Shown here in pieces: positions 1 through 64,000 of a stretch of DNA of 64,000 bases. This DNA comes from a bacterium (GTDB lineage Bacteria > Campylobacterota > Campylobacteria > Campylobacterales > Sulfurimonadaceae): positions 62,001 through 126,000 of the forward strand of contig JAHJJX010000019.1 in the NCBI GenBank assembly GCA_018822665.1, read 5' to 3'. Numbering within the stretch: position 1 is the first letter of the stretch; every line of letters starts with the position of its first letter. Both the position numbers and the translations under genes were made by a program. A model generated the notes under the pieces. That model did no database searches. It saw only the letters and a list, made by a program, of their open reading frames with translations, and was not told where the DNA came from.

Positions 1-330
1 CTGGTTGTTACAACAGGAGGAACTGGACCGGCCTTGCGAGATGTTACCCCTGAAGCTACTGAAAATATATGTCAGAAGATGATGCCGGGGTTTGGAGAGC
101 TTATGCGACAAGTGAGTTTACAGTATGTGCCGACTGCAATTTTATCGCGCCAGAGCGCAGGTATTAGAGGGAAAAGTTTAATAATCAATCTACCGGGAAA
201 ACCAAAATCGATTCGTGAATGTTTGGATGCAGTTTTTCCGGCAGTTCCGTATTGTATAGATTTGATAGAGGGTCCTTATCTTGAAACAAATGAAGATGTT
301 ATTAAAGCATTCAGACCAAAATCTAAATAA
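1..330 (+). CDS. mog: Molybdopterin adenylyltransferase, C-terminal part (5' end outside window)
   Basis: The reading frame is open from the first base, so only the last 109 residues are present. Mog/MogA adenylylates molybdopterin before molybdenum insertion in molybdenum cofactor synthesis, in the cytoplasm. The visible part contains the family's TTGGTGP loop at residues 4-10 followed by RDVTPEAT, then the SRQSAG segment, the INLPGKPKS motif and the C-terminal ending VPYCIDLIEGPYLET...FRPKS, which closely follows E. coli Mog. It is more Mog-like than MoaB-like because of this C-terminal extension. It is co-directional with the next gene, 83 bases downstream. The true start lies to the left of the window. 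Confidence 0.9.
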   Translation: MVVTTGGTGPALRDVTPEATENICQKMMPGFGELMRQVSLQYVPTAILSRQSAGIRGKSLIINLPGKPKSIRECLDAVFPAVPYCIDLIEGPYLETNEDVIKAFRPKSK

Positions 331-413
331 ATTTTTTGCTTCAAGGTACGCATTCTAAATAATTATTTAAGTATGTTAAATATATCATTGAGTATACATT
401 ATAAAGGATTATC

Positions 414-1232
414 ATGAAAAAAATCTCTCTTTCGATGCTGGCTGCTTCAACACTGCTTTTTGGCTTTCAGTATGATTATGAAACGACTGAGTTTCAGACG
501 TATGTAACAAACCAGACGGTTGTAAATGAAGTTGTAAGCGATACGGCTATGGTTGATTTTGCAACAAGCGATAAAACGGTGGGTGTAACGGCTCAGTATA
601 TTTATGCGGGGGATGTAAGTATTTTAAATATTCCTCTTAGTTTAAATATAGGTTCCAATTTTGGTTTGGATGCAATGCTTCCGCTAATCAAAATAAAAAA
701 TTCTTCTACGGGTGATGACAATACAGGTATAGGTGATATATCTGTTGGAGGCAATTTTCATTTTGGCATGCCATCAGATGTTAGCGGAATCAATGTCACT
801 TCACTTCGCTATAAAACAACAACGGGTGACGATACAAAAGGGCTAGGCTCCGGATATGACGCATATACGCTATCGCACAGAATTACAAAAAATATTGGAG
901 ATAGATTTCAGGCGAATGGCTTATTGTCCTATACTCTAAATGATGAAAAAATCTCAGGAAACTCATACTTAGTTATGGCGGGCGGGTCTATGCCTTGTTT
1001 GTTTTGGGATAAAGTGAGAACGCATGCAAAAATAACTTATTTTGGAGTAGAGGCATTAAGTGGATTTGGCGAAGTTAAAACTGCAGATTTTTGGTTAGGA
1101 TGGAATAGTGACAAAATTGCCCAAGGGATTCCTCTTGGAATAGGTGTGAAAATTCCTTTGATAAATGAACTAGACGGCAAGGAAAAAAATAAAACCGTAC
1201 TATTTTATTTAAGCGCTTCAAGTTTCTTTTAA
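414..1232 (+). CDS. Putative outer-membrane beta-barrel protein with signal peptide
   Basis: I do not recognise a precise function. The protein is 272 residues long. It starts with a Sec signal peptide (MKKISLSML..., probable cleavage near residue 17, before FQYDYE). The rest alternates polar and hydrophobic residues in many short stretches typical of beta strands, and it ends in Phe (SASSFF), as outer-membrane barrels do. Overall it resembles the broad MetA-pathway phenol-degradation/transporter-like family of small barrels, but I cannot name a substrate. An AAAGGA ribosome binding site lies just before the ATG. The gene faces xthA; the 41 bases between the two stop codons hold a perfect inverted repeat (see 1245-1270). 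Confidence 0.6.
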   Translation: MKKISLSMLAASTLLFGFQYDYETTEFQTYVTNQTVVNEVVSDTAMVDFATSDKTVGVTAQYIYAGDVSILNIPLSLNIGSNFGLDAMLPLIKIKNSSTGDDNTGIGDISVGGNFHFGMPSDVSGINVTSLRYKTTTGDDTKGLGSGYDAYTLSHRITKNIGDRFQANGLLSYTLNDEKISGNSYLVMAGGSMPCLFWDKVRTHAKITYFGVEALSGFGEVKTADFWLGWNSDKIAQGIPLGIGVKIPLINELDGKEKNKTVLFYLSASSFF

Positions 1233-1244
1233 ACGGTTAAAACA

Positions 1245-1270
1245 TGGCATGTGGAAGTTTCCACATGCCA
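1245..1270. repeat. Inverted pair of the GGCATGTGGA motif between convergent genes (possible bidirectional terminator)
   Basis: Two 12-base arms, TGGCATGTGGAA (1245-1256) and TTCCACATGCCA (1259-1270), form a perfect palindrome around a 2-base centre, between the stop codons of the barrel protein and xthA. Each arm carries the 10-mer GGCATGTGGA found elsewhere in the window. The dyad could fold as a terminator hairpin for both convergent genes, although no long T-run follows. Uptake sequences in Neisseria and Haemophilus are commonly arranged in this way. Confidence 0.75.
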
Positions 1271-1273
1271 CAA

Positions 1274-2050
1274 CTAAAAAGAAAGTCTAATGCCGACGGG
1301 GCAGTGGTCTGAGCCTTCTATGTAGTCGAGTATGAAAGCATCTTCCAAGCTTTCGGCTAAATCTTCTGAAATAAAAAAATAATCAATTCTCCATCCGACA
1401 TTTTTAAGTCTTGCGCTTGAACGGTAACTCCACCAACTGTACCTGTCTGCCTCATCTCCGTTTACGTATCGAAATGTATCGATGTAACCCGTATCGAGCA
1501 GTTTATCTATCCATTCTCTTTCCATCGGTAAAAATCCTGATGTTTTAGAATTTGCTTTTGGATTTTTAAGGTCTATCTCTTTATGGGCAGTATTGACATC
1601 TCCACAGATAATGATTGATTTGCCATTGTCTCTCAGTTTCTCGCAGTAGGTCAAAAAATCATCATAAAACTTCATTTTAACAGATAATCGCTCTTCATCC
1701 TTTTGCCCATTTGGAAAATAGACATTAAAAAGAACTATATCATCATAATGCGTTTCTACGATTCTGCCTTCGCTGAGAGTATCGATATCTTGGCATGTGG
1801 AATTATAATCGCTTTGAAGAGTACTCCAAGTCATTGTTCCGCTATAGCCTTTTTTTTGAGCTGAATTGACCAAAATCTCCTGATATTCTTTATTGAACAT
1901 ATTATTGGGTATTTGCTCTTGCAAAGCTTTTATTTCCTGGAGGCATAAGATATCAGGCTGTCTCTCTTCTATCCATTTGAGAGCTTCTTTATTTGCTACA
2001 GCACGAATACCATTTACATTCCAAGATATGATTTCTATTGATTTTGACAT
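1274..2050 (-). CDS. xthA: Exodeoxyribonuclease III (AP endonuclease)
   Basis: This is a DNA repair enzyme that cleaves at abasic sites and removes 3' blocking groups. At 258 residues it has the usual length of the exonuclease III/endonuclease-exonuclease-phosphatase fold. Motifs are in order: ISWNVNGIRA near residue 8, metal-binding Glu in LCLQEIKA near 38, GDVNTAH around 150, the WWSYR segment, and the catalytic SDHCPV at 247-252. The start is MSKSIEIISWNVNG, directly at the family's first strand. It lies downstream of the sdh/frd operon on the same strand, separated by a hairpin, so it is probably a separate transcript. It contains one GGCATGTGGA copy at 1792-1801, translated as Ser-Thr-Cys-Gln. 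Confidence 0.95.
   Translation of the reverse strand: MSKSIEIISWNVNGIRAVANKEALKWIEERQPDILCLQEIKALQEQIPNNMFNKEYQEILVNSAQKKGYSGTMTWSTLQSDYNSTCQDIDTLSEGRIVETHYDDIVLFNVYFPNGQKDEERLSVKMKFYDDFLTYCEKLRDNGKSIIICGDVNTAHKEIDLKNPKANSKTSGFLPMEREWIDKLLDTGYIDTFRYVNGDEADRYSWWSYRSSARLKNVGWRIDYFFISEDLAESLEDAFILDYIEGSDHCPVGIRLSF
1792..1801 (+). repeat. GGCATGTGGA motif copy
   Basis: Exact 10-mer inside xthA, in context TTGGCATGTGGAAT. The complementary coding strand reads Ser-Thr-Cys-Gln across it. Confidence 0.7.
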
Positions 2051-2097
2051 TGAAGTTCCATTTGTATGATTTGATGAAGGTGATATTGTATAGAAAG

Positions 2098-2120
2098 ATT
2101 CCCGCTTTTAAAGCGGGAAT
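2098..2120 (-). terminator. Hairpin after the sdh/frd operon
   Basis: ATTCCCGCTTT (2098-2108) pairs with AAAGCGGGAAT (2110-2120). It stands just past the last stop codon of the minus-strand operon. The T-run after the hairpin on the minus strand is weak, so efficiency is uncertain. Confidence 0.6.
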
Positions 2121-2134
2121 AAAAAGAAGTTTAT

Positions 2135-3016
2135 TTATATAAAATTGACTTTAGTTAAGTGATGTTTCAAGCCAAGCTGCTCTGAAGTACATCCAAGTGC
2201 AAGTCCTAACATTTGTTGCATGTGCAATACAGGAAGAGCGACTTCACGACCGATAGCTTCAGAAGCATGACCTGTTTGAGTGTCTAATTTCAAATGACAA
2301 AGAGGACATGGAGTCACCATCCAGTCTGCATTGCCATCCATCGCACCGGCAATTGCATTTCCTGTCAATATAGATGCAGTTTTTGGAGCTTGAAGTTCAA
2401 CGTGGAAACCACAACATTTATTTTTTTCTACATAATCTACCGTCATACCGCCGCAAGCGATAATCAAATCGTCCAAGGATGTAGGGTTATATGGATTTTC
2501 CGCTTTTTTATGAGACTCATTTTGAAGCTCAGAAGGGCGGATATTGTGACAGCCATAAAAAGGTGCAATATTAAACTGACTAAGCGGCGTTACAACCATC
2601 TCTTTAATTTTATCAAGACCAAAATCATCAATGATTGCATAGAGGAAGTGAATTACATTTGAAGTACCTTTGTACTCTAAACCGACTTCTGCTAATTTTT
2701 CATTAACTTTAGCCTTTAAATCAGCATTTTTATCTAAACGATGTTTCGTCATCGCAGTATTGAGTTGACATGTATTACAAATAGTAACCATTGTCAAACC
2801 ATGTTTTTCTGCATAAGCAATATTTCTTGCATTTAAAACAAGGGATAAAAAGTCATCATAATCTTGCAAGTGAGAAGCACCGCAACATGAGGCTTCCGTT
2901 AATTCTATAAGTTCGATACCCAGTTTATCGGCAACAGCCATAGTTGACATCATCTGCTCAGGAGTACTTTGTTTTGCTGTACAACCTGTAAAAAGTGCAT
3001 ATTTTAATTTTTTCAT
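2135..3016 (-). CDS. Third subunit of non-classical succinate dehydrogenase/fumarate reductase (CCG-domain, heterodisulfide-reductase-B-like)
   Basis: This 293-residue subunit replaces the membrane cytochrome b anchors of classical complex II in the SdhABE/MfrABE type described in Wolinella and Campylobacter and in related archaeal enzymes. It has two cysteine-rich CCG modules. The first contains Cys12, Cys44-Cys45 in ASCCGASH and Cys80/Cys83 in CNTC. The second contains YGCHNIRPSE, NKCCGFHVE and PCPLCH. Such modules bind [4Fe-4S]-type clusters. No transmembrane segment is apparent, so membrane contact would be peripheral. The gene follows sdhB by 10 bases and ends the operon. Wolinella literature uses the suffix E for this subunit; I leave the symbol open because of confusion with the assembly factor SdhE. 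Confidence 0.88.
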   Translation of the reverse strand: MKKLKYALFTGCTAKQSTPEQMMSTMAVADKLGIELIELTEASCCGASHLQDYDDFLSLVLNARNIAYAEKHGLTMVTICNTCQLNTAMTKHRLDKNADLKAKVNEKLAEVGLEYKGTSNVIHFLYAIIDDFGLDKIKEMVVTPLSQFNIAPFYGCHNIRPSELQNESHKKAENPYNPTSLDDLIIACGGMTVDYVEKNKCCGFHVELQAPKTASILTGNAIAGAMDGNADWMVTPCPLCHLKLDTQTGHASEAIGREVALPVLHMQQMLGLALGCTSEQLGLKHHLTKVNFI

Positions 3017-3026
3017 TCGGCTACTC

Positions 3027-4007
3027 CTAGAACTTTGCAGTTGATGATGATTTTATTAGTTTTTGAATTTCATCAAGATTATCAGATTTTGGCATATTCC
3101 AAGGCATAATTATTTTACCTTTTGTAAACATTTTTAGGGCAACCGGAATATGTTTAACAATAGAAGGACCTTCAGAGTAAAGAACCAATCCGCCTTCATC
3201 TAAAACACCGTGTTTTTTAATAGAATGAAGGAATCCAACAGCATGACGAGTCGCTACATTGCTAGTTGCAACACCTTCTCTAAATAACATTTGGTGTAAT
3301 TTAGTGATTTTATCTATTGGATTCACATCTTTAGGACAAGCTTCCGCACATTCATAGCATTTAACGCAGTCCCAAAGACCTTGTTTTTCTTCATGTAATT
3401 CCTGAAGTCTTTCATTGTGTGCATCGTCACGAACGTCAGCTTCAAAACGATAGGCCTTGGCAAATGCGGCAGGACCAAAGAAATCATCGTTAATCTCTAC
3501 AACCGGGCACGCATAGTGACATGCGCCGCATTGAATACATAAATCTGCTTCAAGCAGCTCTTCTGCTTCTTCTGGCGTTACAAGATGTTCATGCTCTGGA
3601 TGTTCTTCAACGTCTGAGATGAGATAAGGATGAATAGCATCATGTTTTTGCCAAAAATCAGCTTTATCGATAATCATATCTTTTACTGCTCTTTTGATGC
3701 TGAGAGGTTCAAGGGTTAATTCATTTCCAAAAAGCTCTATCATATCTGTCATGCGCTCTTTACAAGCAAGAGTTGCACGTCCATTTACTTTAATGGCACA
3801 TGCTCCACAAATACCGTGACGGCAGCTGCGACGATAAGAAAAACTGCCATCATGGTCCCATTTAATTCTATTTAAAATATCTAGTACAACTTCTTCCGAA
3901 GTAACTTCCATCTTATAATCAGTATAGTATGGAAGATAGTCTTCATCAGAATTAAAACGAAATACTTTGAAATTTACCTGTTGTGTAGTAATTTTATGTG
4001 TACTCAT
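3027..4007 (-). CDS. sdhB: Succinate dehydrogenase/fumarate reductase iron-sulfur subunit
   Basis: This subunit transfers electrons between the flavoprotein and the CCG subunit. The N-terminal domain has the plant-type [2Fe-2S] ligands Cys62, Cys67, Cys70 and Cys82 (RRSCRHGICGAC). The C-terminal ferredoxin-like domain has CIQCGACHYACP at 157-168 and CVKCYECAEACP at 214-225, supplying the [4Fe-4S] and [3Fe-4S]-type sites. At 326 residues it is longer than the roughly 240 of E. coli enzymes; the extra C-terminal tail of about 80 residues is seen in SdhABE-type complexes. It sits between the flavoprotein gene (11 bases upstream) and the CCG subunit gene. In an autotroph with oor genes its physiological direction is probably fumarate reduction. 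Confidence 0.92.
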   Translation of the reverse strand: MSTHKITTQQVNFKVFRFNSDEDYLPYYTDYKMEVTSEEVVLDILNRIKWDHDGSFSYRRSCRHGICGACAIKVNGRATLACKERMTDMIELFGNELTLEPLSIKRAVKDMIIDKADFWQKHDAIHPYLISDVEEHPEHEHLVTPEEAEELLEADLCIQCGACHYACPVVEINDDFFGPAAFAKAYRFEADVRDDAHNERLQELHEEKQGLWDCVKCYECAEACPKDVNPIDKITKLHQMLFREGVATSNVATRHAVGFLHSIKKHGVLDEGGLVLYSEGPSIVKHIPVALKMFTKGKIIMPWNMPKSDNLDEIQKLIKSSSTAKF

Positions 4008-4018
4008 AAGTATCCCTT

Positions 4019-5731
4019 TTAGTAATTTCTTGCTTTTAGCTCATGTTTGCCAAGAACAACATCCATGTAATCAAGTGATATATCACCATTTTTATCCATA
4101 TAAGCCATTGTGTGTTTTAGGAAGTTTTCATCATCGCGAGTATCAAAATCTTCTCTGAAATGTGCACCACGGCTTTCATTTCTTGCAATGGCACTCTCAA
4201 CGATAAAAGCAGAATAATCAAGCATATGGCCAAATTCTATAGCCTCTTGAAGTTCAGTATTAAATATTTTGGATTTATCTTTTATGCGAATATTTTTAAA
4301 TCTTTTATGAAGCTCTTTTATACTTGCTATTTGAGTTTCTAATGACTCTTTTGTTCTAAAAGCACCGGCATTAGTAGTCATTCCCTGCTGAAGTTCTTCG
4401 CGCAGGCCTGTGATTGTTTCATTTCCGTTATTATTCAAAATAAAATTAATTTCGTCTAAAGCAGTTTTTGCATCTTCTTTTGTAGCAACTCTTAATTCGA
4501 TATCATCTACCTCTTTAACCATTGTTTTACCAACAAAACGGCCAAATAATAAAGCTTCTAAAACAGAATTTGCACCAAGACGATTTGCACCGTGTACTGA
4601 AACGCATGAACACTCTCCAGCAGCATAAAAACCTTCTACAAGCTCTGTATTGTTTTTACGAACATTACCGGCAATATTAACAGGAATACCACCCATAGAG
4701 TAGTGTGCGGTTGCAGAGATAAGGATAGGTTCTTTAATCATATCAAGACCAAGGAAAGTGATAGCTAAATCACGAAGCTCAGGAAGTCTTTCCATAATTA
4801 AATCTTTTCCAAGGTGCGTAACATCAATAAACACCGCATCTTTTCTTGGACCGACACCGCGACCTTCTCTGATTTCATTAATAATTGCACGACTTACAAC
4901 ATCGCGAGAAGCCAGTTCCATTGCGTTTGGAGCATATTTCTCCATAAATCTTTCACCCAGAGAGTTGAAAAGACGACCGCCTTCACCTCGGGCTGCTTCA
5001 GAGATTAAAACACCATTTCCTGAAAGACCGGATGGGTGAAACTGAACAAATTCCATATCTTCAAGAGGAAGACCGTGACGAGCAACTATAGAGAGTCCAT
5101 CCCCTGTATTTGCATGTGCATTAGAATTAATCTTATAAGAACGAGCATAGCCGCCAGTAGCAAACATGACGGATTTTGCATTGAAAATAACTACCTGCAT
5201 ATCGCGAATATTAAAGGCCACTACACCGGAAACTTTTCCGTCTTTGTAGATAATGTCAGCTGCATACCATTCATCCCAAAACTTAACGCCTGCGCGATGC
5301 GCTTGCTCATATATTGTTTGCAGGAGAGTCAATCCAGTTCTGTCTTTCGCATAACATGCACGAGGAGAAGATTGTCCGCCAAAAGGTCTTTGAGCTATTT
5401 TTCCATCCTCGGTTCTGCTAAATGCCGCACCCATTCTTTCTACCCAGCGAATTGTTTCTGGGGCTTTTTGGCACATAAACTCTACCGCATCCTGATCAGC
5501 TAAGTAATCACTTCCTTTTACCGTATCAAATTCATGTAACTCGACACTGTCTTTTTCACTAAATGCTGCATTAATTCCACCTTGCGCCGCTCCGGAATGA
5601 CTTCTCAGAGGGTGTAGTTTTGTTATAACAGCAACTTTTTTTCCTGCATTTTGCAACTCTCTTGCTGCTGCACATCCCGCAAGGCCTGCACCAACTATAA
5701 TTGCATCGTAAGTATAAATAGGAATACTCAT
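4019..5731 (-). CDS. sdhA: Succinate dehydrogenase/fumarate reductase flavoprotein subunit, without Tat leader
   Basis: This catalytic subunit interconverts succinate and fumarate. Its 570 residues show the dinucleotide-binding GAGLAG at 14-19, the covalent-FAD region RSHSGAAQGG with His45, the HPSGLSGNGVLISEAARGEGG substrate region and the C-terminal flavoprotein domain. The start at MSIPIYTYDAIIVGAG puts the FAD fold almost at the N-terminus. An in-frame stop (5768-5770 on the minus strand) lies only 12 codons upstream, so no twin-arginine leader can be added. This differs from the periplasmic MfrA described in Wolinella and Campylobacter and implies a cytoplasmic enzyme. It is the first gene of the operon, with an AAAGGA ribosome binding site. 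Confidence 0.93.
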   Translation of the reverse strand: MSIPIYTYDAIIVGAGLAGCAAARELQNAGKKVAVITKLHPLRSHSGAAQGGINAAFSEKDSVELHEFDTVKGSDYLADQDAVEFMCQKAPETIRWVERMGAAFSRTEDGKIAQRPFGGQSSPRACYAKDRTGLTLLQTIYEQAHRAGVKFWDEWYAADIIYKDGKVSGVVAFNIRDMQVVIFNAKSVMFATGGYARSYKINSNAHANTGDGLSIVARHGLPLEDMEFVQFHPSGLSGNGVLISEAARGEGGRLFNSLGERFMEKYAPNAMELASRDVVSRAIINEIREGRGVGPRKDAVFIDVTHLGKDLIMERLPELRDLAITFLGLDMIKEPILISATAHYSMGGIPVNIAGNVRKNNTELVEGFYAAGECSCVSVHGANRLGANSVLEALLFGRFVGKTMVKEVDDIELRVATKEDAKTALDEINFILNNNGNETITGLREELQQGMTTNAGAFRTKESLETQIASIKELHKRFKNIRIKDKSKIFNTELQEAIEFGHMLDYSAFIVESAIARNESRGAHFREDFDTRDDENFLKHTMAYMDKNGDISLDYMDVVLGKHELKARNY

Positions 5732-5766
5732 TAGCTTTCCTTTATTAAAGATATAAAATAATGCTG

Positions 5767-5792
5767 ATTATATCCCAACAAGACTTTGTAAA
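5767..5792 (-). promoter_or_regulatory. Probable sigma-70 promoter of the sdh/frd operon
   Basis: A perfect TATAAT -10 box (5767-5772, minus strand) lies about 35 bases before the sdhA start. TTTACA (5787-5792) could serve as -35, but the 14-base spacing is short. Campylobacterota sigma-70 promoters often lack a conserved -35. Confidence 0.5.
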
Positions 5793-5915
5793 GATTAAAT
5801 ATAGGCTTTGAGTAGAGGAAGTTTAACTTTGTTACTATTTGAGACATCTATAAGTATTTAAAATAAATAGTGTCACTTTACGCAACGTTTCGACAAAATT
5901 GCAAGACTAAAGTTT

Positions 5916-7109
5916 TTATAAGGCATGCTTTGCTAAGTCTCTCAGCTGAGAAATAGTATTTTTACTCCTACTTTTAGCATGTTGCAAAGTTTCCTTGGCT
6001 TGCTTTAATGCATCTTCTAGAGTTTGATTATTTGATTTTATGATAAAACCGCCACTGAGCGTAATTTTAACTTCTTCGCCATTGTTAGTTTTAAATTTAA
6101 TCTCAGATATGCTTTCACGGATGATATCGACATCTTTAAATGACTGTTCTTTGCTTGGTCTTGAAAAAATAAGAGTGAACTGATTATAGTCAGTTCTTGC
6201 TATAACATCCGTAGGCTGTTCATGCAATGAAATGGTAAAAGCAATTTTTTTAAGAACGGCTTGTGTAAACTCTTGGGAAAATACTCTGTTTGCTTTTGAA
6301 AAGTTGTCTATTTCAAAAATTGTTACAGATATGAAATTACTGTCTTTCATACCCTTTTTATCTGTATAAGAATTTATCATCCCTTTGTGATTGTTGATTC
6401 CGGTTACGGGGTCCAGCATAGTCGGATTATCGGATGTAACAGCTTTTCTATTCATTCTAAGTGCGATTGCATCAACCTCTTCTGAAAAAATAGCATAGTC
6501 TTTTTTGTTTTTGTCAACAGCATAAAGAAATAAAATATCTTGGTATAAAAAATTTAATCTTCTACGGTACCAGAAAGTTATTATAAATATAAAAACAAAG
6601 GTTATTATGGAGATTTTTTCAAGAAGTGAAAATATAGCTTCATCATAAGCGATATTTTTAAAAATCATAGAATTAATATGAGAATGAATGGAATAAAAAG
6701 CATTTTTTAAATTTTTATCTTCTTTATTTTTTTCTGTGTAATAGGCATGTGCTTTTTCATTAAAGACAACAGTGAGCTGTCTTAGTTTGTTTAAATCTGA
6801 CATGTATTCATCTGAGTTGGATAATACATACCGCCCTGTTATATTATATTTGTATAAATTATACAGTTTATCAATTTCATGGTGTAGCTGCGTGCTTTTG
6901 CCGTTGAACTGTATAAGTGCGAGTTCAATATCTTTTTTTTGCAAGTTTGCAAGAGATGCAATAGTCTCTTTTTGAAGATTTAAATTTTTTATTTTTATAT
7001 ATGAAGTATTTTTCTCGACCAAAAGGAGCATAGCAACCCCCGCAACCATTAAAATAACAATGAGGAATAAATTCAGGTTTTTAAAAATCTTATGCATAGA
7101 ATGTTTCAT
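5916..7109 (-). CDS. Membrane protein with degenerate GGDEF domain
   Basis: The protein has an N-terminal membrane helix (about residues 10-30), a helical, probably periplasmic region of about 130 residues, a second membrane helix and a C-terminal GGDEF-fold domain. The domain entry motif DPVTGINNHKGM is recognisable (standard DxLTGLxNR), but the active-site loop reads RTDYNQF where GGDEF is expected. Diguanylate cyclase activity is therefore unlikely. The domain may act as a c-di-GMP or GTP sensor or as a protein-interaction module; that is inference. I use ATG 7109 with AAAGTGA upstream rather than the GTG three codons earlier, which has no ribosome binding site. It is divergent from thiL across overlapping -10 boxes. 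Confidence 0.8.
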   Translation of the reverse strand: MKHSMHKIFKNLNLFLIVILMVAGVAMLLLVEKNTSYIKIKNLNLQKETIASLANLQKKDIELALIQFNGKSTQLHHEIDKLYNLYKYNITGRYVLSNSDEYMSDLNKLRQLTVVFNEKAHAYYTEKNKEDKNLKNAFYSIHSHINSMIFKNIAYDEAIFSLLEKISIITFVFIFIITFWYRRRLNFLYQDILFLYAVDKNKKDYAIFSEEVDAIALRMNRKAVTSDNPTMLDPVTGINNHKGMINSYTDKKGMKDSNFISVTIFEIDNFSKANRVFSQEFTQAVLKKIAFTISLHEQPTDVIARTDYNQFTLIFSRPSKEQSFKDVDIIRESISEIKFKTNNGEEVKITLSGGFIIKSNNQTLEDALKQAKETLQHAKSRSKNTISQLRDLAKHAL

Positions 7110-7129
7110 GATAATCACTTTAATAATGT

Positions 7130-7141
7130 TATAATATTATA
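7130..7141. promoter_or_regulatory. Overlapping back-to-back -10 boxes between the GGDEF gene and thiL
   Basis: TATAAT on the plus strand (7130-7135) abuts TATAAT on the minus strand (7136-7141), forming one near-palindrome in the divergent intergenic region. Each is suitably placed to serve one of the two genes. Confidence 0.5.
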
Positions 7142-7213
7142 CCATTTTATATATATAGCGTTTAATCTTTACTTAAGTGTAAGTTGTGCTTTTCGCTGTG
7201 CCAAGAAGTTGAA

Positions 7214-8032
7214 TTGAATTTAGAAAATTATTTTATATCACAATTTAGAAATAAACATATTGGTGATGATGGTGCAGTTATCGGCAAGAGTGTTTATTCT
7301 AAAGACGCTTTTTTTGAAAATGTGCATTTTAAAACAAAATGGATGCGTTATTATCAAATATCGAGAAAAGCTATGCTTGTGAATATTTCTGATGCAATAG
7401 CAATGAATGCTACACCGAAATACGCACTTTTGAGTGTCGCAATGCCAAAAACTTTGTCTAAATCAGAGATGACGGAGTTGGCATGTGGATTTAAAGATGC
7501 AGCAGACGAATACGGAATTGAAATAATAGGCGGAGATACTATTAGCAATTCAAAACTTGATATTACAATAAGCCTTATATCTGAATCGGATAAGCCTCTT
7601 TGTCGAGATAAAATTAGGCCTGGTTATTTGCTGGCATACACCGGCAAGCTTGGGGATTCTAAAAAAGATTTGCAAAAGCTTTTAAATCTTGGCTTTATTC
7701 ATAAAAAATCAAAGTTTATAAATATCAAATTAAGAGACAAATTCATAAAGGATTCATCAAGATTTTTAAGCTCGGGAATGGATATTTCTGATGGTCTTTT
7801 TAGTGATTTGGATAAGTTCGCCGTTTCCAATAGAATAGGTTTCAAATTTATACACAAAATTGCAAAACGGGTAGGTTGCAGCGGCGAAGAGTATGAAATG
7901 TTGGTGGCTTTTGATAAAAGAGTCAAAAAGACACTTTTAAGGCGGGCTAAATTAAGCAGAACACCCCTGAATATTTTTGCTGTTTCGGCAAGAAAAAAAT
8001 ATACAAATAGATGTAAAGCGCATCATTTTTAA
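7214..8032 (+). CDS. thiL: Thiamine-monophosphate kinase
   Basis: ThiL phosphorylates thiamine monophosphate to thiamine diphosphate, the cofactor needed for example by the 2-oxoglutarate oxidoreductase at the right end of the window. Conserved metal and nucleotide motifs are present: HIGDDGAV near the N-terminus, NISDAIAMNA, GGDT and MDISDGLFSDL. I choose TTG 7214 (protein starting MNLENYFISQF) because AAGAAG lies about 8 bases upstream; a longer frame from TTG 7184 adds ten residues atypical of the family. At 272 residues it is shorter than the roughly 325 of E. coli ThiL, mainly at the C-terminus. truD follows after 9 bases. No TPP riboswitch is visible upstream. One GGCATGTGGA copy is at 7480. 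Confidence 0.88.
   Translation: MNLENYFISQFRNKHIGDDGAVIGKSVYSKDAFFENVHFKTKWMRYYQISRKAMLVNISDAIAMNATPKYALLSVAMPKTLSKSEMTELACGFKDAADEYGIEIIGGDTISNSKLDITISLISESDKPLCRDKIRPGYLLAYTGKLGDSKKDLQKLLNLGFIHKKSKFINIKLRDKFIKDSSRFLSSGMDISDGLFSDLDKFAVSNRIGFKFIHKIAKRVGCSGEEYEMLVAFDKRVKKTLLRRAKLSRTPLNIFAVSARKKYTNRCKAHHF
7480..7489 (+). repeat. GGCATGTGGA motif copy
   Basis: Exact 10-mer inside thiL, in context TTGGCATGTGGATT, translated Leu-Ala-Cys-Gly. Confidence 0.7.
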
Positions 8033-8041
8033 AGGTAAAAT

Positions 8042-9115
8042 ATGGATAGATTTTATTCACTAGGTCACTCTAGTATAGATTTTCATTTTAGACAAAGTAG
8101 TAGAGATTTCGTTGTTGAAGAGATACCTCTTTATGAATTTTCAGGGGAGGGTGAGCATCTTGTTTTATATGTTAGAAAGAAGAATCTCTCAACACTTGAA
8201 TTAGTCGGCATTCTTGCAAAATACTTGGGAATTAAAAATAAAGATATAGGTTATGCAGGCTTAAAAGATAAACATGCAATGACCAAGCAATACATATCTT
8301 TACATAAAAAGTATGAAGAAGCTATGGAAAAATTTTCAGATGAAAATATAAAAATAATTTCTAAAACGCATCATAACAATAAAATTAAAATAGGGCACTT
8401 GCGGGGCAACAGATTTTTTATAAGACTTAAAAAGGTAAATCCAACATCTGCTCTAAAAATAGATGAGGCCCTTAAAAATATTAATACTTTTGGAATGCCG
8501 AACTTTTTTGGATACCAAAGATTCGGAAATGACGGAGACAATCATATAGAAGGTGAAAAAATTGCCAAGGGTGAGAAAAGAGAGCGTAATCCAAAAATAA
8601 AAAAACTTTTGATTAATGCATACCAGAGCCATCTTTTTAATTTATGGCTCAGCAGAAGATTAGAGATAAACACTTTGGTTAAAAGTTTTGAAACTTCTGA
8701 ATTAGAAACACTTTTAAATATGCCAAATGAAGAATTGAAAAAATTAAAAGCACAAAAACATCCCTTTAAGTTGATAACGGGAGATATTATGGAGCATTAT
8801 CCCTATGGAAGACTGTTTGAATTTGATGGTACTCAAGAGGATATTGAGAGATTTATGAAACGCAGCATATCTCCAACCGGACTTTTGTGCGGAAACAAAG
8901 TAAAACATGCACTGGGTCAAGCCGGAGAAATAGAAAAAGATTTTGATGATGTTATATCCGAAGACGGTGCAAGAAGATACGCTTGGATTTATGCTGAAAA
9001 TATTGAAGGTAAATATAGAAGCGAAGAGGCATGGTATGAGTTAAATTTTTCTCTTCCAAAAGGCTCTTACGCAACAGTGTTTGTAGAAGAGATAGCAAAA
9101 CGCAAGCTTGTTTAG
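8042..9115 (+). CDS. truD: tRNA pseudouridine synthase D
   Basis: TruD makes pseudouridine 13 in tRNA-Glu and a few other RNAs. The 357-residue protein contains the catalytic signature GYAGLKDKHAMTKQY near residues 76-90, whose aspartate is the nucleophile, the NFFGYQRFG motif near 155 and the family insertion domain before the C-terminal half. It begins at ATG 8042 behind AAAGGT. It lies in the run thiL-truD-psd-unknown with short gaps, likely one transcript. Confidence 0.94.
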   Translation: MDRFYSLGHSSIDFHFRQSSRDFVVEEIPLYEFSGEGEHLVLYVRKKNLSTLELVGILAKYLGIKNKDIGYAGLKDKHAMTKQYISLHKKYEEAMEKFSDENIKIISKTHHNNKIKIGHLRGNRFFIRLKKVNPTSALKIDEALKNINTFGMPNFFGYQRFGNDGDNHIEGEKIAKGEKRERNPKIKKLLINAYQSHLFNLWLSRRLEINTLVKSFETSELETLLNMPNEELKKLKAQKHPFKLITGDIMEHYPYGRLFEFDGTQEDIERFMKRSISPTGLLCGNKVKHALGQAGEIEKDFDDVISEDGARRYAWIYAENIEGKYRSEEAWYELNFSLPKGSYATVFVEEIAKRKLV

Positions 9116-9140
9116 AAAAAAAATGAATTAAGGACTAATA

Positions 9141-9959
9141 ATGAAAAAACATATAACTTCGGCAATTTCACAAAACTTTGGAAAGTTTGCTTCAAAAGAA
9201 TTTCCTAAATGGTTTCAAAAAATTGTAAATAATTCTTATGTTTCTTTAATGGGATTGGATATGAGTGAATTTCATTCAGCTGATACTTACAGCAGTTTAA
9301 ATGCTCTTTTTACAAGAAGGCTCAGAGAAGATAGAAAGTATTCTTTAGATGCCGATCACTTTATTTCTCCTTGTGATTCTTTCATATCTGAGTGTGGAAA
9401 ATTAGATGAAGATTACGCGCTCCAAATTAAAGGGATGCAATATAAATGCAATGAACTCTTGGGGAATCATTTCAGTGATGATGAAAAACACAGTATTCAT
9501 AACGGTGAATTTATAAATCTTTATTTATCTCCAAAAGATTATCACAGATACCATATTCCAACAAATACTAAAATTTTAAAAGCGGTTCATATTCCCGGTA
9601 AATTATATCCTGTCAATATGCCATCACTCCATAAAAGAGTAAATCTTTTTATTGAGAATGAAAGAGTTGTAATTATGTGTGAGACACCTTCTAAAAAGAA
9701 ATTTTTTATGGTTTTAGTAGGAGCCTTGAATGTAGGTGTTATGCAAGTTTCTTTTGAAGCAAAAATAAAAACCAATGCGGATTCGCTTACTTCAACCGAA
9801 TATACTTATGCCAACTTATATCTTAATAAAGGTGATGATTTTGGATGTTTTGAAATGGGCTCAACCATAGTCATTTTAGCAGAAAAAGAGATGTTGGAAT
9901 TAGATGTTAAATCCGGTGATAATGTAAAATACGGAGATAAAATAGCGAGTATTTTATAG
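9141..9959 (+). CDS. psd: Phosphatidylserine decarboxylase proenzyme
   Basis: Psd decarboxylates phosphatidylserine to phosphatidylethanolamine at the inner membrane. The 272-residue proenzyme shows DSFISECG, the segment YLSPKDYHRYH with the conserved histidines near residue 130-140, HIPGKLYPVN, and the self-cleavage site MGSTIVIL near residue 235, where the Ser of Gly-Ser-Thr becomes the pyruvoyl group. Nothing looks truncated. The stop is followed after one base by the ATG of the next gene, suggesting translational coupling. Confidence 0.94.
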   Translation: MKKHITSAISQNFGKFASKEFPKWFQKIVNNSYVSLMGLDMSEFHSADTYSSLNALFTRRLREDRKYSLDADHFISPCDSFISECGKLDEDYALQIKGMQYKCNELLGNHFSDDEKHSIHNGEFINLYLSPKDYHRYHIPTNTKILKAVHIPGKLYPVNMPSLHKRVNLFIENERVVIMCETPSKKKFFMVLVGALNVGVMQVSFEAKIKTNADSLTSTEYTYANLYLNKGDDFGCFEMGSTIVILAEKEMLELDVKSGDNVKYGDKIASIL

Positions 9960-9960
9960 A

Positions 9961-10737
9961 ATGTACAAAATAAAAGAGAAAAAGCAGGAGTATGTAGAAA
10001 AAATCTTTAATGACTCTTGTTTATTTGAAGCGGAAGTTTTAAATGTTTCTTCTGCTGAAGATAAAATAGAAATAATGAAAATTTTAGCCAAAATTATCGT
10101 AAGAGATAAGCTGAAAAATGAACTTAATTTTCTCTATATAAAAAATCTTTCTGATTTTAAACTTTCTTCTCTTTTAAACGCTTTATTTGCGGAAGTAGCT
10201 AATGAATGGGTAAGCTTTGCCGTAGAAGATTTATCCATTTCTGCTAGTGAATCCATTGAATATATCAAAAATGCAAAAAATGCAAATTTTATATATTCAA
10301 TAGTAATGGATTATATTAGAAATTATAATCAATATATTTTTGAAGAAATAGCAAACACTTTCATAGAATTAGTGGATATAACTCCACATGCCAAGAGCAA
10401 TAAGATAGTTGATGAAGTTTTAAACAGTGAATTCATGACTGATAAAAATATTTTAGCCATGCATAATGCTAACCAGCTTTGGAGCAAGGTAAAAGCTGCC
10501 CGTAACACTAAAAATGCTCAGAGAAGCAGAATTCAAATTAAAATTTCAGATAAAAGAGTGGAGCTTCACAATACAAATCTTGAGGAACAAAAAAAAGAAG
10601 AATTATTAGAAGCAATCGGTAAATATGAGCAAGAAGAGAAAAAATTAAAAGATACAAGTCTGGATAATTTTGATTTTGCTTTAAAAAGATTAAAAGACAC
10701 GATGGTTCTTTCAATGATTTTATGGAATTCTAAATAA
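9961..10737 (+). CDS. Hypothetical helical protein
   Basis: I do not recognise this 258-residue protein. It is charged, without signal peptide or membrane segment. Its composition (rich in Lys, Glu, Asn, Ile, Leu) suggests an all-helical fold, with a probable coiled coil at about residues 180-235. It begins one base after psd and so is probably cotranslated. Its last 8 bases overlap the 3' end of the next gene on the opposite strand. A GGCATGTGGA copy at 10383-10392 encodes Pro-His-Ala. Confidence 0.65.
   Translation: MYKIKEKKQEYVEKIFNDSCLFEAEVLNVSSAEDKIEIMKILAKIIVRDKLKNELNFLYIKNLSDFKLSSLLNALFAEVANEWVSFAVEDLSISASESIEYIKNAKNANFIYSIVMDYIRNYNQYIFEEIANTFIELVDITPHAKSNKIVDEVLNSEFMTDKNILAMHNANQLWSKVKAARNTKNAQRSRIQIKISDKRVELHNTNLEEQKKEELLEAIGKYEQEEKKLKDTSLDNFDFALKRLKDTMVLSMILWNSK
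10383..10392 (-). repeat. GGCATGTGGA motif copy
   Basis: Exact 10-mer on the minus strand in context CTTGGCATGTGGAGT; the plus strand encodes Pro-His-Ala in the hypothetical gene. Confidence 0.7.
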
Positions 10738-11332
10738 TTCTTACAACTTGTAATTTTAGTAAAAGCTTTCCATTGTCATTATAAATATCAAGTTTTGTGT
10801 CGATAGGTATCTTTTGCCTTGTTATGCTGCCCTGCACGGAGTGCAATACATGAGCAAATTCTTGATACATCGGGACTATTATATGGTCTATATGGTCTTT
10901 TTTTAGAAGTTCTGCCAACATATCTACGGCACAATAATAAACACTTTTATTTATTGAGCGCTGAACAAGATAATCATGCATAATGTGAATGTTATTTTCT
11001 AAAACTTCTTTATCAATTGCACTTAAAACATTATTTTCATGCGCTCTTTGAAGATTATGATCTATGATATCTTCTATTTTATGATTTTGTTTGTCCATTA
11101 ATATATTGATTTTAGGACAATATCTTTTTAATTCATTCAATATTTCACAAGCGTTGCACGTCGTAAGCTGCGCATCGTATATGTAAGTTTTGTCTTCATG
11201 GTATTCATGACTCAGTGCTTTTAGAAATTGAACTATGATGTTTAAATATATATATTTATCTTCTTTGTTTTTATCAAACTCTATGCCGGTATGGGAAATT
11301 ATCGGCTTTGGCCCTACATATTTTAATTCCAT
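10730..11332 (-). CDS. Conserved hypothetical protein
   Basis: I cannot assign a function to this 200-residue protein. The opening MELKYVGPKPIISHTGIEFD looks like a Campylobacterota-specific conserved N-terminus, from memory and unchecked. The middle is helical with scattered cysteines (CNACEIL near residue 60). The last quarter (IDHIIVPMYQEFAHVLHSVQGSITRQKIPIDTKLDIY) looks like a small beta domain. No signal peptide or membrane helix is present. It converges on and overlaps the preceding plus-strand gene by 8 bases, so the two mRNAs are antisense at their 3' ends. Confidence 0.65.
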   Translation of the reverse strand: MELKYVGPKPIISHTGIEFDKNKEDKYIYLNIIVQFLKALSHEYHEDKTYIYDAQLTTCNACEILNELKRYCPKINILMDKQNHKIEDIIDHNLQRAHENNVLSAIDKEVLENNIHIMHDYLVQRSINKSVYYCAVDMLAELLKKDHIDHIIVPMYQEFAHVLHSVQGSITRQKIPIDTKLDIYNDNGKLLLKLQVVRII

Positions 11333-11377
11333 AATAGTTTCATATTCCTTTGTAGTTTATCTTTGAAATTTAAGTTA

Positions 11378-12478
11378 TTAAATATTAAATCTAAAATGCA
11401 TAATATCACCATCATTCACGATGTACTCTTTCCCTTCAAGCCTCATCTTACCGGCTTCCTTGGCTTTTTGTTCACTTCCACATGCAATATAATCATTATA
11501 AGCGATAACTTCTGCTCGGATAAAACCTTTTTCAAAATCATTATGAATCACTGCTGCGGCTTTTGGTGCAGTTGTGTTTTTACGAATAGTCCAAGCGCGA
11601 ACTTCTTTCACACCAGCTGTAAAATAGCTCATAAGACCTAATTTATCAAAGCCTTTATGGATTATCTGCTCCAATCCGGATTCAACAACTCCAAGTTCAT
11701 TTAAAAACTCATTCGCTTCATCTTCTTCAAGACCGATGAGCTCCTCTTCGACTTTGGCACACAGTTTAATAATTTCACAGCTATTTTTGCTTGCATGCTT
11801 TTTGAGAACAGTTACATACTCGCTGTCTTCAAGCAGACCATCTTCATCAACATTCGCACCGTACATAATCTCTTTGTTTGTTAAAAATCTAACTTCTTGA
11901 TTCAGTAGTTTATAGGTTTCTGTTTCGGCATGTGGAAAATTTCTAGCCAAGTTTCCGTCTGCTAAAAACTCTAAAAGCTCTTCTGCCATCGCTAGGGCTG
12001 AGGCAGCATTTTTATCTGTTTTTGCCTGCTTTTTGAGTCTGTCAATTCTGTTTTGTAAGACTTCGATATCAGCAAGGATAAGTTCACCTTCAATAATCTC
12101 AACATCTCTCAAGGGATTGATTGTTCCTTCGGTATGAACAATGTTGTCATCGTCAAAACATCTTACTATCTGCAAGATTACCTCTGTCTCACGAATATTA
12201 GATAAAAACTTGTTTCCTAATCCTTCACCCTTGCTAGCCCCTTTTACAAGACCTGCAATATCGACAAAATCTAAAGTTGAATATTGAATTCTCTCAGGGT
12301 TAACAATTTTTGCCAATTCCTTTAATCTTTTGTCTGGAACCGGAACAATAGCCTTGTTTGGCTCAATCGTACAAAAAGGATAATTTGCAGCTTCTGCATT
12401 TTGTGCTTTTGTCAGTGCATTGAAAGTTGTTGATTTACCTACGTTTGGAAGTCCTACAAGACCTATACTTAAACCCAT
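11378..12478 (-). CDS. ychF: Ribosome-binding ATPase YchF (Obg-family GTPase fold)
   Basis: YchF is a universally conserved P-loop protein of the Obg family that prefers ATP, associates with ribosomes and is linked to stress and redox responses. The 366-residue protein has Walker A GLPNVGKST at residues 8-16, the switch motif DIAGLVKGASKGEGLGN around 72-88, a central coiled-coil insertion and a C-terminal TGS-like domain ending in DGDIMHFRFNI. The length is normal. It sits alone between the hypothetical gene and the GGDEF-EAL gene, all on the minus strand. A GGCATGTGGA copy lies at 11927-11936. Confidence 0.95.
   Translation of the reverse strand: MGLSIGLVGLPNVGKSTTFNALTKAQNAEAANYPFCTIEPNKAIVPVPDKRLKELAKIVNPERIQYSTLDFVDIAGLVKGASKGEGLGNKFLSNIRETEVILQIVRCFDDDNIVHTEGTINPLRDVEIIEGELILADIEVLQNRIDRLKKQAKTDKNAASALAMAEELLEFLADGNLARNFPHAETETYKLLNQEVRFLTNKEIMYGANVDEDGLLEDSEYVTVLKKHASKNSCEIIKLCAKVEEELIGLEEDEANEFLNELGVVESGLEQIIHKGFDKLGLMSYFTAGVKEVRAWTIRKNTTAPKAAAVIHNDFEKGFIRAEVIAYNDYIACGSEQKAKEAGKMRLEGKEYIVNDGDIMHFRFNI
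11927..11936 (+). repeat. GGCATGTGGA motif copy
   Basis: Exact 10-mer within ychF, in context CGGCATGTGGAAAA; the gene strand encodes Pro-His-Ala. Confidence 0.7.
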
Positions 12479-12589
12479 TTTAGCCCTTAGCGTATAAAAT
12501 AATTGTGTGATTTTAACTAAATTTTACTTTGAGTATCAATAAAGTGTAGCTATTTGCAACTATAACTCCATAGCAAAGGAGTGTATTTT

Positions 12590-12617
12590 GAAGCTACAGA
12601 TATCTATTTGTAGCTTC
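12590..12617 (-). terminator. Possible terminator at the end of the GGDEF-EAL gene
   Basis: GAAGCTACA (12590-12598) and TGTAGCTTC (12609-12617) form an inverted repeat that overlaps the stop codon of the minus-strand gene. Only short T-stretches follow, so this is tentative. Confidence 0.35.
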
Positions 12618-14561
12618 TTGCGGTTCTCCAAGAAAAAACCCTTGTGTGCGACTTATCTTAAGATTCCTTACTTTTTCATATACTGTGCGACTATGAACAA
12701 ACTCAGCAATAGTCAAGATATTTAATCTTTGCGCAAAATCAACAATTGTTTCTACAACTTTTTGGGCATTTGTGTCTTTATCAAGATTTTTAATTAGTGT
12801 TCCATCAATCTTTATATAGTCAATATTCAGTTTAAGAAGATGTTCAAAATTTGAATAGCCAGAACCAAAATCATCAATGGCTATTCTGCAGCCAAGCGCT
12901 TTCATTTCACTGATGAATTGTGAAATCTCTTCATAATTCTCTATCCCTTCAGATTCCAGAATTTCAAAGACAATTTTATTTGCAACGTTATATTGTTTGA
13001 TTGTTTGTTTGATGCAATCTGTTATATCATTGCTGAGAATATCCTCAACAGATAAATTGATTGAAAAATCGTATGCGACATGTTCAAAATGTTTACAGCT
13101 TTTTTCAATCATAATTTTTGTCAACTTGCTGTAGAGTCTGCTTTTTTTTGCAGCATACAAAAAGTTATTGGGACCGATAACTTTGCCGTTGTCGTCAATG
13201 AGACGCATCAGGCATTCGTAACTTACGCATTTTTCTGATACATTGTCAAATATAGGCTGAAAATAAGGAACGATTTTATCTTTTTCAATTCCATTTTTAA
13301 GCTTTTTAACCCATTCCATATTATCTTTGTATTGCTCTTCTATATTTAATTTTTCATCATACATTAAAAAAGGTTTCTGTTCCTTCTTTGCTGACTTAAG
13401 CGCAATATCTGCTTTTTCCAAAGCCCGTCGTATCTGATAGGTGCCCCCAATAGAAACCCTGATACTAAACTCATTGTTATCATAATAAAAAACTATTTTT
13501 TCTATTTCATAAAGTAATTTTTGAACAGTTTGAATTAAGCTTTCTTTTGAGGGTTTTTCTATAAAAAGCAAAGTAAATTCATCGCCTGCGAGATGGTTGA
13601 GTTTTATATTATTGTCTGTTTCAAACATAAGATGCAATCGCTTGGAAAATTCTACCAAGATACTATCACCTGCTATATGCCCATAAAAGTCATTGATTTC
13701 TTTAAAATCATCAATATTTATTATAAGGAGTGCGGCATCGCTTAGATTGGCTAAGTCTTGTAGTAAACTAAGCCTATTAGGCAATCCTGTTAATGAATCT
13801 GTGTAAAGCTGATTGCGCAACTCTGATGTCTTTTCAGTTACTTTTTCTTCTAAAAATATATTAATATTTTCCTGTTCTTTTGAATATTGCGAAATTTTTT
13901 CTTGCATTTCATTAAGTGCATTTGATATTAATCCAATTTCATTATTTTCTGATGCAAAAGGAATTTTTATTTCTTTATTAGGCGAGTAGTTTTTGAGTGA
14001 ATTAGCTATTTTTCGAAGCGGTAAAAGAAGTTTTTTGACATAAAGACTAAATAATAAAAAAAGCAGGCTGCTTGCTAAAAGCATTATTGCCAGCAACTTG
14101 GTATATTTGTGTATTAACTCCTGATAGTTTTTGCTGGAATAAATAATAACTAGAGTACCAATACTTTTTTTAGAATTGGGTTGATAAATACGCTTTTTAA
14201 CAATAAAAGAGTCATTAAGCTCATCTTCGTATTTTTTAGATTTTGCTTCATGAATTGTTTGATTGTGTTTTAAAACTTTCACTGCCAAAATATTTTGATT
14301 TTCCATAAGCTGGAGTACAAGCTGATTGACGTTGCCCGGCATGTCAAGATAGATATTAAGTGCGATTAAGGGTTCAATGGTATTTGCAATTAAGCCAACT
14401 TTTTCAAGTTCAATATTATAAAAAGCTTCTTTGTTCATTTTCTCAAAAACGGCAAATATAATCAAGACGATAATAACGGACAGAAGAGAGATTGACAATA
14501 CTATTTTAGTCGAAAGAGAATTAATGTTTTTATTTTTCATATTAAAAAGCAAACCTTTCAT
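12594..14561 (-). CDS. Membrane-bound GGDEF-EAL protein with HAMP domain, YfiN-like sensor half
   Basis: The 655-residue protein has a membrane helix (about residues 18-40), a periplasmic region of about 110 residues (possibly CHASE8-like as in YfiN/TpbB), a second helix (about 156-177), a HAMP linker, a GGDEF domain and an EAL domain. The GGDEF domain keeps DSLTGLPNR and has AGDEF at the active site, which is compatible with cyclase activity. The EAL domain has ECLMR where EAL-LR is usual, keeps IDDFGSGYSNF, and has AEFVH for AEGVE, so phosphodiesterase activity is uncertain. It is the last gene of the acyltransferase-receptor-YfiR cassette, after a 164-base gap. The exact start is ambiguous (14561 or 14540). 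Confidence 0.87.
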   Translation of the reverse strand: MKGLLFNMKNKNINSLSTKIVLSISLLSVIIVLIIFAVFEKMNKEAFYNIELEKVGLIANTIEPLIALNIYLDMPGNVNQLVLQLMENQNILAVKVLKHNQTIHEAKSKKYEDELNDSFIVKKRIYQPNSKKSIGTLVIIYSSKNYQELIHKYTKLLAIMLLASSLLFLLFSLYVKKLLLPLRKIANSLKNYSPNKEIKIPFASENNEIGLISNALNEMQEKISQYSKEQENINIFLEEKVTEKTSELRNQLYTDSLTGLPNRLSLLQDLANLSDAALLIINIDDFKEINDFYGHIAGDSILVEFSKRLHLMFETDNNIKLNHLAGDEFTLLFIEKPSKESLIQTVQKLLYEIEKIVFYYDNNEFSIRVSIGGTYQIRRALEKADIALKSAKKEQKPFLMYDEKLNIEEQYKDNMEWVKKLKNGIEKDKIVPYFQPIFDNVSEKCVSYECLMRLIDDNGKVIGPNNFLYAAKKSRLYSKLTKIMIEKSCKHFEHVAYDFSINLSVEDILSNDITDCIKQTIKQYNVANKIVFEILESEGIENYEEISQFISEMKALGCRIAIDDFGSGYSNFEHLLKLNIDYIKIDGTLIKNLDKDTNAQKVVETIVDFAQRLNILTIAEFVHSRTVYEKVRNLKISRTQGFFLGEPQEATNRYL

Positions 14562-14725
14562 CTTGAGTACATCAGCACATTTAATAGGCTATAGTTTAGC
14601 ATATCTAAGCTAATTATAGTGTTTTTCCATGGGTTCAACAGCCGATATCTATGCGTATTGAACCAAAATATTCGTGTTCATTGAGAAATATACAACAATA
14701 AAAAATGATTAATTATATAAACAAT

Positions 14726-15271
14726 TTAACTATGCTCTTTATCAATGAATCTTACCATTTGCAGTAGAGAATCCACAAAGTCTATTTTTTTGCTATATAA
14801 ATTTTCTTTATTAACATAGAGGATTGTCGATTTTTCTATCATTAAAGAAAACAACAGGCCGTTTTTCAAATTTTCAATATCATAAGCAAAAGCTATAATT
14901 CCTTTTTCTTTAGCGATTTCTGCAACTTTTTGTATGTTTTCGTTTGAATTTAATACATATATTGCAGATGATTTTGTGGCATGGGAAAAATCTGAAAACT
15001 CTACTAAATTAACTGTATACTGATACTTGTCAAGGCGAGCCTGATGGCTGTCTTTTATAAATTTACGTACTTCTGAAGCTGCATTGTAATCATCTTTTTC
15101 GTAAACAACGGTATAGATAATTTTGCCCTCTATAAGTTTGTCGTTGAGCTTCTTGTCTAAGAGCATTATTTTTGGAAATATAGAAGCCTGCGCTTTTAAT
15201 AGCACCTCATTATAGGTATATCCATAGGCTATGTTTGCAAAAATGAAAAAAAGTATTATTATTTTCTTCAT
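14726..15271 (-). CDS. Periplasmic YfiR-like (DUF4154-like) protein
   Basis: The 181-residue protein begins with a signal peptide (MKKIIILFFIFANIAYG). The C-terminal part, from GIIAFAYDIENLKNGLLFSLMI through NKENLYSKKIDFVDSLLQMVRFID, follows the pattern of YfiR/DUF4154 proteins (a Gly- and Asp-containing turn, a hydrophobic strand pair, then an amphipathic helix ending near an Arg). The similarity is by eye and moderate. YfiR in Pseudomonas is a periplasmic repressor of the membrane diguanylate cyclase YfiN. Here the ATG directly follows the stop of the TonB-receptor gene with no gap, so they are surely cotranscribed. A membrane GGDEF-EAL gene follows, which supports the analogy. Confidence 0.6.
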   Translation of the reverse strand: MKKIIILFFIFANIAYGYTYNEVLLKAQASIFPKIMLLDKKLNDKLIEGKIIYTVVYEKDDYNAASEVRKFIKDSHQARLDKYQYTVNLVEFSDFSHATKSSAIYVLNSNENIQKVAEIAKEKGIIAFAYDIENLKNGLLFSLMIEKSTILYVNKENLYSKKIDFVDSLLQMVRFIDKEHS

Positions 15272-17374
15272 TTAAAACTCTTTTGTAAAAACTACGAGAA
15301 AATTTCTACTCTCTTGAGCATAATCTTCACTGTAGGTTTTTGGAGGAGATGGAAAAACAACATTTTCATTAAAAATATTTTTAATGCTGAGTGTGAGACT
15401 GTAATTATCTTTTTGATTTATATAATATAAAGATGTGTCAACGGTTGTGTAAGATTTTACTTTGTCTCGCACATCTCCGGCAATTCTTTCTTTTGACCCA
15501 ACATATTTCGCAATACCGCTCAATGATAATGCGTTATTTACGTTGTAAATATAGTACCCTTTAGCCAAATGATTCGCAATATTCGGTAATGATTGGGCTG
15601 TGCTTTCATCTTTTATGTATGAGGTGCCATCTACATAAGAATAATTAAGATAAAACTGGTCTCTTGAAGATATATTCCCCTTATATTCAAGTTCAAGACC
15701 ATAAATATCTGTATCGACAACATTTCTATATTCAGGATTTGCAGAGGAGTTGTATATTTGATCTTTATTAAATAAATAGAATATATTTGCTTGAAGATAG
15801 TTGTCACTTGAAAATTTCTTAATATATGCCGCTTCAAATGCTTCTACACGTTCAGGTTTTAGATTTGTACTTCCTACTCTTGCGTGGTTGTTCATAGTAA
15901 ACATCTCTTGCCATGAGGCATTTCTATGTGAACGACTGTAGATAGTTTTAAAAATATTTGTGGGGTCTTGTTGATACACCATGGAGACTCTAGGTTCAAA
16001 TCCTGCATCAATATAAGAAGTAGTTTCATAATTAAAACCATATATAAAATTAAGTTTGCTATTGAATTGATATTCATCCTGAAGTGAAAATATAAGCGTA
16101 TCACGTTTTGCGTTTTTATCAAAAAATGGGTATGTGTCTGTATAATCAAAAGGTTCAGGAGTACCCGTTGTCCAGTTGGATGTTTTTGAAACCATATTTA
16201 CAGTTTCTTCTTTGATAAAGCGGTATCCTGTTGTAAAAATATGTTTATCAAAACCACTGTATTTAAGATAAGCAGACTGGTATATTGTTCTTTGTTCTGC
16301 CAAGTGTTCCCCGTAAGCTCCATCCAAAAATGTAACAGGAACAATACTTGAAGGATATACAGTCATGTCAATAAACTGTAATCCATCGGGCAGTAATTTT
16401 GTTTTAGAATCAAATGTATCGTATTTCAAACCTGCTTTTATATCAATGTCAAAATTATTAAGCGTGTTGTCGTACCCTAATTCTATGTATCGACTTGGCA
16501 GTTTTACTCTATCTTTATCTTGGGGCAATGCAAGATTAATTCCATAAGCACTTCCTTGCGTATGTTCAAGCATACGTGCTTTCATTGAAAAATTTTGATA
16601 TTCCAGATTCAAGCCGAGGGAATATTCTTTTAACCATAAAGGGGCATCTCCTGATTGGGAGAGTGCGGTATTGTCAATTAAACCCGGAATACTCATTACA
16701 CCCTGTGATAATCCATCCGGACCCGATGGTGCGTTTTTATCATCTTCCTGATAGAAAAAATCTACAAAAATCTTCAAGTCATCGGTTTTATACGTCTTGA
16801 CAAAGCCGCCCATTTTGTATTTGCTGGAACCTGCTTTAAGGAGGATTTTATCGTTGGATTCAAATCCATCAAAATCTTCTGTATAGGTAATAACATTTAT
16901 AGAGCCTGCATACGCATTTACACCATCCGTTTTACTGCCGGGTCCACGGACAACTTCAATTCTCTTTATCATTTCTATAGGAAAAGAGAGATATTCGGAG
17001 TAAGCATCTAAAAATACGTTATTAACAAGAAATCCATCTATAAAAAGTTTGGATTGTCCCGATGCAAGGGGATTTGAGCCTCTGAATATTGGGCTTTGAA
17101 TATTAGCGTTATCTGTTGCCATATCAAGCCCCGGTACTAAGCTCAGTGCTTCTTTGAGGTTTGAGACACCGAGTTTTTCCAGCTCTTTTCCATAAAACAC
17201 CGAAATGATATAAGGCTGGTAATGTTCATTTTGTTTTGTCACGGTTGCAACTTCATTATAATGCTGCATATCTCCCGATATAGATGCCAATATATCATCC
17301 GTTTGGGCATGCAAGTTAGAATAAAAAATACATAAAAAAAATAGTAATGTATTTTTTAGTAACTTATTGAACAT
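15272..17374 (-). CDS. TonB-dependent outer-membrane receptor
   Basis: A 700-residue receptor with signal peptide (cleavage probably after HAQ near residue 24), a plug domain (about 50-170: YGKELEKLGVSNLKEALSLVPGLD, FIDGFLVNN, IKRIEVVRGPGS, AGSINVIT) and a 22-strand-type barrel ending in the aromatic terminus FLVVFTKEF. NEVATVTKQ soon after the mature N-terminus is a possible TonB box. The ligand is unknown: no siderophore, cobalamin or metal gene is adjacent. It overlaps the end of the acyltransferase gene by 11 bases and abuts the YfiR-like gene. This placement suggests ligand perception coupled to c-di-GMP signalling rather than nutrient uptake alone; that is inference. Confidence 0.92.
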   Translation of the reverse strand: MFNKLLKNTLLFFLCIFYSNLHAQTDDILASISGDMQHYNEVATVTKQNEHYQPYIISVFYGKELEKLGVSNLKEALSLVPGLDMATDNANIQSPIFRGSNPLASGQSKLFIDGFLVNNVFLDAYSEYLSFPIEMIKRIEVVRGPGSKTDGVNAYAGSINVITYTEDFDGFESNDKILLKAGSSKYKMGGFVKTYKTDDLKIFVDFFYQEDDKNAPSGPDGLSQGVMSIPGLIDNTALSQSGDAPLWLKEYSLGLNLEYQNFSMKARMLEHTQGSAYGINLALPQDKDRVKLPSRYIELGYDNTLNNFDIDIKAGLKYDTFDSKTKLLPDGLQFIDMTVYPSSIVPVTFLDGAYGEHLAEQRTIYQSAYLKYSGFDKHIFTTGYRFIKEETVNMVSKTSNWTTGTPEPFDYTDTYPFFDKNAKRDTLIFSLQDEYQFNSKLNFIYGFNYETTSYIDAGFEPRVSMVYQQDPTNIFKTIYSRSHRNASWQEMFTMNNHARVGSTNLKPERVEAFEAAYIKKFSSDNYLQANIFYLFNKDQIYNSSANPEYRNVVDTDIYGLELEYKGNISSRDQFYLNYSYVDGTSYIKDESTAQSLPNIANHLAKGYYIYNVNNALSLSGIAKYVGSKERIAGDVRDKVKSYTTVDTSLYYINQKDNYSLTLSIKNIFNENVVFPSPPKTYSEDYAQESRNFLVVFTKEF

Positions 17375-17957
17375 GCTGCTTATTCCAATTTTCTATTATT
17401 TCAGGATTTTCATCCCCTAATACTTGCGTATACAAAATACAAGGATACCGCTTGCACATAAATTTATGTATCTGCTCCTCCCCAATGGTATCATAATGAA
17501 TTTTAAACATTTTTAAAAGTCTCAAAAAGCTTCCCTCTAGTGAGCCGTAAGAGTATTTTATACCTAATTCCATCATTTTTGTATATAGCGGTTCTTTAAG
17601 ATGATGGATGATTTTTTTTGTTGTTTTGAGGTCTCTATATTTTGTATCAATAAATATTCTTGACATCTCCCCAAGTTTATCCCTTTCAAAGACATCTTTG
17701 TCAAATACTAAACTTTCTTCAGTCGGATAACCAAGCGGTGAGTTGTGTATGAGCCTTACGGTTGCGCATATTTCTCCATCTTCATCTAATACTGCAAATT
17801 GAACCGCATACTCATCATAAATATCAATTTCTTGTTCATTTTGAAGATTATTTGCTTGTATATATTCTTGATACTCATTGAAAACAATTTTATATCTAAA
17901 CGCAAATACTTTTTTCAGTAACTCACTGTCTTTAACTTCTAAAAATCTAAAATCCAT
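17364..17957 (-). CDS. LuxI/FeeM-like N-acyltransferase (autoinducer-synthase-like GNAT fold)
   Basis: The protein is 197 residues from ATG 17957, chosen because a perfect AGGAGG precedes it by 5 bases; the open frame extends 12 codons upstream without support. The pattern matches acyl-homoserine-lactone synthases and N-acyl amino acid synthases: Arg21 in FRYKIVF, Asp45 and Asp48 in EIDIYDEYA, Arg68 in ATVRLI, and Glu97 and Arg100 in GEMSRIFID. These correspond to conserved LuxI residues; the conserved LuxI Trp is replaced (NEYQEY). Such enzymes join an acyl chain to an amine-bearing substrate. The product here is unknown. It is first gene of an operon with a TonB receptor, and no LuxR gene is nearby. 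A generic GNAT role cannot be excluded. Confidence 0.75.
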   Translation of the reverse strand: MDFRFLEVKDSELLKKVFAFRYKIVFNEYQEYIQANNLQNEQEIDIYDEYAVQFAVLDEDGEICATVRLIHNSPLGYPTEESLVFDKDVFERDKLGEMSRIFIDTKYRDLKTTKKIIHHLKEPLYTKMMELGIKYSYGSLEGSFLRLLKMFKIHYDTIGEEQIHKFMCKRYPCILYTQVLGDENPEIIENWNKQHVQ

Positions 17958-18013
17958 ATTGCCTCCTTTTTTAAATATGCAAATAATATACATTCATGTT
18001 TATTATCAAAATT

Positions 18014-18019
18014 ATTATA
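18014..18019 (-). promoter_or_regulatory. Probable -10 box of the acyltransferase-receptor operon
   Basis: TATAAT on the minus strand about 57 bases before the chosen ATG, in context GTAGTATAATAA. The repeated TATCACAAT elements lie immediately upstream. Confidence 0.5.
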
Positions 18020-18041
18020 CTACATAAATTAGCTAAAATGG

Positions 18042-18094
18042 GTGATATTGTGATATTTTTTATTGAAAAAAAGCTTCTAGTATCACAATTGTGA
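18042..18094. promoter_or_regulatory. Operator-like cluster of TATCACAAT half-sites upstream of the acyltransferase operon
   Basis: GTGATATTGTGATATT (18042-18057) contains tandem half-sites. TCACAATTGTGA (18083-18094) is a perfect 12-base palindrome. Both share the half-site TATCACAAT. The first overlaps where the -35 would lie relative to the TATAAT at 18014-18019, and the second lies about 40 bases further upstream. This is the arrangement of a regulator binding site; the regulator is unknown. Confidence 0.4.
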
Positions 18095-18162
18095 ATATTC
18101 TTTGATTTGTGTAAGACAGAGAACAGCGTGGTATAGGCAAAAAGAAAAAAGTTTTAAGTAGT

Positions 18163-18195
18163 ACAACTAAAAAGAACAGCATACTTTTTAGTTGT
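18163..18195 (-). terminator. Terminator of pepA
   Basis: ACAACTAAAAAG (18163-18174) pairs perfectly with CTTTTTAGTTGT (18184-18195) around a 9-base loop. It stands 12 bases past the pepA stop on the minus strand, followed there by a T-rich stretch. Confidence 0.75.
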
Positions 18196-18206
18196 AAATA
18201 ATTATA

Positions 18207-19619
18207 TTATATGTTTTTAAGATATTCGCTCATTAGACGCACTCCGGCACCTGTTGCACCGTAAACATTGCAATCCCATGGAGTTTCAGTGTAAGCAGAA
18301 CCGGCTATATCAAAATGCAGCCATTTATTTTTCATATCATCATTGATAAATTTATCTAAAAATAACCCTGCTGTTATAGCTCCGCCATAAGGCTTAGATG
18401 AAACATTAGAGATATCTGCTATTTCACTTTTTAGAAGTTTTTTCAAATGTTTGTTAAATGGAAGGGATCCCGTAAGTTCTCCCGAATTACTTCCGGCTTT
18501 AGAGATATCATGCTTAAGCGTATGTGAATGTCCCATGATTCCGGTAGTATATTGACCAAGAGCAACCATGCACGCACCTGTGAGAGTGGCAAAATCAAAT
18601 ATATAATCTGCCTTGACTTTGTCTTGAGCATAACTTAAAACGTCTGCTAAAACCAAGCGACCTTCCGCATCTGTATTTCTAACTTCTATAGTCGTTTTGT
18701 TTCGTGAAACCAAAACATCATCAGGTTTGTATGCGTTTGCGCCTATCATATTTTCAACCGCGCCGATAAAGGCATGAATTTCAACGTCAAGTTTTAATTC
18801 ACTTGCAGCTTTTATCATCCCTAAAACCGCACATGCTCCTGCCTTGTCCATCTTCATTGTTACCATTGAAGCTGCAGGTTTTAAGCTAAGTCCGCCACTA
18901 TCGTAGGTTAAACCTTTTCCAACAAGTGAAACTATTTTTTTAGAATTGGCCGGTTTATACGTTAGGTGGATTAATGCGCTGCCGTGGATAGAAGCACGAC
19001 CAACAGCGAGCATTGCATGCATATTTTCTTTTTCTAAATCAGTTTCTTGAAGTATCTCACATCCAAGTTGATTGTCTTTTGCTAATTTTTGTGCTAAAGC
19101 CGCTAGTGTTTGAGGGTGCAAGTCCTGTGGAATAGTGTTGACAATATCACGGGTAAAACATGTGGCATTTGCTATTGTCAGTGCTTCATTAAAAATCATT
19201 TCAAATTTTGCAAAGTCAGGTGAATCGCAGGCCAAAGAAATCTCTTTTAAAGTTATTTCTTTGGGCTTTGATTTATACTCCGTATATTCATATCCGCCTA
19301 AAACGATGCCATCCACTAAAGCCGACAAAGTTTTTTTAGAGAAAACATTAATTTTTACGCTTTCATAATTTGATTCTTTAAGTGCTTTAATCATACAAGA
19401 ACTTGCACTTCTTAAATCATCACTTTTTTTGCTCTCAATCCCACAAAAGAGCATTCCTTTTTCATGTAAAAAACATGTGGTATCCTGCTCCGCTTTGAAA
19501 CCGGCTTTGTTTAAAATTCTAACTTCCACATGCTGTAAAAGCTCGTCTGCAGTTAAAAACTCTACCAAAACATCTGTTTTAATATCCGTAATATTTTTGT
19601 TTAATAGTTCAATCTTCAT
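18207..19619 (-). CDS. pepA: Leucyl aminopeptidase (M17 family)
   Basis: PepA is a two-metal cytoplasmic aminopeptidase that releases N-terminal residues from peptides; in some bacteria it also binds DNA. The 470-residue protein has the family's small N-terminal domain and a C-terminal catalytic domain with VGKGLTYDSGGLSLKP, containing metal-binding Lys and Asp, MKMDKAGA, and the signature NTDAEGRLVLADVL. Length is normal. It is probably monocistronic, with a terminator downstream and a 70-base gap to the small upstream gene. Confidence 0.95.
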   Translation of the reverse strand: MKIELLNKNITDIKTDVLVEFLTADELLQHVEVRILNKAGFKAEQDTTCFLHEKGMLFCGIESKKSDDLRSASSCMIKALKESNYESVKINVFSKKTLSALVDGIVLGGYEYTEYKSKPKEITLKEISLACDSPDFAKFEMIFNEALTIANATCFTRDIVNTIPQDLHPQTLAALAQKLAKDNQLGCEILQETDLEKENMHAMLAVGRASIHGSALIHLTYKPANSKKIVSLVGKGLTYDSGGLSLKPAASMVTMKMDKAGACAVLGMIKAASELKLDVEIHAFIGAVENMIGANAYKPDDVLVSRNKTTIEVRNTDAEGRLVLADVLSYAQDKVKADYIFDFATLTGACMVALGQYTTGIMGHSHTLKHDISKAGSNSGELTGSLPFNKHLKKLLKSEIADISNVSSKPYGGAITAGLFLDKFINDDMKNKWLHFDIAGSAYTETPWDCNVYGATGAGVRLMSEYLKNI

Positions 19620-19689
19620 AGTATTCCATTGTTTTAAAATTATAGATTGCGATAATAGCTGAAAATATATAAAATTAGGTTAACATTTT

Positions 19690-19911
19690 TTAATAATTTT
19701 TATACCGACCGCTTTGAACATCTTTTTTTATTTCATCTAGTTTTTCTTGTAGAATATTTATTAATATTTCAGCCGCATTTTGGTCATCGGCTTCTGGAAC
19801 ATTCCAGTCGGTAATTTTTAAATTTGATTTAAAAAGAGATTCCAAATCACCTCTTACTTCATTACGTCTGTTGTCTAAATCTTTTTGAGTGGCGCTGGTT
19901 GTGGTGTTCAT
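19690..19911 (-). CDS. Small hypothetical protein
   Basis: I do not recognise this 73-residue acidic, helical, soluble protein. It starts at ATG 19911 behind a clear AAAAGGA ribosome binding site and has no signal peptide. Codon use looks like that of its neighbours. It is co-directional with pepA, 70 bases away. A helix with regular heptad-like spacing (AAEILINILQEKLDEIKKDV) may mediate self-association. Confidence 0.6.
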   Translation of the reverse strand: MNTTTSATQKDLDNRRNEVRGDLESLFKSNLKITDWNVPEADDQNAAEILINILQEKLDEIKKDVQSGRYKNY

Positions 19912-20205
19912 GATTTTTTCCTTTTGAAAGATTTAAATTATTGTACCCAAAAAAAATGGCATGTGGAAATCCAAGTGCTGAGATGATTATCTGCAATCAC
20001 TATTCAAAAAAATACTCATTATGATTAGTTTATATAATGTATCTACTAATTTTTTTAAGTTCCATATTAGAATATGAAAAAATTATATTTAATATGGTAC
20101 TATAATCACTGTATATTATTTATACATGCTGATAATTCTGTTAGCGCTATGTATAGATATAATAATGACGGCGAAGATGCTAAAAAATTAATATGGTGGT
20201 GATGT
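19912..20205. other. Divergent intergenic region between the small protein and the ATP-grasp island
   Basis: This 294-base AT-rich gap holds one GGCATGTGGA motif (19958-19967) and several TATA-like stretches (for example TATAAT near 20156-20161) that may be the promoter of the ATP-grasp operon. I see no convincing small gene or structured RNA. Confidence 0.5.
19958..19967 (+). repeat. GGCATGTGGA motif copy, intergenic
   Basis: Exact 10-mer outside any gene, in context ATGGCATGTGGAAAT, with no inverted partner nearby. It shows that the motif is not simply a codon-usage effect. Confidence 0.75.
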
Positions 20206-21567
20206 ATGTTAGACAAATCTAATGATATACAAAGTAAATTTTGGGAAATATTTTCAAAGCAAGATAGAAAAAAAGTAGAAGAATTTAAAACATATATGGA
20301 TAAATTCGCTATTAATTTTAATCTTTATCAAGATGGGAATTTCATAGAGCAGTCGTTGCCTTTTGATATTATTCCGCGAATAATATCAAAGCAAGAATTT
20401 TCGAAAATGGAAAAAGGGTTAATACAAAGGATTATCGCTTTAAATTTATTTTTAGAGGATTTATACACAGATGCTAAAATAGTAAAAGCCGGAATCGTTC
20501 CTGAAGAGTTTGTTCTTGAAGCAAAAGGGTATTTGAAGGAATTTGCCGGTTTTTCTCCATCGAAAAAAATTAGAACGCACATAAACGGAATAGACCTTGT
20601 TAAAGATACAAAAAATGATGAGTGGGTCATTTTAGAAGACAACTTAAGGGTTCCAAGCGGGGCTAGTTATCCGCTTTCCATAAGAGATACATACAGAAAA
20701 ATTTATCCTGATTTTTTTGAACAGTTAAAAATAGAGCCTATTAAACAATATCCTAGCTATATTGCTGATTCTATGAATTATGTAAATTGCGGTGGAATAA
20801 ATGTTGTATTAACACCGGGAAGATTTAATTCGGCATATTACGAGCATAGTTATCTTGCTGAAAAAATCGGAGCGCAACTTGTGAGAGCAAATGAACTCTG
20901 TGTTATTGACAAAAAATTATATTTTAAAAATTATAATGGTAAGAAAATCAGAGTAGGGTCTGTTTACAGACGACTGGATGATGACTTTTTAGACCCTACC
21001 TTTTTTAATCCAGAGAGCTTAATAGGTGTTCCTGGAATTATTGATGCGTATTTAAGCGGCAATGTTGCCATAATGAACGCTATCGGCAACGGTGTGGCCG
21101 ACGATAAAGGTATATACTACTTTGTACCAAAAATGATAAAATATTATTTAAATGAAGAGCCGATTCTGCAAAATGCTCCAACATATCTTCCATACTTTAA
21201 AGAAGATATGGAATATATTTTTAATAATATACACAAACTTGTTATTAAAGATGTTGCGGAAGCCGGCGGATACGGAGTTAGTTTTGGTCACTCTATGTCA
21301 AAAGTTCAACTTGAAGATATGAAAACAATCATAAAAGCCAACCCTAGAAGATTCATAGCACAAGAGCTCATAGAATTTTATGATGAAAAGTGTTATTTAA
21401 ATAACGAGCTTAAGCAAAGAAAAGCAGATTTTAGAGCGTATGTCGTTATGGGTGAAGATGTAAAAGTTTGGCAATGTGGATTAACAAGGTACGCACTTGA
21501 GGCCGGAAACTATTTAGTGAACTCCTCGCAGGGTGGCGGATTTAAAGATACTTGGGTAATGGAGTAA
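20206..21567 (+). CDS. Circularly permuted ATP-grasp protein (DUF404/DUF407 type)
   Basis: This 453-residue stand-alone protein is of the circularly permuted ATP-grasp type-2 family, predicted in comparative-genomics work on amidoligases to form peptide-like bonds. Motifs visible in order: KAGIVPEEFVLEAKGYL near residue 96-112, ILEDNLRVPSGASYPL near 142-157, LTPGRFNSAYYEHSYLAE near 200-220, VYRRLDDDFLDPTFF, AIGNGVADDKGIY and the C-terminal RRFIAQELIEF. A GGTGGTG ribosome binding site precedes the ATG. The alpha-E gene follows after 4 bases. It is paralogous to the N-terminal half of the 23255-25750 gene. No substrate is known. Confidence 0.87.
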   Translation: MLDKSNDIQSKFWEIFSKQDRKKVEEFKTYMDKFAINFNLYQDGNFIEQSLPFDIIPRIISKQEFSKMEKGLIQRIIALNLFLEDLYTDAKIVKAGIVPEEFVLEAKGYLKEFAGFSPSKKIRTHINGIDLVKDTKNDEWVILEDNLRVPSGASYPLSIRDTYRKIYPDFFEQLKIEPIKQYPSYIADSMNYVNCGGINVVLTPGRFNSAYYEHSYLAEKIGAQLVRANELCVIDKKLYFKNYNGKKIRVGSVYRRLDDDFLDPTFFNPESLIGVPGIIDAYLSGNVAIMNAIGNGVADDKGIYYFVPKMIKYYLNEEPILQNAPTYLPYFKEDMEYIFNNIHKLVIKDVAEAGGYGVSFGHSMSKVQLEDMKTIIKANPRRFIAQELIEFYDEKCYLNNELKQRKADFRAYVVMGEDVKVWQCGLTRYALEAGNYLVNSSQGGGFKDTWVME

Positions 21568-21571
21568 GAAA

Positions 21572-22231
21572 ATGGAAGAATTATTAACTGCAAATTCAGC
21601 TACAAGTTTATATTGGCTTGGCAGATATTTAGAAAGAGTTGAAGCAACACTGATGGAAGTGAGTATTGCCTATGACAACATCATAGATGTAGATGCAAAT
21701 GCGGGAGTGAATCTGTATAAAAATTTCGATATCGACCTGAAATATTCAGGTGCATTGAATTTTTTAAATGAAGCATTGCTAGGGGAACACAATTCAAATT
21801 TAAAAAATATTGTTGTGCAAACAAGAGAGAATGCAATTATATCCCGAACTCAACTTGGGGAAGATTCATTTGGCGAAATTATCGAACTGCATAAATTATT
21901 CAAAAATGTTTCTTATGCTACTTCATCCATAGACTATAAATTTATTGATATTGCTTTATCTTTGATAAGTGAAATTTGGGGAAGTCTTGAAAAAAGACAA
22001 CAAAGAAAACAAAGTAATTATTTTATAATCTTAGGCAAGCTTGTTGAAGAAGTTGATTTTCATCTACGATTGAATAAAGACAAGCAGTCTGCTTTAATTA
22101 TAATGGATGAAATTGACACAATTGTTGAAATTTTAGCCAATGGAGCGGAGACTAAAGAGTACAAAGATATTGATAAATTTGAGATACTGGACTCTGTAAA
22201 TAAAAAAATCGACCTTATAATAATAGATTAG
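21572..22231 (+). CDS. Alpha-E domain protein (DUF403), short form
   Basis: The 219-residue helical protein opens with the alpha-E signature NSATSLYWLGRYLERVEATLMEV, partner of ATP-grasp amidoligases. Typical stand-alone members are about 310 residues as I recall, so this one lacks roughly the last third or has shorter inter-helix loops. There is no sign of frameshift: the frame ends cleanly, followed by a strong terminator. It is translationally coupled to the ATP-grasp gene. Its role is unknown, presumed to be partner or substrate carrier of the ATP-grasp enzyme. Confidence 0.82.
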   Translation: MEELLTANSATSLYWLGRYLERVEATLMEVSIAYDNIIDVDANAGVNLYKNFDIDLKYSGALNFLNEALLGEHNSNLKNIVVQTRENAIISRTQLGEDSFGEIIELHKLFKNVSYATSSIDYKFIDIALSLISEIWGSLEKRQQRKQSNYFIILGKLVEEVDFHLRLNKDKQSALIIMDEIDTIVEILANGAETKEYKDIDKFEILDSVNKKIDLIIID

Positions 22232-22234
22232 CAG

Positions 22235-22264
22235 AAAATATCCGGCTTGAGCCGGATATTTTTT
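22235..22264. terminator. Strong bidirectional terminator between the two halves of the ATP-grasp island
   Basis: AAAATATCCGGC (22235-22246) pairs with GCCGGATATTTT (22251-22262) around TTGA, with T-runs on both strands. It lies between the stop codons of the alpha-E gene (plus) and the transglutaminase gene (minus). Confidence 0.88.
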
Positions 22265-22301
22265 AACCAGAAGAGTTCTTTCTTCCCTGTTGTTATATTT
22301 T

Positions 22302-23252
22302 TTATTGCTGTTGTGATTGAGTTTGTATTTCTTTATTACTTTTTAATTCTGCTAAGTCTTGTTTATCGGATTTTCTTACATCTACCATAACTGAAAGTTG
22401 ACTATTCCCGCTACTAAATACAACTCCCTTGAGAGGTGAAATATCATTGTAGTCTCTTCCTGAGCCTAAAAGTATATGCTGTTCTTTTGGAATAATATTG
22501 TTTGTAGGGTCAAACTCTGCCCATCCTGAATTTGGTATATATACGGCGAACCACGCATGAGAAGCATCAGCACCAAATAATTTTTTTTCACCCTTGGCAG
22601 GCAATGTTTCTATGTAGCCACTCATATATTTTGCAGGTAATCCTATTGACCTGAGCGCAGAGATAGCAAATTGTGCGAAATCCTGACAGACACCTTTTTT
22701 TGCTTCAAAAATATTTTCAACAGGGGTTGTAATATCACTAAATCCAGATAAAAATTCAAAGTCATTAAAAATACGCCCCATAAATTCATAGGTTGCTTCA
22801 AACAAATCTCTATCTTTATGAAATGATTCCAGTACATATTGTTTTATACTGAGAGAATGCGTCGGAATAAGTTCTGATTCAAAAAGAAACTGTTTTGCAT
22901 CCAAATCATTTACATTAAATTTACTCAACCTTTCTAGTGCTTTGCCATACGTGATACTTTGAGATTTCAAATTATGTATATGTTCTTCAATAAGATGTGG
23001 AAAAATTTCTACTATCGACTTGCCTGTAACTGCTAAAAATTGATGCGGCTCCCTGATGAGTAAATGATTGTTTGTATTGCCGAATATATCTACAAATTCA
23101 TGCGACTCATATACTGCAGGTTGGATTTCCATAGAAAAATCCCGCAATATTTGATAGGGTGTATTCTTTGGTTTTAATCTTGCAATATTATGACTAAAAG
23201 TAACATTGCTTTGATAATTAAACTGTGTTTTATGGTAAATATTATAAATCAT
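22302..23252 (-). CDS. Transglutaminase-like cysteine protease-fold protein
   Basis: The 316-residue protein has the bacterial transglutaminase-like N-terminal beta region (MIYNIYHKTQFNYQSNVTFSHNIARLKP) and a core with the catalytic triad: Cys in KGVCQDFAQFAISALRSIGLPAKYMSGY, His in ADASHAWFAVYIP, Asp in WAEFDPTNN. Such proteins associate with alpha-E and ATP-grasp genes and may act as peptidases or amidases on the product of the ligase; this is a published prediction, not a demonstrated activity. The C-terminus has a Gln-rich tail. It is the last gene of the minus-strand trio, two bases after the ATP-grasp/alpha-E fusion gene. Confidence 0.88.
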   Translation of the reverse strand: MIYNIYHKTQFNYQSNVTFSHNIARLKPKNTPYQILRDFSMEIQPAVYESHEFVDIFGNTNNHLLIREPHQFLAVTGKSIVEIFPHLIEEHIHNLKSQSITYGKALERLSKFNVNDLDAKQFLFESELIPTHSLSIKQYVLESFHKDRDLFEATYEFMGRIFNDFEFLSGFSDITTPVENIFEAKKGVCQDFAQFAISALRSIGLPAKYMSGYIETLPAKGEKKLFGADASHAWFAVYIPNSGWAEFDPTNNIIPKEQHILLGSGRDYNDISPLKGVVFSSGNSQLSVMVDVRKSDKQDLAELKSNKEIQTQSQQQ

Positions 23253-23254
23253 TT

Positions 23255-25750
23255 CTACTCGTCATAGTGGGAAAAATAGGTATTAGAAAATTCATTTGAG
23301 CACTCCAGATATAGATCAGCTAAGTTTGATAAAACTTTATCAAGTTCGGTATAAATCCCTTCTTCTTCTTTAATTTGCAAATCATTTTGCAGGTTTATAG
23401 ATTTTAAAAGCGAGAGTGCCTCAACGATAGGTTCTTCGTAGGTTGTTAAATAGTTCTTTGCCTTAGGCAGCAATTTGAATTCTTTTAAAAGTTCATCAGT
23501 CATATACTTAAGAGATTTTGGAAACTGTGTATTGAGTATTAAAAAATCTACAACATTCTCTAAAGTTAAAGAGCTTTTATAATGCGCTCTATAGGCATTT
23601 AAACTCTCCATAGAATTTAGCATTCCTTCTAAAACATCATGTCCGATTGACTTGTCTAATTTTAAACATAAAATTGACCTAGCCTTTGAAATAAGAAGCA
23701 AAGAATCTTCGATTTTATAGCCTATATCATATAAAATAAGTCCTTGTTCTTTGAAAATACTTTCTTTTACAAGCTCTTTATAGGCCATCAAGTAGATGAG
23801 AAATTTATCAAGTTCACTAGAGATAACTAAAGTGGAATCACCTTTTCTATTAATAAATTCATTCCACTCTTTTTGCATTTTTTCAAATAGTTTCCATGAT
23901 TCAAAAGCAAGTAAATCTTTAAGATTTATATTTGCAACAGAGAGCATTGAGATAGTGAATGCCAAAGATCCTGATCTTGTCGTGTTTTTTATAATAGAAG
24001 CTATCTCTCTCATCGGAAATCTATCAAGAGTCTTTTGATTTTTTGTATCCATAAAACCTGGATATGTCATTGTCATGTGGGTTAATGCATTTTGTAGAAT
24101 CTCTTGAGACTCTTTTGAAGTAGCAACCTCATATCTATAAAAATTGGTTATTTTTTTGATAATATGTAAAATCAATCGAGTGGTAGTAATAGACCTTGCG
24201 ATATATCTTCCTAGCCAAAATAAATTTTCAGCTTTTGGAGTTGGTATTTTATCAATAGATGTTTCAATAAATTGGGTGTTTTTAAAAAAGTTTATCGGAT
24301 TATTGTTTTTTGGGTCCTCACCAAGAATCCATAAATCTTTACTTGTGCCACCTTTTTGCGAAGATACCAATAAAGAATCTTTAATTGAAGAAACTCTTAC
24401 AAGCCCACCATTCATAACAGTATATTCATCATCTTTTTTTAAACAAAATGCTCGAATAACAGCATTTCTTGGTTCAATTTTGTCGTTGAAATAGTAAGGT
24501 GCCGTAGAAAATTCTATCTCTTCCTGGGCTACGTATTTGTTAGGGCTTTGCAATAATAAAACTCTTAAATTATCAAGCTCTTCTTGAGAAAGTTTTCTTC
24601 CAAAATAAACTTGAATTTTTTCTGTTCTGTCAATTTTTTTGATAATTAATTTATTTAAATTTGCAAGTACATAATCAAGTTCTTTTTTTTGACCGCACCA
24701 CCATGTTGCAATTTGAGGAAGAATTAATTCCTCTTTTAAAAAATATTGGGATATTTTTTTCATAAAAGGGTTCAGTCCGATATTTTCCAAAATAGCGCTG
24801 CCGATAGGATTAATCATATTTAAGTTATTTTGTCGCATGGATTCAACTAAGCCGGCAACTCCAAGTTTTGAATCATTTTTAAGTTCCAAGGGGTCACAAA
24901 ATCTATCGTCCACCCTTCTGAGAAGAGTATTTATCTTTTTGAGTCCGCTTAAGCTTTTGAGCCAAATAGAACCATTTTTACTCAGCAGATCCTCCCCTTG
25001 AACCATATTAATTTCTAAAAAGGAGCTGAGATATGCATGCTCAAAATATGTTTCATTATGCGGTCCGGGTGTTAGCAGTGCTGCCGTTGAGATGTCACCA
25101 TCTGTTAATTGATTTAACACATCCTTAAACTCTTCAATAAAAGAAGATAATTTTTTTGTGACAATGTTTGGATATAGCTCTTGGGAGATAGAATTCATTG
25201 TAAGTCTGTTTTCTATCGCATAACCAAGACCTGAGGGTGCTTGCGTCCTGTCATTGACAACCCACATCTTTCCGTCAGGTCCTCTTGCAATATCTGTGGC
25301 ATAAAAATAGAGGTTAAAGTTTTTTTTATTTCCAAAATCAAATACTTCTGTCGCAAAACCTTTATGGCCAAAAATAACTTCTGCCGGTACAATATTTTCT
25401 TTAATTAACTTCTGCTCTGAATACAAATCTTTAAGAATCAGATTAAATAGTTTTGCTCTTTGCTGCAAACCTTTTTTAATACTTTCCCATTCTTCTCCGG
25501 CAATCACGAAGGGAATGGGATCCAAACTCCAAGAGCGGCTTATTTGCCCATCATGGTTATCATAAATATTGTAAGTTACACCATTGTCTTCAAGGTGCCA
25601 GTCAATATCTGCCTGCTTCTTTTTAAGAGCATCCAACCCTGAGTTTTCTATATCCTTTAAAACATCTTTCCAACAGTCTCTGACATCATTATTTCTGTCA
25701 AACACTTCATCAAATAATGATTCTGAAAAGTACCCATCAAAAATCTGCAT
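23255..25750 (-). CDS. Fusion of circularly permuted ATP-grasp and alpha-E domains
   Basis: An 831-residue fusion. Residues about 1-480 are a permuted ATP-grasp module (NIVPAEVIFGHKGFATEVFDFG, VVNDRTQAPSGLGYAIENR, LLTPGPHNETYFEHAYLSSFLEI, LRRVDDRFCDPLELKN, PIGSAILENIGL, KYVAQEEIEFS). Residues about 505-831 are an alpha-E module starting KAENLFWLGRYIARSITT. It therefore repeats in one protein the pair of separate plus-strand genes 20206-22231. Its start abuts the stop of the upstream transglutaminase-DUF2126 gene, indicating coupling. Biochemical function is unknown; ATP-dependent amide ligation is the family-based expectation. Confidence 0.88.
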   Translation of the reverse strand: MQIFDGYFSESLFDEVFDRNNDVRDCWKDVLKDIENSGLDALKKKQADIDWHLEDNGVTYNIYDNHDGQISRSWSLDPIPFVIAGEEWESIKKGLQQRAKLFNLILKDLYSEQKLIKENIVPAEVIFGHKGFATEVFDFGNKKNFNLYFYATDIARGPDGKMWVVNDRTQAPSGLGYAIENRLTMNSISQELYPNIVTKKLSSFIEEFKDVLNQLTDGDISTAALLTPGPHNETYFEHAYLSSFLEINMVQGEDLLSKNGSIWLKSLSGLKKINTLLRRVDDRFCDPLELKNDSKLGVAGLVESMRQNNLNMINPIGSAILENIGLNPFMKKISQYFLKEELILPQIATWWCGQKKELDYVLANLNKLIIKKIDRTEKIQVYFGRKLSQEELDNLRVLLLQSPNKYVAQEEIEFSTAPYYFNDKIEPRNAVIRAFCLKKDDEYTVMNGGLVRVSSIKDSLLVSSQKGGTSKDLWILGEDPKNNNPINFFKNTQFIETSIDKIPTPKAENLFWLGRYIARSITTTRLILHIIKKITNFYRYEVATSKESQEILQNALTHMTMTYPGFMDTKNQKTLDRFPMREIASIIKNTTRSGSLAFTISMLSVANINLKDLLAFESWKLFEKMQKEWNEFINRKGDSTLVISSELDKFLIYLMAYKELVKESIFKEQGLILYDIGYKIEDSLLLISKARSILCLKLDKSIGHDVLEGMLNSMESLNAYRAHYKSSLTLENVVDFLILNTQFPKSLKYMTDELLKEFKLLPKAKNYLTTYEEPIVEALSLLKSINLQNDLQIKEEEGIYTELDKVLSNLADLYLECSNEFSNTYFSHYDE

Positions 25751-28700
25751 CTACTGCTTTGCCCACTTTCTTCTCAAGTCAAGCGTATTTGGATATTCCA
25801 AGCTTGCAGGAATATTTTGAAAATAAAAGATTTTTTTGTCTTTTTGTTTTTCTTTTGTCAAAACAGCTCTTTTAGCACCATTTACATCCGTGAGACTCTG
25901 TTTTATAAGTGCTGCTGAAACATATTCAACCTCACCTTGCGTATGATTAAAGTCCCAAAATCTATTGATTCTTCTTGATTCCGCTTCATTGGAATTCACA
26001 GGAAACGTATCATAAGTTCTTCCGCCCGGATGTGATACAAAATAACTCATACCGCCGATAGATCTTTGGTTCCATTTATCTACCACATCAAATACAAGGG
26101 GAGTGTCTACTCCGATTGTAGGATGAAGGGCGGACCAAGGTTGCCATGCCTTGTATTTAACACCGGCTACAAATTCACCCTCAACACCGGTAGGGCTAAG
26201 AGGAACGACAACAGAGTTACATGTAAGCACATATCTTTCTGGTGTAAAATGAGTAACTTTAACCTGAACACGCTCTAGTGAAGAGTCAACATATCGTGAT
26301 GTGCCTTGAGAGCTACTTTCTTCACCTAAAACATTCCAAGGTTCGATTGCCGCACGCAATTCAAGATGAAAGTTTTCAACTGTAGCCATACCGTAAAGTG
26401 GAAATCTAAACTCAAAAAACGGATCAAACCAATCCAGTCTAAATGGATATCCCTCATTATTTAAAAATTCAACGATATCTCTTAAATCCTCTTTTACATA
26501 ATGCTCAAGTAAAAATTTGTCATGAAGCTGTGTTCCCCAGCGAACAAGCTTATGTTTATAAGGTTTTTTCCAAAATAATGATACCAATGTTCTCACTAAA
26601 AGCATTTGCAACAGTGCCATTTGTGGGTGTGGCGGCATATCAAATGCCCGGAGTTCTAAAATACCAAGTCTTCCCGAACTAGAATCGGGAGAGTAAAGCT
26701 TATCAATACAAAATTCTGAACGGTGCGTATTTCCTGTTATATCTGTAAGCATATGACGGAACAGTCTGTCTGTGAGCCAAAAAGGAACTTCTTCATTTTG
26801 TGGAATCTGAGAAAAAGCAATCTCCAACTCATAAAGATTTTCCAATCTTCCCTCATCAACACGCGGCGCTTGTGAAGTAGGCCCGATAAATGCACCTGAG
26901 AAAAGGTATGAAAGACCAGGGTGATGTTGCCAAAACGTAATTAAGCTTCTTAGCAGTTCCGGGCGTCTTAGAAGCGGACTGTCAGATGGTTTCATCGCAC
27001 CGATAGTTACGTGATTTCCTCCACCTGTTCCTGTATGTTTGCCATCGAGCATGAATTTTTCCGTACCCAATCGTGATTGTCTTGCATCATCATACAGAGT
27101 GAAAAGATTGTCGCTTAAATCCTTCCAAGATGTTGCCGGCTGGATATTCACTTCAATAACGCCAGGGTCAGGTGTAACTTTTATGGTATCTAATCTTAAA
27201 TCATGTGAAGGCTCGTATCCTTCCAAAACAACTTTTATGTCTAATTTTTTGGCAACTGCTTCGATGGAGACCGCAAGATCTAAAAATGCTTCTGTATGGT
27301 TAAGAGGCGGTAAAAATATATATAATTTTCCATCTCTGACTTCTATATTGAGAGCAGTTCTTACAAAAACATCATCTTGTGGGTCTTTGAGTCCCAATGC
27401 TTTCATCTCTTCATATCTTTTTTTAGCATCTTTTCTAAGCTTGCTGAATTTTGACACTTCTGCAAAAAGATCAGGCTCAAAATGTAAAGGGAGTTCCTCT
27501 GTAGGCTTTTGTGTAAGGGAGTCTATTGGAAGTCTGAGTCCTAAAGGAGAATTCCCTGGTATTAAAAAGAGTTCGCCTCTTCTAAATTTCCATCCTGAAG
27601 TAATCCACTTGGTTTCTCCAAAATTGAGCGGAAGAACAAAACCAACTGAATTATTTAATCCTTGGCTAAGAACTTTTGCTATATTTTGTCTTTCAAGTGA
27701 GTCTTTTAAATCAGCTTTCATTGGATTAACATCCATAGGAAGCTCCGCCTCTTTCATAATATAATGGATTGGATCTTCGTAAGCATTGATAACATTTTTA
27801 TCGCTTACACCCAAAGTGAGCGCTAATTCTTTTATAAAATTTTCTGCATCCTCCGTTGTATAGCTATATGTTTCATTCATATCTGCAAAAAGGTCAGGAT
27901 TTTTCCAAATATCTTTTTTGTCTTTTCTCCAGATTATAGATGTCTGCCATCGAGGGATAGGTTCACCAGGATACCATTTTCCTTGAGCATAATGAAGAAG
28001 TCCCCCTTTTGTAAACGAACCTAAAAGCCTTCTTGCGAGCTTGTCGGCAAGTTCTCTTTTATGTTCACCGTCTGCTTCTGTATTCCATTGCGGCGATTCC
28101 ATGTCATCAATGGACACAAAAGTAGGTTCACCACCCATAGATAACCGGACATCATTTTCTTTAAGCTCTTTATCAATCTCAAATCCTAGCTTATAAATAG
28201 CATCCCATTGATCATCGCGGTAAGGTTTCGTGACACGAGGTGATTCAAAAACTCTCGTTACCGTATTTGAATATTCAAACTCAGTTTCACATTTATCGCT
28301 TAAACCTTCTATGGCATGTGCACTTTCAAACGATGGCGTACATGCTAGCGGAATATGACCTTCTCCTGCAAAAAGTCCACTTGTTGCATCAAGACCTAGC
28401 CAACCCGCACCCGGAATAAAAACTTCCGTCCATGCATGTAAATCTGTAAAGTCTTCTTCCGGTCCGCTTGGTCCATCGAGCGATTTGACATCCGCTTTGA
28501 GTTGCACCAAATAACCGGACACAAATCTTGCAGCAAGCCCTAAATGACGAAGTACTTGAACAAAAAGCCAGGCATAATCCCTACAACTTCCAAGCTTTTT
28601 GTCAAGTGTCGTTTCGCAAGTTTGCACACCACTTTCAAGTCTGATTGTATATTTGAGATATTTGTAAATCTCAAGGTTTAAATAAACTAAAAAGTCATTA

Positions 28701-29122
28701 ATGGGTCTTGGCGTTAAATCAAGAGATTTAATAAATTTTTTTAATTTTTTACCCTCTTCAGTAATTTCAAGATAAGGAATAAGTTCTTTTTTTAATTCAT
28801 CTTTATACTCAAAAGGAAAATCTTTTGCATAATCGTCTACAAAGAAATCAAAAGGGTTGATGGTAATCAAATCAGCCAGAATTTCAACATCAATTCCAAA
28901 TTCTTTAACTTTTTCAGGAAATACGATACGAGCCAAATAGTTTCCAAATGGATCTTGCTGCCAATTGATAAAATGATCTTCAGGAGTAATTTTTAAAGAA
29001 TAACTTTCAATAGGTGTTCTGCTGTGAGGAGCAGGGCGCAGTCTGATGACATGTGGCGAGAGCGATATATATTTATCATATTTATAGTGCGTTTTATGGG
29101 ACAGTACAACTTTTAGTGACAT
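25751..29122 (-). CDS. Transglutaminase-like domain fused to DUF2126
   Basis: The protein is 1123 residues from ATG 29122, chosen for the AAGGAAG site 7 bases upstream and because the family normally begins at MSLKVVLSHKTHYKYD. Residues 1-300 form a transglutaminase-like unit with Cys in LGSCRDYAWLFVQVLRHLGLAARFVSGYL, His in FTDLHAWTEVFIPGAGW and Asp in LGLDATSGLFAGEGHIPLA. The remaining 800 residues are DUF2126 (DVRLSMGGEPTFVSIDD, LHYAQGKWYPGEPIPRWQ, DPGVIEVNIQPA, TGTGGGNHVTIG), which itself looks related to carboxylate-amine ligase/glutamine-synthetase-like folds. This architecture is widespread next to ATP-grasp/alpha-E fusions. It is first in the three-gene minus-strand operon. Confidence 0.9.
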   Translation of the reverse strand: MSLKVVLSHKTHYKYDKYISLSPHVIRLRPAPHSRTPIESYSLKITPEDHFINWQQDPFGNYLARIVFPEKVKEFGIDVEILADLITINPFDFFVDDYAKDFPFEYKDELKKELIPYLEITEEGKKLKKFIKSLDLTPRPINDFLVYLNLEIYKYLKYTIRLESGVQTCETTLDKKLGSCRDYAWLFVQVLRHLGLAARFVSGYLVQLKADVKSLDGPSGPEEDFTDLHAWTEVFIPGAGWLGLDATSGLFAGEGHIPLACTPSFESAHAIEGLSDKCETEFEYSNTVTRVFESPRVTKPYRDDQWDAIYKLGFEIDKELKENDVRLSMGGEPTFVSIDDMESPQWNTEADGEHKRELADKLARRLLGSFTKGGLLHYAQGKWYPGEPIPRWQTSIIWRKDKKDIWKNPDLFADMNETYSYTTEDAENFIKELALTLGVSDKNVINAYEDPIHYIMKEAELPMDVNPMKADLKDSLERQNIAKVLSQGLNNSVGFVLPLNFGETKWITSGWKFRRGELFLIPGNSPLGLRLPIDSLTQKPTEELPLHFEPDLFAEVSKFSKLRKDAKKRYEEMKALGLKDPQDDVFVRTALNIEVRDGKLYIFLPPLNHTEAFLDLAVSIEAVAKKLDIKVVLEGYEPSHDLRLDTIKVTPDPGVIEVNIQPATSWKDLSDNLFTLYDDARQSRLGTEKFMLDGKHTGTGGGNHVTIGAMKPSDSPLLRRPELLRSLITFWQHHPGLSYLFSGAFIGPTSQAPRVDEGRLENLYELEIAFSQIPQNEEVPFWLTDRLFRHMLTDITGNTHRSEFCIDKLYSPDSSSGRLGILELRAFDMPPHPQMALLQMLLVRTLVSLFWKKPYKHKLVRWGTQLHDKFLLEHYVKEDLRDIVEFLNNEGYPFRLDWFDPFFEFRFPLYGMATVENFHLELRAAIEPWNVLGEESSSQGTSRYVDSSLERVQVKVTHFTPERYVLTCNSVVVPLSPTGVEGEFVAGVKYKAWQPWSALHPTIGVDTPLVFDVVDKWNQRSIGGMSYFVSHPGGRTYDTFPVNSNEAESRRINRFWDFNHTQGEVEYVSAALIKQSLTDVNGAKRAVLTKEKQKDKKIFYFQNIPASLEYPNTLDLRRKWAKQ

Positions 29123-29268
29123 AAGAAACTTCCTTGTGAAATTGATTGTTTTATCTGAATGTAACACTTCACACTTATTATAACAGCATAAAGGTTATTT
29201 TAGAGAACAAATTTTGTATAAATATAAAACATAAGCAAACTGATTTTATCTATGATGAATAAAATATT

Positions 29269-29291
29269 AAAACCTTCCTCAGGAAGGTTTT
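29269..29291 (-). terminator. Terminator of the folD-trpB operon
   Basis: AAAACCTTCC (29269-29278) pairs with GGAAGGTTTT (29282-29291) around a 3-base loop, overlapping the trpB stop codon. On the minus strand it is followed by TTTTAATATTTT. Confidence 0.85.
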
Positions 29292-30492
29292 AGTTGTCAA
29301 AGTTTAATAAATCTTTTGCCTGAATCATATCTTTATCACCGCGACCCGAAATATTTACAATGATGAGCTTATTTTTGATATTTGGCAATTTTTTTAAGTA
29401 TGCAACCGCATGAGAACTCTCAAAAGCAGGGATAATTCCCTCTTTTTGTGATAACCATACAAAAGCATCAATTGCTTCTTGGTCTGTTATATTGTCATAG
29501 CTCACTGATTTGTTGTCATTATGAAAAGCATGCTCAGGTCCAATGCCGGGGTAATCAAGTCCGGCAGAGATAGAGTGTGCTTCTAAAACTTGACCATCCT
29601 CATCTTGAAGTAAATAACTCATCTGTCCGTGCAATACGCCCGGACGACCTTTTTTAAGGGAACATCCGTGCTTATTTGTTTCTATGCCAAGCCCACCGGC
29701 TTCAATACCTATGCATTCAACCTCTTCATCTTCAAGAAAATGTTGAAAAGTTCCTATGGCATTACTTCCGCCGCCTATGCAGGCAATGACATGGTCAGGC
29801 AGACGGTTTTCTTTTTCTAAAATTTGAGCTCTTGCTTCATAGCCTATGATAGCCTGAAAGTCTCTCACCATCATTGGATAAGGGTGTGGACCTGCAACAG
29901 TTCCTATGATGTAAAAAGTATCCCTTGCGTTTGTAACCCAGTGGCGAATCGCATCATTCATTGCATCTTTAAGTGTTTTTGAGCCACTCTCAACAGAATT
30001 TACTTTTGCTCCCAAAAGTTTCATACGAAAGACGTTTAGTTCTTGTCGTGCAACATCTTTTGCACCCATAAAAATTTCACATTTCAAATCTAAAAGTGCG
30101 CAAATCGTTGCTGTTGCAACTCCATGTTGACCGGCACCCGTTTCAGCTATAATTTTTTTATAGCCAAGTCTTTTAGCCATAAGTCCTTGCGCTATGACAT
30201 TATTTACTTTATGTGCACCGGTATGGTTTAAATCTTCTCTTTTAAGATAAATTTTAGCGCCAAGCTCATCTGAAATATTTTTTGCAAAATAAAGCGGGGA
30301 AGGGCGGCCGACATAATCCTTGAGATAATAATCCACTTCACTCCAAAATTCTTTATTGAAGCGGATACTTGCATACTCTTCTTTTAATTTTAAAAGTGCC
30401 GGCATTAACGTTTCAGGAACATACCTACCACCAAACATTCCGAAATGTCCATTTTCATCAGGATCAAATTTTGACGCACTAGGAATATACAT
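29290..30492 (-). CDS. trpB: Tryptophan synthase beta subunit
   Basis: TrpB condenses indole with serine to give tryptophan using PLP. The 400-residue protein is of the standard TrpB1 type: [17 protein letters not shown] at the start, the PLP lysine in [14 protein letters not shown] near residue 90, [26 protein letters not shown] for phosphate binding and SGRGDKD near the end. The partner trpA is not in this window; trpB here sits at the end of a mixed housekeeping operon. Its start overlaps the apt stop by one base. Confidence 0.97.
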
Positions 30493-31040
30493 TAATCAAC
30501 CTCTACTAAAGTGTAAACATTTGTTGTCTGTTTTAGATTTTTGATTCCATCTAAAAAATTCAGACCAATCACAAAGCAAGCTTCAACGCAATTTGCTCCT
30601 GCCTGATTTATAAGTTTTGCAGCTGCATTTGCAGTTCCTCCGGTTGCGATTAAATCATCTATGAGGAGAACCTTGGCATGTGGAATAGAACTAAAAGCAT
30701 CGAGATGAACCTCTATCTCATCTATGCCGTATTCAAGTGAATATTTTTCACTTATGGTTGTGTAGGGAAGTTTGCCTTTTTTTCTAATGGGCACAAAACC
30801 GATGCCAAGCATTTGCGCAAGTGCCGCACCAAATATAAAACCTCTGGCATCAATACCTGCGATAAAATCTAGATTATACTCTTTATATTTTTGATAAAGA
30901 TGGTTCATTAAGACACCATAAGCTTCTTTATTATTTAAAAGAGTTGTAATATCTTTAAAAATAATTCCAGGCTGTGGAAAATCTTTTATATCACGAATCG
31001 CATTTGTAATAATTTTTTTTTCTGTTTGGCTTAATTTCAA
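30492..31040 (-). CDS. apt: Adenine phosphoribosyltransferase
   Basis: Apt salvages adenine to AMP using PRPP. The 182-residue protein has [36 protein letters not shown] and the PRPP-binding motif [17 protein letters not shown] near residues 124-140, all typical. It lies between the small coiled-coil gene (9 bases upstream) and trpB. A GGCATGTGGA copy at 30675-30684 encodes Pro-His-Ala. Confidence 0.96.
30675..30684 (+). repeat. GGCATGTGGA motif copy
   Basis: Exact 10-mer within apt, in context CTTGGCATGTGGAATA; the gene strand reads Pro-His-Ala. Confidence 0.7.
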
Positions 31041-31049
31041 TTTAATTCC

Positions 31050-31382
31050 TTACAATAGTGCATCTATACGGCTTTCAAGTGCCTTGATTTTTCCGTTTAG
31101 ACGGTCTGTTTCTTGTCTGTGTTTGGCATTTCTTTGCTTGAGAACTTTGAGTTCATTTTTTAATTTTGTTAATTCATCACTTAAAATATCAACATTGCCT
31201 AAAGCTCTTTGAAGCTGAATTTGATATTTTCTAATCAGTATTTCCGCTTCTTGAAGCGTTAGCTTCATTAAGTCATTACTTCTTTGTTCTTTGTTTGTGA
31301 TACTTTTAAAGTAAAACATTTTAACGAATAAATATACAGATAAAATAGATAAGATTGTTAAAAGTGACCATTCCCAGAACAT
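31050..31382 (-). CDS. Small membrane-anchored coiled-coil protein
   Basis: The function of this 110-residue protein is unknown. One membrane helix occupies about residues 5-25 (LLTILSILSVYLFVKMFYF), followed by a long charged heptad-like region (about 35-110) predicted to be coiled coil, ending in KALESRIDALL. It resembles short DivIC-like or generic anchor proteins only in architecture, and I do not claim homology. It lies between rpiB and apt with short gaps, in the same operon. Confidence 0.65.
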   Translation of the reverse strand: MFWEWSLLTILSILSVYLFVKMFYFKSITNKEQRSNDLMKLTLQEAEILIRKYQIQLQRALGNVDILSDELTKLKNELKVLKQRNAKHRQETDRLNGKIKALESRIDALL

Positions 31383-31398
31383 GTTAATCCTTCTTTTG

Positions 31399-31839
31399 TT
31401 ACTTTGGCTGTATAGCTTCTATTTTCTCAACTCTTCGAGTATGTCGACCGCCCTCAAAGCTTGACGCTATCCATGAATCTAAAATGGATTCGGCCACACC
31501 TTTTCCAACAATGCGTTCACCAAAACATAAAATATTAGCATCATTATGTCCACGAGCAACCTGCGCTGTATAGGCATCATGGCAAAGTGCCGCTCTGATT
31601 CCTGAAAAACGGTTAGCAACCATGCTCATACCGATGCCTGAACCGCAAATGAGTATGCCTTGTGAAGAGTTGTCTTCTAAAACTCTTCTGCAAACTTTAA
31701 CAGCATAATCAGGATAATCCACTCTGTCTTTGGAGAATGGACCAAGGTCTATGACTTCATGCCCTTTTTCTTTTAATAGCGCAACTGTATAATCTTTTAA
31801 ATCAATACCGGCATGATCGGTACCTATGTAAAATTTCAT
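31399..31839 (-). CDS. rpiB: Ribose-5-phosphate isomerase B
   Basis: RpiB interconverts ribose-5-phosphate and ribulose-5-phosphate. The 146-residue protein has the family start YIGTDHAGIDLKDY, the catalytic Cys region ILICGSGIGMSMVANRFSGIRAALCHD near residues 66-92 and NILCFGERI. It is 12 bases from the M50 protease gene. Confidence 0.96.
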   Translation of the reverse strand: MKFYIGTDHAGIDLKDYTVALLKEKGHEVIDLGPFSKDRVDYPDYAVKVCRRVLEDNSSQGILICGSGIGMSMVANRFSGIRAALCHDAYTAQVARGHNDANILCFGERIVGKGVAESILDSWIASSFEGGRHTRRVEKIEAIQPK

Positions 31840-31851
31840 CTTTTTTTCCTT

Positions 31852-32535
31852 TTATGATAATAGTAGTTTTATAATTGTCTGTACAGGCATTAGAAGCAAA
31901 TAATCTTTTAAAGGTGTCATCAATACGATTAAAACTACAATTATTCCATATCTTTCATTTTTATAAAAAAACTCTGCGATAGAATTTACTTTATGTTTTA
32001 ACGCCAAGTGCATAATAAAATGTGCTCCGTCGAACTGAGGAATAGGGAGTAGATTAAATACTCCAAGCACAACATTGATAATAAGAAGCTGAAAAACAAA
32101 TATATATAAAAATATATACATAAGTCCATCTGCTGATGTCGGTTGATGCATTGACATTATAGCTATGGATGCAAAAGCAGCCAGCGTAAAGTTATAGACA
32201 ATACCTGCCAAATCAACCTGCATAGCTGCATTGTATCCGCCTCTGTTTATAACAGTAGACATATTAATGGGTACAGGTTTGGCCCAGCCAAATAAAAATC
32301 CGCTCTCGCCCCCTAGCAGTATAGGTAAAAAATACATAGTTGCAGGAACAATAATAGTACCGACCAAATCAACATGGATAAGCGGATTGACAGATAATCT
32401 GCCGGCATTTTTAGCTGTATTGTCTCCGTATTTATACGCCACCCATCCATGCATAATTTCGTGACCTATTATGGCCACCGCTAACGCTAAAACAGCTGCC
32501 GATATTTTTAATATATCAATAAATTCCATGGTCAT
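31852..32535 (-). CDS. Site-2-protease-like M50 family membrane metallopeptidase
   Basis: A 227-residue intramembrane protease of the short, PDZ-less M50 type. The zinc motif HEIMH is near residue 26-30 in the first membrane helix, with the third ligand in NLLPIPQFDGAH near residue 165-177; several further hydrophobic segments are present. Its substrate is unknown; such proteins often cleave membrane-anchored regulators or signal peptides. The gene overlaps the end of lepB by 20 bases, so the two are translationally linked, a neighbourhood that would suit signal-peptide handling. The start could instead be the Met two codons later. Confidence 0.87.
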   Translation of the reverse strand: MTMEFIDILKISAAVLALAVAIIGHEIMHGWVAYKYGDNTAKNAGRLSVNPLIHVDLVGTIIVPATMYFLPILLGGESGFLFGWAKPVPINMSTVINRGGYNAAMQVDLAGIVYNFTLAAFASIAIMSMHQPTSADGLMYIFLYIFVFQLLIINVVLGVFNLLPIPQFDGAHFIMHLALKHKVNSIAEFFYKNERYGIIVVLIVLMTPLKDYLLLMPVQTIIKLLLS

Positions 32536-33325
32536 CTTTATCGAGTTTTATTCTTTCTTCTCTTGCCAAATCAAGATAAAAAGAGTCTTCCAAATCTGTC
32601 GGAGTCTTGCCGATTCTGTCCCATCTGATTTCCCAGTTGTCATTTACGCTAAAGTAAATAAACCAAGGGGTTCCTTCAATGTTTTCATAAGGAACTGCTC
32701 CCCAAAAACGGCTGTCATTTGAATGGTCACGGTTGTCACCCATCATAAAATAATTGTCTTTTTCAACTTTTATAGGAGCAAAATTAAACAAGGGCATAGG
32801 ATATCTTCCGTCATTGATGATTTTATCATCATTATGAATTCCGGGATGGTTTTTCCGATATGGATTTTTAACCCAAAGTTGTCCTGAAAAAACCATTATC
32901 TCGTATTCTTTAAAATTCTCTTTTATCCATTCATCACCTTCTCTATGGTGAATATATAAATCTTTATCTAAAACAAAAAGTTCATCATCGGGAAGCGCTA
33001 CACATCTTTTGACAAAATGCTGTTTTGTATTGTGTGGATATCTAAAAATAACAATATCACCTCTGTTTGGCGTGTCCCCGTCCATTAGACGAAGTTTATC
33101 GCTCCACGGCATAATGGACATCTCTAAAAAAGGGATGTGGGGCATTGCGATACCATAGGCAAATTTTTTAGCAAAAAGATGATCACCTATTAAAAGTGAA
33201 TCTTTCATAGAACCAGAAGGGATTCTGAAGGCTTGGGCGATAAAAAATATGATGAACAAAACTATGATAATAGTTCCTGTCCATGAATTTGAAAATTTAT
33301 ATGTTTTATGTAAAAATTCTTTCAT
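32516..33325 (-). CDS. lepB: Signal peptidase I
   Basis: LepB removes signal peptides from exported proteins at the periplasmic face of the inner membrane. The 269-residue protein has an N-terminal membrane helix (about 17-35), catalytic Ser in FRIPSGSMKDSLLIGD near residue 38-41, catalytic Lys in KQHFVKRCVALPDD near residue 110, and box E GDNRDHSNDSRFWG. It follows folD directly, with no gap. Confidence 0.96.
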   Translation of the reverse strand: MKEFLHKTYKFSNSWTGTIIIVLFIIFFIAQAFRIPSGSMKDSLLIGDHLFAKKFAYGIAMPHIPFLEMSIMPWSDKLRLMDGDTPNRGDIVIFRYPHNTKQHFVKRCVALPDDELFVLDKDLYIHHREGDEWIKENFKEYEIMVFSGQLWVKNPYRKNHPGIHNDDKIINDGRYPMPLFNFAPIKVEKDNYFMMGDNRDHSNDSRFWGAVPYENIEGTPWFIYFSVNDNWEIRWDRIGKTPTDLEDSFYLDLAREERIKLDKDDHGIY

Positions 33326-34183
33326 TTATACTCTTTTACTTGCATTTATTTTTGCAGCTTTAAATGTATTGCTTAAAAGCATGGCAATTGTCATCGGGCC
33401 TACGCCGCCTGGAACAGGAGTGATGTAAGAACATTTTTTACTGACATTTTCAAAGTCAACATCACCGACGAGTTTGCCATTATCGGCACGATTGATTCCG
33501 ATATCTATAATAACGGCATCTTGTTTCACCATATCTTCTTTAATAAGATTGATGACCCCGACACCAACTAAAAGTACATCTGCTTTTAAAGTGTGTTTTT
33601 TTAAGTCATCCGTAAATATGTGACATATCTCAACTGTTGCATTTGCATTTAAAAGAAGGGCTGCCATAGGTTTTCCTACGATGTTTGAAGCGCCTACAAC
33701 TACACAGTTTTTACCTTTTACATCAATGTTGTATTCTGCCAAGAGATGCATTACTCCAAGTGGCGTACATGGTACAAATCCGTCTAAACCGGTCGTCAGT
33801 CTGCCTACATTGTACGGATGGAAACCATCTACGTCTTTGCTCGGGTCTACCAACTCTAGTATTTTTGTAGTGTCTATCTGAGGAGGAAGCGGCAATTGTA
33901 TCAAAATACCGTCAATATTAGGATTTTTGTTCATCATAATAATTGTATTTTCTATTGCATCTTGAGAAATATCTTCCGGCATTTCATGTGTTACTGAGTA
34001 AAAACCCACTCTGTCACAAGCCTTCTTCTTCATGTTGACATAAGCTGCGCTTGCTTCATCATGGCCTACTAAAATTACAGCTAATCCAGGAACTATTCCC
34101 GCTTCTTTTTTTAACTCTTTTACTTGTAAATGTACTGTTTGTTCTATTTTTTGTGAGAGCGCCTTACCATCGAGTAGTTGCAT
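33326..34183 (-). CDS. folD: Bifunctional methylenetetrahydrofolate dehydrogenase/cyclohydrolase
   Basis: FolD interconverts methylene-, methenyl- and formyl-tetrahydrofolate. The 285-residue protein has YVNMKKKACDRVGF with catalytic Lys near 56, DGILIQLPLPPQI, KDVDGFHPYNVGRL, VVVGASNIVGKPMA and the end motif PVPGGVGPMTIAML. It is the first gene of a seven-gene minus-strand operon that runs to trpB. Confidence 0.97.
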   Translation of the reverse strand: MQLLDGKALSQKIEQTVHLQVKELKKEAGIVPGLAVILVGHDEASAAYVNMKKKACDRVGFYSVTHEMPEDISQDAIENTIIMMNKNPNIDGILIQLPLPPQIDTTKILELVDPSKDVDGFHPYNVGRLTTGLDGFVPCTPLGVMHLLAEYNIDVKGKNCVVVGASNIVGKPMAALLLNANATVEICHIFTDDLKKHTLKADVLLVGVGVINLIKEDMVKQDAVIIDIGINRADNGKLVGDVDFENVSKKCSYITPVPGGVGPMTIAMLLSNTFKAAKINASKRV

Positions 34184-34245
34184 TTAAACCTCATAAATTA
34201 TTTTTTCGATAATATATCGTTTTTATGATAAAAGGTCGCTTTACA

Positions 34246-34629
34246 ATGAAACATCTATTTTTTTTGCTTGTCCCTCTTTTTTTACTCGGGGAAACTACTT
34301 TTATAACACCCATTGAGTATGCGTCTCAACTCTATAAAAATCCAAGAGGCATAGGCTGTCAGCACTGTCACGGCAATAAGGGAGAGGGGAAAATTATAGC
34401 CAATTACATAGACAAAAAAGTGGAAAAGAGTTTTGGCGGGCCCGTTATAAATAAACTTGATTTTCAAAAATTTTATACGGCTTTGAATGTTAGAAAACAA
34501 GGTATGCCTCGATATTTTTTAACAGACAGAGAAATTCAGGCACTTTATCTTTATTTGCATCCGACTGAGATTAAAAGCAATAAAAAAGAACTCTCAAAAC
34601 AAAAACAAAGTGTTCAAAATGTCAAATGA
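34246..34629 (+). CDS. Periplasmic monoheme cytochrome c
   Basis: From ATG 34246 (127 residues; the ATG at 34225 has no visible ribosome binding site) the protein has a signal peptide (MKHLFFLLVPLFLLGE) and one heme-binding CQHCH motif near residue 38. A Met within KQGMPRYFLTDREIQALYLYL is a likely axial ligand. It is a class I type small cytochrome, presumably an electron carrier in the periplasm. The C-terminus is a Lys/Gln-rich tail. It overlaps the start of the CitE-like gene by 11 bases, an unexpected pairing of a periplasmic redox protein with a cytoplasmic lyase. Confidence 0.85.
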   Translation: MKHLFFLLVPLFLLGETTFITPIEYASQLYKNPRGIGCQHCHGNKGEGKIIANYIDKKVEKSFGGPVINKLDFQKFYTALNVRKQGMPRYFLTDREIQALYLYLHPTEIKSNKKELSKQKQSVQNVK

Positions 34630-35548
34630 TTTTTTAAATATTCTTGAATCAGCGTATAAAAGCAGAGACTTGAAAGCTTTAGACGAAATTGCTAAACCGA
34701 CTTATAGACACATCAATGTAAAGAATAATTTTCGTTCAGTTTTAATGCTATCTTGCAACAATATCAAGCATTTAAGCAAAATAGAAGCACTTGAAGCTGA
34801 CTGTATTATGCTCAATCTTGAAGATGGTGTGAGCAAAGAAGATAAACCATTCGCTCTTGTCTTATGCGCTATCTTTTTATCTCGCTTAAAAAAGTGCGAT
34901 AAAAAACTGGTGGTAAGAGTAAATCCGCTTGATGAGGGAGGATATGAAGAGATAACTTACTTAAACCAATTTATGCCCGATGCGATAAGAGTGCCAAAAA
35001 TTAAAGATTCTAATGAAATTAAAAAAGTATTAGCATTACTAAACGATGATACAGAACTTCACATATCAATTGAAACAGCTTCTTCTTGGCATAATCTTTC
35101 TTCTTTGGCTATTCATAAAAAAATTACTGTATTTTATCTTGGCATTTTAGATTTATTTGCAGATATGAAACTTTCACAAAGCCTTATAAGCAGAGACAAC
35201 CCAACTATGCTTTATATCTTATCCCACTTTTTGATTACATGCAAAGCTATGAATATAAAGCCAGTTTCTTTTGTTTACCAAGAGTTCAAAAACCTGGATG
35301 AGTTTGGCATGTGGATAGCATTGGAAAAAAGTATGGGGTATGATGCAAAAGGTTGCATCTCCCCTGCTCAGGTCAATAGGGTGAATGAAATGTTTACTCA
35401 TGAAAAACAGCTGTTAGCAAGAGCCAAAATAATTGTACAACTTTTCGAGATGCACAGAGATGAAGGAATAACAGGCTTTGTTGATGAAGAATATGGCTTT
35501 ATTGATGAGCCGATTTACAAAGGTGCCCTTGCTCTTTTAAATAAATAA
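34619..35548 (+). CDS. HpcH/HpaI aldolase family, citrate-lyase-beta (CitE)-like protein
   Basis: From ATG 34619 it has 309 residues. It has TIM-barrel CitE-family motifs: LMLSCNNIKHL, the acidic ADCIMLNLEDGVSKEDK metal region, VVRVNPLDEGG with the substrate Arg, HISIETASSWHNL, FYLGILDLFADMKLS and YDAKGCISPAQVNRVNEMF. This family includes citryl-, malyl- and citramalyl-CoA lyases. No citF or citD partner is present, so it is not a classical citrate lyase complex; the CoA-ester substrate is unknown. In an autotroph with a reductive TCA cycle such an orphan is worth attention. A GGCATGTGGA copy at 35306 encodes Gly-Met-Trp. Confidence 0.83.
   Translation: MSNDFLNILESAYKSRDLKALDEIAKPTYRHINVKNNFRSVLMLSCNNIKHLSKIEALEADCIMLNLEDGVSKEDKPFALVLCAIFLSRLKKCDKKLVVRVNPLDEGGYEEITYLNQFMPDAIRVPKIKDSNEIKKVLALLNDDTELHISIETASSWHNLSSLAIHKKITVFYLGILDLFADMKLSQSLISRDNPTMLYILSHFLITCKAMNIKPVSFVYQEFKNLDEFGMWIALEKSMGYDAKGCISPAQVNRVNEMFTHEKQLLARAKIIVQLFEMHRDEGITGFVDEEYGFIDEPIYKGALALLNK
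35306..35315 (+). repeat. GGCATGTGGA motif copy
   Basis: Exact 10-mer within the CitE-like gene, in context TTTGGCATGTGGATA, read in the Gly-Met-Trp frame. Confidence 0.7.
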
Positions 35549-35596
35549 CGATCTGGATTTGTATTTTAGGGTATTGGGAAGGTTTAAATCAATGTG

Positions 35597-35680
35597 TGGT
35601 ACCTGCGGGCGGACTCGAACCGCCACAGCTCGCGCTAGCGGATTTTGAATCCGCCGTGTCTACCATTTCACCACGCAGGC
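35597..35680 (-). tRNA. tRNA-Leu (anticodon CAA)
   Basis: On the minus strand the sequence folds as a class II tRNA of 84 bases including an encoded CCA. The acceptor stem is GCCTGCG with CGCAGGT, one G-T pair at the end. The anticodon stem GCGGA/TCCGC encloses TTCAAAA, giving anticodon CAA for codon UUG. The variable arm is long, as expected for leucine, and the T-loop GGTTCGAGTCC is canonical. It lies in the 290-base gap between the CitE-like gene and flgL. Confidence 0.95.
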
Positions 35681-35773
35681 ATTGAAAGATTGAAATTGTA
35701 GTGGGTTAATGCTTAAAATATTGTGAAAATAAAAAAATTTAATAGTAAATAGCTTTTAGTCGATTGTTTTGTA

Positions 35774-35789
35774 TGGAACTTTTATTGCT
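35774..35789 (+). promoter_or_regulatory. Sigma-54 (RpoN) promoter of flgL
   Basis: TGGAAC, five bases, TTGCT matches the sigma-54 consensus TGGCAC-N5-TTGCW with one mismatch and exact spacing. It lies about 50 bases before the flgL start. Middle and late flagellar genes of Campylobacterota are commonly RpoN-dependent. Confidence 0.72.
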
Positions 35790-35841
35790 AGTGTGTAGTA
35801 GTAATATTAGTTAATGTTGCAACAGCAAACGGAGGTGCGTG

Positions 35842-37881
35842 ATGAGAGTGACGTCTAGTATGTATTATAAGAGCCTTTATGGCGAAAATAATTCTCAGTT
35901 AAATAATAAGCTTTTTGATGTCAATAAGCAGATTGCATCTCGTTTGAAAATACAATATGCCAAGGATGGTGTTTCTGTATTTACCGAGACTATGAGACTC
36001 GATAATGAAATAGTAACCCTCAAACAGATTAAAAAAAGCACTGAAAGCGGGTATAAGGTTTCAAATCAAACAGATATCGTTTTAAATGAATTTGAAGATT
36101 CTATGAATCGTATGAGAACACTTTTACTGCAAGCTGCTAACGGTACGAATGATGAAGTTTCACTGAATGCTGTTGCCTCGGAATTGAGGGGAATTGAAGA
36201 GCATTTTAAAAATTTGGCAAACACATCCATTAACGGTAAACATCTTTTCTCCGGTTCAACCGTAGATATCAAACCAATTTCTGCCGATGGAACATATAAT
36301 GGCAACAATATGGCAATGAAAGCTTTTTCAGGCTTAAACGTACAGCAGCAGTATAATTTAACCGGAGCAGAGTTATTTTTAGGTGAAGAAGTTCTTACAA
36401 GAAGAGAAGTTACGAGTAATGTCATACAAGCTGCAAATGCAAGCACATCTACTGTTGTTGCGGGTGATAGCACTATGAGCCAGTTTATGGGTGACGTAAA
36501 CTCACCCAATGAGCATTATTTTTATTTAACAGGTGTAAAAAATAACGGTACCGCATTTAAGCAACAAATTCCAATGACGGATACTGAAACAGTTGATGAT
36601 TTATTGACTAAAATAGGGAATGCCTATGGAAATACGCCCAGTGTTAAAGTTGTAAATGTTTCATTGAATTCTTCGGGACAGATTGTTGTAGAAGATAAGA
36701 TGAAAGCTTCAAGCAAGTTGGATTTTCATCTCGTCGGTGCAACAGATTTTAGTGGTGGCGGTGCTGCAAATGTTACAAGTATTGACAATCTGGATAGCGG
36801 TTCAACTGATTACGCTTCAATTATAGCAACTCCGGGTTTATACGTAAGAGAATTTGTAAAATCACCTTATGGCTCCGCCGCTGCAGGTATTACAAATATT
36901 GATGGTCTTCTTTATGATAGAACACAGTTTAGTGTTTCCGGCAATACAGTTTCATCTGATGTTTCCCAAATAATGAAAACTACAAATGCATTCGCAACCC
37001 CCTCTACTAAAATTTCAGAAGTGGCAGATGTATCTCAGGGAACAGCAGGCACATTAGACGGTACGCAGTTTAAATTGGCCGGTACAAATGTAAACGGCAT
37101 TGCTTTTGATGTTCAGATAGATTTTAAAAATACAGCAGGCGGAGGTTCGACTTTTTCGCCTGATGGCGGAATAACAAACTACAAAATATTTAATATAGAA
37201 GTACCTAGAGCAGCAGTGGATGCCGATAAGATGACATATCAGCAACTCATGGATGTTATTAATATGGTTGTAACAAATCAGTTTCCGGCAACAACAAATA
37301 CAGATACAGATTATGACACTACGGTTAGTTCTTCAAATTTTGCCGGAACGACATCCCTTTCTTATGACGGTAAAATCAAGTTTGGAGACTTGAGTGCAGC
37401 AAATACCAAAGCTACCATAGCTTTATATGATTCCAATAGTGGAGATTTTACGGCAGGAGCTGACGCATCTGTAATGAGTTTTAATTCAAATAATGCCTTG
37501 ACTATTCGTGATCCGAAAACAGATTTCTTTAAATCTATAAATGAGATGATAACGGCTGTTGAAAACTATAAACTTTATCCAGATAGCAAAAGCGGTGATA
37601 TTAGAAATATAGGTATGGAAAACTCCATCGCTAGAATGGATTCATTACAGGACCATGTTTTTGGTGCACATTCATTGGTCGGTGCGCAATCAAATGCGCT
37701 TACTTTATCAATTGAAAGAACACAGTTGCTTGAAGTGAGTACGATGACACTTCGGTCTTCGGTAATAGATACGGATTTGGCAGAAGCATCTTTGGCTTTA
37801 ACGCAACTGACATTGAATTATGAAGCGATGCTTTCTACGGTAGGCAGAGTTTCTAAGCTTAGTTTGGTTAATTATTTGTAA
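35842..37881 (+). CDS. flgL: Flagellar hook-associated protein 3 (hook-filament junction)
   Basis: FlgL joins the flagellar hook to the filament outside the cell. The 679-residue protein (ATG 35842, GGAGGTG upstream) has the conserved N-terminal D0/D1 helices (MRVTSSMYYKSL...SGYKVSNQTDIVLNEFEDSMNRMRTLLLQAANG, then INGKHLFSG) and the matching C-terminal helices (LSIERTQLLEVSTMTLRSSVIDTDLAEASLALTQLTLNYEAMLSTVGRV). The central 400 residues are variable, Thr/Gly/Ala-rich beta structure, making the protein twice the length of E. coli FlgL, as in other Campylobacterota. It is a type III export substrate, so no Sec signal. No other flagellar gene is adjacent. Confidence 0.93.
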   Translation: MRVTSSMYYKSLYGENNSQLNNKLFDVNKQIASRLKIQYAKDGVSVFTETMRLDNEIVTLKQIKKSTESGYKVSNQTDIVLNEFEDSMNRMRTLLLQAANGTNDEVSLNAVASELRGIEEHFKNLANTSINGKHLFSGSTVDIKPISADGTYNGNNMAMKAFSGLNVQQQYNLTGAELFLGEEVLTRREVTSNVIQAANASTSTVVAGDSTMSQFMGDVNSPNEHYFYLTGVKNNGTAFKQQIPMTDTETVDDLLTKIGNAYGNTPSVKVVNVSLNSSGQIVVEDKMKASSKLDFHLVGATDFSGGGAANVTSIDNLDSGSTDYASIIATPGLYVREFVKSPYGSAAAGITNIDGLLYDRTQFSVSGNTVSSDVSQIMKTTNAFATPSTKISEVADVSQGTAGTLDGTQFKLAGTNVNGIAFDVQIDFKNTAGGGSTFSPDGGITNYKIFNIEVPRAAVDADKMTYQQLMDVINMVVTNQFPATTNTDTDYDTTVSSSNFAGTTSLSYDGKIKFGDLSAANTKATIALYDSNSGDFTAGADASVMSFNSNNALTIRDPKTDFFKSINEMITAVENYKLYPDSKSGDIRNIGMENSIARMDSLQDHVFGAHSLVGAQSNALTLSIERTQLLEVSTMTLRSSVIDTDLAEASLALTQLTLNYEAMLSTVGRVSKLSLVNYL

Positions 37882-37981
37882 ATTTTTTATATTTCAAAAT
37901 GCCAAAAAAAATCCTTTGTGGAATATTTTTGGCTATACTTCATTTATCAAACAATTATTAATTTTTTAAAGGTATAACAAC

Positions 37982-40261
37982 TTGAAAGACACTTTTTTTA
38001 TAGTAGTATTTGGAATTTTTATTTACCTCGGTTTCGCAACTATTTTCGGAGACAGCGGGCTTATCGGCAGTTACGGTGCTATCTTTGCAACATACAATCA
38101 TGAATATTTCGGATATATTTCTTATGTGTATCTTTTGGTGTTTTTGCTTCCATTATATTTATTTTACAAAGACAGTGTTTTTAATATTCGAAAATTTGAA
38201 ATCGCAGTATCTTCTTCATTATTTCTTTTCTCATGTCTTTTAGCGCAGGCATTGTTAGTGGAAAATGATTTAAGAGGTAAAATCGGCGGGGACTTTACAG
38301 ATTTTATTGCTCCTTACATAGGCGTATTTGGTCTTTGGATTTTTTGGTTTATGATAACTTTGGTATCAATAATTATCATTTTGGACAAAAGTACTCCCGA
38401 AATAATTGATATGTTATCGCATGCTATTAAAAACAATTTTCCTAAAAAAAAAGAAATTAATACTCAAAAAGTAAAAATAGATATTAAAAAAAAACATATT
38501 ATTTTAACTCCTGAAAAAAATATAAATCCGGATAGTTTTGAAGACGAATTTGACAAACCGGCATATTTACGAAAAATGGACAACGAGGAATTATCTGAAA
38601 TAAAAGAAGATGATACTTTAAGCAACAAACGCGCTCCCTCAATTTTTTGCAGTGATGAAAAACAAGAAAATACAAGTAGTTTCGAGAGTAATATGAACAG
38701 CTCTAAAATCAAAGAAACAAAAAAGAAAGAAGATGAAAAACCACATAATATTTTAGAATTGGCAATAAAAGTTAAAGAACAAAAAAATGCTCTTATTATT
38801 GATGAGTTGGAAGAAAATACAAAACTCTTAGAAAGTATAGAAAAAGGTGAGGTTGAAAAACCAAAAAACTTTACTTTGCCGTCTGTAAATTTTTTACAAA
38901 AACCAAGCATAACTTCTCATAGCGTGGATGAGAGTGAAGTTGATGATAAGATACGATATCTTATAGAAAAACTGGCGCATTTTAAGATAGAGGGCGATGT
39001 TGTAAGAACGTATGCCGGTCCAGTGGTTTCAACTTTTGAGTTTAAGCCCGCTGCAAACGTAAAAGTATCACGAATTTTAAATCTTCAAGATGATTTAGCT
39101 ATGGCGCTCTCAGCCGAGAGCATTCGTATTCAAGCTCCAATACCTGGAAAAGATGTTGTAGGTATTGAAATACCGAATGCTACCGTAGATACAATTTATT
39201 TAAGAGATTTACTTGATAGTAAACTTTTTAAAGAGTCATCTTCTCCGCTTACTATTGTTTTAGGTAAAGACATTGTCGGCAAACCTTTTATAACAGACCT
39301 TAAAAAACTTCCGCATTTACTTATAGCAGGAACAACTGGAAGTGGAAAAAGTGTTGGAATCAATGCGATGATACTGAGTCTTTTATATAAAAATTCACCA
39401 GACCAGTTAAGACTTTTAATGATTGACCCAAAAATGTTGGAGTTTTCTATATATAATGATATTCCTCATCTTCTCACCCCTGTTATAACAAAGCCAAAAC
39501 AAGCAATTGTTGCACTCAACAATATGGTTTTGGAGATGGAGCGCCGTTATGAACTTATGAGTGAAACAAGAACAAAAAATATAGAAAATTATAATGAAAA
39601 AGTAAAGCAGGATGGTGGTGAACATTTTCCGTATATCGTAGTCATTATAGATGAGTTAGCAGACTTGATGATGACGAGCGGAAAGGATGTCGAACATTCA
39701 ATAGCAAGACTTGCTCAAATGGCTAGAGCATCAGGTATCCATTTGGTAGTCGCTACGCAAAGACCATCTGTTGATGTTGTTACCGGACTTATTAAAGCAA
39801 ACTTGCCATCTCGCATATCCTATAGAGTGGGGCAAAAGGTAGACAGTAAAATTATATTAGACCAGCAAGGAGCAGAGTCTCTTCTAGGCAGAGGTGATAT
39901 GCTTTTTACTCCTCCGGGTTCTACAGGTTTGGTTCGTCTTCATGCTCCATGGAGTACTGAGAGTGAAATAGAAAAAATTGTAAATTTTATCAAATCTCAA
40001 AGAGCGCCTAATTATGATAAAAGATTTTTAATTGAAGAAAATGAGCTCAGTGCTTCATCTTCGAGTGATACTTATGAGGAATTAGACCCTTTGTTTGAAG
40101 AAGCTAGAAATGTGATTTTAACAGATAGAAAAACCTCCATATCTTATCTGCAGAGAAAACTGCAAATAGGATATAACCGCTCAGCAAGAGTTATTGAACA
40201 GCTTGAGGGAGAAGGGGTGTTGTCAAGCCCGAATTCCAAAGGAATCCGTGATATTCTTTAA
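37982..40261 (+). CDS. ftsK: DNA translocase FtsK
   Basis: FtsK pumps DNA at the division septum during chromosome segregation. The 759-residue protein starts at TTG 37982 (AAAGG 8 bases upstream) and has four membrane helices within residues 1-140, a charged linker of about 170 residues, the motor with Walker A GTTGSGKSVGIN and Walker B VVIIDELADLM, and the C-terminal winged-helix gamma domain (DPLFEEARNVILTDRKTSISYLQRKLQIGYNRSARVIEQLE). The linker is short compared with E. coli. The next gene follows after 12 bases. Confidence 0.95.
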   Translation: MKDTFFIVVFGIFIYLGFATIFGDSGLIGSYGAIFATYNHEYFGYISYVYLLVFLLPLYLFYKDSVFNIRKFEIAVSSSLFLFSCLLAQALLVENDLRGKIGGDFTDFIAPYIGVFGLWIFWFMITLVSIIIILDKSTPEIIDMLSHAIKNNFPKKKEINTQKVKIDIKKKHIILTPEKNINPDSFEDEFDKPAYLRKMDNEELSEIKEDDTLSNKRAPSIFCSDEKQENTSSFESNMNSSKIKETKKKEDEKPHNILELAIKVKEQKNALIIDELEENTKLLESIEKGEVEKPKNFTLPSVNFLQKPSITSHSVDESEVDDKIRYLIEKLAHFKIEGDVVRTYAGPVVSTFEFKPAANVKVSRILNLQDDLAMALSAESIRIQAPIPGKDVVGIEIPNATVDTIYLRDLLDSKLFKESSSPLTIVLGKDIVGKPFITDLKKLPHLLIAGTTGSGKSVGINAMILSLLYKNSPDQLRLLMIDPKMLEFSIYNDIPHLLTPVITKPKQAIVALNNMVLEMERRYELMSETRTKNIENYNEKVKQDGGEHFPYIVVIIDELADLMMTSGKDVEHSIARLAQMARASGIHLVVATQRPSVDVVTGLIKANLPSRISYRVGQKVDSKIILDQQGAESLLGRGDMLFTPPGSTGLVRLHAPWSTESEIEKIVNFIKSQRAPNYDKRFLIEENELSASSSSDTYEELDPLFEEARNVILTDRKTSISYLQRKLQIGYNRSARVIEQLEGEGVLSSPNSKGIRDIL

Positions 40262-40273
40262 GGAGTTACTCCT

Positions 40274-40666
40274 GTGACGCGCCCAAAATTCATTTTTACA
40301 AAACATGCTCGCTTTTTTAGTGTATATATTGAAAACATAGAACAGCTTTCAGTATTACAGATTCAAAATATAGAAAATTTTGTCAAAATAAGAAAGGGTG
40401 TTTTTGATTTTGACACATACTCGTTTGTTATTCAAAAAAATTTAGAGTTTCAAGATTTTATATCTTTAATTGGGCATTGTTCAATAGATGCAATTTGTAA
40501 AGAAAAAAATTTCCAAATTCAGTCTGAAGCAAAGATTGAATTTGGAAAATATAAAGGAATGCAATATACTGAAGTTCCGGATTCTTATCTTATGTGGTTG
40601 AGAAGTAACTATAAAGGCAAAGACAGAAATATAATAGAGGCTGAGTTGAAAATCAGAAATATATAA
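40274..40666 (+). CDS. Small protein with DUF3820-like C-terminus
   Basis: The 130-residue protein starts at GTG 40274 behind AAGGAG. The N-terminal 80 residues are unrecognised. The C-terminal part (KIEFGKYKGMQYTEVPDSYLMWLRSNY) fits the pattern of the DUF3820 family, sometimes labelled quorum-sensing-regulated virulence factor on the basis of one Pseudomonas member; that name should not be taken as function here. It is soluble, with no signal peptide. It lies directly downstream of ftsK and is probably cotranscribed. Confidence 0.65.
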   Translation: MTRPKFIFTKHARFFSVYIENIEQLSVLQIQNIENFVKIRKGVFDFDTYSFVIQKNLEFQDFISLIGHCSIDAICKEKNFQIQSEAKIEFGKYKGMQYTEVPDSYLMWLRSNYKGKDRNIIEAELKIRNI

Positions 40667-40754
40667 ATGTTACTTTTTCCTACATATTTAATATAAAATG
40701 TATTTGAAGTGTGAATATAAGTAACACTATAAAAATTGATGAGTCATTTTTAGA

Positions 40755-40760
40755 TATAAT
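40755..40760 (+). promoter_or_regulatory. -10 box upstream of acnB
   Basis: A TATAAT hexamer in the context TAGATATAATATT, about 30 bases before the acnB start, in a 120-base AT-rich gap after the DUF3820-like gene. Confidence 0.5.
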
Positions 40761-40788
40761 ATTTCAAAATTTATAAACAGGAATGACA

Positions 40789-43338
40789 ATGGCATTTATT
40801 GAAGAATATAAAGCGCATATTATTGAAAGAAAAGCGCTTGGTGTACCACCGCTTCCACTTTCAGCGGAGCAAACTGCCGCATTAGTTGAGATGATTAAAG
40901 CGGGTGAAGGCGATATGACACAAAACATCGACCTTATAACAAATCGTGTGTCCCCGGGTGTTGATGATGCTGCGTATGTGAAAGCTGCTTTTTTAAATGA
41001 TGTTGCATCTGGAAAAGTAACTGTTGGCGCAATCACTCCTGAGCATGCTGTTAAAATAATGGGAATGATGCTAGGCGGGTACAATGTAAAACCTATTATT
41101 GACTCATTGACTTCTAAAAGCATTGCTGTTATTGAAGCTGCTAAAGAAGCTCTCAAGCATACGCTACTTGTTTATGATGCTTTTAATGATGTTGAAGAAT
41201 TACACAAATCCGGAAATGCAGCGGCGACTGAAGTAATGACCTCATGGGCAAATGCTGAATGGTTTACTTCAAAACCTGCATTGGCTGAGGAAATTACCGT
41301 AACTGTGTTTAAAGTTCCTGGTGAAACAAATACAGATGATTTATCTCCGGCTTCTGAAGCATTTACCCGTTCAGACATCCCTCTTCATGCAAATTCTATG
41401 CTTGTAGCCAAAATGGAAGACCCAATAGCTGCAATTGCAAAACTTAAAGATTCAGGTCATCCAATCGCTTATGTTGGTGACGTTGTTGGAACCGGTTCAT
41501 CTCGTAAATCAGGTGTAAACTCTGTTCAGTGGCATATGGGTGAAGATATTCCAGGTGTTCCAAATAAGCGTACGGGCGGTGTAGTTTTAGGTAGTATTAT
41601 TGCTCCAATTTTCTTTGCTACTTGTGAAGATTCAGGTGCATTACCTTTAGAATTAGATGTTACACAAATGGAAACGGGTGATGTCGTTACTATCTATCCA
41701 TATAAAGGTGAAGCACATAAAGATGGTAAGTGTATAGCTACATTTAAGCTAAACCCTAACACAATCACTGATGAAGTTCGTGCCGGTGGACGTATTCCAT
41801 TAATTATTGGCCGTGGTCTTACTTCTAAAGCGAGAGGTGTGTTAGGTCTTGATACTACAGATATTTTCTTAACTGCCGAGCAACCTGCCGATAATGGAAA
41901 AGGTTACACATTAGCACAAAAAATGGTTGGTAAGGCATGTGGAATAACTGGCGTTAGACCAGGTATGTATGTAGAGCCTGAAACTTCAACTGTTGGTTCT
42001 CAAGATACAACGGGTCCAATGACGAGAGATGAGATTAAAGAATTAGCTGCTCTTGGTTTTTCTGCTGACCTTGTTATGCAATCATTTTGTCATACTGCGG
42101 CTTATCCAAAACCATCAGATATTGAAATGCATCACACATTACCAGACTTTATCTCAAACCGCTCAGGTGTTGCTCTTCGTCCAGGTGATGGAGTTATTCA
42201 CTCATGGTTAAACAGAATGGTACTTCCAGATACTGTCGGTACCGGAGCAGACAGTCATACACGTTTTCCAATTGGTATCTCATTTCCGGGAGGTTCAGGT
42301 ATTGTTGCATTCGCTGGCGTAACAGGTTCTATGCCTCTGACGATGCCAGAATCTATTCTCATTCGTTTTAAAGGTGAAATGCAACCAGGTATCACTTTAC
42401 GTGACCTTGTAAATGCAATTCCTCATCAAGCGATTAAAGAGGGTCTTTTAACCGTTGAGAAAAAAGGTAAGAAAAATATTTTTGCCGGACGTATTATGGA
42501 GATTGAAGGTCTTCCTAACCTAAAAGCCGAGCAAGCATTTGAGCTTTCAGATGCTTCTGCTGAGCGTTCTGCTGCAGCATGTACGGTACTTTTAAACAAT
42601 GAGCCTGTAATTGAATACCTAAAATCAAATGTAACTCTGCTGGAGTCTATGATTGAAGCCGGTTATTCGGATGCTCGTACAATTCAGCGCCGTATTGATA
42701 AAATGAAAGCTTGGTTAGCTAACCCTTCATTAATGAAACCGGATGCTGATGCTGAATATGCTGCTACAATTGAAATTGATTTAAATACCATAACAGAGCC
42801 AATTTTAGCTTGTCCTAATGACCCTGATGATGTTGCTACATTAACTGAAGTTTTAGCATCCAATAGACCTACAAAAATTGATGAAGTGTTTGTAGGTTCA
42901 TGTATGACGAATATTGGTCATTACCGTGCACTTGGTGAAGTATTAAAAGGCGAAGGTATGGTTCCAACAACTTTATGGGTTTGTCCCCCAACTAAAATGG
43001 ATGAAAAACAACTAACTGAAGATGGTTATTATGCAATTTTTGGTGCTGCCGGTGCTCGTACTGAAATTCCAGGTTGCTCGCTTTGTATGGGTAATCAGGC
43101 TCGCGTCGCTGATAATGCTGTAGTATTTTCAACGTCAACTCGTAACTTTGACAACCGTTTGGGCAAGGGTGCCCAAGTGTATCTTGGTTCTGCGGAGTTG
43201 GCTGCTGTATGTTCTATGCTGGGGCGTTTGCCGACTGCAGCGGAGTATCTAGCAAAAACTAAAAAAATTGTAGGAAAAGAAGGGGATATTTATAAATATC
43301 TAAACTTCAATCTTATTCAAAACTATAAGTTGGGCTAA
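40789..43338 (+). CDS. acnB: Aconitate hydratase B
   Basis: AcnB interconverts citrate and isocitrate. From ATG 40789 (AGGA about 7 bases upstream; the ATG two codons earlier lies too close to it) the 849-residue protein begins [18 protein letters not shown], as in other AcnB proteins. It has the N-terminal HEAT-like domain, then the swivel domain, then the catalytic domains with [21 protein letters not shown] and the [4Fe-4S] ligands in [12 protein letters not shown] and [10 protein letters not shown]. The swivel-first order identifies type B. In a reductive TCA cycle it acts after isocitrate formation. It stands apart from the icd-oor block by about 10 kb. Confidence 0.97.
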
Positions 43339-43346
43339 TCGCCCAA
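43330..43346 (+). terminator. Possible weak terminator of acnB
   Basis: TTGGGC (43330-43335) and GCCCAA (43341-43346) form a short hairpin spanning the acnB stop codon, with only TTTA after it. Confidence 0.4.
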
Positions 43347-43448
43347 TTTACACACAATCTTCATGATTCTTCTGCATTTTTTAATCACAGTTTTTGGCGT
43401 TAGTAATAAAGTGATACAATAAAACTTTTATTGTTAAAAGGTTTTAAT

Positions 43449-45191
43449 ATGGCAGAATTTAAAGATTTTATTCCACATGCAAAAAAACTTTCAATACTAT
43501 ACATTGATGAAAATCAGCAGCAATTACACAGCTTTACGAATATTCTAAAAAAACTTTTTTTAAGAGTTGATGATGCGAGTGATGCAACTTTAGGCTTAGG
43601 GTATGCAAAACTCAACGAATATGATTTAATTATTATGGATTCTTTCTCCTCTGTAATGAATATTTACCAGTTATGCAAAAATTTAAAATCTATAAACAGC
43701 TTCCAAAATATTATTATTACTACAGATAACTTAACCTGTGAACAAGAAATAAAAATGTATCAGTTGGGTGTAAACTTGATTGTAAATAAGCCTATGAATA
43801 TTTCAGCATTCTTGAATGATATTTTAAATGTATTGTTGAAACTAACGAATGATAGAGATTATTTGAAGGAAGACCTAGATAAATTAAATGAAACTTTATT
43901 ATATGAGAGAAAGCGAATAGGTCGTTTTATGTTCAATGAAAAAAAATTAAATGATAAAATTAAACTTTTTGAAGAGAATATAGAAGTAAATAAAAATACA
44001 TACGAACTTACAAAATTACCCAATAAATATGCTTTACAAAATATATTAAATGAAACGAAACAATCACTTTTATATATTAATATAGACCATTTTGATTTAA
44101 TAAATACAATATACGGAATGGGAAAAGCAAATAAATTATTAAAAGAATGTGCAAATAGATTAGGTGCATATTTGCCTGCAAATGCAACATTATTTCATAT
44201 TACTTCCGATGAGTTTGTTATTGTTATGAATAACTCTGTTGCGGAGCAGGATTTTATTTTAGCTAAACAAATACAAGCACTTTTCAAAGAAGCAGCAGTT
44301 GAATTTGATGATTATTCACATTACATCGTTTTTTCCATAGGAATATCGAGAGGTGAAGGAAAAATTCTTTTTGTAAATGCAAAATCTGCTTCAAAAGAGT
44401 CAAGATACTTTGGCGGCAATCAAATTACTATATATAATCCATCATCTGATTACATAAAAGAACAAAAGAAGAATTTTTATTGGATAAATGTACTCAATAA
44501 GGCTTTTGTCGAAGATAAAATTTTTACATATTATCAGCCAATAGTAAATAATGTAACTTCAGAAATTAAATATTATGAAGTTTTATGTAGATTGGTAGAT
44601 GAAAACAACAAACTGATTGAAGCAAATGAATTTATTAGTAGTGCTAGAATTGCAGGCTTAATTACACAAATAACAAGAATTGTCATAGATAAAACATTTA
44701 AATTCTTTCAAGAGAATGAACATGCATTTTCTATTAATATAAGCATGCATGATTTACATGAAGAATATCTTTTAGAGTTTTTAGAATATAAATGTAATTT
44801 ATATAATATTACTAGAAATAGGGTTCACATAGAAATAGTAGAAGATATTATTATCTCAAAAACGCTTGCTATTGATAAACAAATTTTAGATTTAAAAGAG
44901 TCAGGCTTTCATGTAATAGTAGATGATTTTACCTCAGATAAATCTGCATACAATAGAATGTTTGAATTGAAAGCGGAATTTATTAAAATAGACGGAAGCT
45001 TTATCACAAAGTTAGATAAAGATAACTCTTATAAAATAATTGTTCAAAGTATAGTTGATTTTGCTAAGAAAAGTAATATCAAAACTATTGCAGAACATGT
45101 GGAAAATATCGAAACTTATGAAATTGTCAAAGAATTGGGTATAGATTATTCTCAAGGATACTTCCTTGGAAAACCATCCATAAAATTATAA
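43449..45191 (+). CDS. Receiver-GGDEF-EAL protein with degenerate GGDEF
   Basis: From ATG 43449 (AAAAGG upstream) the protein has 580 residues and is cytoplasmic. An N-terminal receiver domain (LSILYIDEN, phospho-acceptor Asp in IIMDSF, conserved Lys in VNKPM) is followed by a coiled-coil linker. The GGDEF-fold domain has TSDEF for GGDEF and TKLPNKYAL at entry, probably catalytically inactive. The EAL domain has YEVLCRL at the EAL position, keeps IVDDF but has TSDKS for GxGYS, and ends AEHVE...SQGYFLGKP. It may be a phosphorylation-controlled c-di-GMP phosphodiesterase or binding protein. No histidine kinase is adjacent. It converges on lolA with a 2-base gap. Confidence 0.87.
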   Translation: MAEFKDFIPHAKKLSILYIDENQQQLHSFTNILKKLFLRVDDASDATLGLGYAKLNEYDLIIMDSFSSVMNIYQLCKNLKSINSFQNIIITTDNLTCEQEIKMYQLGVNLIVNKPMNISAFLNDILNVLLKLTNDRDYLKEDLDKLNETLLYERKRIGRFMFNEKKLNDKIKLFEENIEVNKNTYELTKLPNKYALQNILNETKQSLLYINIDHFDLINTIYGMGKANKLLKECANRLGAYLPANATLFHITSDEFVIVMNNSVAEQDFILAKQIQALFKEAAVEFDDYSHYIVFSIGISRGEGKILFVNAKSASKESRYFGGNQITIYNPSSDYIKEQKKNFYWINVLNKAFVEDKIFTYYQPIVNNVTSEIKYYEVLCRLVDENNKLIEANEFISSARIAGLITQITRIVIDKTFKFFQENEHAFSINISMHDLHEEYLLEFLEYKCNLYNITRNRVHIEIVEDIIISKTLAIDKQILDLKESGFHVIVDDFTSDKSAYNRMFELKAEFIKIDGSFITKLDKDNSYKIIVQSIVDFAKKSNIKTIAEHVENIETYEIVKELGIDYSQGYFLGKPSIKL

Positions 45192-45193
45192 AA

Positions 45194-45709
45194 TCAATCC
45201 CTTATAATATCAAATTCGATTGGTATTTTTGGAATAAACTGTTGAGAATCGATTTCTATATTTTGTTTTTGATTTTTAAATATTATTTTCACTTTATTTT
45301 CAAATTCATCTTTATAGGAAATAGATTCTATTAATTTATTTTTTGTCGTAATTGTAAATTTTGATTTTTCATAAATTGCTATGTATGTGTCATTTTCAAT
45401 TTGTTTTGCACCTTGTATCATTTTAAAAAAATCAAAATTTGACTCTATTTTCTTTATTATCACCTGCTCTATTTCTGGTTCAACGATAGTTACACTATTA
45501 CTGCTAATATATATATTTTTTTTTACAGGTTTTTCATAGGTCCACATTGCATTTTGTGGTTTTTCGGCTATTATCGTTCCACTATAAGAAATTGTTTTGT
45601 TTTTTTCATCTGTTACTGTTTGTGTGAAATCTGCCTGAAAAGAGCTTATGGCATCGAAGAAAGCAAAGATTTCACTCGCTAAAATTAATAAAAAAAATAA
45701 ATACTTCAT
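45194..45709 (-). CDS. lolA: Outer-membrane lipoprotein carrier protein LolA
   Basis: LolA shuttles lipoproteins through the periplasm from the LolCDE complex to the outer membrane. From ATG 45709 (AAGGAG just upstream) the protein has 171 residues with a signal peptide (MKYLFFLLILASEIFA). The mature part has FQADFTQTVTDEKNKTISYSGTIIAEKPQNAMWTYEKPVKKNIYISSNSVTIVEPE, characteristic of LolA, with the short C-terminus typical of Campylobacterota. The frame extends 25 codons further upstream without support. It is divergent from secA, with lolC/E on the other side of secA. Confidence 0.88.
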   Translation of the reverse strand: MKYLFFLLILASEIFAFFDAISSFQADFTQTVTDEKNKTISYSGTIIAEKPQNAMWTYEKPVKKNIYISSNSVTIVEPEIEQVIIKKIESNFDFFKMIQGAKQIENDTYIAIYEKSKFTITTKNKLIESISYKDEFENKVKIIFKNQKQNIEIDSQQFIPKIPIEFDIIRD

Positions 45710-45886
45710 ACTGCTCCTTTGTTTGTGAATTATATCGAAGCCTTTGTTTACATATTGTTTAATATTAAATATAAAAGTAATCATTACCCAATTTATGCAA
45801 GTTATTAATTATTGTATGATAAAATTACCGCCATTTCCATGGGAATTATATAATTTTATATATAGTTGTCTTACATAAGGTTGAGA

Positions 45887-48463
45887 ATGCTACAAGCATT
45901 AATGAGTAAATTATTTAGTACGACAAATGATCGTGAATTAAAAAAATATTTTAAAAGAGTCAAAAAGATAAATGCCCTTGAAGTTGTTTATGAAGCTTTA
46001 AGTGATGAGGATTTACAAGCGAAATTTCTTGAGTTGAAAAACAATGTTTTAAAAGAGGAAAAAACTTTAGATGAAGCTTTAGAAGATTCTTTTGCAATTA
46101 CAAGAGAAGCAAGTAAGCGAGTTCTCGGTATGCGTCATTTTGATGTGCAGCTTATTGGAGGGATGGTTCTTCATGACGGAAGAATAGCTGAAATGAAAAC
46201 AGGTGAAGGAAAAACACTTGTTGCAACTCTGGCTATTGCTCTTAATGCTATGACAGGCAAAGGTGTTCACCTTGTTACCGTGAATGATTATCTAGCTAAG
46301 AGAGATGGAACCGAAATGGGGCTACTCTATAACTTTTTAGGTTATGAAGTCGGCATTATACTAGATGATATGGTGAATGCAGCAGAAAAGAGAGCCGCAT
46401 ACAGTGCGGATATAACTTACGGTACAAATAATGAGTTTGGATTTGATTATTTGAGAGATAATATGAGTTATTCAAGAGACTATATGGTTCAAAGAGGTCA
46501 TAATTTTGTCATAGTAGACGAAGTAGATTCAATTTTAATAGATGAAGCCAGAACACCTCTAATAATTTCCGGACCAACAAACAGAGCAATGCAAGATTAT
46601 GCGGATGCGAACAGTATAGCCTTGAAACTGGTTAAAGATGAACACTTTACCGTAGATGAAAAAGATAAAGTTGTATTATTGACAGAAGAGGGTATAACAA
46701 GAGCTGAGGAATTATTTGGTGTAGAAAATCTTTACAGCGCAGAGAACGCATCTCTTCCACATGCCATAGATCAGGCACTAAAAGCAAACTATATTTTTGA
46801 AAAAGATGTTGATTATGTAGTCAAAGATGACGAGGTTATCATTGTTGATGAATTTACAGGAAGATTAAGTGAAGGTCGCCGTTTTTCTGAAGGACTGCAT
46901 CAGGCACTAGAAGCGAAAGAAGCAGTGGCTATCAAGGAAGAAACTCAAACTTTGGCTGACATCACTTTTCAAAACTACTTTAGAATGTATGAAAAATTAG
47001 CCGGTATGACAGGTACCGCACAAACAGAAGCAACTGAATTTTCTCAAATTTATTCTCTTGATGTCCTTTCTATCCCAACAAATATTCCTATTACAAGAAA
47101 AGATTTAAATGACTTGATTTACAAAACAGAAGTTGAAAAATTTGAAGCAGTTATCAGTACTATTAAATCTTTATCAAAAACTGGTCAACCTGTTTTAATC
47201 GGTACGGCCTCTATTGAAAAATCTGAAGCTTTGCACGAGTTGCTGAAAAAAGAAAAAATCGCACATACGGTACTTAATGCCAAAAATCACGCGCAAGAGG
47301 GTGAAATAATTAAAAATGCCGGTCATAAGGGTGCTGTTACCATTGCAACAAATATGGCAGGCCGTGGAGTAGATATAAAAGTAAGTGACGAAGTTAAAGC
47401 TCTTGGCGGACTTTATATTATTGGAACTGAAAGACATGAAAATCGTCGTATAGATAATCAGCTTCGTGGTCGTTCCGGCAGACAGGGCGACGCAGGAACA
47501 ACACAATTTTATTTAAGCTTGGAAGACAACTTGCTTCGTATTTTCGGTTCTGATAAAATTAAATCTATAATGGATAGACTGGGTGTTGAAGATGGTGAAT
47601 ATATAGAGTCTAAAATGGTTACGCGTGCGGTTGAAAAAGCACAGAAAAAAGTTGAAAATCTTCATTATGAAGGAAGAAAGCAAATTGTTGAGTATGATGA
47701 TGTTGCAAATGAGCAAAGAAAAATCATTTATAAATTTAGAAATCAACTTTTAAGTAAAGATTATGATATTGCATCAAAAATAAATCTTATCCGAACGGAA
47801 TACATTCAACATATTTTAAATACATCCGGCATATACAACGGTGGTGCGCGTGAAGAATTTAATCTTAAAAGAGTTTCGGAACTTTTGAAAGAAGAAATTA
47901 ATTTTAATTTAGATTTAGATGATTTGTTATCACTTGATTATGAAGAATTACTAGACTCCATTGTCAATAAAATTAAAAATTCTTATGATGAAAAAATGAG
48001 TGTTTTAGAAGATTCGATGCGTTATGAAATTGAAAAGGAATTTTATTTAAAAGAATTGGATAATGCTTGGAGAGAACATCTTTATACTATGGATAATATG
48101 AAAACCGGTATCAGACTTCGTGCTTATAATCAGAAAGATCCTTTAGTTGAATATAAAAAAGAGAGTTATAGTCTTTTTGGTGAATTGACGAATGATATTA
48201 AGTTTAATACAATCAAAACTCTTCAAATCATTCAGTTTAAATTGGAATCTCCAGAAGATGAAGCAAGAAGAATTGCAGAGAAATTAGAGCTGGAAAAAAA
48301 GAAAAAAGATGCCCAATTAATATTTAGTCATTATGAAAATCAAAATGAAGAAATTACAGCAAAAAAAGTTGCTAGAAATGATTCTTGTCCATGTGGAAGT
48401 GGAAAAAAATATAAGCAGTGTTGCGGTAAAAGCGGTCCAAAAAAAGGTATTTTTGCTTCTTGA
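45887..48463 (+). CDS. secA: Preprotein translocase ATPase SecA
   Basis: SecA drives Sec-dependent protein export. From ATG 45887 (AAGGTTGAGA upstream; the frame opens at TTG 45866) it has 858 residues. Walker A is in [15 protein letters not shown] near residue 100, DEAD-type box in [16 protein letters not shown] near 210, [11 protein letters not shown] in the second motor half and [11 protein letters not shown]. The C-terminus has the zinc/SecB-binding motif [16 protein letters not shown]. All standard parts are present. lolC/E starts at its stop codon with a 4-base overlap. One GGCATGTGGA copy at 46756 encodes Pro-His-Ala. Confidence 0.98.
46756..46765 (-). repeat. GGCATGTGGA motif copy
   Basis: Exact 10-mer on the minus strand in context ATGGCATGTGGAAG; the secA strand reads Pro-His-Ala. 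Confidence 0.7.
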
Positions 48464-49662
48464 AAAACTCAATCGTCACTTATTTAGTAAAAAGATTTTT
48501 GCGATTCGATAAAGAACAGCCTTTTATATTTTTATCTGCTTTACTTGCTTTTTTAGGGATTTCTTTAGGTGTGATGGTTCTTATAATTGCAATGGCATTA
48601 ATGAATGGTTTTGACAAAGAGTTTAAAAAGAAACTTACAATTATGAATTATCCAATAACTGTTATCCCTAAGTTTTATGGTGCGGTTGATGAAAATTTAC
48701 TTATGGATTTGGAAAATAAATTTCCAGAACTTGCTTTTAGTCCTTATGTTCAATCGGCTGTGATGGCTAGAAGCGGTTCAAAGCTCGAAGGCGGATACAT
48801 TTTTGGTGTTAATTTTAAAGATGAAGCGAAAGTTAACAGTGTTTTAAATGAAGTAATCAATAAAATTAATATTGATAAGTTTGATATCCTTATCGGTAAA
48901 TCCTTAAAAGATGAATTCAACTTGTTTGTTGATGATAGACTTATGTATATATTTACCCATGTTGAACCAGGTGGTCTTTCTGTAACACCTAAAATTAAAA
49001 GATTTAAGATAAAAGGTATCTTTGATTCTGGCCTTTCAGCTTATGACAAAGCCTACAGTTATACAACGTTATCTTCCTTGCAAGCTATATTGAATATCCC
49101 GTCTAATCAATATGATGGAATTCATATTTATTCACAAAATCCACATGCCGATATAATAAGAATAAAAAGTGAACTTCCGTCTGTTGTCACAATAAAAGGA
49201 TGGTGGGAGGATAATGTTAATTTTTTTGCGGCTTTAGAGTTAGAAAAAACATCTTTATTTATAGTCCTAATGCTCATTATCTTAATCGCGGCCATCAATA
49301 TAATCTCTTCTCTTTTAATGACTGTTATGAATAGAAGAAGCGAGATTGCGCTCCTTCTATCCCTTGGAGCAACTACAGGTGAAATTAAAAAAGTATTTTT
49401 ATATTTAGGTATTGTTATCGGAATCAGCGGTATTTTGGCCGGTGTGATTTTTGGAATAAGTGGATTGTGGATTTTAAGCACTTTTGATATAGTTAATTTA
49501 CCCAAAGATGTTTATCCAACAACAACGCTTCCTTTAGATTTAAGCATGAAAGATTTTGTTTTAATAGTTATAGGGGCCTTTGCAATTGTTATCGCCTCGT
49601 CTTATTACCCTGCAAAAAAAGCAAGCGAAGTTGATATTTTAACTGTTCTTAGAAATGAATAG
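48460..49662 (+). CDS. Lipoprotein-releasing ABC permease (LolC/LolE type)
   Basis: The 400-residue inner-membrane permease starts at TTG 48460, overlapping the secA stop by 4 bases. It has one N-terminal membrane helix (about 22-48), a periplasmic MacB-like domain (about 50-265), and three C-terminal helices (about 270-300, 320-350, 365-390) with [16 protein letters not shown] and the end [20 protein letters not shown]. This is the LolC/E topology; Campylobacterota often have one such permease used as a homodimer (LolF-like), so I do not choose between C and E. The ATPase LolD is not adjacent. Linked to secA and near lolA, it fits outer-membrane lipoprotein sorting. A GGCATGTGGA copy lies at 49140. 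Confidence 0.88.
49140..49149 (-). repeat. GGCATGTGGA motif copy
   Basis: Exact 10-mer on the minus strand in context TCGGCATGTGGATT; the permease gene reads Pro-His-Ala. Confidence 0.7.
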
Positions 49663-49671
49663 TTAAAATAT

Positions 49672-52600
49672 TTATTTTTCACCCGTTATTAGATGGTACG
49701 GAAGCAAAAATGTTCGTTTGATAATATTTAACGGCGCTAATATAATATCTTGTGCTATAAGCGTTGTGACTTCTGGATTGTCCAATGGACCTTTTATTCT
49801 CAATGAACTTGAAATACTGTCTCCATCAAGCATAATATATCCAACTACAGGAATTTTTGAAAGACTGCTTCCTAAATCAGTTTTTAAATTTAATTGCAAA
49901 TCAATCTCATTTCTTTTAAAGCTAGCCGTTCCTCTGCCTAATATATCTATCTCTCGAGAATCAAGATATACATCCGTTATGTTTAGCACATCGTCTTTTG
50001 CATTAAAATTTATATAGGCACTCGCGACTGCTAGCCCATTTTTACTGTATCCCGGAAGAGAAAAAGTAACCAACGATGGAATTGTATTTACAAATGCCAA
50101 TATATTATTTAAAATTTTGTAATCTAAGATAGTCGTATCTTTTATATGAAATGTACCGTTGTATTCTTTTGCAGTTCCCTCCATGGAAAAAGTTAAGGAG
50201 CCATTTTTGAATTTTGAAAGTGCAAAAAAATTATCCATAAAAGCATCATTAAAATTTTCTCCATATATGTGAAATTTATTATTTTTTAGATTAAAAAAAG
50301 CCGATCCGTCCTTATAGAGAAGTTGAGCGGATAAAACATTATTTAAGTATTGCAAATCTATTTTATCTGAGATAATATGCCTGTTTTTATCTATATATAA
50401 ATAACAATCCTTGGATTTTAAAATGATATTTTTTGCAGTACTATTGTTTGATGTAGAATTTAAATCGTTCAACAAATGCAGTAATTCGTTAATATTAATA
50501 CCTGTTTCTTTGGCCGTGATTTTAATTTCTTCGTTTATTTCTACATTAATTGAGTTATTTATATTTATAGATATATCTTTGCTTATGTCGTTTACTTTAC
50601 CTTTTATAGTATATGTATCTAAGGGTTCGTTGTCTGCAACAAGTATTTTGTAAGGATAATGCAAGTGAGCAAGAAGATTTATGTTCTCTTCTTTTGTATT
50701 TTTAGATAAGGTCAAATTTCCATCTTTTAGATAATATTTTTGTAATAATTTTGATTTCTCAAAGAGGGATGACATGGAATTTAATTTTAAAGTCCATTCA
50801 ATATTTGAGAAAATATAGTCAATACCAAATTCCTCTGTATAAATAGTTGTTGTGTTGGAATCTTTTTTAATATTGAATGTAATATCCTCTTTATTATAAA
50901 ATATCTCTCCTAGAGTGGAATCTGTTAATTCTAAATCTTTGAGTGTAAGCGCTCCGTTACTGTTCTTATAGTTATAGGTTCCGCTAAGATTTGTTTTTAA
51001 AAATGTATCTATTTCCAATGCGCTATGTTTTATTTTAAACACATCTTTTTCTATATTGATTAGTGTATTTTTTAGGATAGATTCTAAGTTATTAAAATAA
51101 AATTTGATTTCATTTGGAGAAGAGATACTTGTTTTTTGATCATATTTGAATTGTATCGGAGTGCTGGCTTGTGCCAATTTTAAATTTTTATACGCAAAAT
51201 TTAATACATCAATATTTAAATCAGCTTTATAAGGTTTTAGTAAAACTTCACCGGCTACATAAGCCGAAGCAAGATTGGGTATTTCTATGAATGTTTTAGG
51301 GATAATAGCTTCTAATGTGCTTAAATTAAACGGTATCGCGAGTTGTGCAATATTAAGCGTGTTTTCTTTAAATTTCCAGGTTGAAAATTCAATATTTATA
51401 CTGTCTTGTGCAGGAAATATATTATAAGTAATTTTCAGTGGTTTATTTTCAAGTGATAAATCTATATCTTTAATTTTAATATCTTCCACTTTAAAATTGA
51501 TATGACCTTTGCCATTTTTTGTATCGAGCTTGACATCTACCTTAGCTGTTGCAATATTCTTATATTTAGCTAACATATCATTGATTAGAACATCATAATT
51601 CCTGAGTGATACATAAGTGTCAAATATGTCTATATCCAGTCCGAGATAGTTAAAATTTGCTTTTTTTGTAAAAAAATCACCTACCGCTGCTACCTCTATT
51701 GTTCTTAAATTTACTTCAATCTTCAAGTTTGTATTGACAATTCCGCTATTTTGAAGAAAAGGAATTTCTATCTTATATCTGTTTAAAACGGACTTTATAT
51801 CTTTATTTAGCATTCCTTTAAATAGTAAATGCAATGTTAAAAGTTCTTCTTTTTTTGTAAAATCTATCTTTAACCAGCTTTTATCAAGAAAAAAATTGTA
51901 TGAATAAGCTTCTTTCGGATATATATATAGTACACCATTTTTAAATTCAATCTCCGTTTTTTTTGAGTGAATAGAATCTAGTTCGCTATCGTATGTATAT
52001 TTTAGTTTATTTAGAGTTGCTTGCGCATATATATTTTTATAAGCATTACCTAAATCATTGTAATCCACCCATCCATGCACATTGTTTAATGACAGCTCTG
52101 ACATGCTTACAGCATCAATTATCCAATATCTGACTCGCTTGTCTAGTTGGAAAAGATCGATAGTATGTTGAATACTTTTTATATCGTGTAATGAGTTTAT
52201 TCTGTAAGATAATCTATCTGCATTCGTATTTGCCAGAACATTCAATGATAGTTCATCGTTTATATTAATATTTATTGATGATGTGATTTCTCGATTATCA
52301 ACATTTAGGATGAGATTTCCATTGATAAATATTTTTCTTTTAAAATCATGAAGTGCGTCTATCTTCATGTTAAATAGATTAGACTCAAAAAGGAGAGAAC
52401 TTCTTAGTAAAAAGTCAGGTGAAGAAGCTACTAAGAACCCCTCATTCCCATGCGTATACCTAAAGCTGGCAGAAATATTATTAACTGCAATTTTATTAAT
52501 TGTTATTTCTTCAAACCAATTGTTAAATAAATATAATTGCTTGAAAAGATTATTTATTTTTTTATAATCTAGAGAAGGGGAGTTATTTTGAATTTCATTT

Positions 52601-52815
52601 ATTATTGTTACTTCTGAAATACTAATATATATTTTTTCATTCCATTTGATGTATAATTGCTTCATTTTAAAATGGGGGATGGATATATTCTCTATATATA
52701 ATCCATTTTGAAGAAGTATAAATATAATAGAAAGTGTTAAAAAAATGAATGACAAAAAACTAATTATAATGAAGTGTATTTTTGAAATAGTATTGATTAT
52801 TATCTTGTCGTTCAT
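49672..52815 (-). CDS. Large AsmA/YhdP-like (DUF3971) envelope protein
   Basis: The 1047-residue protein has a single N-terminal membrane anchor (about residues 12-34) and a very long periplasmic beta-rich body. The last 180 residues (FKNGSLTFSMEGTAKEYNGTFHIKDTTILDYKILNNILAFVNTIPSLVTF through LDGDSISSSLRIKGPLDNPEV) are the YhdP/AsmA-like C-terminal module. Proteins of this repeating beta-groove type are implicated in phospholipid transport to the outer membrane. The start at 52815 is needed to keep the membrane anchor, and this makes its first 71 bases overlap the start of mltG on the opposite strand. It converges on lolC/E with a 9-base gap. Confidence 0.83.
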   Translation of the reverse strand: MNDKIIINTISKIHFIIISFLSFIFLTLSIIFILLQNGLYIENISIPHFKMKQLYIKWNEKIYISISEVTIINEIQNNSPSLDYKKINNLFKQLYLFNNWFEEITINKIAVNNISASFRYTHGNEGFLVASSPDFLLRSSLLFESNLFNMKIDALHDFKRKIFINGNLILNVDNREITSSINININDELSLNVLANTNADRLSYRINSLHDIKSIQHTIDLFQLDKRVRYWIIDAVSMSELSLNNVHGWVDYNDLGNAYKNIYAQATLNKLKYTYDSELDSIHSKKTEIEFKNGVLYIYPKEAYSYNFFLDKSWLKIDFTKKEELLTLHLLFKGMLNKDIKSVLNRYKIEIPFLQNSGIVNTNLKIEVNLRTIEVAAVGDFFTKKANFNYLGLDIDIFDTYVSLRNYDVLINDMLAKYKNIATAKVDVKLDTKNGKGHINFKVEDIKIKDIDLSLENKPLKITYNIFPAQDSINIEFSTWKFKENTLNIAQLAIPFNLSTLEAIIPKTFIEIPNLASAYVAGEVLLKPYKADLNIDVLNFAYKNLKLAQASTPIQFKYDQKTSISSPNEIKFYFNNLESILKNTLINIEKDVFKIKHSALEIDTFLKTNLSGTYNYKNSNGALTLKDLELTDSTLGEIFYNKEDITFNIKKDSNTTTIYTEEFGIDYIFSNIEWTLKLNSMSSLFEKSKLLQKYYLKDGNLTLSKNTKEENINLLAHLHYPYKILVADNEPLDTYTIKGKVNDISKDISININNSINVEINEEIKITAKETGININELLHLLNDLNSTSNNSTAKNIILKSKDCYLYIDKNRHIISDKIDLQYLNNVLSAQLLYKDGSAFFNLKNNKFHIYGENFNDAFMDNFFALSKFKNGSLTFSMEGTAKEYNGTFHIKDTTILDYKILNNILAFVNTIPSLVTFSLPGYSKNGLAVASAYINFNAKDDVLNITDVYLDSREIDILGRGTASFKRNEIDLQLNLKTDLGSSLSKIPVVGYIMLDGDSISSSLRIKGPLDNPEVTTLIAQDIILAPLNIIKRTFLLPYHLITGEK
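52723..52728 (+). promoter_or_regulatory. Possible -10 box of mltG inside the opposite AsmA-like gene
   Basis: TATAAT in AGTATAAATATAATAG, 17 bases before the mltG ATG, placing the promoter inside codons of the divergently overlapping AsmA-like gene. Confidence 0.4.
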
Positions 52816-53689
52816 GTATTACCTAAATAAGCCTCTAGATACCTCAAAAGTTTTATACATTCCACAAGGTTCCATAAATCAGATTATAACACAATTGCGT
52901 AATGATAATTACAAGCTAAGCAAACTTGATTCTCTTCTGCTGAGAGTAATTGGTTCCCCACAAAGCGGATGGGTAAATATAGGCACCACCAGAAGTACGA
53001 GAGCAGATTTTTTATATAAATTGACTACGGCAAAAGCAGCACTTCAAAATGTAACACTTATTCCTGGTGAAACAACGCACATATTTTTAAATCAGCTTTC
53101 ATCCAATCTTAAATTAGATAGAGAAATATTGCAGAAAGAATTTGATAATCAATCTATTATATCAGAGGGAATATTTGTTCCAAATACATATATGATGCCC
53201 ATGGGGATTACGGAAAAAGAGCTGATAAGGATATTATTGGATAAATCAATAAAGCAAATGAAAGAATTTTCTATAAAACTGTTTGGTACATATAATGAAA
53301 AAAAATGGTTTCATTATGTAGCAATAGCATCAGTGATACAAAAAGAATCAGCGAATGTTACAGAAATGCCACTTGTAAGTTCTGTTATCTATAATAGAAT
53401 CAAAAAGAATATGATGTTACAGATGGATGGAACACTCAATTATGGGGAGTTTTCGCATATAAAAGTGACGCCAAAACGAATTAGAGAAGATACAAGTATC
53501 TATAATACATATAAAAATAGTGGTGTTCCTTCCCTCCCAGTGTGCAATGTAAGCTTTGAAGCTATCAAAGCAGCTGTTTTCCCGGCTACAACAGATTATC
53601 TCTATTTCATGAAATCAAGTAATGGAACGCACAATTTTTCATGTAACTATTCTACACATTTACGTAATATAAAGCATGCTACAAAATGA
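52745..53689 (+). CDS. mltG: Endolytic peptidoglycan transglycosylase MltG
   Basis: MltG (YceG) cuts nascent glycan strands and is thought to terminate their growth. The 314-residue protein has one N-terminal membrane helix (about 9-28), a LysM-like region and the catalytic domain with Glu in IASVIQKESANVTEMPLVSSVIYNRI, MDGTLNYG and NTYKNSGVPSLPVCN. The family's typical C-terminal YLYFMKSSNGTHNFSCNYSTHL is present. Whether it begins at 52745 or at the Met eight codons later, the first codons overlap the AsmA-like gene head to head. No ribosome binding site is strong. Confidence 0.93.
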   Translation: MNDKKLIIMKCIFEIVLIIILSFMYYLNKPLDTSKVLYIPQGSINQIITQLRNDNYKLSKLDSLLLRVIGSPQSGWVNIGTTRSTRADFLYKLTTAKAALQNVTLIPGETTHIFLNQLSSNLKLDREILQKEFDNQSIISEGIFVPNTYMMPMGITEKELIRILLDKSIKQMKEFSIKLFGTYNEKKWFHYVAIASVIQKESANVTEMPLVSSVIYNRIKKNMMLQMDGTLNYGEFSHIKVTPKRIREDTSIYNTYKNSGVPSLPVCNVSFEAIKAAVFPATTDYLYFMKSSNGTHNFSCNYSTHLRNIKHATK

Positions 53690-53748
53690 AACATAGTAAT
53701 GAAATAACTCAATTTAAATATAACCTAATCCAAATATTATATATCTTA

Positions 53749-53764
53749 GTGATATCATGATATT
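53749..53764. promoter_or_regulatory. Palindromic operator-like site upstream of icd
   Basis: GTGATATCATGATATT contains the perfect 12-base palindrome ATATCATGATAT (53752-53763), about 60 bases before icd. It differs at only two positions from GTGATATTGTGATATT at 18042-18057. Confidence 0.35.
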
Positions 53765-53824
53765 GTAAATTTTTAATGGAACTTAAATTACCATAAAAAT
53801 AAAATATCAACTCGAGGAAACAAG

Positions 53825-56014
53825 ATGTCAAAAATAATTTGGTCAAAGATTGATGAAGCTCCAGCTTTAGCAACATATTCGTTATTACCTATAGTTAATG
53901 CTTTCACAAAAGCGGCAGGTGTTGAAGTAGTTACTAGTGATATCTCACTAGCGGGTAGAGTTATCTCTAAGTTTCCAGAAAGATTAACTGAAGCTCAAAG
54001 AATTAACGATGAGTTAGCCGAACTTGGAAAGGTTGTTTTACAGCCGGATGGAAATATCATTAAACTTCCAAATATTTCAGCTTCTGTCGGTCAACTTATT
54101 GAGTGTATTACAGAGCTTCAGGGTCAAGGGTATGATATTCCTAACTATCCTGAAGATGCAAAAACTGATGAAGAAAAAGCATTGAAAGAGTTATATTCTA
54201 CTTGTTTAGGTTCAGCTGTTAATCCTGTTCTTCGTGAAGGTAACTCAGACAGAAGAGCTGCAACTGCAGTTAAGAAATTCGCTCAAAAAAATCCTCATAA
54301 ATTAAGAGCATTTGAAAGTTCATCAAAAGCTTATGTTGCACATATGCAAGGTGGAGATTTCTATTCAAATGAGCAATCGGTTATTATTGATGGCACGACT
54401 CCGGTTACTATTGAGTTAAATGGTAAAGTTTTAAAAACATTAAATGATGTTGTAGACAAAGAGATTATGGATGCTACGTTTATGTCAGCTAAGGCCCTTC
54501 AAGCATTTTATCAAAAAACATTAGATGATGCAAAAGCAAACGGTGTTTTATGGTCACTTCACCTTAAAGCTACAATGATGAAAGTTTCAGATCCTATTAT
54601 GTTTGGTCATGCAGTTAAAGTATTCTTTAAAGATGTATTTGCAAAATATGGCGATGAATTAGCTGCGATAGGTTACAACCCAAACATGGGTCTTGGCGAC
54701 TTATACAAAAAATTAGAAAAATCTAGCAAAAAAGCTGAAATCATTGCTGCTATTGAAGCGACTTATGATGTTCAACCTCCAATGGCTATGGTTGATTCTG
54801 ATAAAGGCATCACAAACTTACACGCTTCAAACGACATTATCATTGATGCTTCTATGCCGGTTGTTGTACGTGATGGCGGAAAAATGTGGAATCGTGACGG
54901 AAAACCACAAGAGTGTGTGTCTGTAATTCCAGATGCGTCTTATGCAGTGTTCCACAAAGCTATGGTTGATGACTGTGTTGCAAACGGCCAGTATAATGTT
55001 ACAACTATGGGAAATGTTGCAAACGTTGGTCTTATGGCGCAAAAAGCTGAAGAGTACGGTTCTCACCCAACAACTTTTGAAATAGCTGAAGCAGGTACTG
55101 TTGAAGTAAAACAAAATGGTAAAGTATTAATGTCTCATAATGTTGAAGCAGGTGATATCTGGAGACTTTCTCGTGTTAAAGATATTCCAATTCAAGACTG
55201 GGTACGTCTTGCAGTAGAACGTGCACGTCTTACAGGTTCTCCGGCAGTATTCTGGTTAGATAAAAACCGTGCTCACGATGCTAATGTAATTAAAAAAGTA
55301 AATGAGTATTTAAAAGATCATGATACAACTGGACTAGAGCTTCCAATTATGGATGTTGCTTCAGCAGCTAAATTCTCTAATGCTCGTGTTCGCGAAGGTA
55401 AAGATACTATCTCTGTAACAGGTAACGTATTACGTGACCACTTAACAGATATGTACCCAATTATAGAGCTTGGCACATCGGCTAAAATGCTTTCTATCGT
55501 TCCATTACTTGCTGGTGGCGGTGTATTTGAAACTGGCGCTGGAGGATCTGCTCCTAAACACGTTGATCAATTTTTAGCTGAGGGTCACCTTCGTTGGGAT
55601 TCTTTAGGTGAGTTCCTAGCACTTGCAGAGTCTTTAAGATTTATTGCTCAGAAAAATAATGATGCAAAGCTCGCAGCTGTAACTGCTGCACTTGATGTTG
55701 CTAATGATGCTTATCTAGATAACGATAAATCTCCTTCACGTGCATGTGGCGAGCCAGACAACAAAGCGTCTCACTTTTTCGTAGCTCAGTACTGGGCTAA
55801 AGCACTTAGTGCGTGTGACAATGAAGAGTTAGCTGCTAAATTTGCTCCTGTGGCAAAAGCATTAACTGAAAATGAAGATAAAATTATCTCTGAGTTACTT
55901 TCTGTTGAGGGTAAAGCTCAAGATATCGGTGGTTATTACCATCCAGATGATGCAAAAGCTGAAGCCGCGATGAGACCGTCTGCAACTTTAAATAGTATTA
56001 TAGATTCAATATAA
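53825..56014 (+). CDS. icd: Isocitrate dehydrogenase, monomeric NADP-dependent type
   Basis: This enzyme interconverts isocitrate and 2-oxoglutarate plus CO2 using NADP(H); in the reductive TCA cycle it carboxylates. The 729-residue length and features such as [28 protein letters not shown] near residue 130, [20 protein letters not shown] and [21 protein letters not shown] identify the large monomeric family rather than the homodimeric one. A typical ribosome binding site GAGGAAAC precedes the ATG. It has its own upstream region and a terminator after it, so it is likely monocistronic, placed just before mdh. Confidence 0.97.
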
Positions 56015-56030
56015 TTTGAATAAATATATA

Positions 56031-56071
56031 ATTTTCCTATGCTTAAAAATAGCATAGGAAAATATTCTTTT
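56031..56071 (+). terminator. Terminator of icd
   Basis: ATTTTCCTATGC (56031-56042) pairs with GCATAGGAAAAT (56052-56063) around a 9-base loop, followed by ATTCTTTTTTTT. Confidence 0.87.
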
Positions 56072-56223
56072 TTTTCTTCTTTTTTATGAAACTGGTTTAG
56101 TTTTATAAAAAAGGCGAAAGTCTTTTGAAAAATACTTGTTTATTTGCTTAAATGTTATGTCTTCGGATATCTTTTTAAGTCTTTTTATAGCAGTGTTATA
56201 ATATTTAATTTCAAGGGGTGTAT

Positions 56224-57180
56224 ATGAAGCAAGGTAAGAGAGTAGGGATAGTAGGTGCTGGTAATGTTGGGGCGACAGTAGCTTACTCATTGGCAATGCT
56301 TGGCTCATGCCATGAAATTATTCTTCGTGATAATAAAATTGATGTTGCTCGCGGCAAAGCTCTCGATATGTCACAGGCGGCCTCTGCGGTAAGAAGCCAT
56401 ACGGTTGTAAGGGTTGCTGAATCAATGGAAGATTTAGTAAATTGTGATGTTGTAGTTGTGACTGCGGGTAGTCCAAGACTTCCAGGTATGAGTCGTGATG
56501 ATCTATTAATGATAAATGCAAATATTACAAAAGAAGTTATCAAAGGTATCGCTAAATATTCCCCGGATGCCATCATTATTATGGTTTCCAATCCTCTTGA
56601 CGCTATGACATATGTAGCATTAAAAGAAAGTGGTTTTGACCGTTCCAGAGTTATAGGGATGGCAGGAATACTTGATAGCTCTAGAATGGCTGCATTTATT
56701 CAAGAAAAACTTGGATACGGTGGTGGTCAAATTCGTGCTTCGGTGATGGGTGGACATGGAGATGATATGGTTCCCCTACCACGTTACTCAACGGTTGCAG
56801 GTGTTCCATTAACTGACTTGTTAAGCCAAGATGAAATAGACCAGATAGTAGATAGAACGAGACACGGCGGTGCTGAAATTGTTGCACACTTGAAAACAGG
56901 TTCTGCATATTATGCTCCTGCAAAATCAACTTCTATTATGGTAGAAGCAATTTTAAAAGACACAAAGCAGATCCATCCATGTGCTGTTTATCTTGAGGGA
57001 GAATATGGTTACAAAGATGTTGTTTCTGGTGTTCCTGTAATGCTAGGTGCAAACGGAGCAGAAAAAATTATAGAAGTAACTCTTAATGAAGCAGAAAAAA
57101 AGATGTTTCAGAATTCTTGTAACTCAGTTCAATCACTTATTGATACTCTAAATACAAATAAATTTTTTGAAGGAGAATAG
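56224..57180 (+). CDS. mdh: Malate dehydrogenase
   Basis: Mdh interconverts malate and oxaloacetate with NAD(H). From ATG 56224 (AAGGGG 6 bases upstream; a GTG two codons earlier is also open) it has 318 residues. The NAD-binding [10 protein letters not shown] is near residue 10, [16 protein letters not shown] near 80, [10 protein letters not shown] and the catalytic His in [11 protein letters not shown] near 175. It is of the LDH-like MDH class. It begins an apparent operon mdh-fumC-sucC-sucD-HMA-oorDABC, with fumC starting one base after its stop. Confidence 0.96.
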
Positions 57181-57181
57181 T

Positions 57182-58576
57182 TTGAATAATAAACGTATTG
57201 AAAAAGATACTATGGGGGCGATAGAAGTTCCAAATAATGCTTATTGGGCGGCGCAGACGCAACGTTCTATTGAAAATTTCGCAATTGGTGAAGAAACAAT
57301 GCCTTACGAGATTACTCGAGCATTCTCTTATCTTAAAAAAGCAGTAGCCCTTGTTAATAAAGACCTTGGTAAGCTTGATGCAACCAAGGCAGATGCGATC
57401 GCATCTGCCGCAGATGATATGTTGGCAGGGAAACTTGATGGAAATTATCCATTAGTTGTATGGCAAACTGGTTCAGGCACTCAATCCAATATGAATAACA
57501 ACGAAGTCCTTGCAAATCGTGCGACAGAAATTTTAGGCGGAGACTTTAGAAAAGAGAAGTTAGTTCATCCCAATGATGATGTAAACAAATCACAATCTTC
57601 AAACGATACGTACCCTACTGCCTTGCATGTGGCCGCTGTTATTGCGGTGGAGACACGAGTTCTTCCTGCTATTGCAAAGCTCAAAGCTACACTAATTGAT
57701 AAATCTGCGAAATTTGAATCTATTGTAAAAATTGGTCGTACGCACTTACAAGATGCGACACCTATTACCTTGGGTCAGGAAATTAGTGGCTGGGTTGAGA
57801 TGCTCAATAAATGTGAAAAAATGGCAAAAGACTCATTAGAATCAGTTCGTGAATTGGCTCTAGGCGGAACCGCAGTTGGAACCGGGCTCAATGCTCATCC
57901 TGAATTAGGCCAAAGAGTTGCAAAAAAATTATCTGAGTTAACGGGACATGATTTTATTACAGCCCCGAATAAATTTCATGCATTAACAAGTCATGATGCT
58001 CTAGTATATTCACATGGTGCACTCAAAGCATTAGCTGCAGATATGATGAAAATAGCAAATGATGTAAGGTGGCTGGCCTCTGGCCCTCGTTGTGGAATTG
58101 GAGAGATAGAAATTCCTGAAAATGAGCCGGGTTCATCAATTATGCCTGGTAAAGTAAATCCTACGCAGGCTGAAGCAGTTACGATGGTTACTTGTCAAGT
58201 GTTTGGTAATGACGTAGCTATTTCTATGGGTGCATCACAAGGAAATTTTCAATTAAATGTATTTAAGCCGGTTATCGCATATAATTATTTACAGTCATGT
58301 CGTCTTTTGGCTGATTCAATTGTGTCTTTTAATGACCACTGTGCAGTCGGTATTGAACCTGTTTCAGATAAAATAGATTACTACCTGCATAATTCATTAA
58401 TGTTGGTTACTGCATTAAACCCTTATATTGGTTATGACAACGCGGCTAAAATAGCTAAAACTGCACATGCCAATAAATCAACACTTAAAGAAACTGCTAT
58501 AGAACTTGGACTTTTAAGTGCAGAAGAATTCGACAAATACGTTATTCCAAAAGACATGATAGCGCCTAAAGCGTAA
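57182..58576 (+). CDS. fumC: Fumarate hydratase class II
   Basis: FumC interconverts malate and fumarate without an iron-sulfur cluster. I take TTG 57182 as start (AAGGAG 7 bases upstream), giving 464 residues beginning [29 protein letters not shown]. The class II signature [16 protein letters not shown] is near residue 315, with [14 protein letters not shown] and [16 protein letters not shown] earlier. Using the oxygen-tolerant class II type beside an oxygen-sensitive oor complex fits a microaerobic or anaerobic lifestyle with exposure to oxidants; that is inference. Confidence 0.97.
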
Positions 58577-58601
58577 TTAAATTATAAAAGGAGATTATTA
58601 A

Positions 58602-59780
58602 ATGAATATACATGAGTATCAGGCAAAACAGATTTTTGCTAAATATGGTGTACCGACACCAAGAGGTATTATTGCTAATACCCCGTCTCAAGCAATGACA
58701 AATGCACAGGAATTGGGTGGAAAAGTGTGGGTTGTAAAAGCTCAAATCCATGCTGGTGGCCGTGGCCTTGGTGGCGGTGTAAAACTAGCTAAATCGTTGG
58801 AGGAAGTAAAACAATTTGCCAGTGAAATCTTAGGTATGCAGCTTGTTACGCACCAAACAGGACCTGAAGGTAAGCTTGTACAAAAAGTTTATATAGAAGA
58901 GGGCGCGGATATCAAAGATGAACTTTATTTAGGTATTGTTCTTGACCGTGCAAGAGAAATGCCAGTTATTATGGCTTCGACTGAGGGAGGTATGGCAATT
59001 GAAGATGTTGCTCATAATACTCCTGAAAAAATAATTAAAGTTGCTGTAGACCCAGCTGTTGGTTTTCAAGGTTTTCATGGTCGTGAATTAGCATTCGGTC
59101 TTGGACTTCCAAAAGAAGAACAAGGGAAGTTTATTAAATTTGCAGCTGCGCTTTATAAAGTGTATATGGAAAATGATGCTGAAATGATTGAAATAAATCC
59201 TTTAGTAAAGACCGGCTCTGGTGACTTTATAGCACTTGATGGAAAAATGGGATTTGATGATTCTGCCTTAGGTCGTCATCCTGATATTGAAGATATGAGA
59301 GATATTTCTGAAGAAGATGCTGATGAGCGAGAAGCGAGTAGATATGGTCTATCATACATTAGTCTAGACGGTGAAATAGGATGTATGGTAAATGGCGCTG
59401 GTCTCGCAATGGGGACTATGGACACTATTAATTATATGGGTGGAACTCCAGCAAACTTTCTTGATGTTGGCGGCAGTGCAAATGCAGAGACTGTTGCGAA
59501 AGGTTTTGAGATTATCCTTAAAAATCCTAACGTAAAGGCTATTTTTGTAAATATATTTGGTGGTATTGTACGATGTGATCGTATCGCCAATGGTATTTTA
59601 GAAGCTACAAAACTTGTAGATGTGCATGTTCCGGTTATTGTTCGTCTTGATGGTACAAATGCACCAGAAGCAGCAGAAATATTAAGAAATGCAAATATTC
59701 CGAATGTAATTGCAGCAACGGATTTAGCAGATGGCGCAGCAAAAGCAGTAGCTGCAGCGAAAGGAGAAAAAGTTATATGA
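58602..59780 (+). CDS. sucC: Succinyl-CoA synthetase beta subunit
   Basis: SucC with SucD interconverts succinate and succinyl-CoA with nucleotide triphosphate. The 392-residue protein has the ATP-grasp start [49 protein letters not shown], and the C-terminal [16 protein letters not shown]. The ribosome binding site AAGGAG is clear. Its stop overlaps the sucD start by 4 bases. In a reductive cycle it supplies succinyl-CoA for the oor complex encoded downstream. Confidence 0.98.
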
Positions 59781-60652
59781 GTATTTTAGTAAATAAAGAT
59801 ACGAAAGTTATCGTTCAAGGTTTTACAGGTAAAGAGGGCTCTTTTCATGCTGAACAATGTATGGCTTATGGAACTAAAATTGTTGGTGGAGTTACTCCAA
59901 ATAAAGGTGGGCAAGAGCATTTAGGAAAGCCTGTTTTTAATACGGTTAAAGAGGCGGTTATGGCCACTGGGGCAACAGTATCTATGATTTTTGTTCCGCC
60001 TGCGTTCGTTGCAGATGCCGTAATGGAAGCTGCTGATGCAGGAATTGATCTTGCTGTTGTAATTACAGAAGGTGCCCCTGTTCGCGATATGCAAGCGGCA
60101 AAAGCTTATGCTACTAAGCATAATATGAAAACTATAGGACCAAACTGTCCTGGTATTATTACAGCTGAAGAGTGTAAAATTGGAATTATGCCTGGAATGA
60201 TTTTCAAAAAAGGAAATATTGGCCTTATTTCAAAAAGCGGTACTTTAACATATGAAGGTGCTAATCAAGTATGTAAAGAAGGTTTTGGTATTTCAACAGC
60301 CGTTGGTATTGGCGGGGATCCTATTATCGGTCTTTCGTATAAGCAACTACTTCCAATGTTTGAAGCTGATCCGGAAACAGAAGCAATTGTAATGATTGGT
60401 GAAATAGGCGGAGATCTTGAAATACAAGCTGCCGCATTTATCAAAGAGCATATTACGAAGCCTGTTGTAGCATTTATAGCAGGTCAAACTGCTCCTGCCG
60501 GCAAAAGAATGGGGCATGCAGGTGCTATTATAAGCGGTGGAGCAGGAACTGCTGCTGAAAAAATGGCGGCACTTGAAGCTGCTGGCGTGAGAGTTGTCGT
60601 TTCTCCGGCAGATATAGGTAAAGCTGTAGCGGAAGTTTTAGGTAGAAGATAG
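59777..60652 (+). CDS. sucD: Succinyl-CoA synthetase alpha subunit
   Basis: SucD carries the CoA-binding site and the phosphohistidine. The 291-residue protein has [16 protein letters not shown] near the N-terminus, [17 protein letters not shown] and the active-site His region [18 protein letters not shown] near residue 247. It overlaps sucC by 4 bases and is followed after 2 bases by the HMA-domain gene. Confidence 0.98.
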
Positions 60653-60654
60653 AT

Positions 60655-60960
60655 ATGCTAACAACAATAGAGATTAATAATGTGCGATGTAAAGGTTGTG
60701 CAGACACAATCAAAAAAACTCTTAAAAAAGAGGGGTTTGATGAAGTGACTATTGATCTTTCGTGCGAGCCTCGTAAAGTAACATTAGACATAAAAAACGA
60801 GGCGTCATTAGCACAGGTTAAAATAATTTTAAGGAGTCTAGGCTATCCTTTTTGTGATGAAGAGATTAGTTTTAGTGACTCAGCTATACTTAAAGTTAGG
60901 AGTTTTGTCTCTTGTGCAGTAGGAAAATTTAATGTTGAAGACAGTACGAATAATTCGTAG
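60655..60960 (+). CDS. Heavy-metal-associated (HMA) domain protein
   Basis: The 101-residue cytoplasmic protein has an HMA/copper-chaperone-type fold in residues 1-68 with the metal site RCKGCADTI (Cys12, Cys15), two further Cys residues (near 63 and 84) and an unrecognised 30-residue tail. HMA domains usually carry Cu(I) or other soft metals to P-type ATPases. No metal transporter is nearby. Instead it is embedded between sucD (2 bases upstream) and oorD (21 bases downstream), so it is expressed with the CO2-fixing enzymes. The canonical GMTC motif is changed to N-V-R-C-K-G-C, which may alter metal preference. Confidence 0.82.
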   Translation: MLTTIEINNVRCKGCADTIKKTLKKEGFDEVTIDLSCEPRKVTLDIKNEASLAQVKIILRSLGYPFCDEEISFSDSAILKVRSFVSCAVGKFNVEDSTNNS

Positions 60961-60981
60961 TTTAATAAATTAGGAGAAAAC

Positions 60982-61332
60982 ATGGCAGCTAGTCCAATGG
61001 TAAACCCAGGTAATCAACCGGTATGGGTAAATACAGATAATTGTAAAGCGTGTGATATATGTGTTTCAGTATGCCCCTCAGGTGTTCTTGGAATGAGATA
61101 TGAGTCAACATCAACTCTTGGTGCAATGATTTCAATTGACCATCCCGAAGCTTGTATTGGATGTAATGAGTGCGAACTTACATGTCCAGATTTTGCTATT
61201 TATGTAGCAGATTCAAAAGAATATAAAGAAGCTGGCTTTAGTTTCGCAAAACTTACTGATGAAGCTAAAGAGCGTCAAGCAGCAATTATAGCGAACAACT
61301 ATATGTCACTTAGTGAACAAGGAGTTAAATAA
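60982..61332 (+). CDS. oorD: 2-oxoglutarate:ferredoxin oxidoreductase, delta (ferredoxin-like) subunit
   Basis: OorD carries two [4Fe-4S] clusters that link the catalytic subunits to ferredoxin or flavodoxin. The 116-residue protein shows CKACDICVSVCPSG near residue 18-31 and CIGCNECELTCPD near 57-69. The N-terminal MAASPMVNPGNQPVWVNTD is usual for the Campylobacterota subunit. Its stop codon overlaps the oorA start by one base. The enzyme is oxygen-sensitive and works reductively, adding CO2 to succinyl-CoA, in autotrophs. Confidence 0.97.
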   Translation: MAASPMVNPGNQPVWVNTDNCKACDICVSVCPSGVLGMRYESTSTLGAMISIDHPEACIGCNECELTCPDFAIYVADSKEYKEAGFSFAKLTDEAKERQAAIIANNYMSLSEQGVK

Positions 61333-62465
61333 TGGCAACAAGAGAAATTATATCAACTGGTAATGAATTAGCTGCAATCGCAGCGGTAGATGCTGGATGT
61401 TTATTTTTTGGTGGATATCCACTTACACCATCAAGTGAAGTAATGCATGAAATCTCTGATCTTCTACCAAAGATTGGCGGTGTAGCAATACAAATGGAAG
61501 ATGAAATAGGTGGTATTTGTGCTGTTATCGGTGCAGCTATGGCAGGACAAAGATCTTTAACTGCAACTTCAGGTCCTGGTATGTCACTAAAGGCTGAAAA
61601 CTTAGGTCTTGCACAAATGGCAGAAGTACCTTTGGTTTGTATAAATGTTATGCGTGGTGGTCCATCAACTGGTCTTCCGACTCGTGTATCTCAAGGCGAT
61701 ATTCTTCAATCTAAAAATCCATCACATGGGGATTACAAATCAATCACTTTGTGTGCAGGTTCATTAGCTGAGTGTTATACTGAAACAGTACGAGCTTTTA
61801 ATCTTGCAGATAGATTTATGCAACCGGTTATCGTTTTACTAGATGAGACTATCGGTCACATGCATGGTAAAGCTGATATTCCAACTGCAGAAGACGTCAA
61901 GGCTGGCATTGTTCCAAGAAAAAGATTTGACGGCGCACCGGAAGATTATTTTCCGTATGAGTGTGAGCATGATCAACCAGCAGTATTAAATCCAATGTTC
62001 GAAGGTTATAGATACCACTTTACAGGTCTTCACCATGATAGAAAAGGATTCCCAACTGAAGAGATTGAAACTTGCAGAAAATTAATTCAAAGATTAGAAG
62101 ACAAAGTTGAACTACATAAAGATGAACTTGAATCTTATGAAGAATTTATGATGGATGATGCTGATATAATGATTATCGCTTATGGTTCAGTTTCACTTGC
62201 CGCTAAAGAGTCAATAAGACACTTAAGAAAAGAAGGTATTAAAGCTGGTTTATTCAGACCGATTACTATCTGGCCTTCACCAGCTGAAAAAATAAAAGAG
62301 CATACAGATAAAATTGAAAAAGTTCTCGTTGTTGAGCTCAATATTGGTCAATACCACAGTGAAATTCAACGTGCTGCAGCAAGACTTGATATAGCTGGTT
62401 TATTTAAAGTAAACGGCAGACCAATATCTCCTTATGAGATTGTAAATAAAGTAAAGGAATTATAA
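61332..62465 (+). CDS. oorA: 2-oxoglutarate:ferredoxin oxidoreductase, alpha subunit
   Basis: The 377-residue alpha subunit contains the pyrimidine-binding domain (FGGYPLTPSSEVMHEIS, QMEDEIGGICAVIGAAMAG, TATSGPGMSLKAENLGLA near 75-92, RGGPSTGLPTRVSQGDILQ) and the C-terminal domain (IAYGSVSLAAKESIRHLR, GLFRPITIWPSP). These are standard for OorA/KorA. It is the second gene of oorDABC, with oorB following after one base. Confidence 0.97.
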   Translation: MATREIISTGNELAAIAAVDAGCLFFGGYPLTPSSEVMHEISDLLPKIGGVAIQMEDEIGGICAVIGAAMAGQRSLTATSGPGMSLKAENLGLAQMAEVPLVCINVMRGGPSTGLPTRVSQGDILQSKNPSHGDYKSITLCAGSLAECYTETVRAFNLADRFMQPVIVLLDETIGHMHGKADIPTAEDVKAGIVPRKRFDGAPEDYFPYECEHDQPAVLNPMFEGYRYHFTGLHHDRKGFPTEEIETCRKLIQRLEDKVELHKDELESYEEFMMDDADIMIIAYGSVSLAAKESIRHLRKEGIKAGLFRPITIWPSPAEKIKEHTDKIEKVLVVELNIGQYHSEIQRAAARLDIAGLFKVNGRPISPYEIVNKVKEL

Positions 62466-62466
62466 G

Positions 62467-63324
62467 ATGGCATTTAATTATGATAAATATTTAAGACTTG
62501 AAAAGATGCCAACACTTTGGTGTTGGGGTTGTGGTGACGGTGTTATTCTTAAAGCGTTTGTAAGAGCTGTTGAAAAAATGGGTATACCTCAGGATGATAT
62601 ATGTGTTGTATCTGGGATTGGTTGTTCTGGAAGATTTTCATCATATGTAGATTTTAATACTGTTCATACAACGCATGGCAGAACTATAGCTTATGCGACT
62701 GGTATTAAATTGGCTTGCCCAACTAAGTATGTGATTTGTGTTGCTGGTGACGGTGATGCACTTGCAATTGGCGGTAATCATACTATTCACGGCTGTAGAA
62801 GAAATATAGATATGACAATGATTGTTATAAACAACTTTATTTATGGCTTAACTAATTCACAAACTTCTCCGACTACACCAAAAGGTATGTGGACTGTTTC
62901 TCAAAAAGCAGGTAATATTGACCCGACTTTTGATACATGTAAACTGGCTATCGCTGCAGGAGCTTCATTTGTTGCTCGTGAGTCTATGCTTGACCCTAAA
63001 AAGTTAGAAAAAGCAATAATTAAGGCGATTGAACATAAAGGTTTCTCAATGATGGAAGTTCTTTCAAACTGTCATATTAACCTAGGTAGAAAAAATAAAA
63101 TGGTTTCTGCTATGGAAAATCTTGCATGGATAGATAGTATTACTACTCCTAAAAAGAAATATGACGCAATGACACCAGAAGAACGACTAAACTTATTGCC
63201 TACAGGTATTTTACATCAAGATACTGAAGCTGATGAATATTGTGATATGTATGCAGAGATTCAAAAAGTTCATCAGGGTGCAAGAAAGTCAATCACTCAA
63301 GATGACTTTGCGAAAAAAATATAA
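62467..63324 (+). CDS. oorB: 2-oxoglutarate:ferredoxin oxidoreductase, beta (TPP-binding) subunit
   Basis: The 285-residue beta subunit binds thiamine diphosphate and a [4Fe-4S] cluster. Visible motifs: WCWGCGDGVILKAF near residues 18-31 with two of the cluster cysteines, SGIGCSGRFSSYVDFNTVHTTHGR, the TPP motif GDGDALAIGGNHTIHGCRRNIDMT near 95-118 and NNFIYGLTNSQTSPTTP. TPP would be supplied through ThiL, whose gene is in this same window. Confidence 0.97.
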   Translation: MAFNYDKYLRLEKMPTLWCWGCGDGVILKAFVRAVEKMGIPQDDICVVSGIGCSGRFSSYVDFNTVHTTHGRTIAYATGIKLACPTKYVICVAGDGDALAIGGNHTIHGCRRNIDMTMIVINNFIYGLTNSQTSPTTPKGMWTVSQKAGNIDPTFDTCKLAIAAGASFVARESMLDPKKLEKAIIKAIEHKGFSMMEVLSNCHINLGRKNKMVSAMENLAWIDSITTPKKKYDAMTPEERLNLLPTGILHQDTEADEYCDMYAEIQKVHQGARKSITQDDFAKKI

Positions 63325-63333
63325 GGAAACACT

Positions 63334-63891
63334 ATGGCTAAAACATTAATGAGATTTACAGGTGTTGGCGGACAAGGTGTTCTTCTTGCTGGTGAAATCT
63401 TTGCAGCTGCAAAGATTAAAACTGGCGGTCATGGACTAAAAACAGCAACATATACATCACAAGTACGTGGTGGACCAACTGTTGTTGATATTCAGCTTGA
63501 TGATGAAGAAATTTATTATCCGTATGCTAACGATGGTGAGATTGGTTTTATGCTTTCGGTTGCTGATATGAGCTATAAGTTGTTTAAAAATGGTGTTAAA
63601 CCAGGAGGGACAATAGTTGTTGATCCTAACCTTGTTCACCCAACTGATGAAGATAGAAAAAAATGGCATATTCATGAGATACCAATTATTACTATAGCAA
63701 AAGAAGAGGTTGGTAATGTTATTACTCAATCTGTTGTTGCACTTGCAATTGCAAATACAATGATGAACGCTATTGATAAAACAGCTCTTATTGACACTAT
63801 GTTATCAAAAGTACCAGCTAAAGTTCATGCAGTAAATAAAATTGCTTATGAACTTGGTGAAAAATATGCTAGAGCGGTAATGGATAAATAA
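63334..63891 (+). CDS. oorC: 2-oxoglutarate:ferredoxin oxidoreductase, gamma subunit
   Basis: The 185-residue gamma subunit has the family opening MRFTGVGGQGVLLAGEIFAAAK, TYTSQVRGGPTVVDIQL and ALAIANTMMNAI. It completes the four-subunit complex and ends the operon; a strong terminator follows 12 bases later. In D-A-B-C order it matches the Helicobacter and Campylobacter oor operons. Confidence 0.97.
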   Translation: MAKTLMRFTGVGGQGVLLAGEIFAAAKIKTGGHGLKTATYTSQVRGGPTVVDIQLDDEEIYYPYANDGEIGFMLSVADMSYKLFKNGVKPGGTIVVDPNLVHPTDEDRKKWHIHEIPIITIAKEEVGNVITQSVVALAIANTMMNAIDKTALIDTMLSKVPAKVHAVNKIAYELGEKYARAVMDK

Positions 63892-63903
63892 TCCGTTACC
63901 CTC

Positions 63904-63937
63904 AAAAAGACAACACATAAAGTGTTGTCTTTTTTTA
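63904..63937 (+). terminator. Strong terminator of the mdh-oorC operon
   Basis: AAAAAGACAACAC (63904-63916) pairs perfectly with GTGTTGTCTTTTT (63922-63934) around ATAAA, continuing into a T-run. Confidence 0.92.
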
Positions 63938-64000
63938 AATCTTCAATATAATATTAAATAATATCTAGATAGACTCACATATTATTTGATATTAACTTTT

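Follow-up and report, generated by a model that had tools for sequence, protein, structure and literature searches.

The locus raises the question of whether an acyltransferase (AT), a TonB-dependent receptor, a YfiR-like protein and a GGDEF-EAL protein encoded side by side allow a cell to make a small molecule and to perceive it. An initial annotation of the 64,000-nucleotide stretch of DNA analysed here (the window) had read the genes in this way, with the AT as maker of an acyl signal or ligand, the receptor as its binding site at the cell surface and the YfiR-like protein as the link to a c-di-GMP enzyme.

The layout on which that reading was built is present in the window: four minus-strand ORFs (Table 1), an overlap of 11 nt between those of the AT and the receptor, a receptor stop (15272) that abuts the YfiR-like start (15271) and a gap of 164 nt before the GGDEF-EAL gene. 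The gap becomes approximately 185 nt if the last gene starts at an internal Met, and in relatives its start is the Met equivalent to 14540. For the AT, the ATG at 17957 is preceded by a AAAAGGAGG ribosome-binding site and agrees with the N-termini of homologues; the residue numbers of the initial annotation fit this start, and translation from the ATG further upstream (17993) is less probable. No terminator-like site was found on the minus strand between the four genes, and the receptor and the YfiR-like protein carry signal peptides, as judged by eye. Such a four-gene arrangement is far above chance expectation.

Table 1. Features of the cassette in the window, and carboxyl methyltransferase genes beside related acyltransferases at other loci
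Feature	Position	Strand	Basis
AT, acyltransferase (197 aa) in the superfamily of LuxI/FeeM enzymes (AHL synthases and N-acyl amino acid synthases); predicted to make a signal in the cytoplasm	17364..17957	-	PF13444, AF2 model, LasI/FeeM match
TonB-dependent outer-membrane receptor, 700 aa; predicted ligand receptor	15272..17374	-	PF07715 Plug, no STN match
YfiR-like periplasmic protein, 181 aa; predicted relay from receptor to inner-membrane enzyme	14726..15271	-	YfiR fold match
GGDEF-EAL membrane protein carrying a HAMP domain and a periplasmic loop; predicted c-di-GMP phosphodiesterase	12594..14561	-	AGDEF degenerate, EAL catalytic residues intact
Intergenic region upstream of AT, after leucyl aminopeptidase gene; presumed cassette promoter	17958..18206	-	no Fur-like box
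LCM-family (PF04072) gene directly beside an AHL-synthase/FeeM-superfamily acyltransferase	L102:5316-6203, L061:9396-10283, L188:4957-5844, L199:4920-5792		

The first gene had been described as a LuxI/FeeM-type acyltransferase, and profile and fold comparisons agree, with AHL synthases and FeeM matched rather than unrelated GNAT families alone. The window AT scored 33.7 bits against PF13444 (Acetyltransf_5, LuxI/FeeM/OlsB-like GNAT), above the gathering cut-off of 22.4, and both PF13444 and TIGR03694 were matched by 28/28 AT homologues (the window AT counted in), the FeeM model by 20/28 and PF00765 (Autoind_synth) by 19/28. In the proposed comparison with LuxI, FeeM and exosortase-associated profiles, the window AT itself stayed below the cut-offs of TIGR03694 (56 bits against 112) and the FeeM model (23.8 against 27), gave no PF00765 match and lacked the LuxI Trp before the D45/D48 motif. 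As it is below these three thresholds it is filed in neither enzyme family and forms a separate branch of the superfamily. The best six matches of the AT family profile in the PDB were all AHL synthases. The AlphaFold (AF2) model of the AT (pLDDT 94) has a full-length AHL-synthase fold, with 186 of 197 residues aligned to LasI at Z 19.2 and further end-to-end matches to TofI (18.9), BjaI (17.6) and FeeM (17.6); plain GNATs were behind these, at 16.6 for the best and no more than 15 for the others. R21, E43, D45, Y47, D48, E97, S99 and R100 were invariant in the 28 homologues. Of the residues pointed out initially at LuxI positions, Arg21, Asp45, Asp48, Glu97 and Arg100 belong to this invariant set and Arg68 is conserved (alignment, by eye). 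E97 and R100 fall within an E-x-S-R motif common to RpaI in the profile alignment, and a catalytic role of the conserved Glu has been described in N-acyl amino acid synthases (PMC4897644). Membership of the AHL-synthase/N-acyl-amino-acid-synthase superfamily is therefore supported; OlsB models gave weak matches in a few family members. LuxR (PF03472) and exosortase (PF09721), with which such enzymes are usually paired, were both absent from 41 relatives, and pairing of the AT with either was rejected on this count. FeeM-like acyltransferases of about 250 aa were also noted at L198:5777-6535, L190:5793-6551 and L201:5417-6157, the first two adjoining response-regulator-like genes.

The YfiR-like assignment holds for the fold and not for the sequence models. 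The AlphaFold model (pLDDT 89) aligned over 142-144 residues with solved YfiR structures (Z 13.1-13.7), the best match being 144 of the 147 residues of 4zhu at 13.7, and the window member is below every YfiR sequence model, with 13.4 bits against a cut-off of 85 for NF053586 and no match to PF13689, a family matched by 11 of 38 YfiR-like members. Halves of ABC substrate-binding proteins scored level with YfiR against the same model, a tie that fits descent from ligand-binding proteins and points to no ligand. The GGDEF-EAL protein has two transmembrane segments (residues ~13-44 and ~152-180) and is made up of a periplasmic loop, HAMP, GGDEF and EAL domains. The E, N, E, DD, K, E and Q catalytic motifs of the EAL domain were kept across about 60 cassette proteins, and the GG[D/E]EF signature is replaced by AGDEF in the window and SGDEF in most family members, some of which lack its second Gly. 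The c-di-GMP enzyme claimed initially is thus present, but since its EAL catalytic residues are kept and its GGDEF is degenerate, the output is probably a phosphodiesterase rather than a cyclase. At the probable position of the YfiN 'AAVVF' motif there is only a hydrophobic NILAVKV-like strand.

The receptor has a Plug domain (PF07715, 1.3e-14) and a TonB-box-like N-terminus, and no N-terminal signalling domain (STN) was matched in it. Its nearest solved structures are CirA and BtuB. It scored below the cut-off of every NCBIfam siderophore, B12 or heme model, including TIGR01783 for TonB siderophore receptors (103.9 bits against 223.5). Consensus scans, which may miss iron control, found no Fur-like box above shuffles upstream of the cassette, and of the 31 Fur-like palindromes genome-wide (9 in the control) none lay at the cassette; Fur control was rejected on these scans. 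A known siderophore or metal receptor under Fur, which would have spoken against the initial annotation, thus finds no support here. One Fur-box-like palindrome, TATAATGATTATC, with one mismatch, lies at 62165-62177 of the window, distant from the cassette.

If the four genes work together they should travel together, and the initial annotation had made its reading depend on this. A co-occurrence search found AT, receptor and YfiR-like genes with a c-di-GMP gene in Sulfurimonadaceae, Nitratiruptoraceae, Hydrogenimonadaceae and Arcobacteraceae, the AT being kept with the others across genera and families; the hosts are sulfur- and hydrogen-oxidising bacteria of vents and sediments. Within the family, 31 of 121 genomes had the AT, nearly always with a YfiR-like gene about 2.07 kb downstream. 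Over a set of 80 loci (duplicates counted in), AT and receptor ORFs overlapped or were at most 20 nt apart in 74. Gene maps gave the order AT-receptor-YfiR-GGDEF/EAL in Sulfurimonas, Nitratiruptoraceae and Hydrogenimonadaceae. Sulfuricurvum has overlaps of 1-4 nt among the first three genes, whereas its GGDEF-EAL gene lies divergently on their other side and is not co-transcribed; in Sulfuricurvum relatives a membrane protein of 486 aa that gives a weak GGDEF-type match sits in the AT slot (L160:5309-6769 and L159:5351-6811). Flanks, named by eye, differ per genus or family, with pepA in Sulfurimonas, flagellar genes in Sulfuricurvum and folD/lepB in Nitratiruptoraceae.

An even sample of 298 Campylobacterota genomes gave a similar picture. 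A strong intact AT was found in 18, of which 15 were linked (same strand as a YfiR-like gene and about 2.05 kb upstream of it), one lay at a contig edge and two were unlinked (G188 and G387). A YfiR-like gene was present in 16 of these 18 genomes and in 14 of the 280 others (Fisher p 1.6e-16, a value that ignores phylogeny), the AT genomes without it being G188, which is complete, and G085, where the AT is at a contig edge. The solitary AT of G188, of the Hydrogenimonadaceae group (L187:7138-9520), has as its divergent neighbour a membrane protein that weakly matches a GGDEF-EAL profile. The dependency is one-sided: an AT mostly comes with a YfiR-like gene, and not the reverse. Cassettes without an AT or with a decayed one are common, so the receptor can work without a self-made ligand or sense something else; in the close relatives L071 (G075) and L077 (G053) the AT is decayed and the receptor, YfiR-like and GGDEF-EAL genes are intact. 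Most of the AT-less genomes checked had no AT elsewhere, and AT presence required 14 changes on the receptor tree. Because the receptor-YfiR-output triad is also found without it, the AT is an accessory to a wider sensing module. A synthase-receptor pair that has 'listener' lineages would be expected to leave this one-sided pattern, which equally shows a receptor independent of the AT. AT-less YfiR-like cassettes with a histidine kinase output in place of GGDEF-EAL were seen at L202:3724-7641, L200:5998-7978 and L145:3119-7037, with a TonB receptor in those of L202 and L145. A search of genome contigs with a single AT protein gave no match, and since no part of the full AT alignment was conserved enough to be used, the contig scan relied on the receptor alignment; tblastn of plasmids with the AT and the YfiR-like protein gave no match either. 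One 5.2-Mb, apparently mixed bin (L094) was left out as evidence for another phylum.

In two genomes (G046 and G387) the cassette lacks an AT and an AT lies on another contig, preceded by a gene for a PF04072 (LCM) carboxyl methyltransferase. These two ATs share one well-supported clade with the cassette-linked ATs of L101 and L102, and at L102 the LCM gene heads a five-gene cassette, LCM-AT-receptor-YfiR-GGDEF/EAL. Strong LCM relatives occurred in only two of the 298 genomes, each adjoining a superfamily AT (G387, and G314 with a FeeM-like one). A carboxyl methyltransferase gene beside the AT in some relatives hints that the product of the AT may, like N-acyl amino acids, have a free carboxylate.

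Pairwise protein distances among 60 cassettes correlated at 0.84-0.93. Partial correlations were highest for AT-receptor (0.57-0.60), receptor-YfiR (0.50) and YfiR-GGDEF/EAL (0.56-0.62); the remaining pairs gave values between about zero and 0.2, and the AT-receptor value dropped to 0.2-0.3 in some subsets. They trace the chain AT-receptor-YfiR-GGDEF/EAL and so lend it support, although this is also the usual gene order and the values are confounded by shared phylogeny.

We propose that the cassette is, on balance, an autocrine or paracrine signalling circuit. The AT would acylate a small amine, most probably an amino acid, to give an amphiphilic N-acyl compound, a product class suggested by its superfamily and by the carboxyl methyltransferase partner in some relatives. 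The compound would leave the cell and be bound at the surface by the TonB-dependent receptor, and receptor occupancy or imported ligand may then alter binding of the YfiR-like protein to the periplasmic domain of the GGDEF-EAL protein. By analogy, the receptor would fill the outer-membrane place held in YfiBNR by YfiB, which sequesters YfiR (PMC3375315). A change in c-di-GMP hydrolysis would in turn change attachment or motility. Computed support comes from the superfamily and fold of the AT, the YfiR fold, the retained catalytic residues and the linkage across families. We advance more tentatively, as a plausible but not the expected outcome, a quorum- or self-sensing version in which the ligand is an N-acyl amino acid (a methyl ester in some lineages) with a dedicated surface receptor, the YfiR-fold protein passes the signal directly to c-di-GMP hydrolysis, and receptor-only 'listener' lineages have lost the synthase.

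Hydrophobic acyl signals often pass membranes without a TonB receptor, which counts against signalling, and importing is the usual job of such receptors. Perhaps the AT makes an amphiphilic metallophore, surfactant or other public good, the receptor retrieves this product with its load of metal or nutrient and the YfiR-like and GGDEF-EAL proteins only report uptake. The distant similarity of the receptor to CirA, BtuB and the TonB-siderophore model would fit such an acquisition module, and N-acyl tyrosines are known surfactants (PMC4897644). We nevertheless consider it unlikely, as the receptor is under all siderophore cut-offs, the cassette has no inner-membrane transporter and there is no Fur-like box upstream in a genome with an excess of such sites.

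Another explanation, to which we would give an equally low probability, is that the AT is an effector or housekeeping enzyme, for aminolipid or surface acylation, co-expressed with a sensor whose external compound is unrelated to it. PF13444 does cover ornithine N-acyltransferases, a few AT members match OlsB models weakly, and the receptor-YfiR-output triad occurs without the AT and with histidine-kinase outputs; however, the AT heads the operon, is rare outside cassette genomes and follows the receptor in protein distance more than the output. That the operon is accidental or neutral, preserved through vertical descent, is already disfavoured and would surprise us: flanking genes such as pepA or the flagellar genes are indeed also conserved within a genus, but the linkage is kept between differing flanks in four or more families and survives rearrangement of the GGDEF-EAL gene.

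Campylobacterota dominate many vent and sulfidic biofilms, and no AHL-type signalling circuit in this phylum was found in the open-access literature searched. If the signalling circuit is real, an acyl signal perceived through a surface TonB receptor and a YfiR relay, without a cytoplasmic LuxR, would be a new route, and YfiR modules would gain a defined ligand input. It would also offer a function for N-acyl amino acids, whose role in physiology has been called unclear (PMC4897644). A compact cassette, it lends itself to tests in non-pathogens.

Several known systems share parts with the cassette. With the N-acyl amino acid synthases (FeeM and the PEP-CTERM/exosortase-associated TIGR03694 enzymes), which NAS-PilZ fusions tie to c-di-GMP (PMC4897644), the AT has in common its fold, PF13444, the catalytic Glu and a presumed acyl-ACP/acyl-CoA chemistry, but the window AT is below both model cut-offs, its relatives lack an exosortase and it is linked to a TonB receptor and a YfiR-like gene. 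With LuxI/LuxR quorum sensing it shares the AHL-synthase fold and the R..D..D..R..E..R residue set, whereas the LuxI Trp and a PF00765 match are missing from the window AT, the relatives have no LuxR-type receptor and perception is proposed to take place at the cell surface. YfiBNR of Pseudomonas aeruginosa and the modular YfiR-YfiN[PAS] systems likewise combine a periplasmic YfiR-fold protein with a membrane protein that has a periplasmic domain, HAMP and GGDEF or GGDEF-EAL; here a TonB receptor stands in place of the YfiB lipoprotein (neither the four genes nor those that recurrently flank them include an ORF for a YfiB-type OmpA/Pal lipoprotein), and a dedicated acyltransferase is added. 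YfiN differs from the probable phosphodiesterase of the cassette, although the survey section of PMC3375315 describes distant YfiR-YfiN systems that have lost yfiB and have GGDEF-EAL or kinase outputs; that section mentions neither a TonB receptor nor an acyltransferase. Nothing relevant on the TonB-YfiR-acyltransferase combination was found in the open-access literature, so this absence is weak evidence. FecA/FpvA-type cell-surface signalling also uses an outer-membrane TonB receptor, here proposed to signal, but the cassette has no N-terminal signalling domain, FecR or sigma factor and its output is c-di-GMP metabolism. The parts are each of a known kind, and it is their combination that appears to be new.
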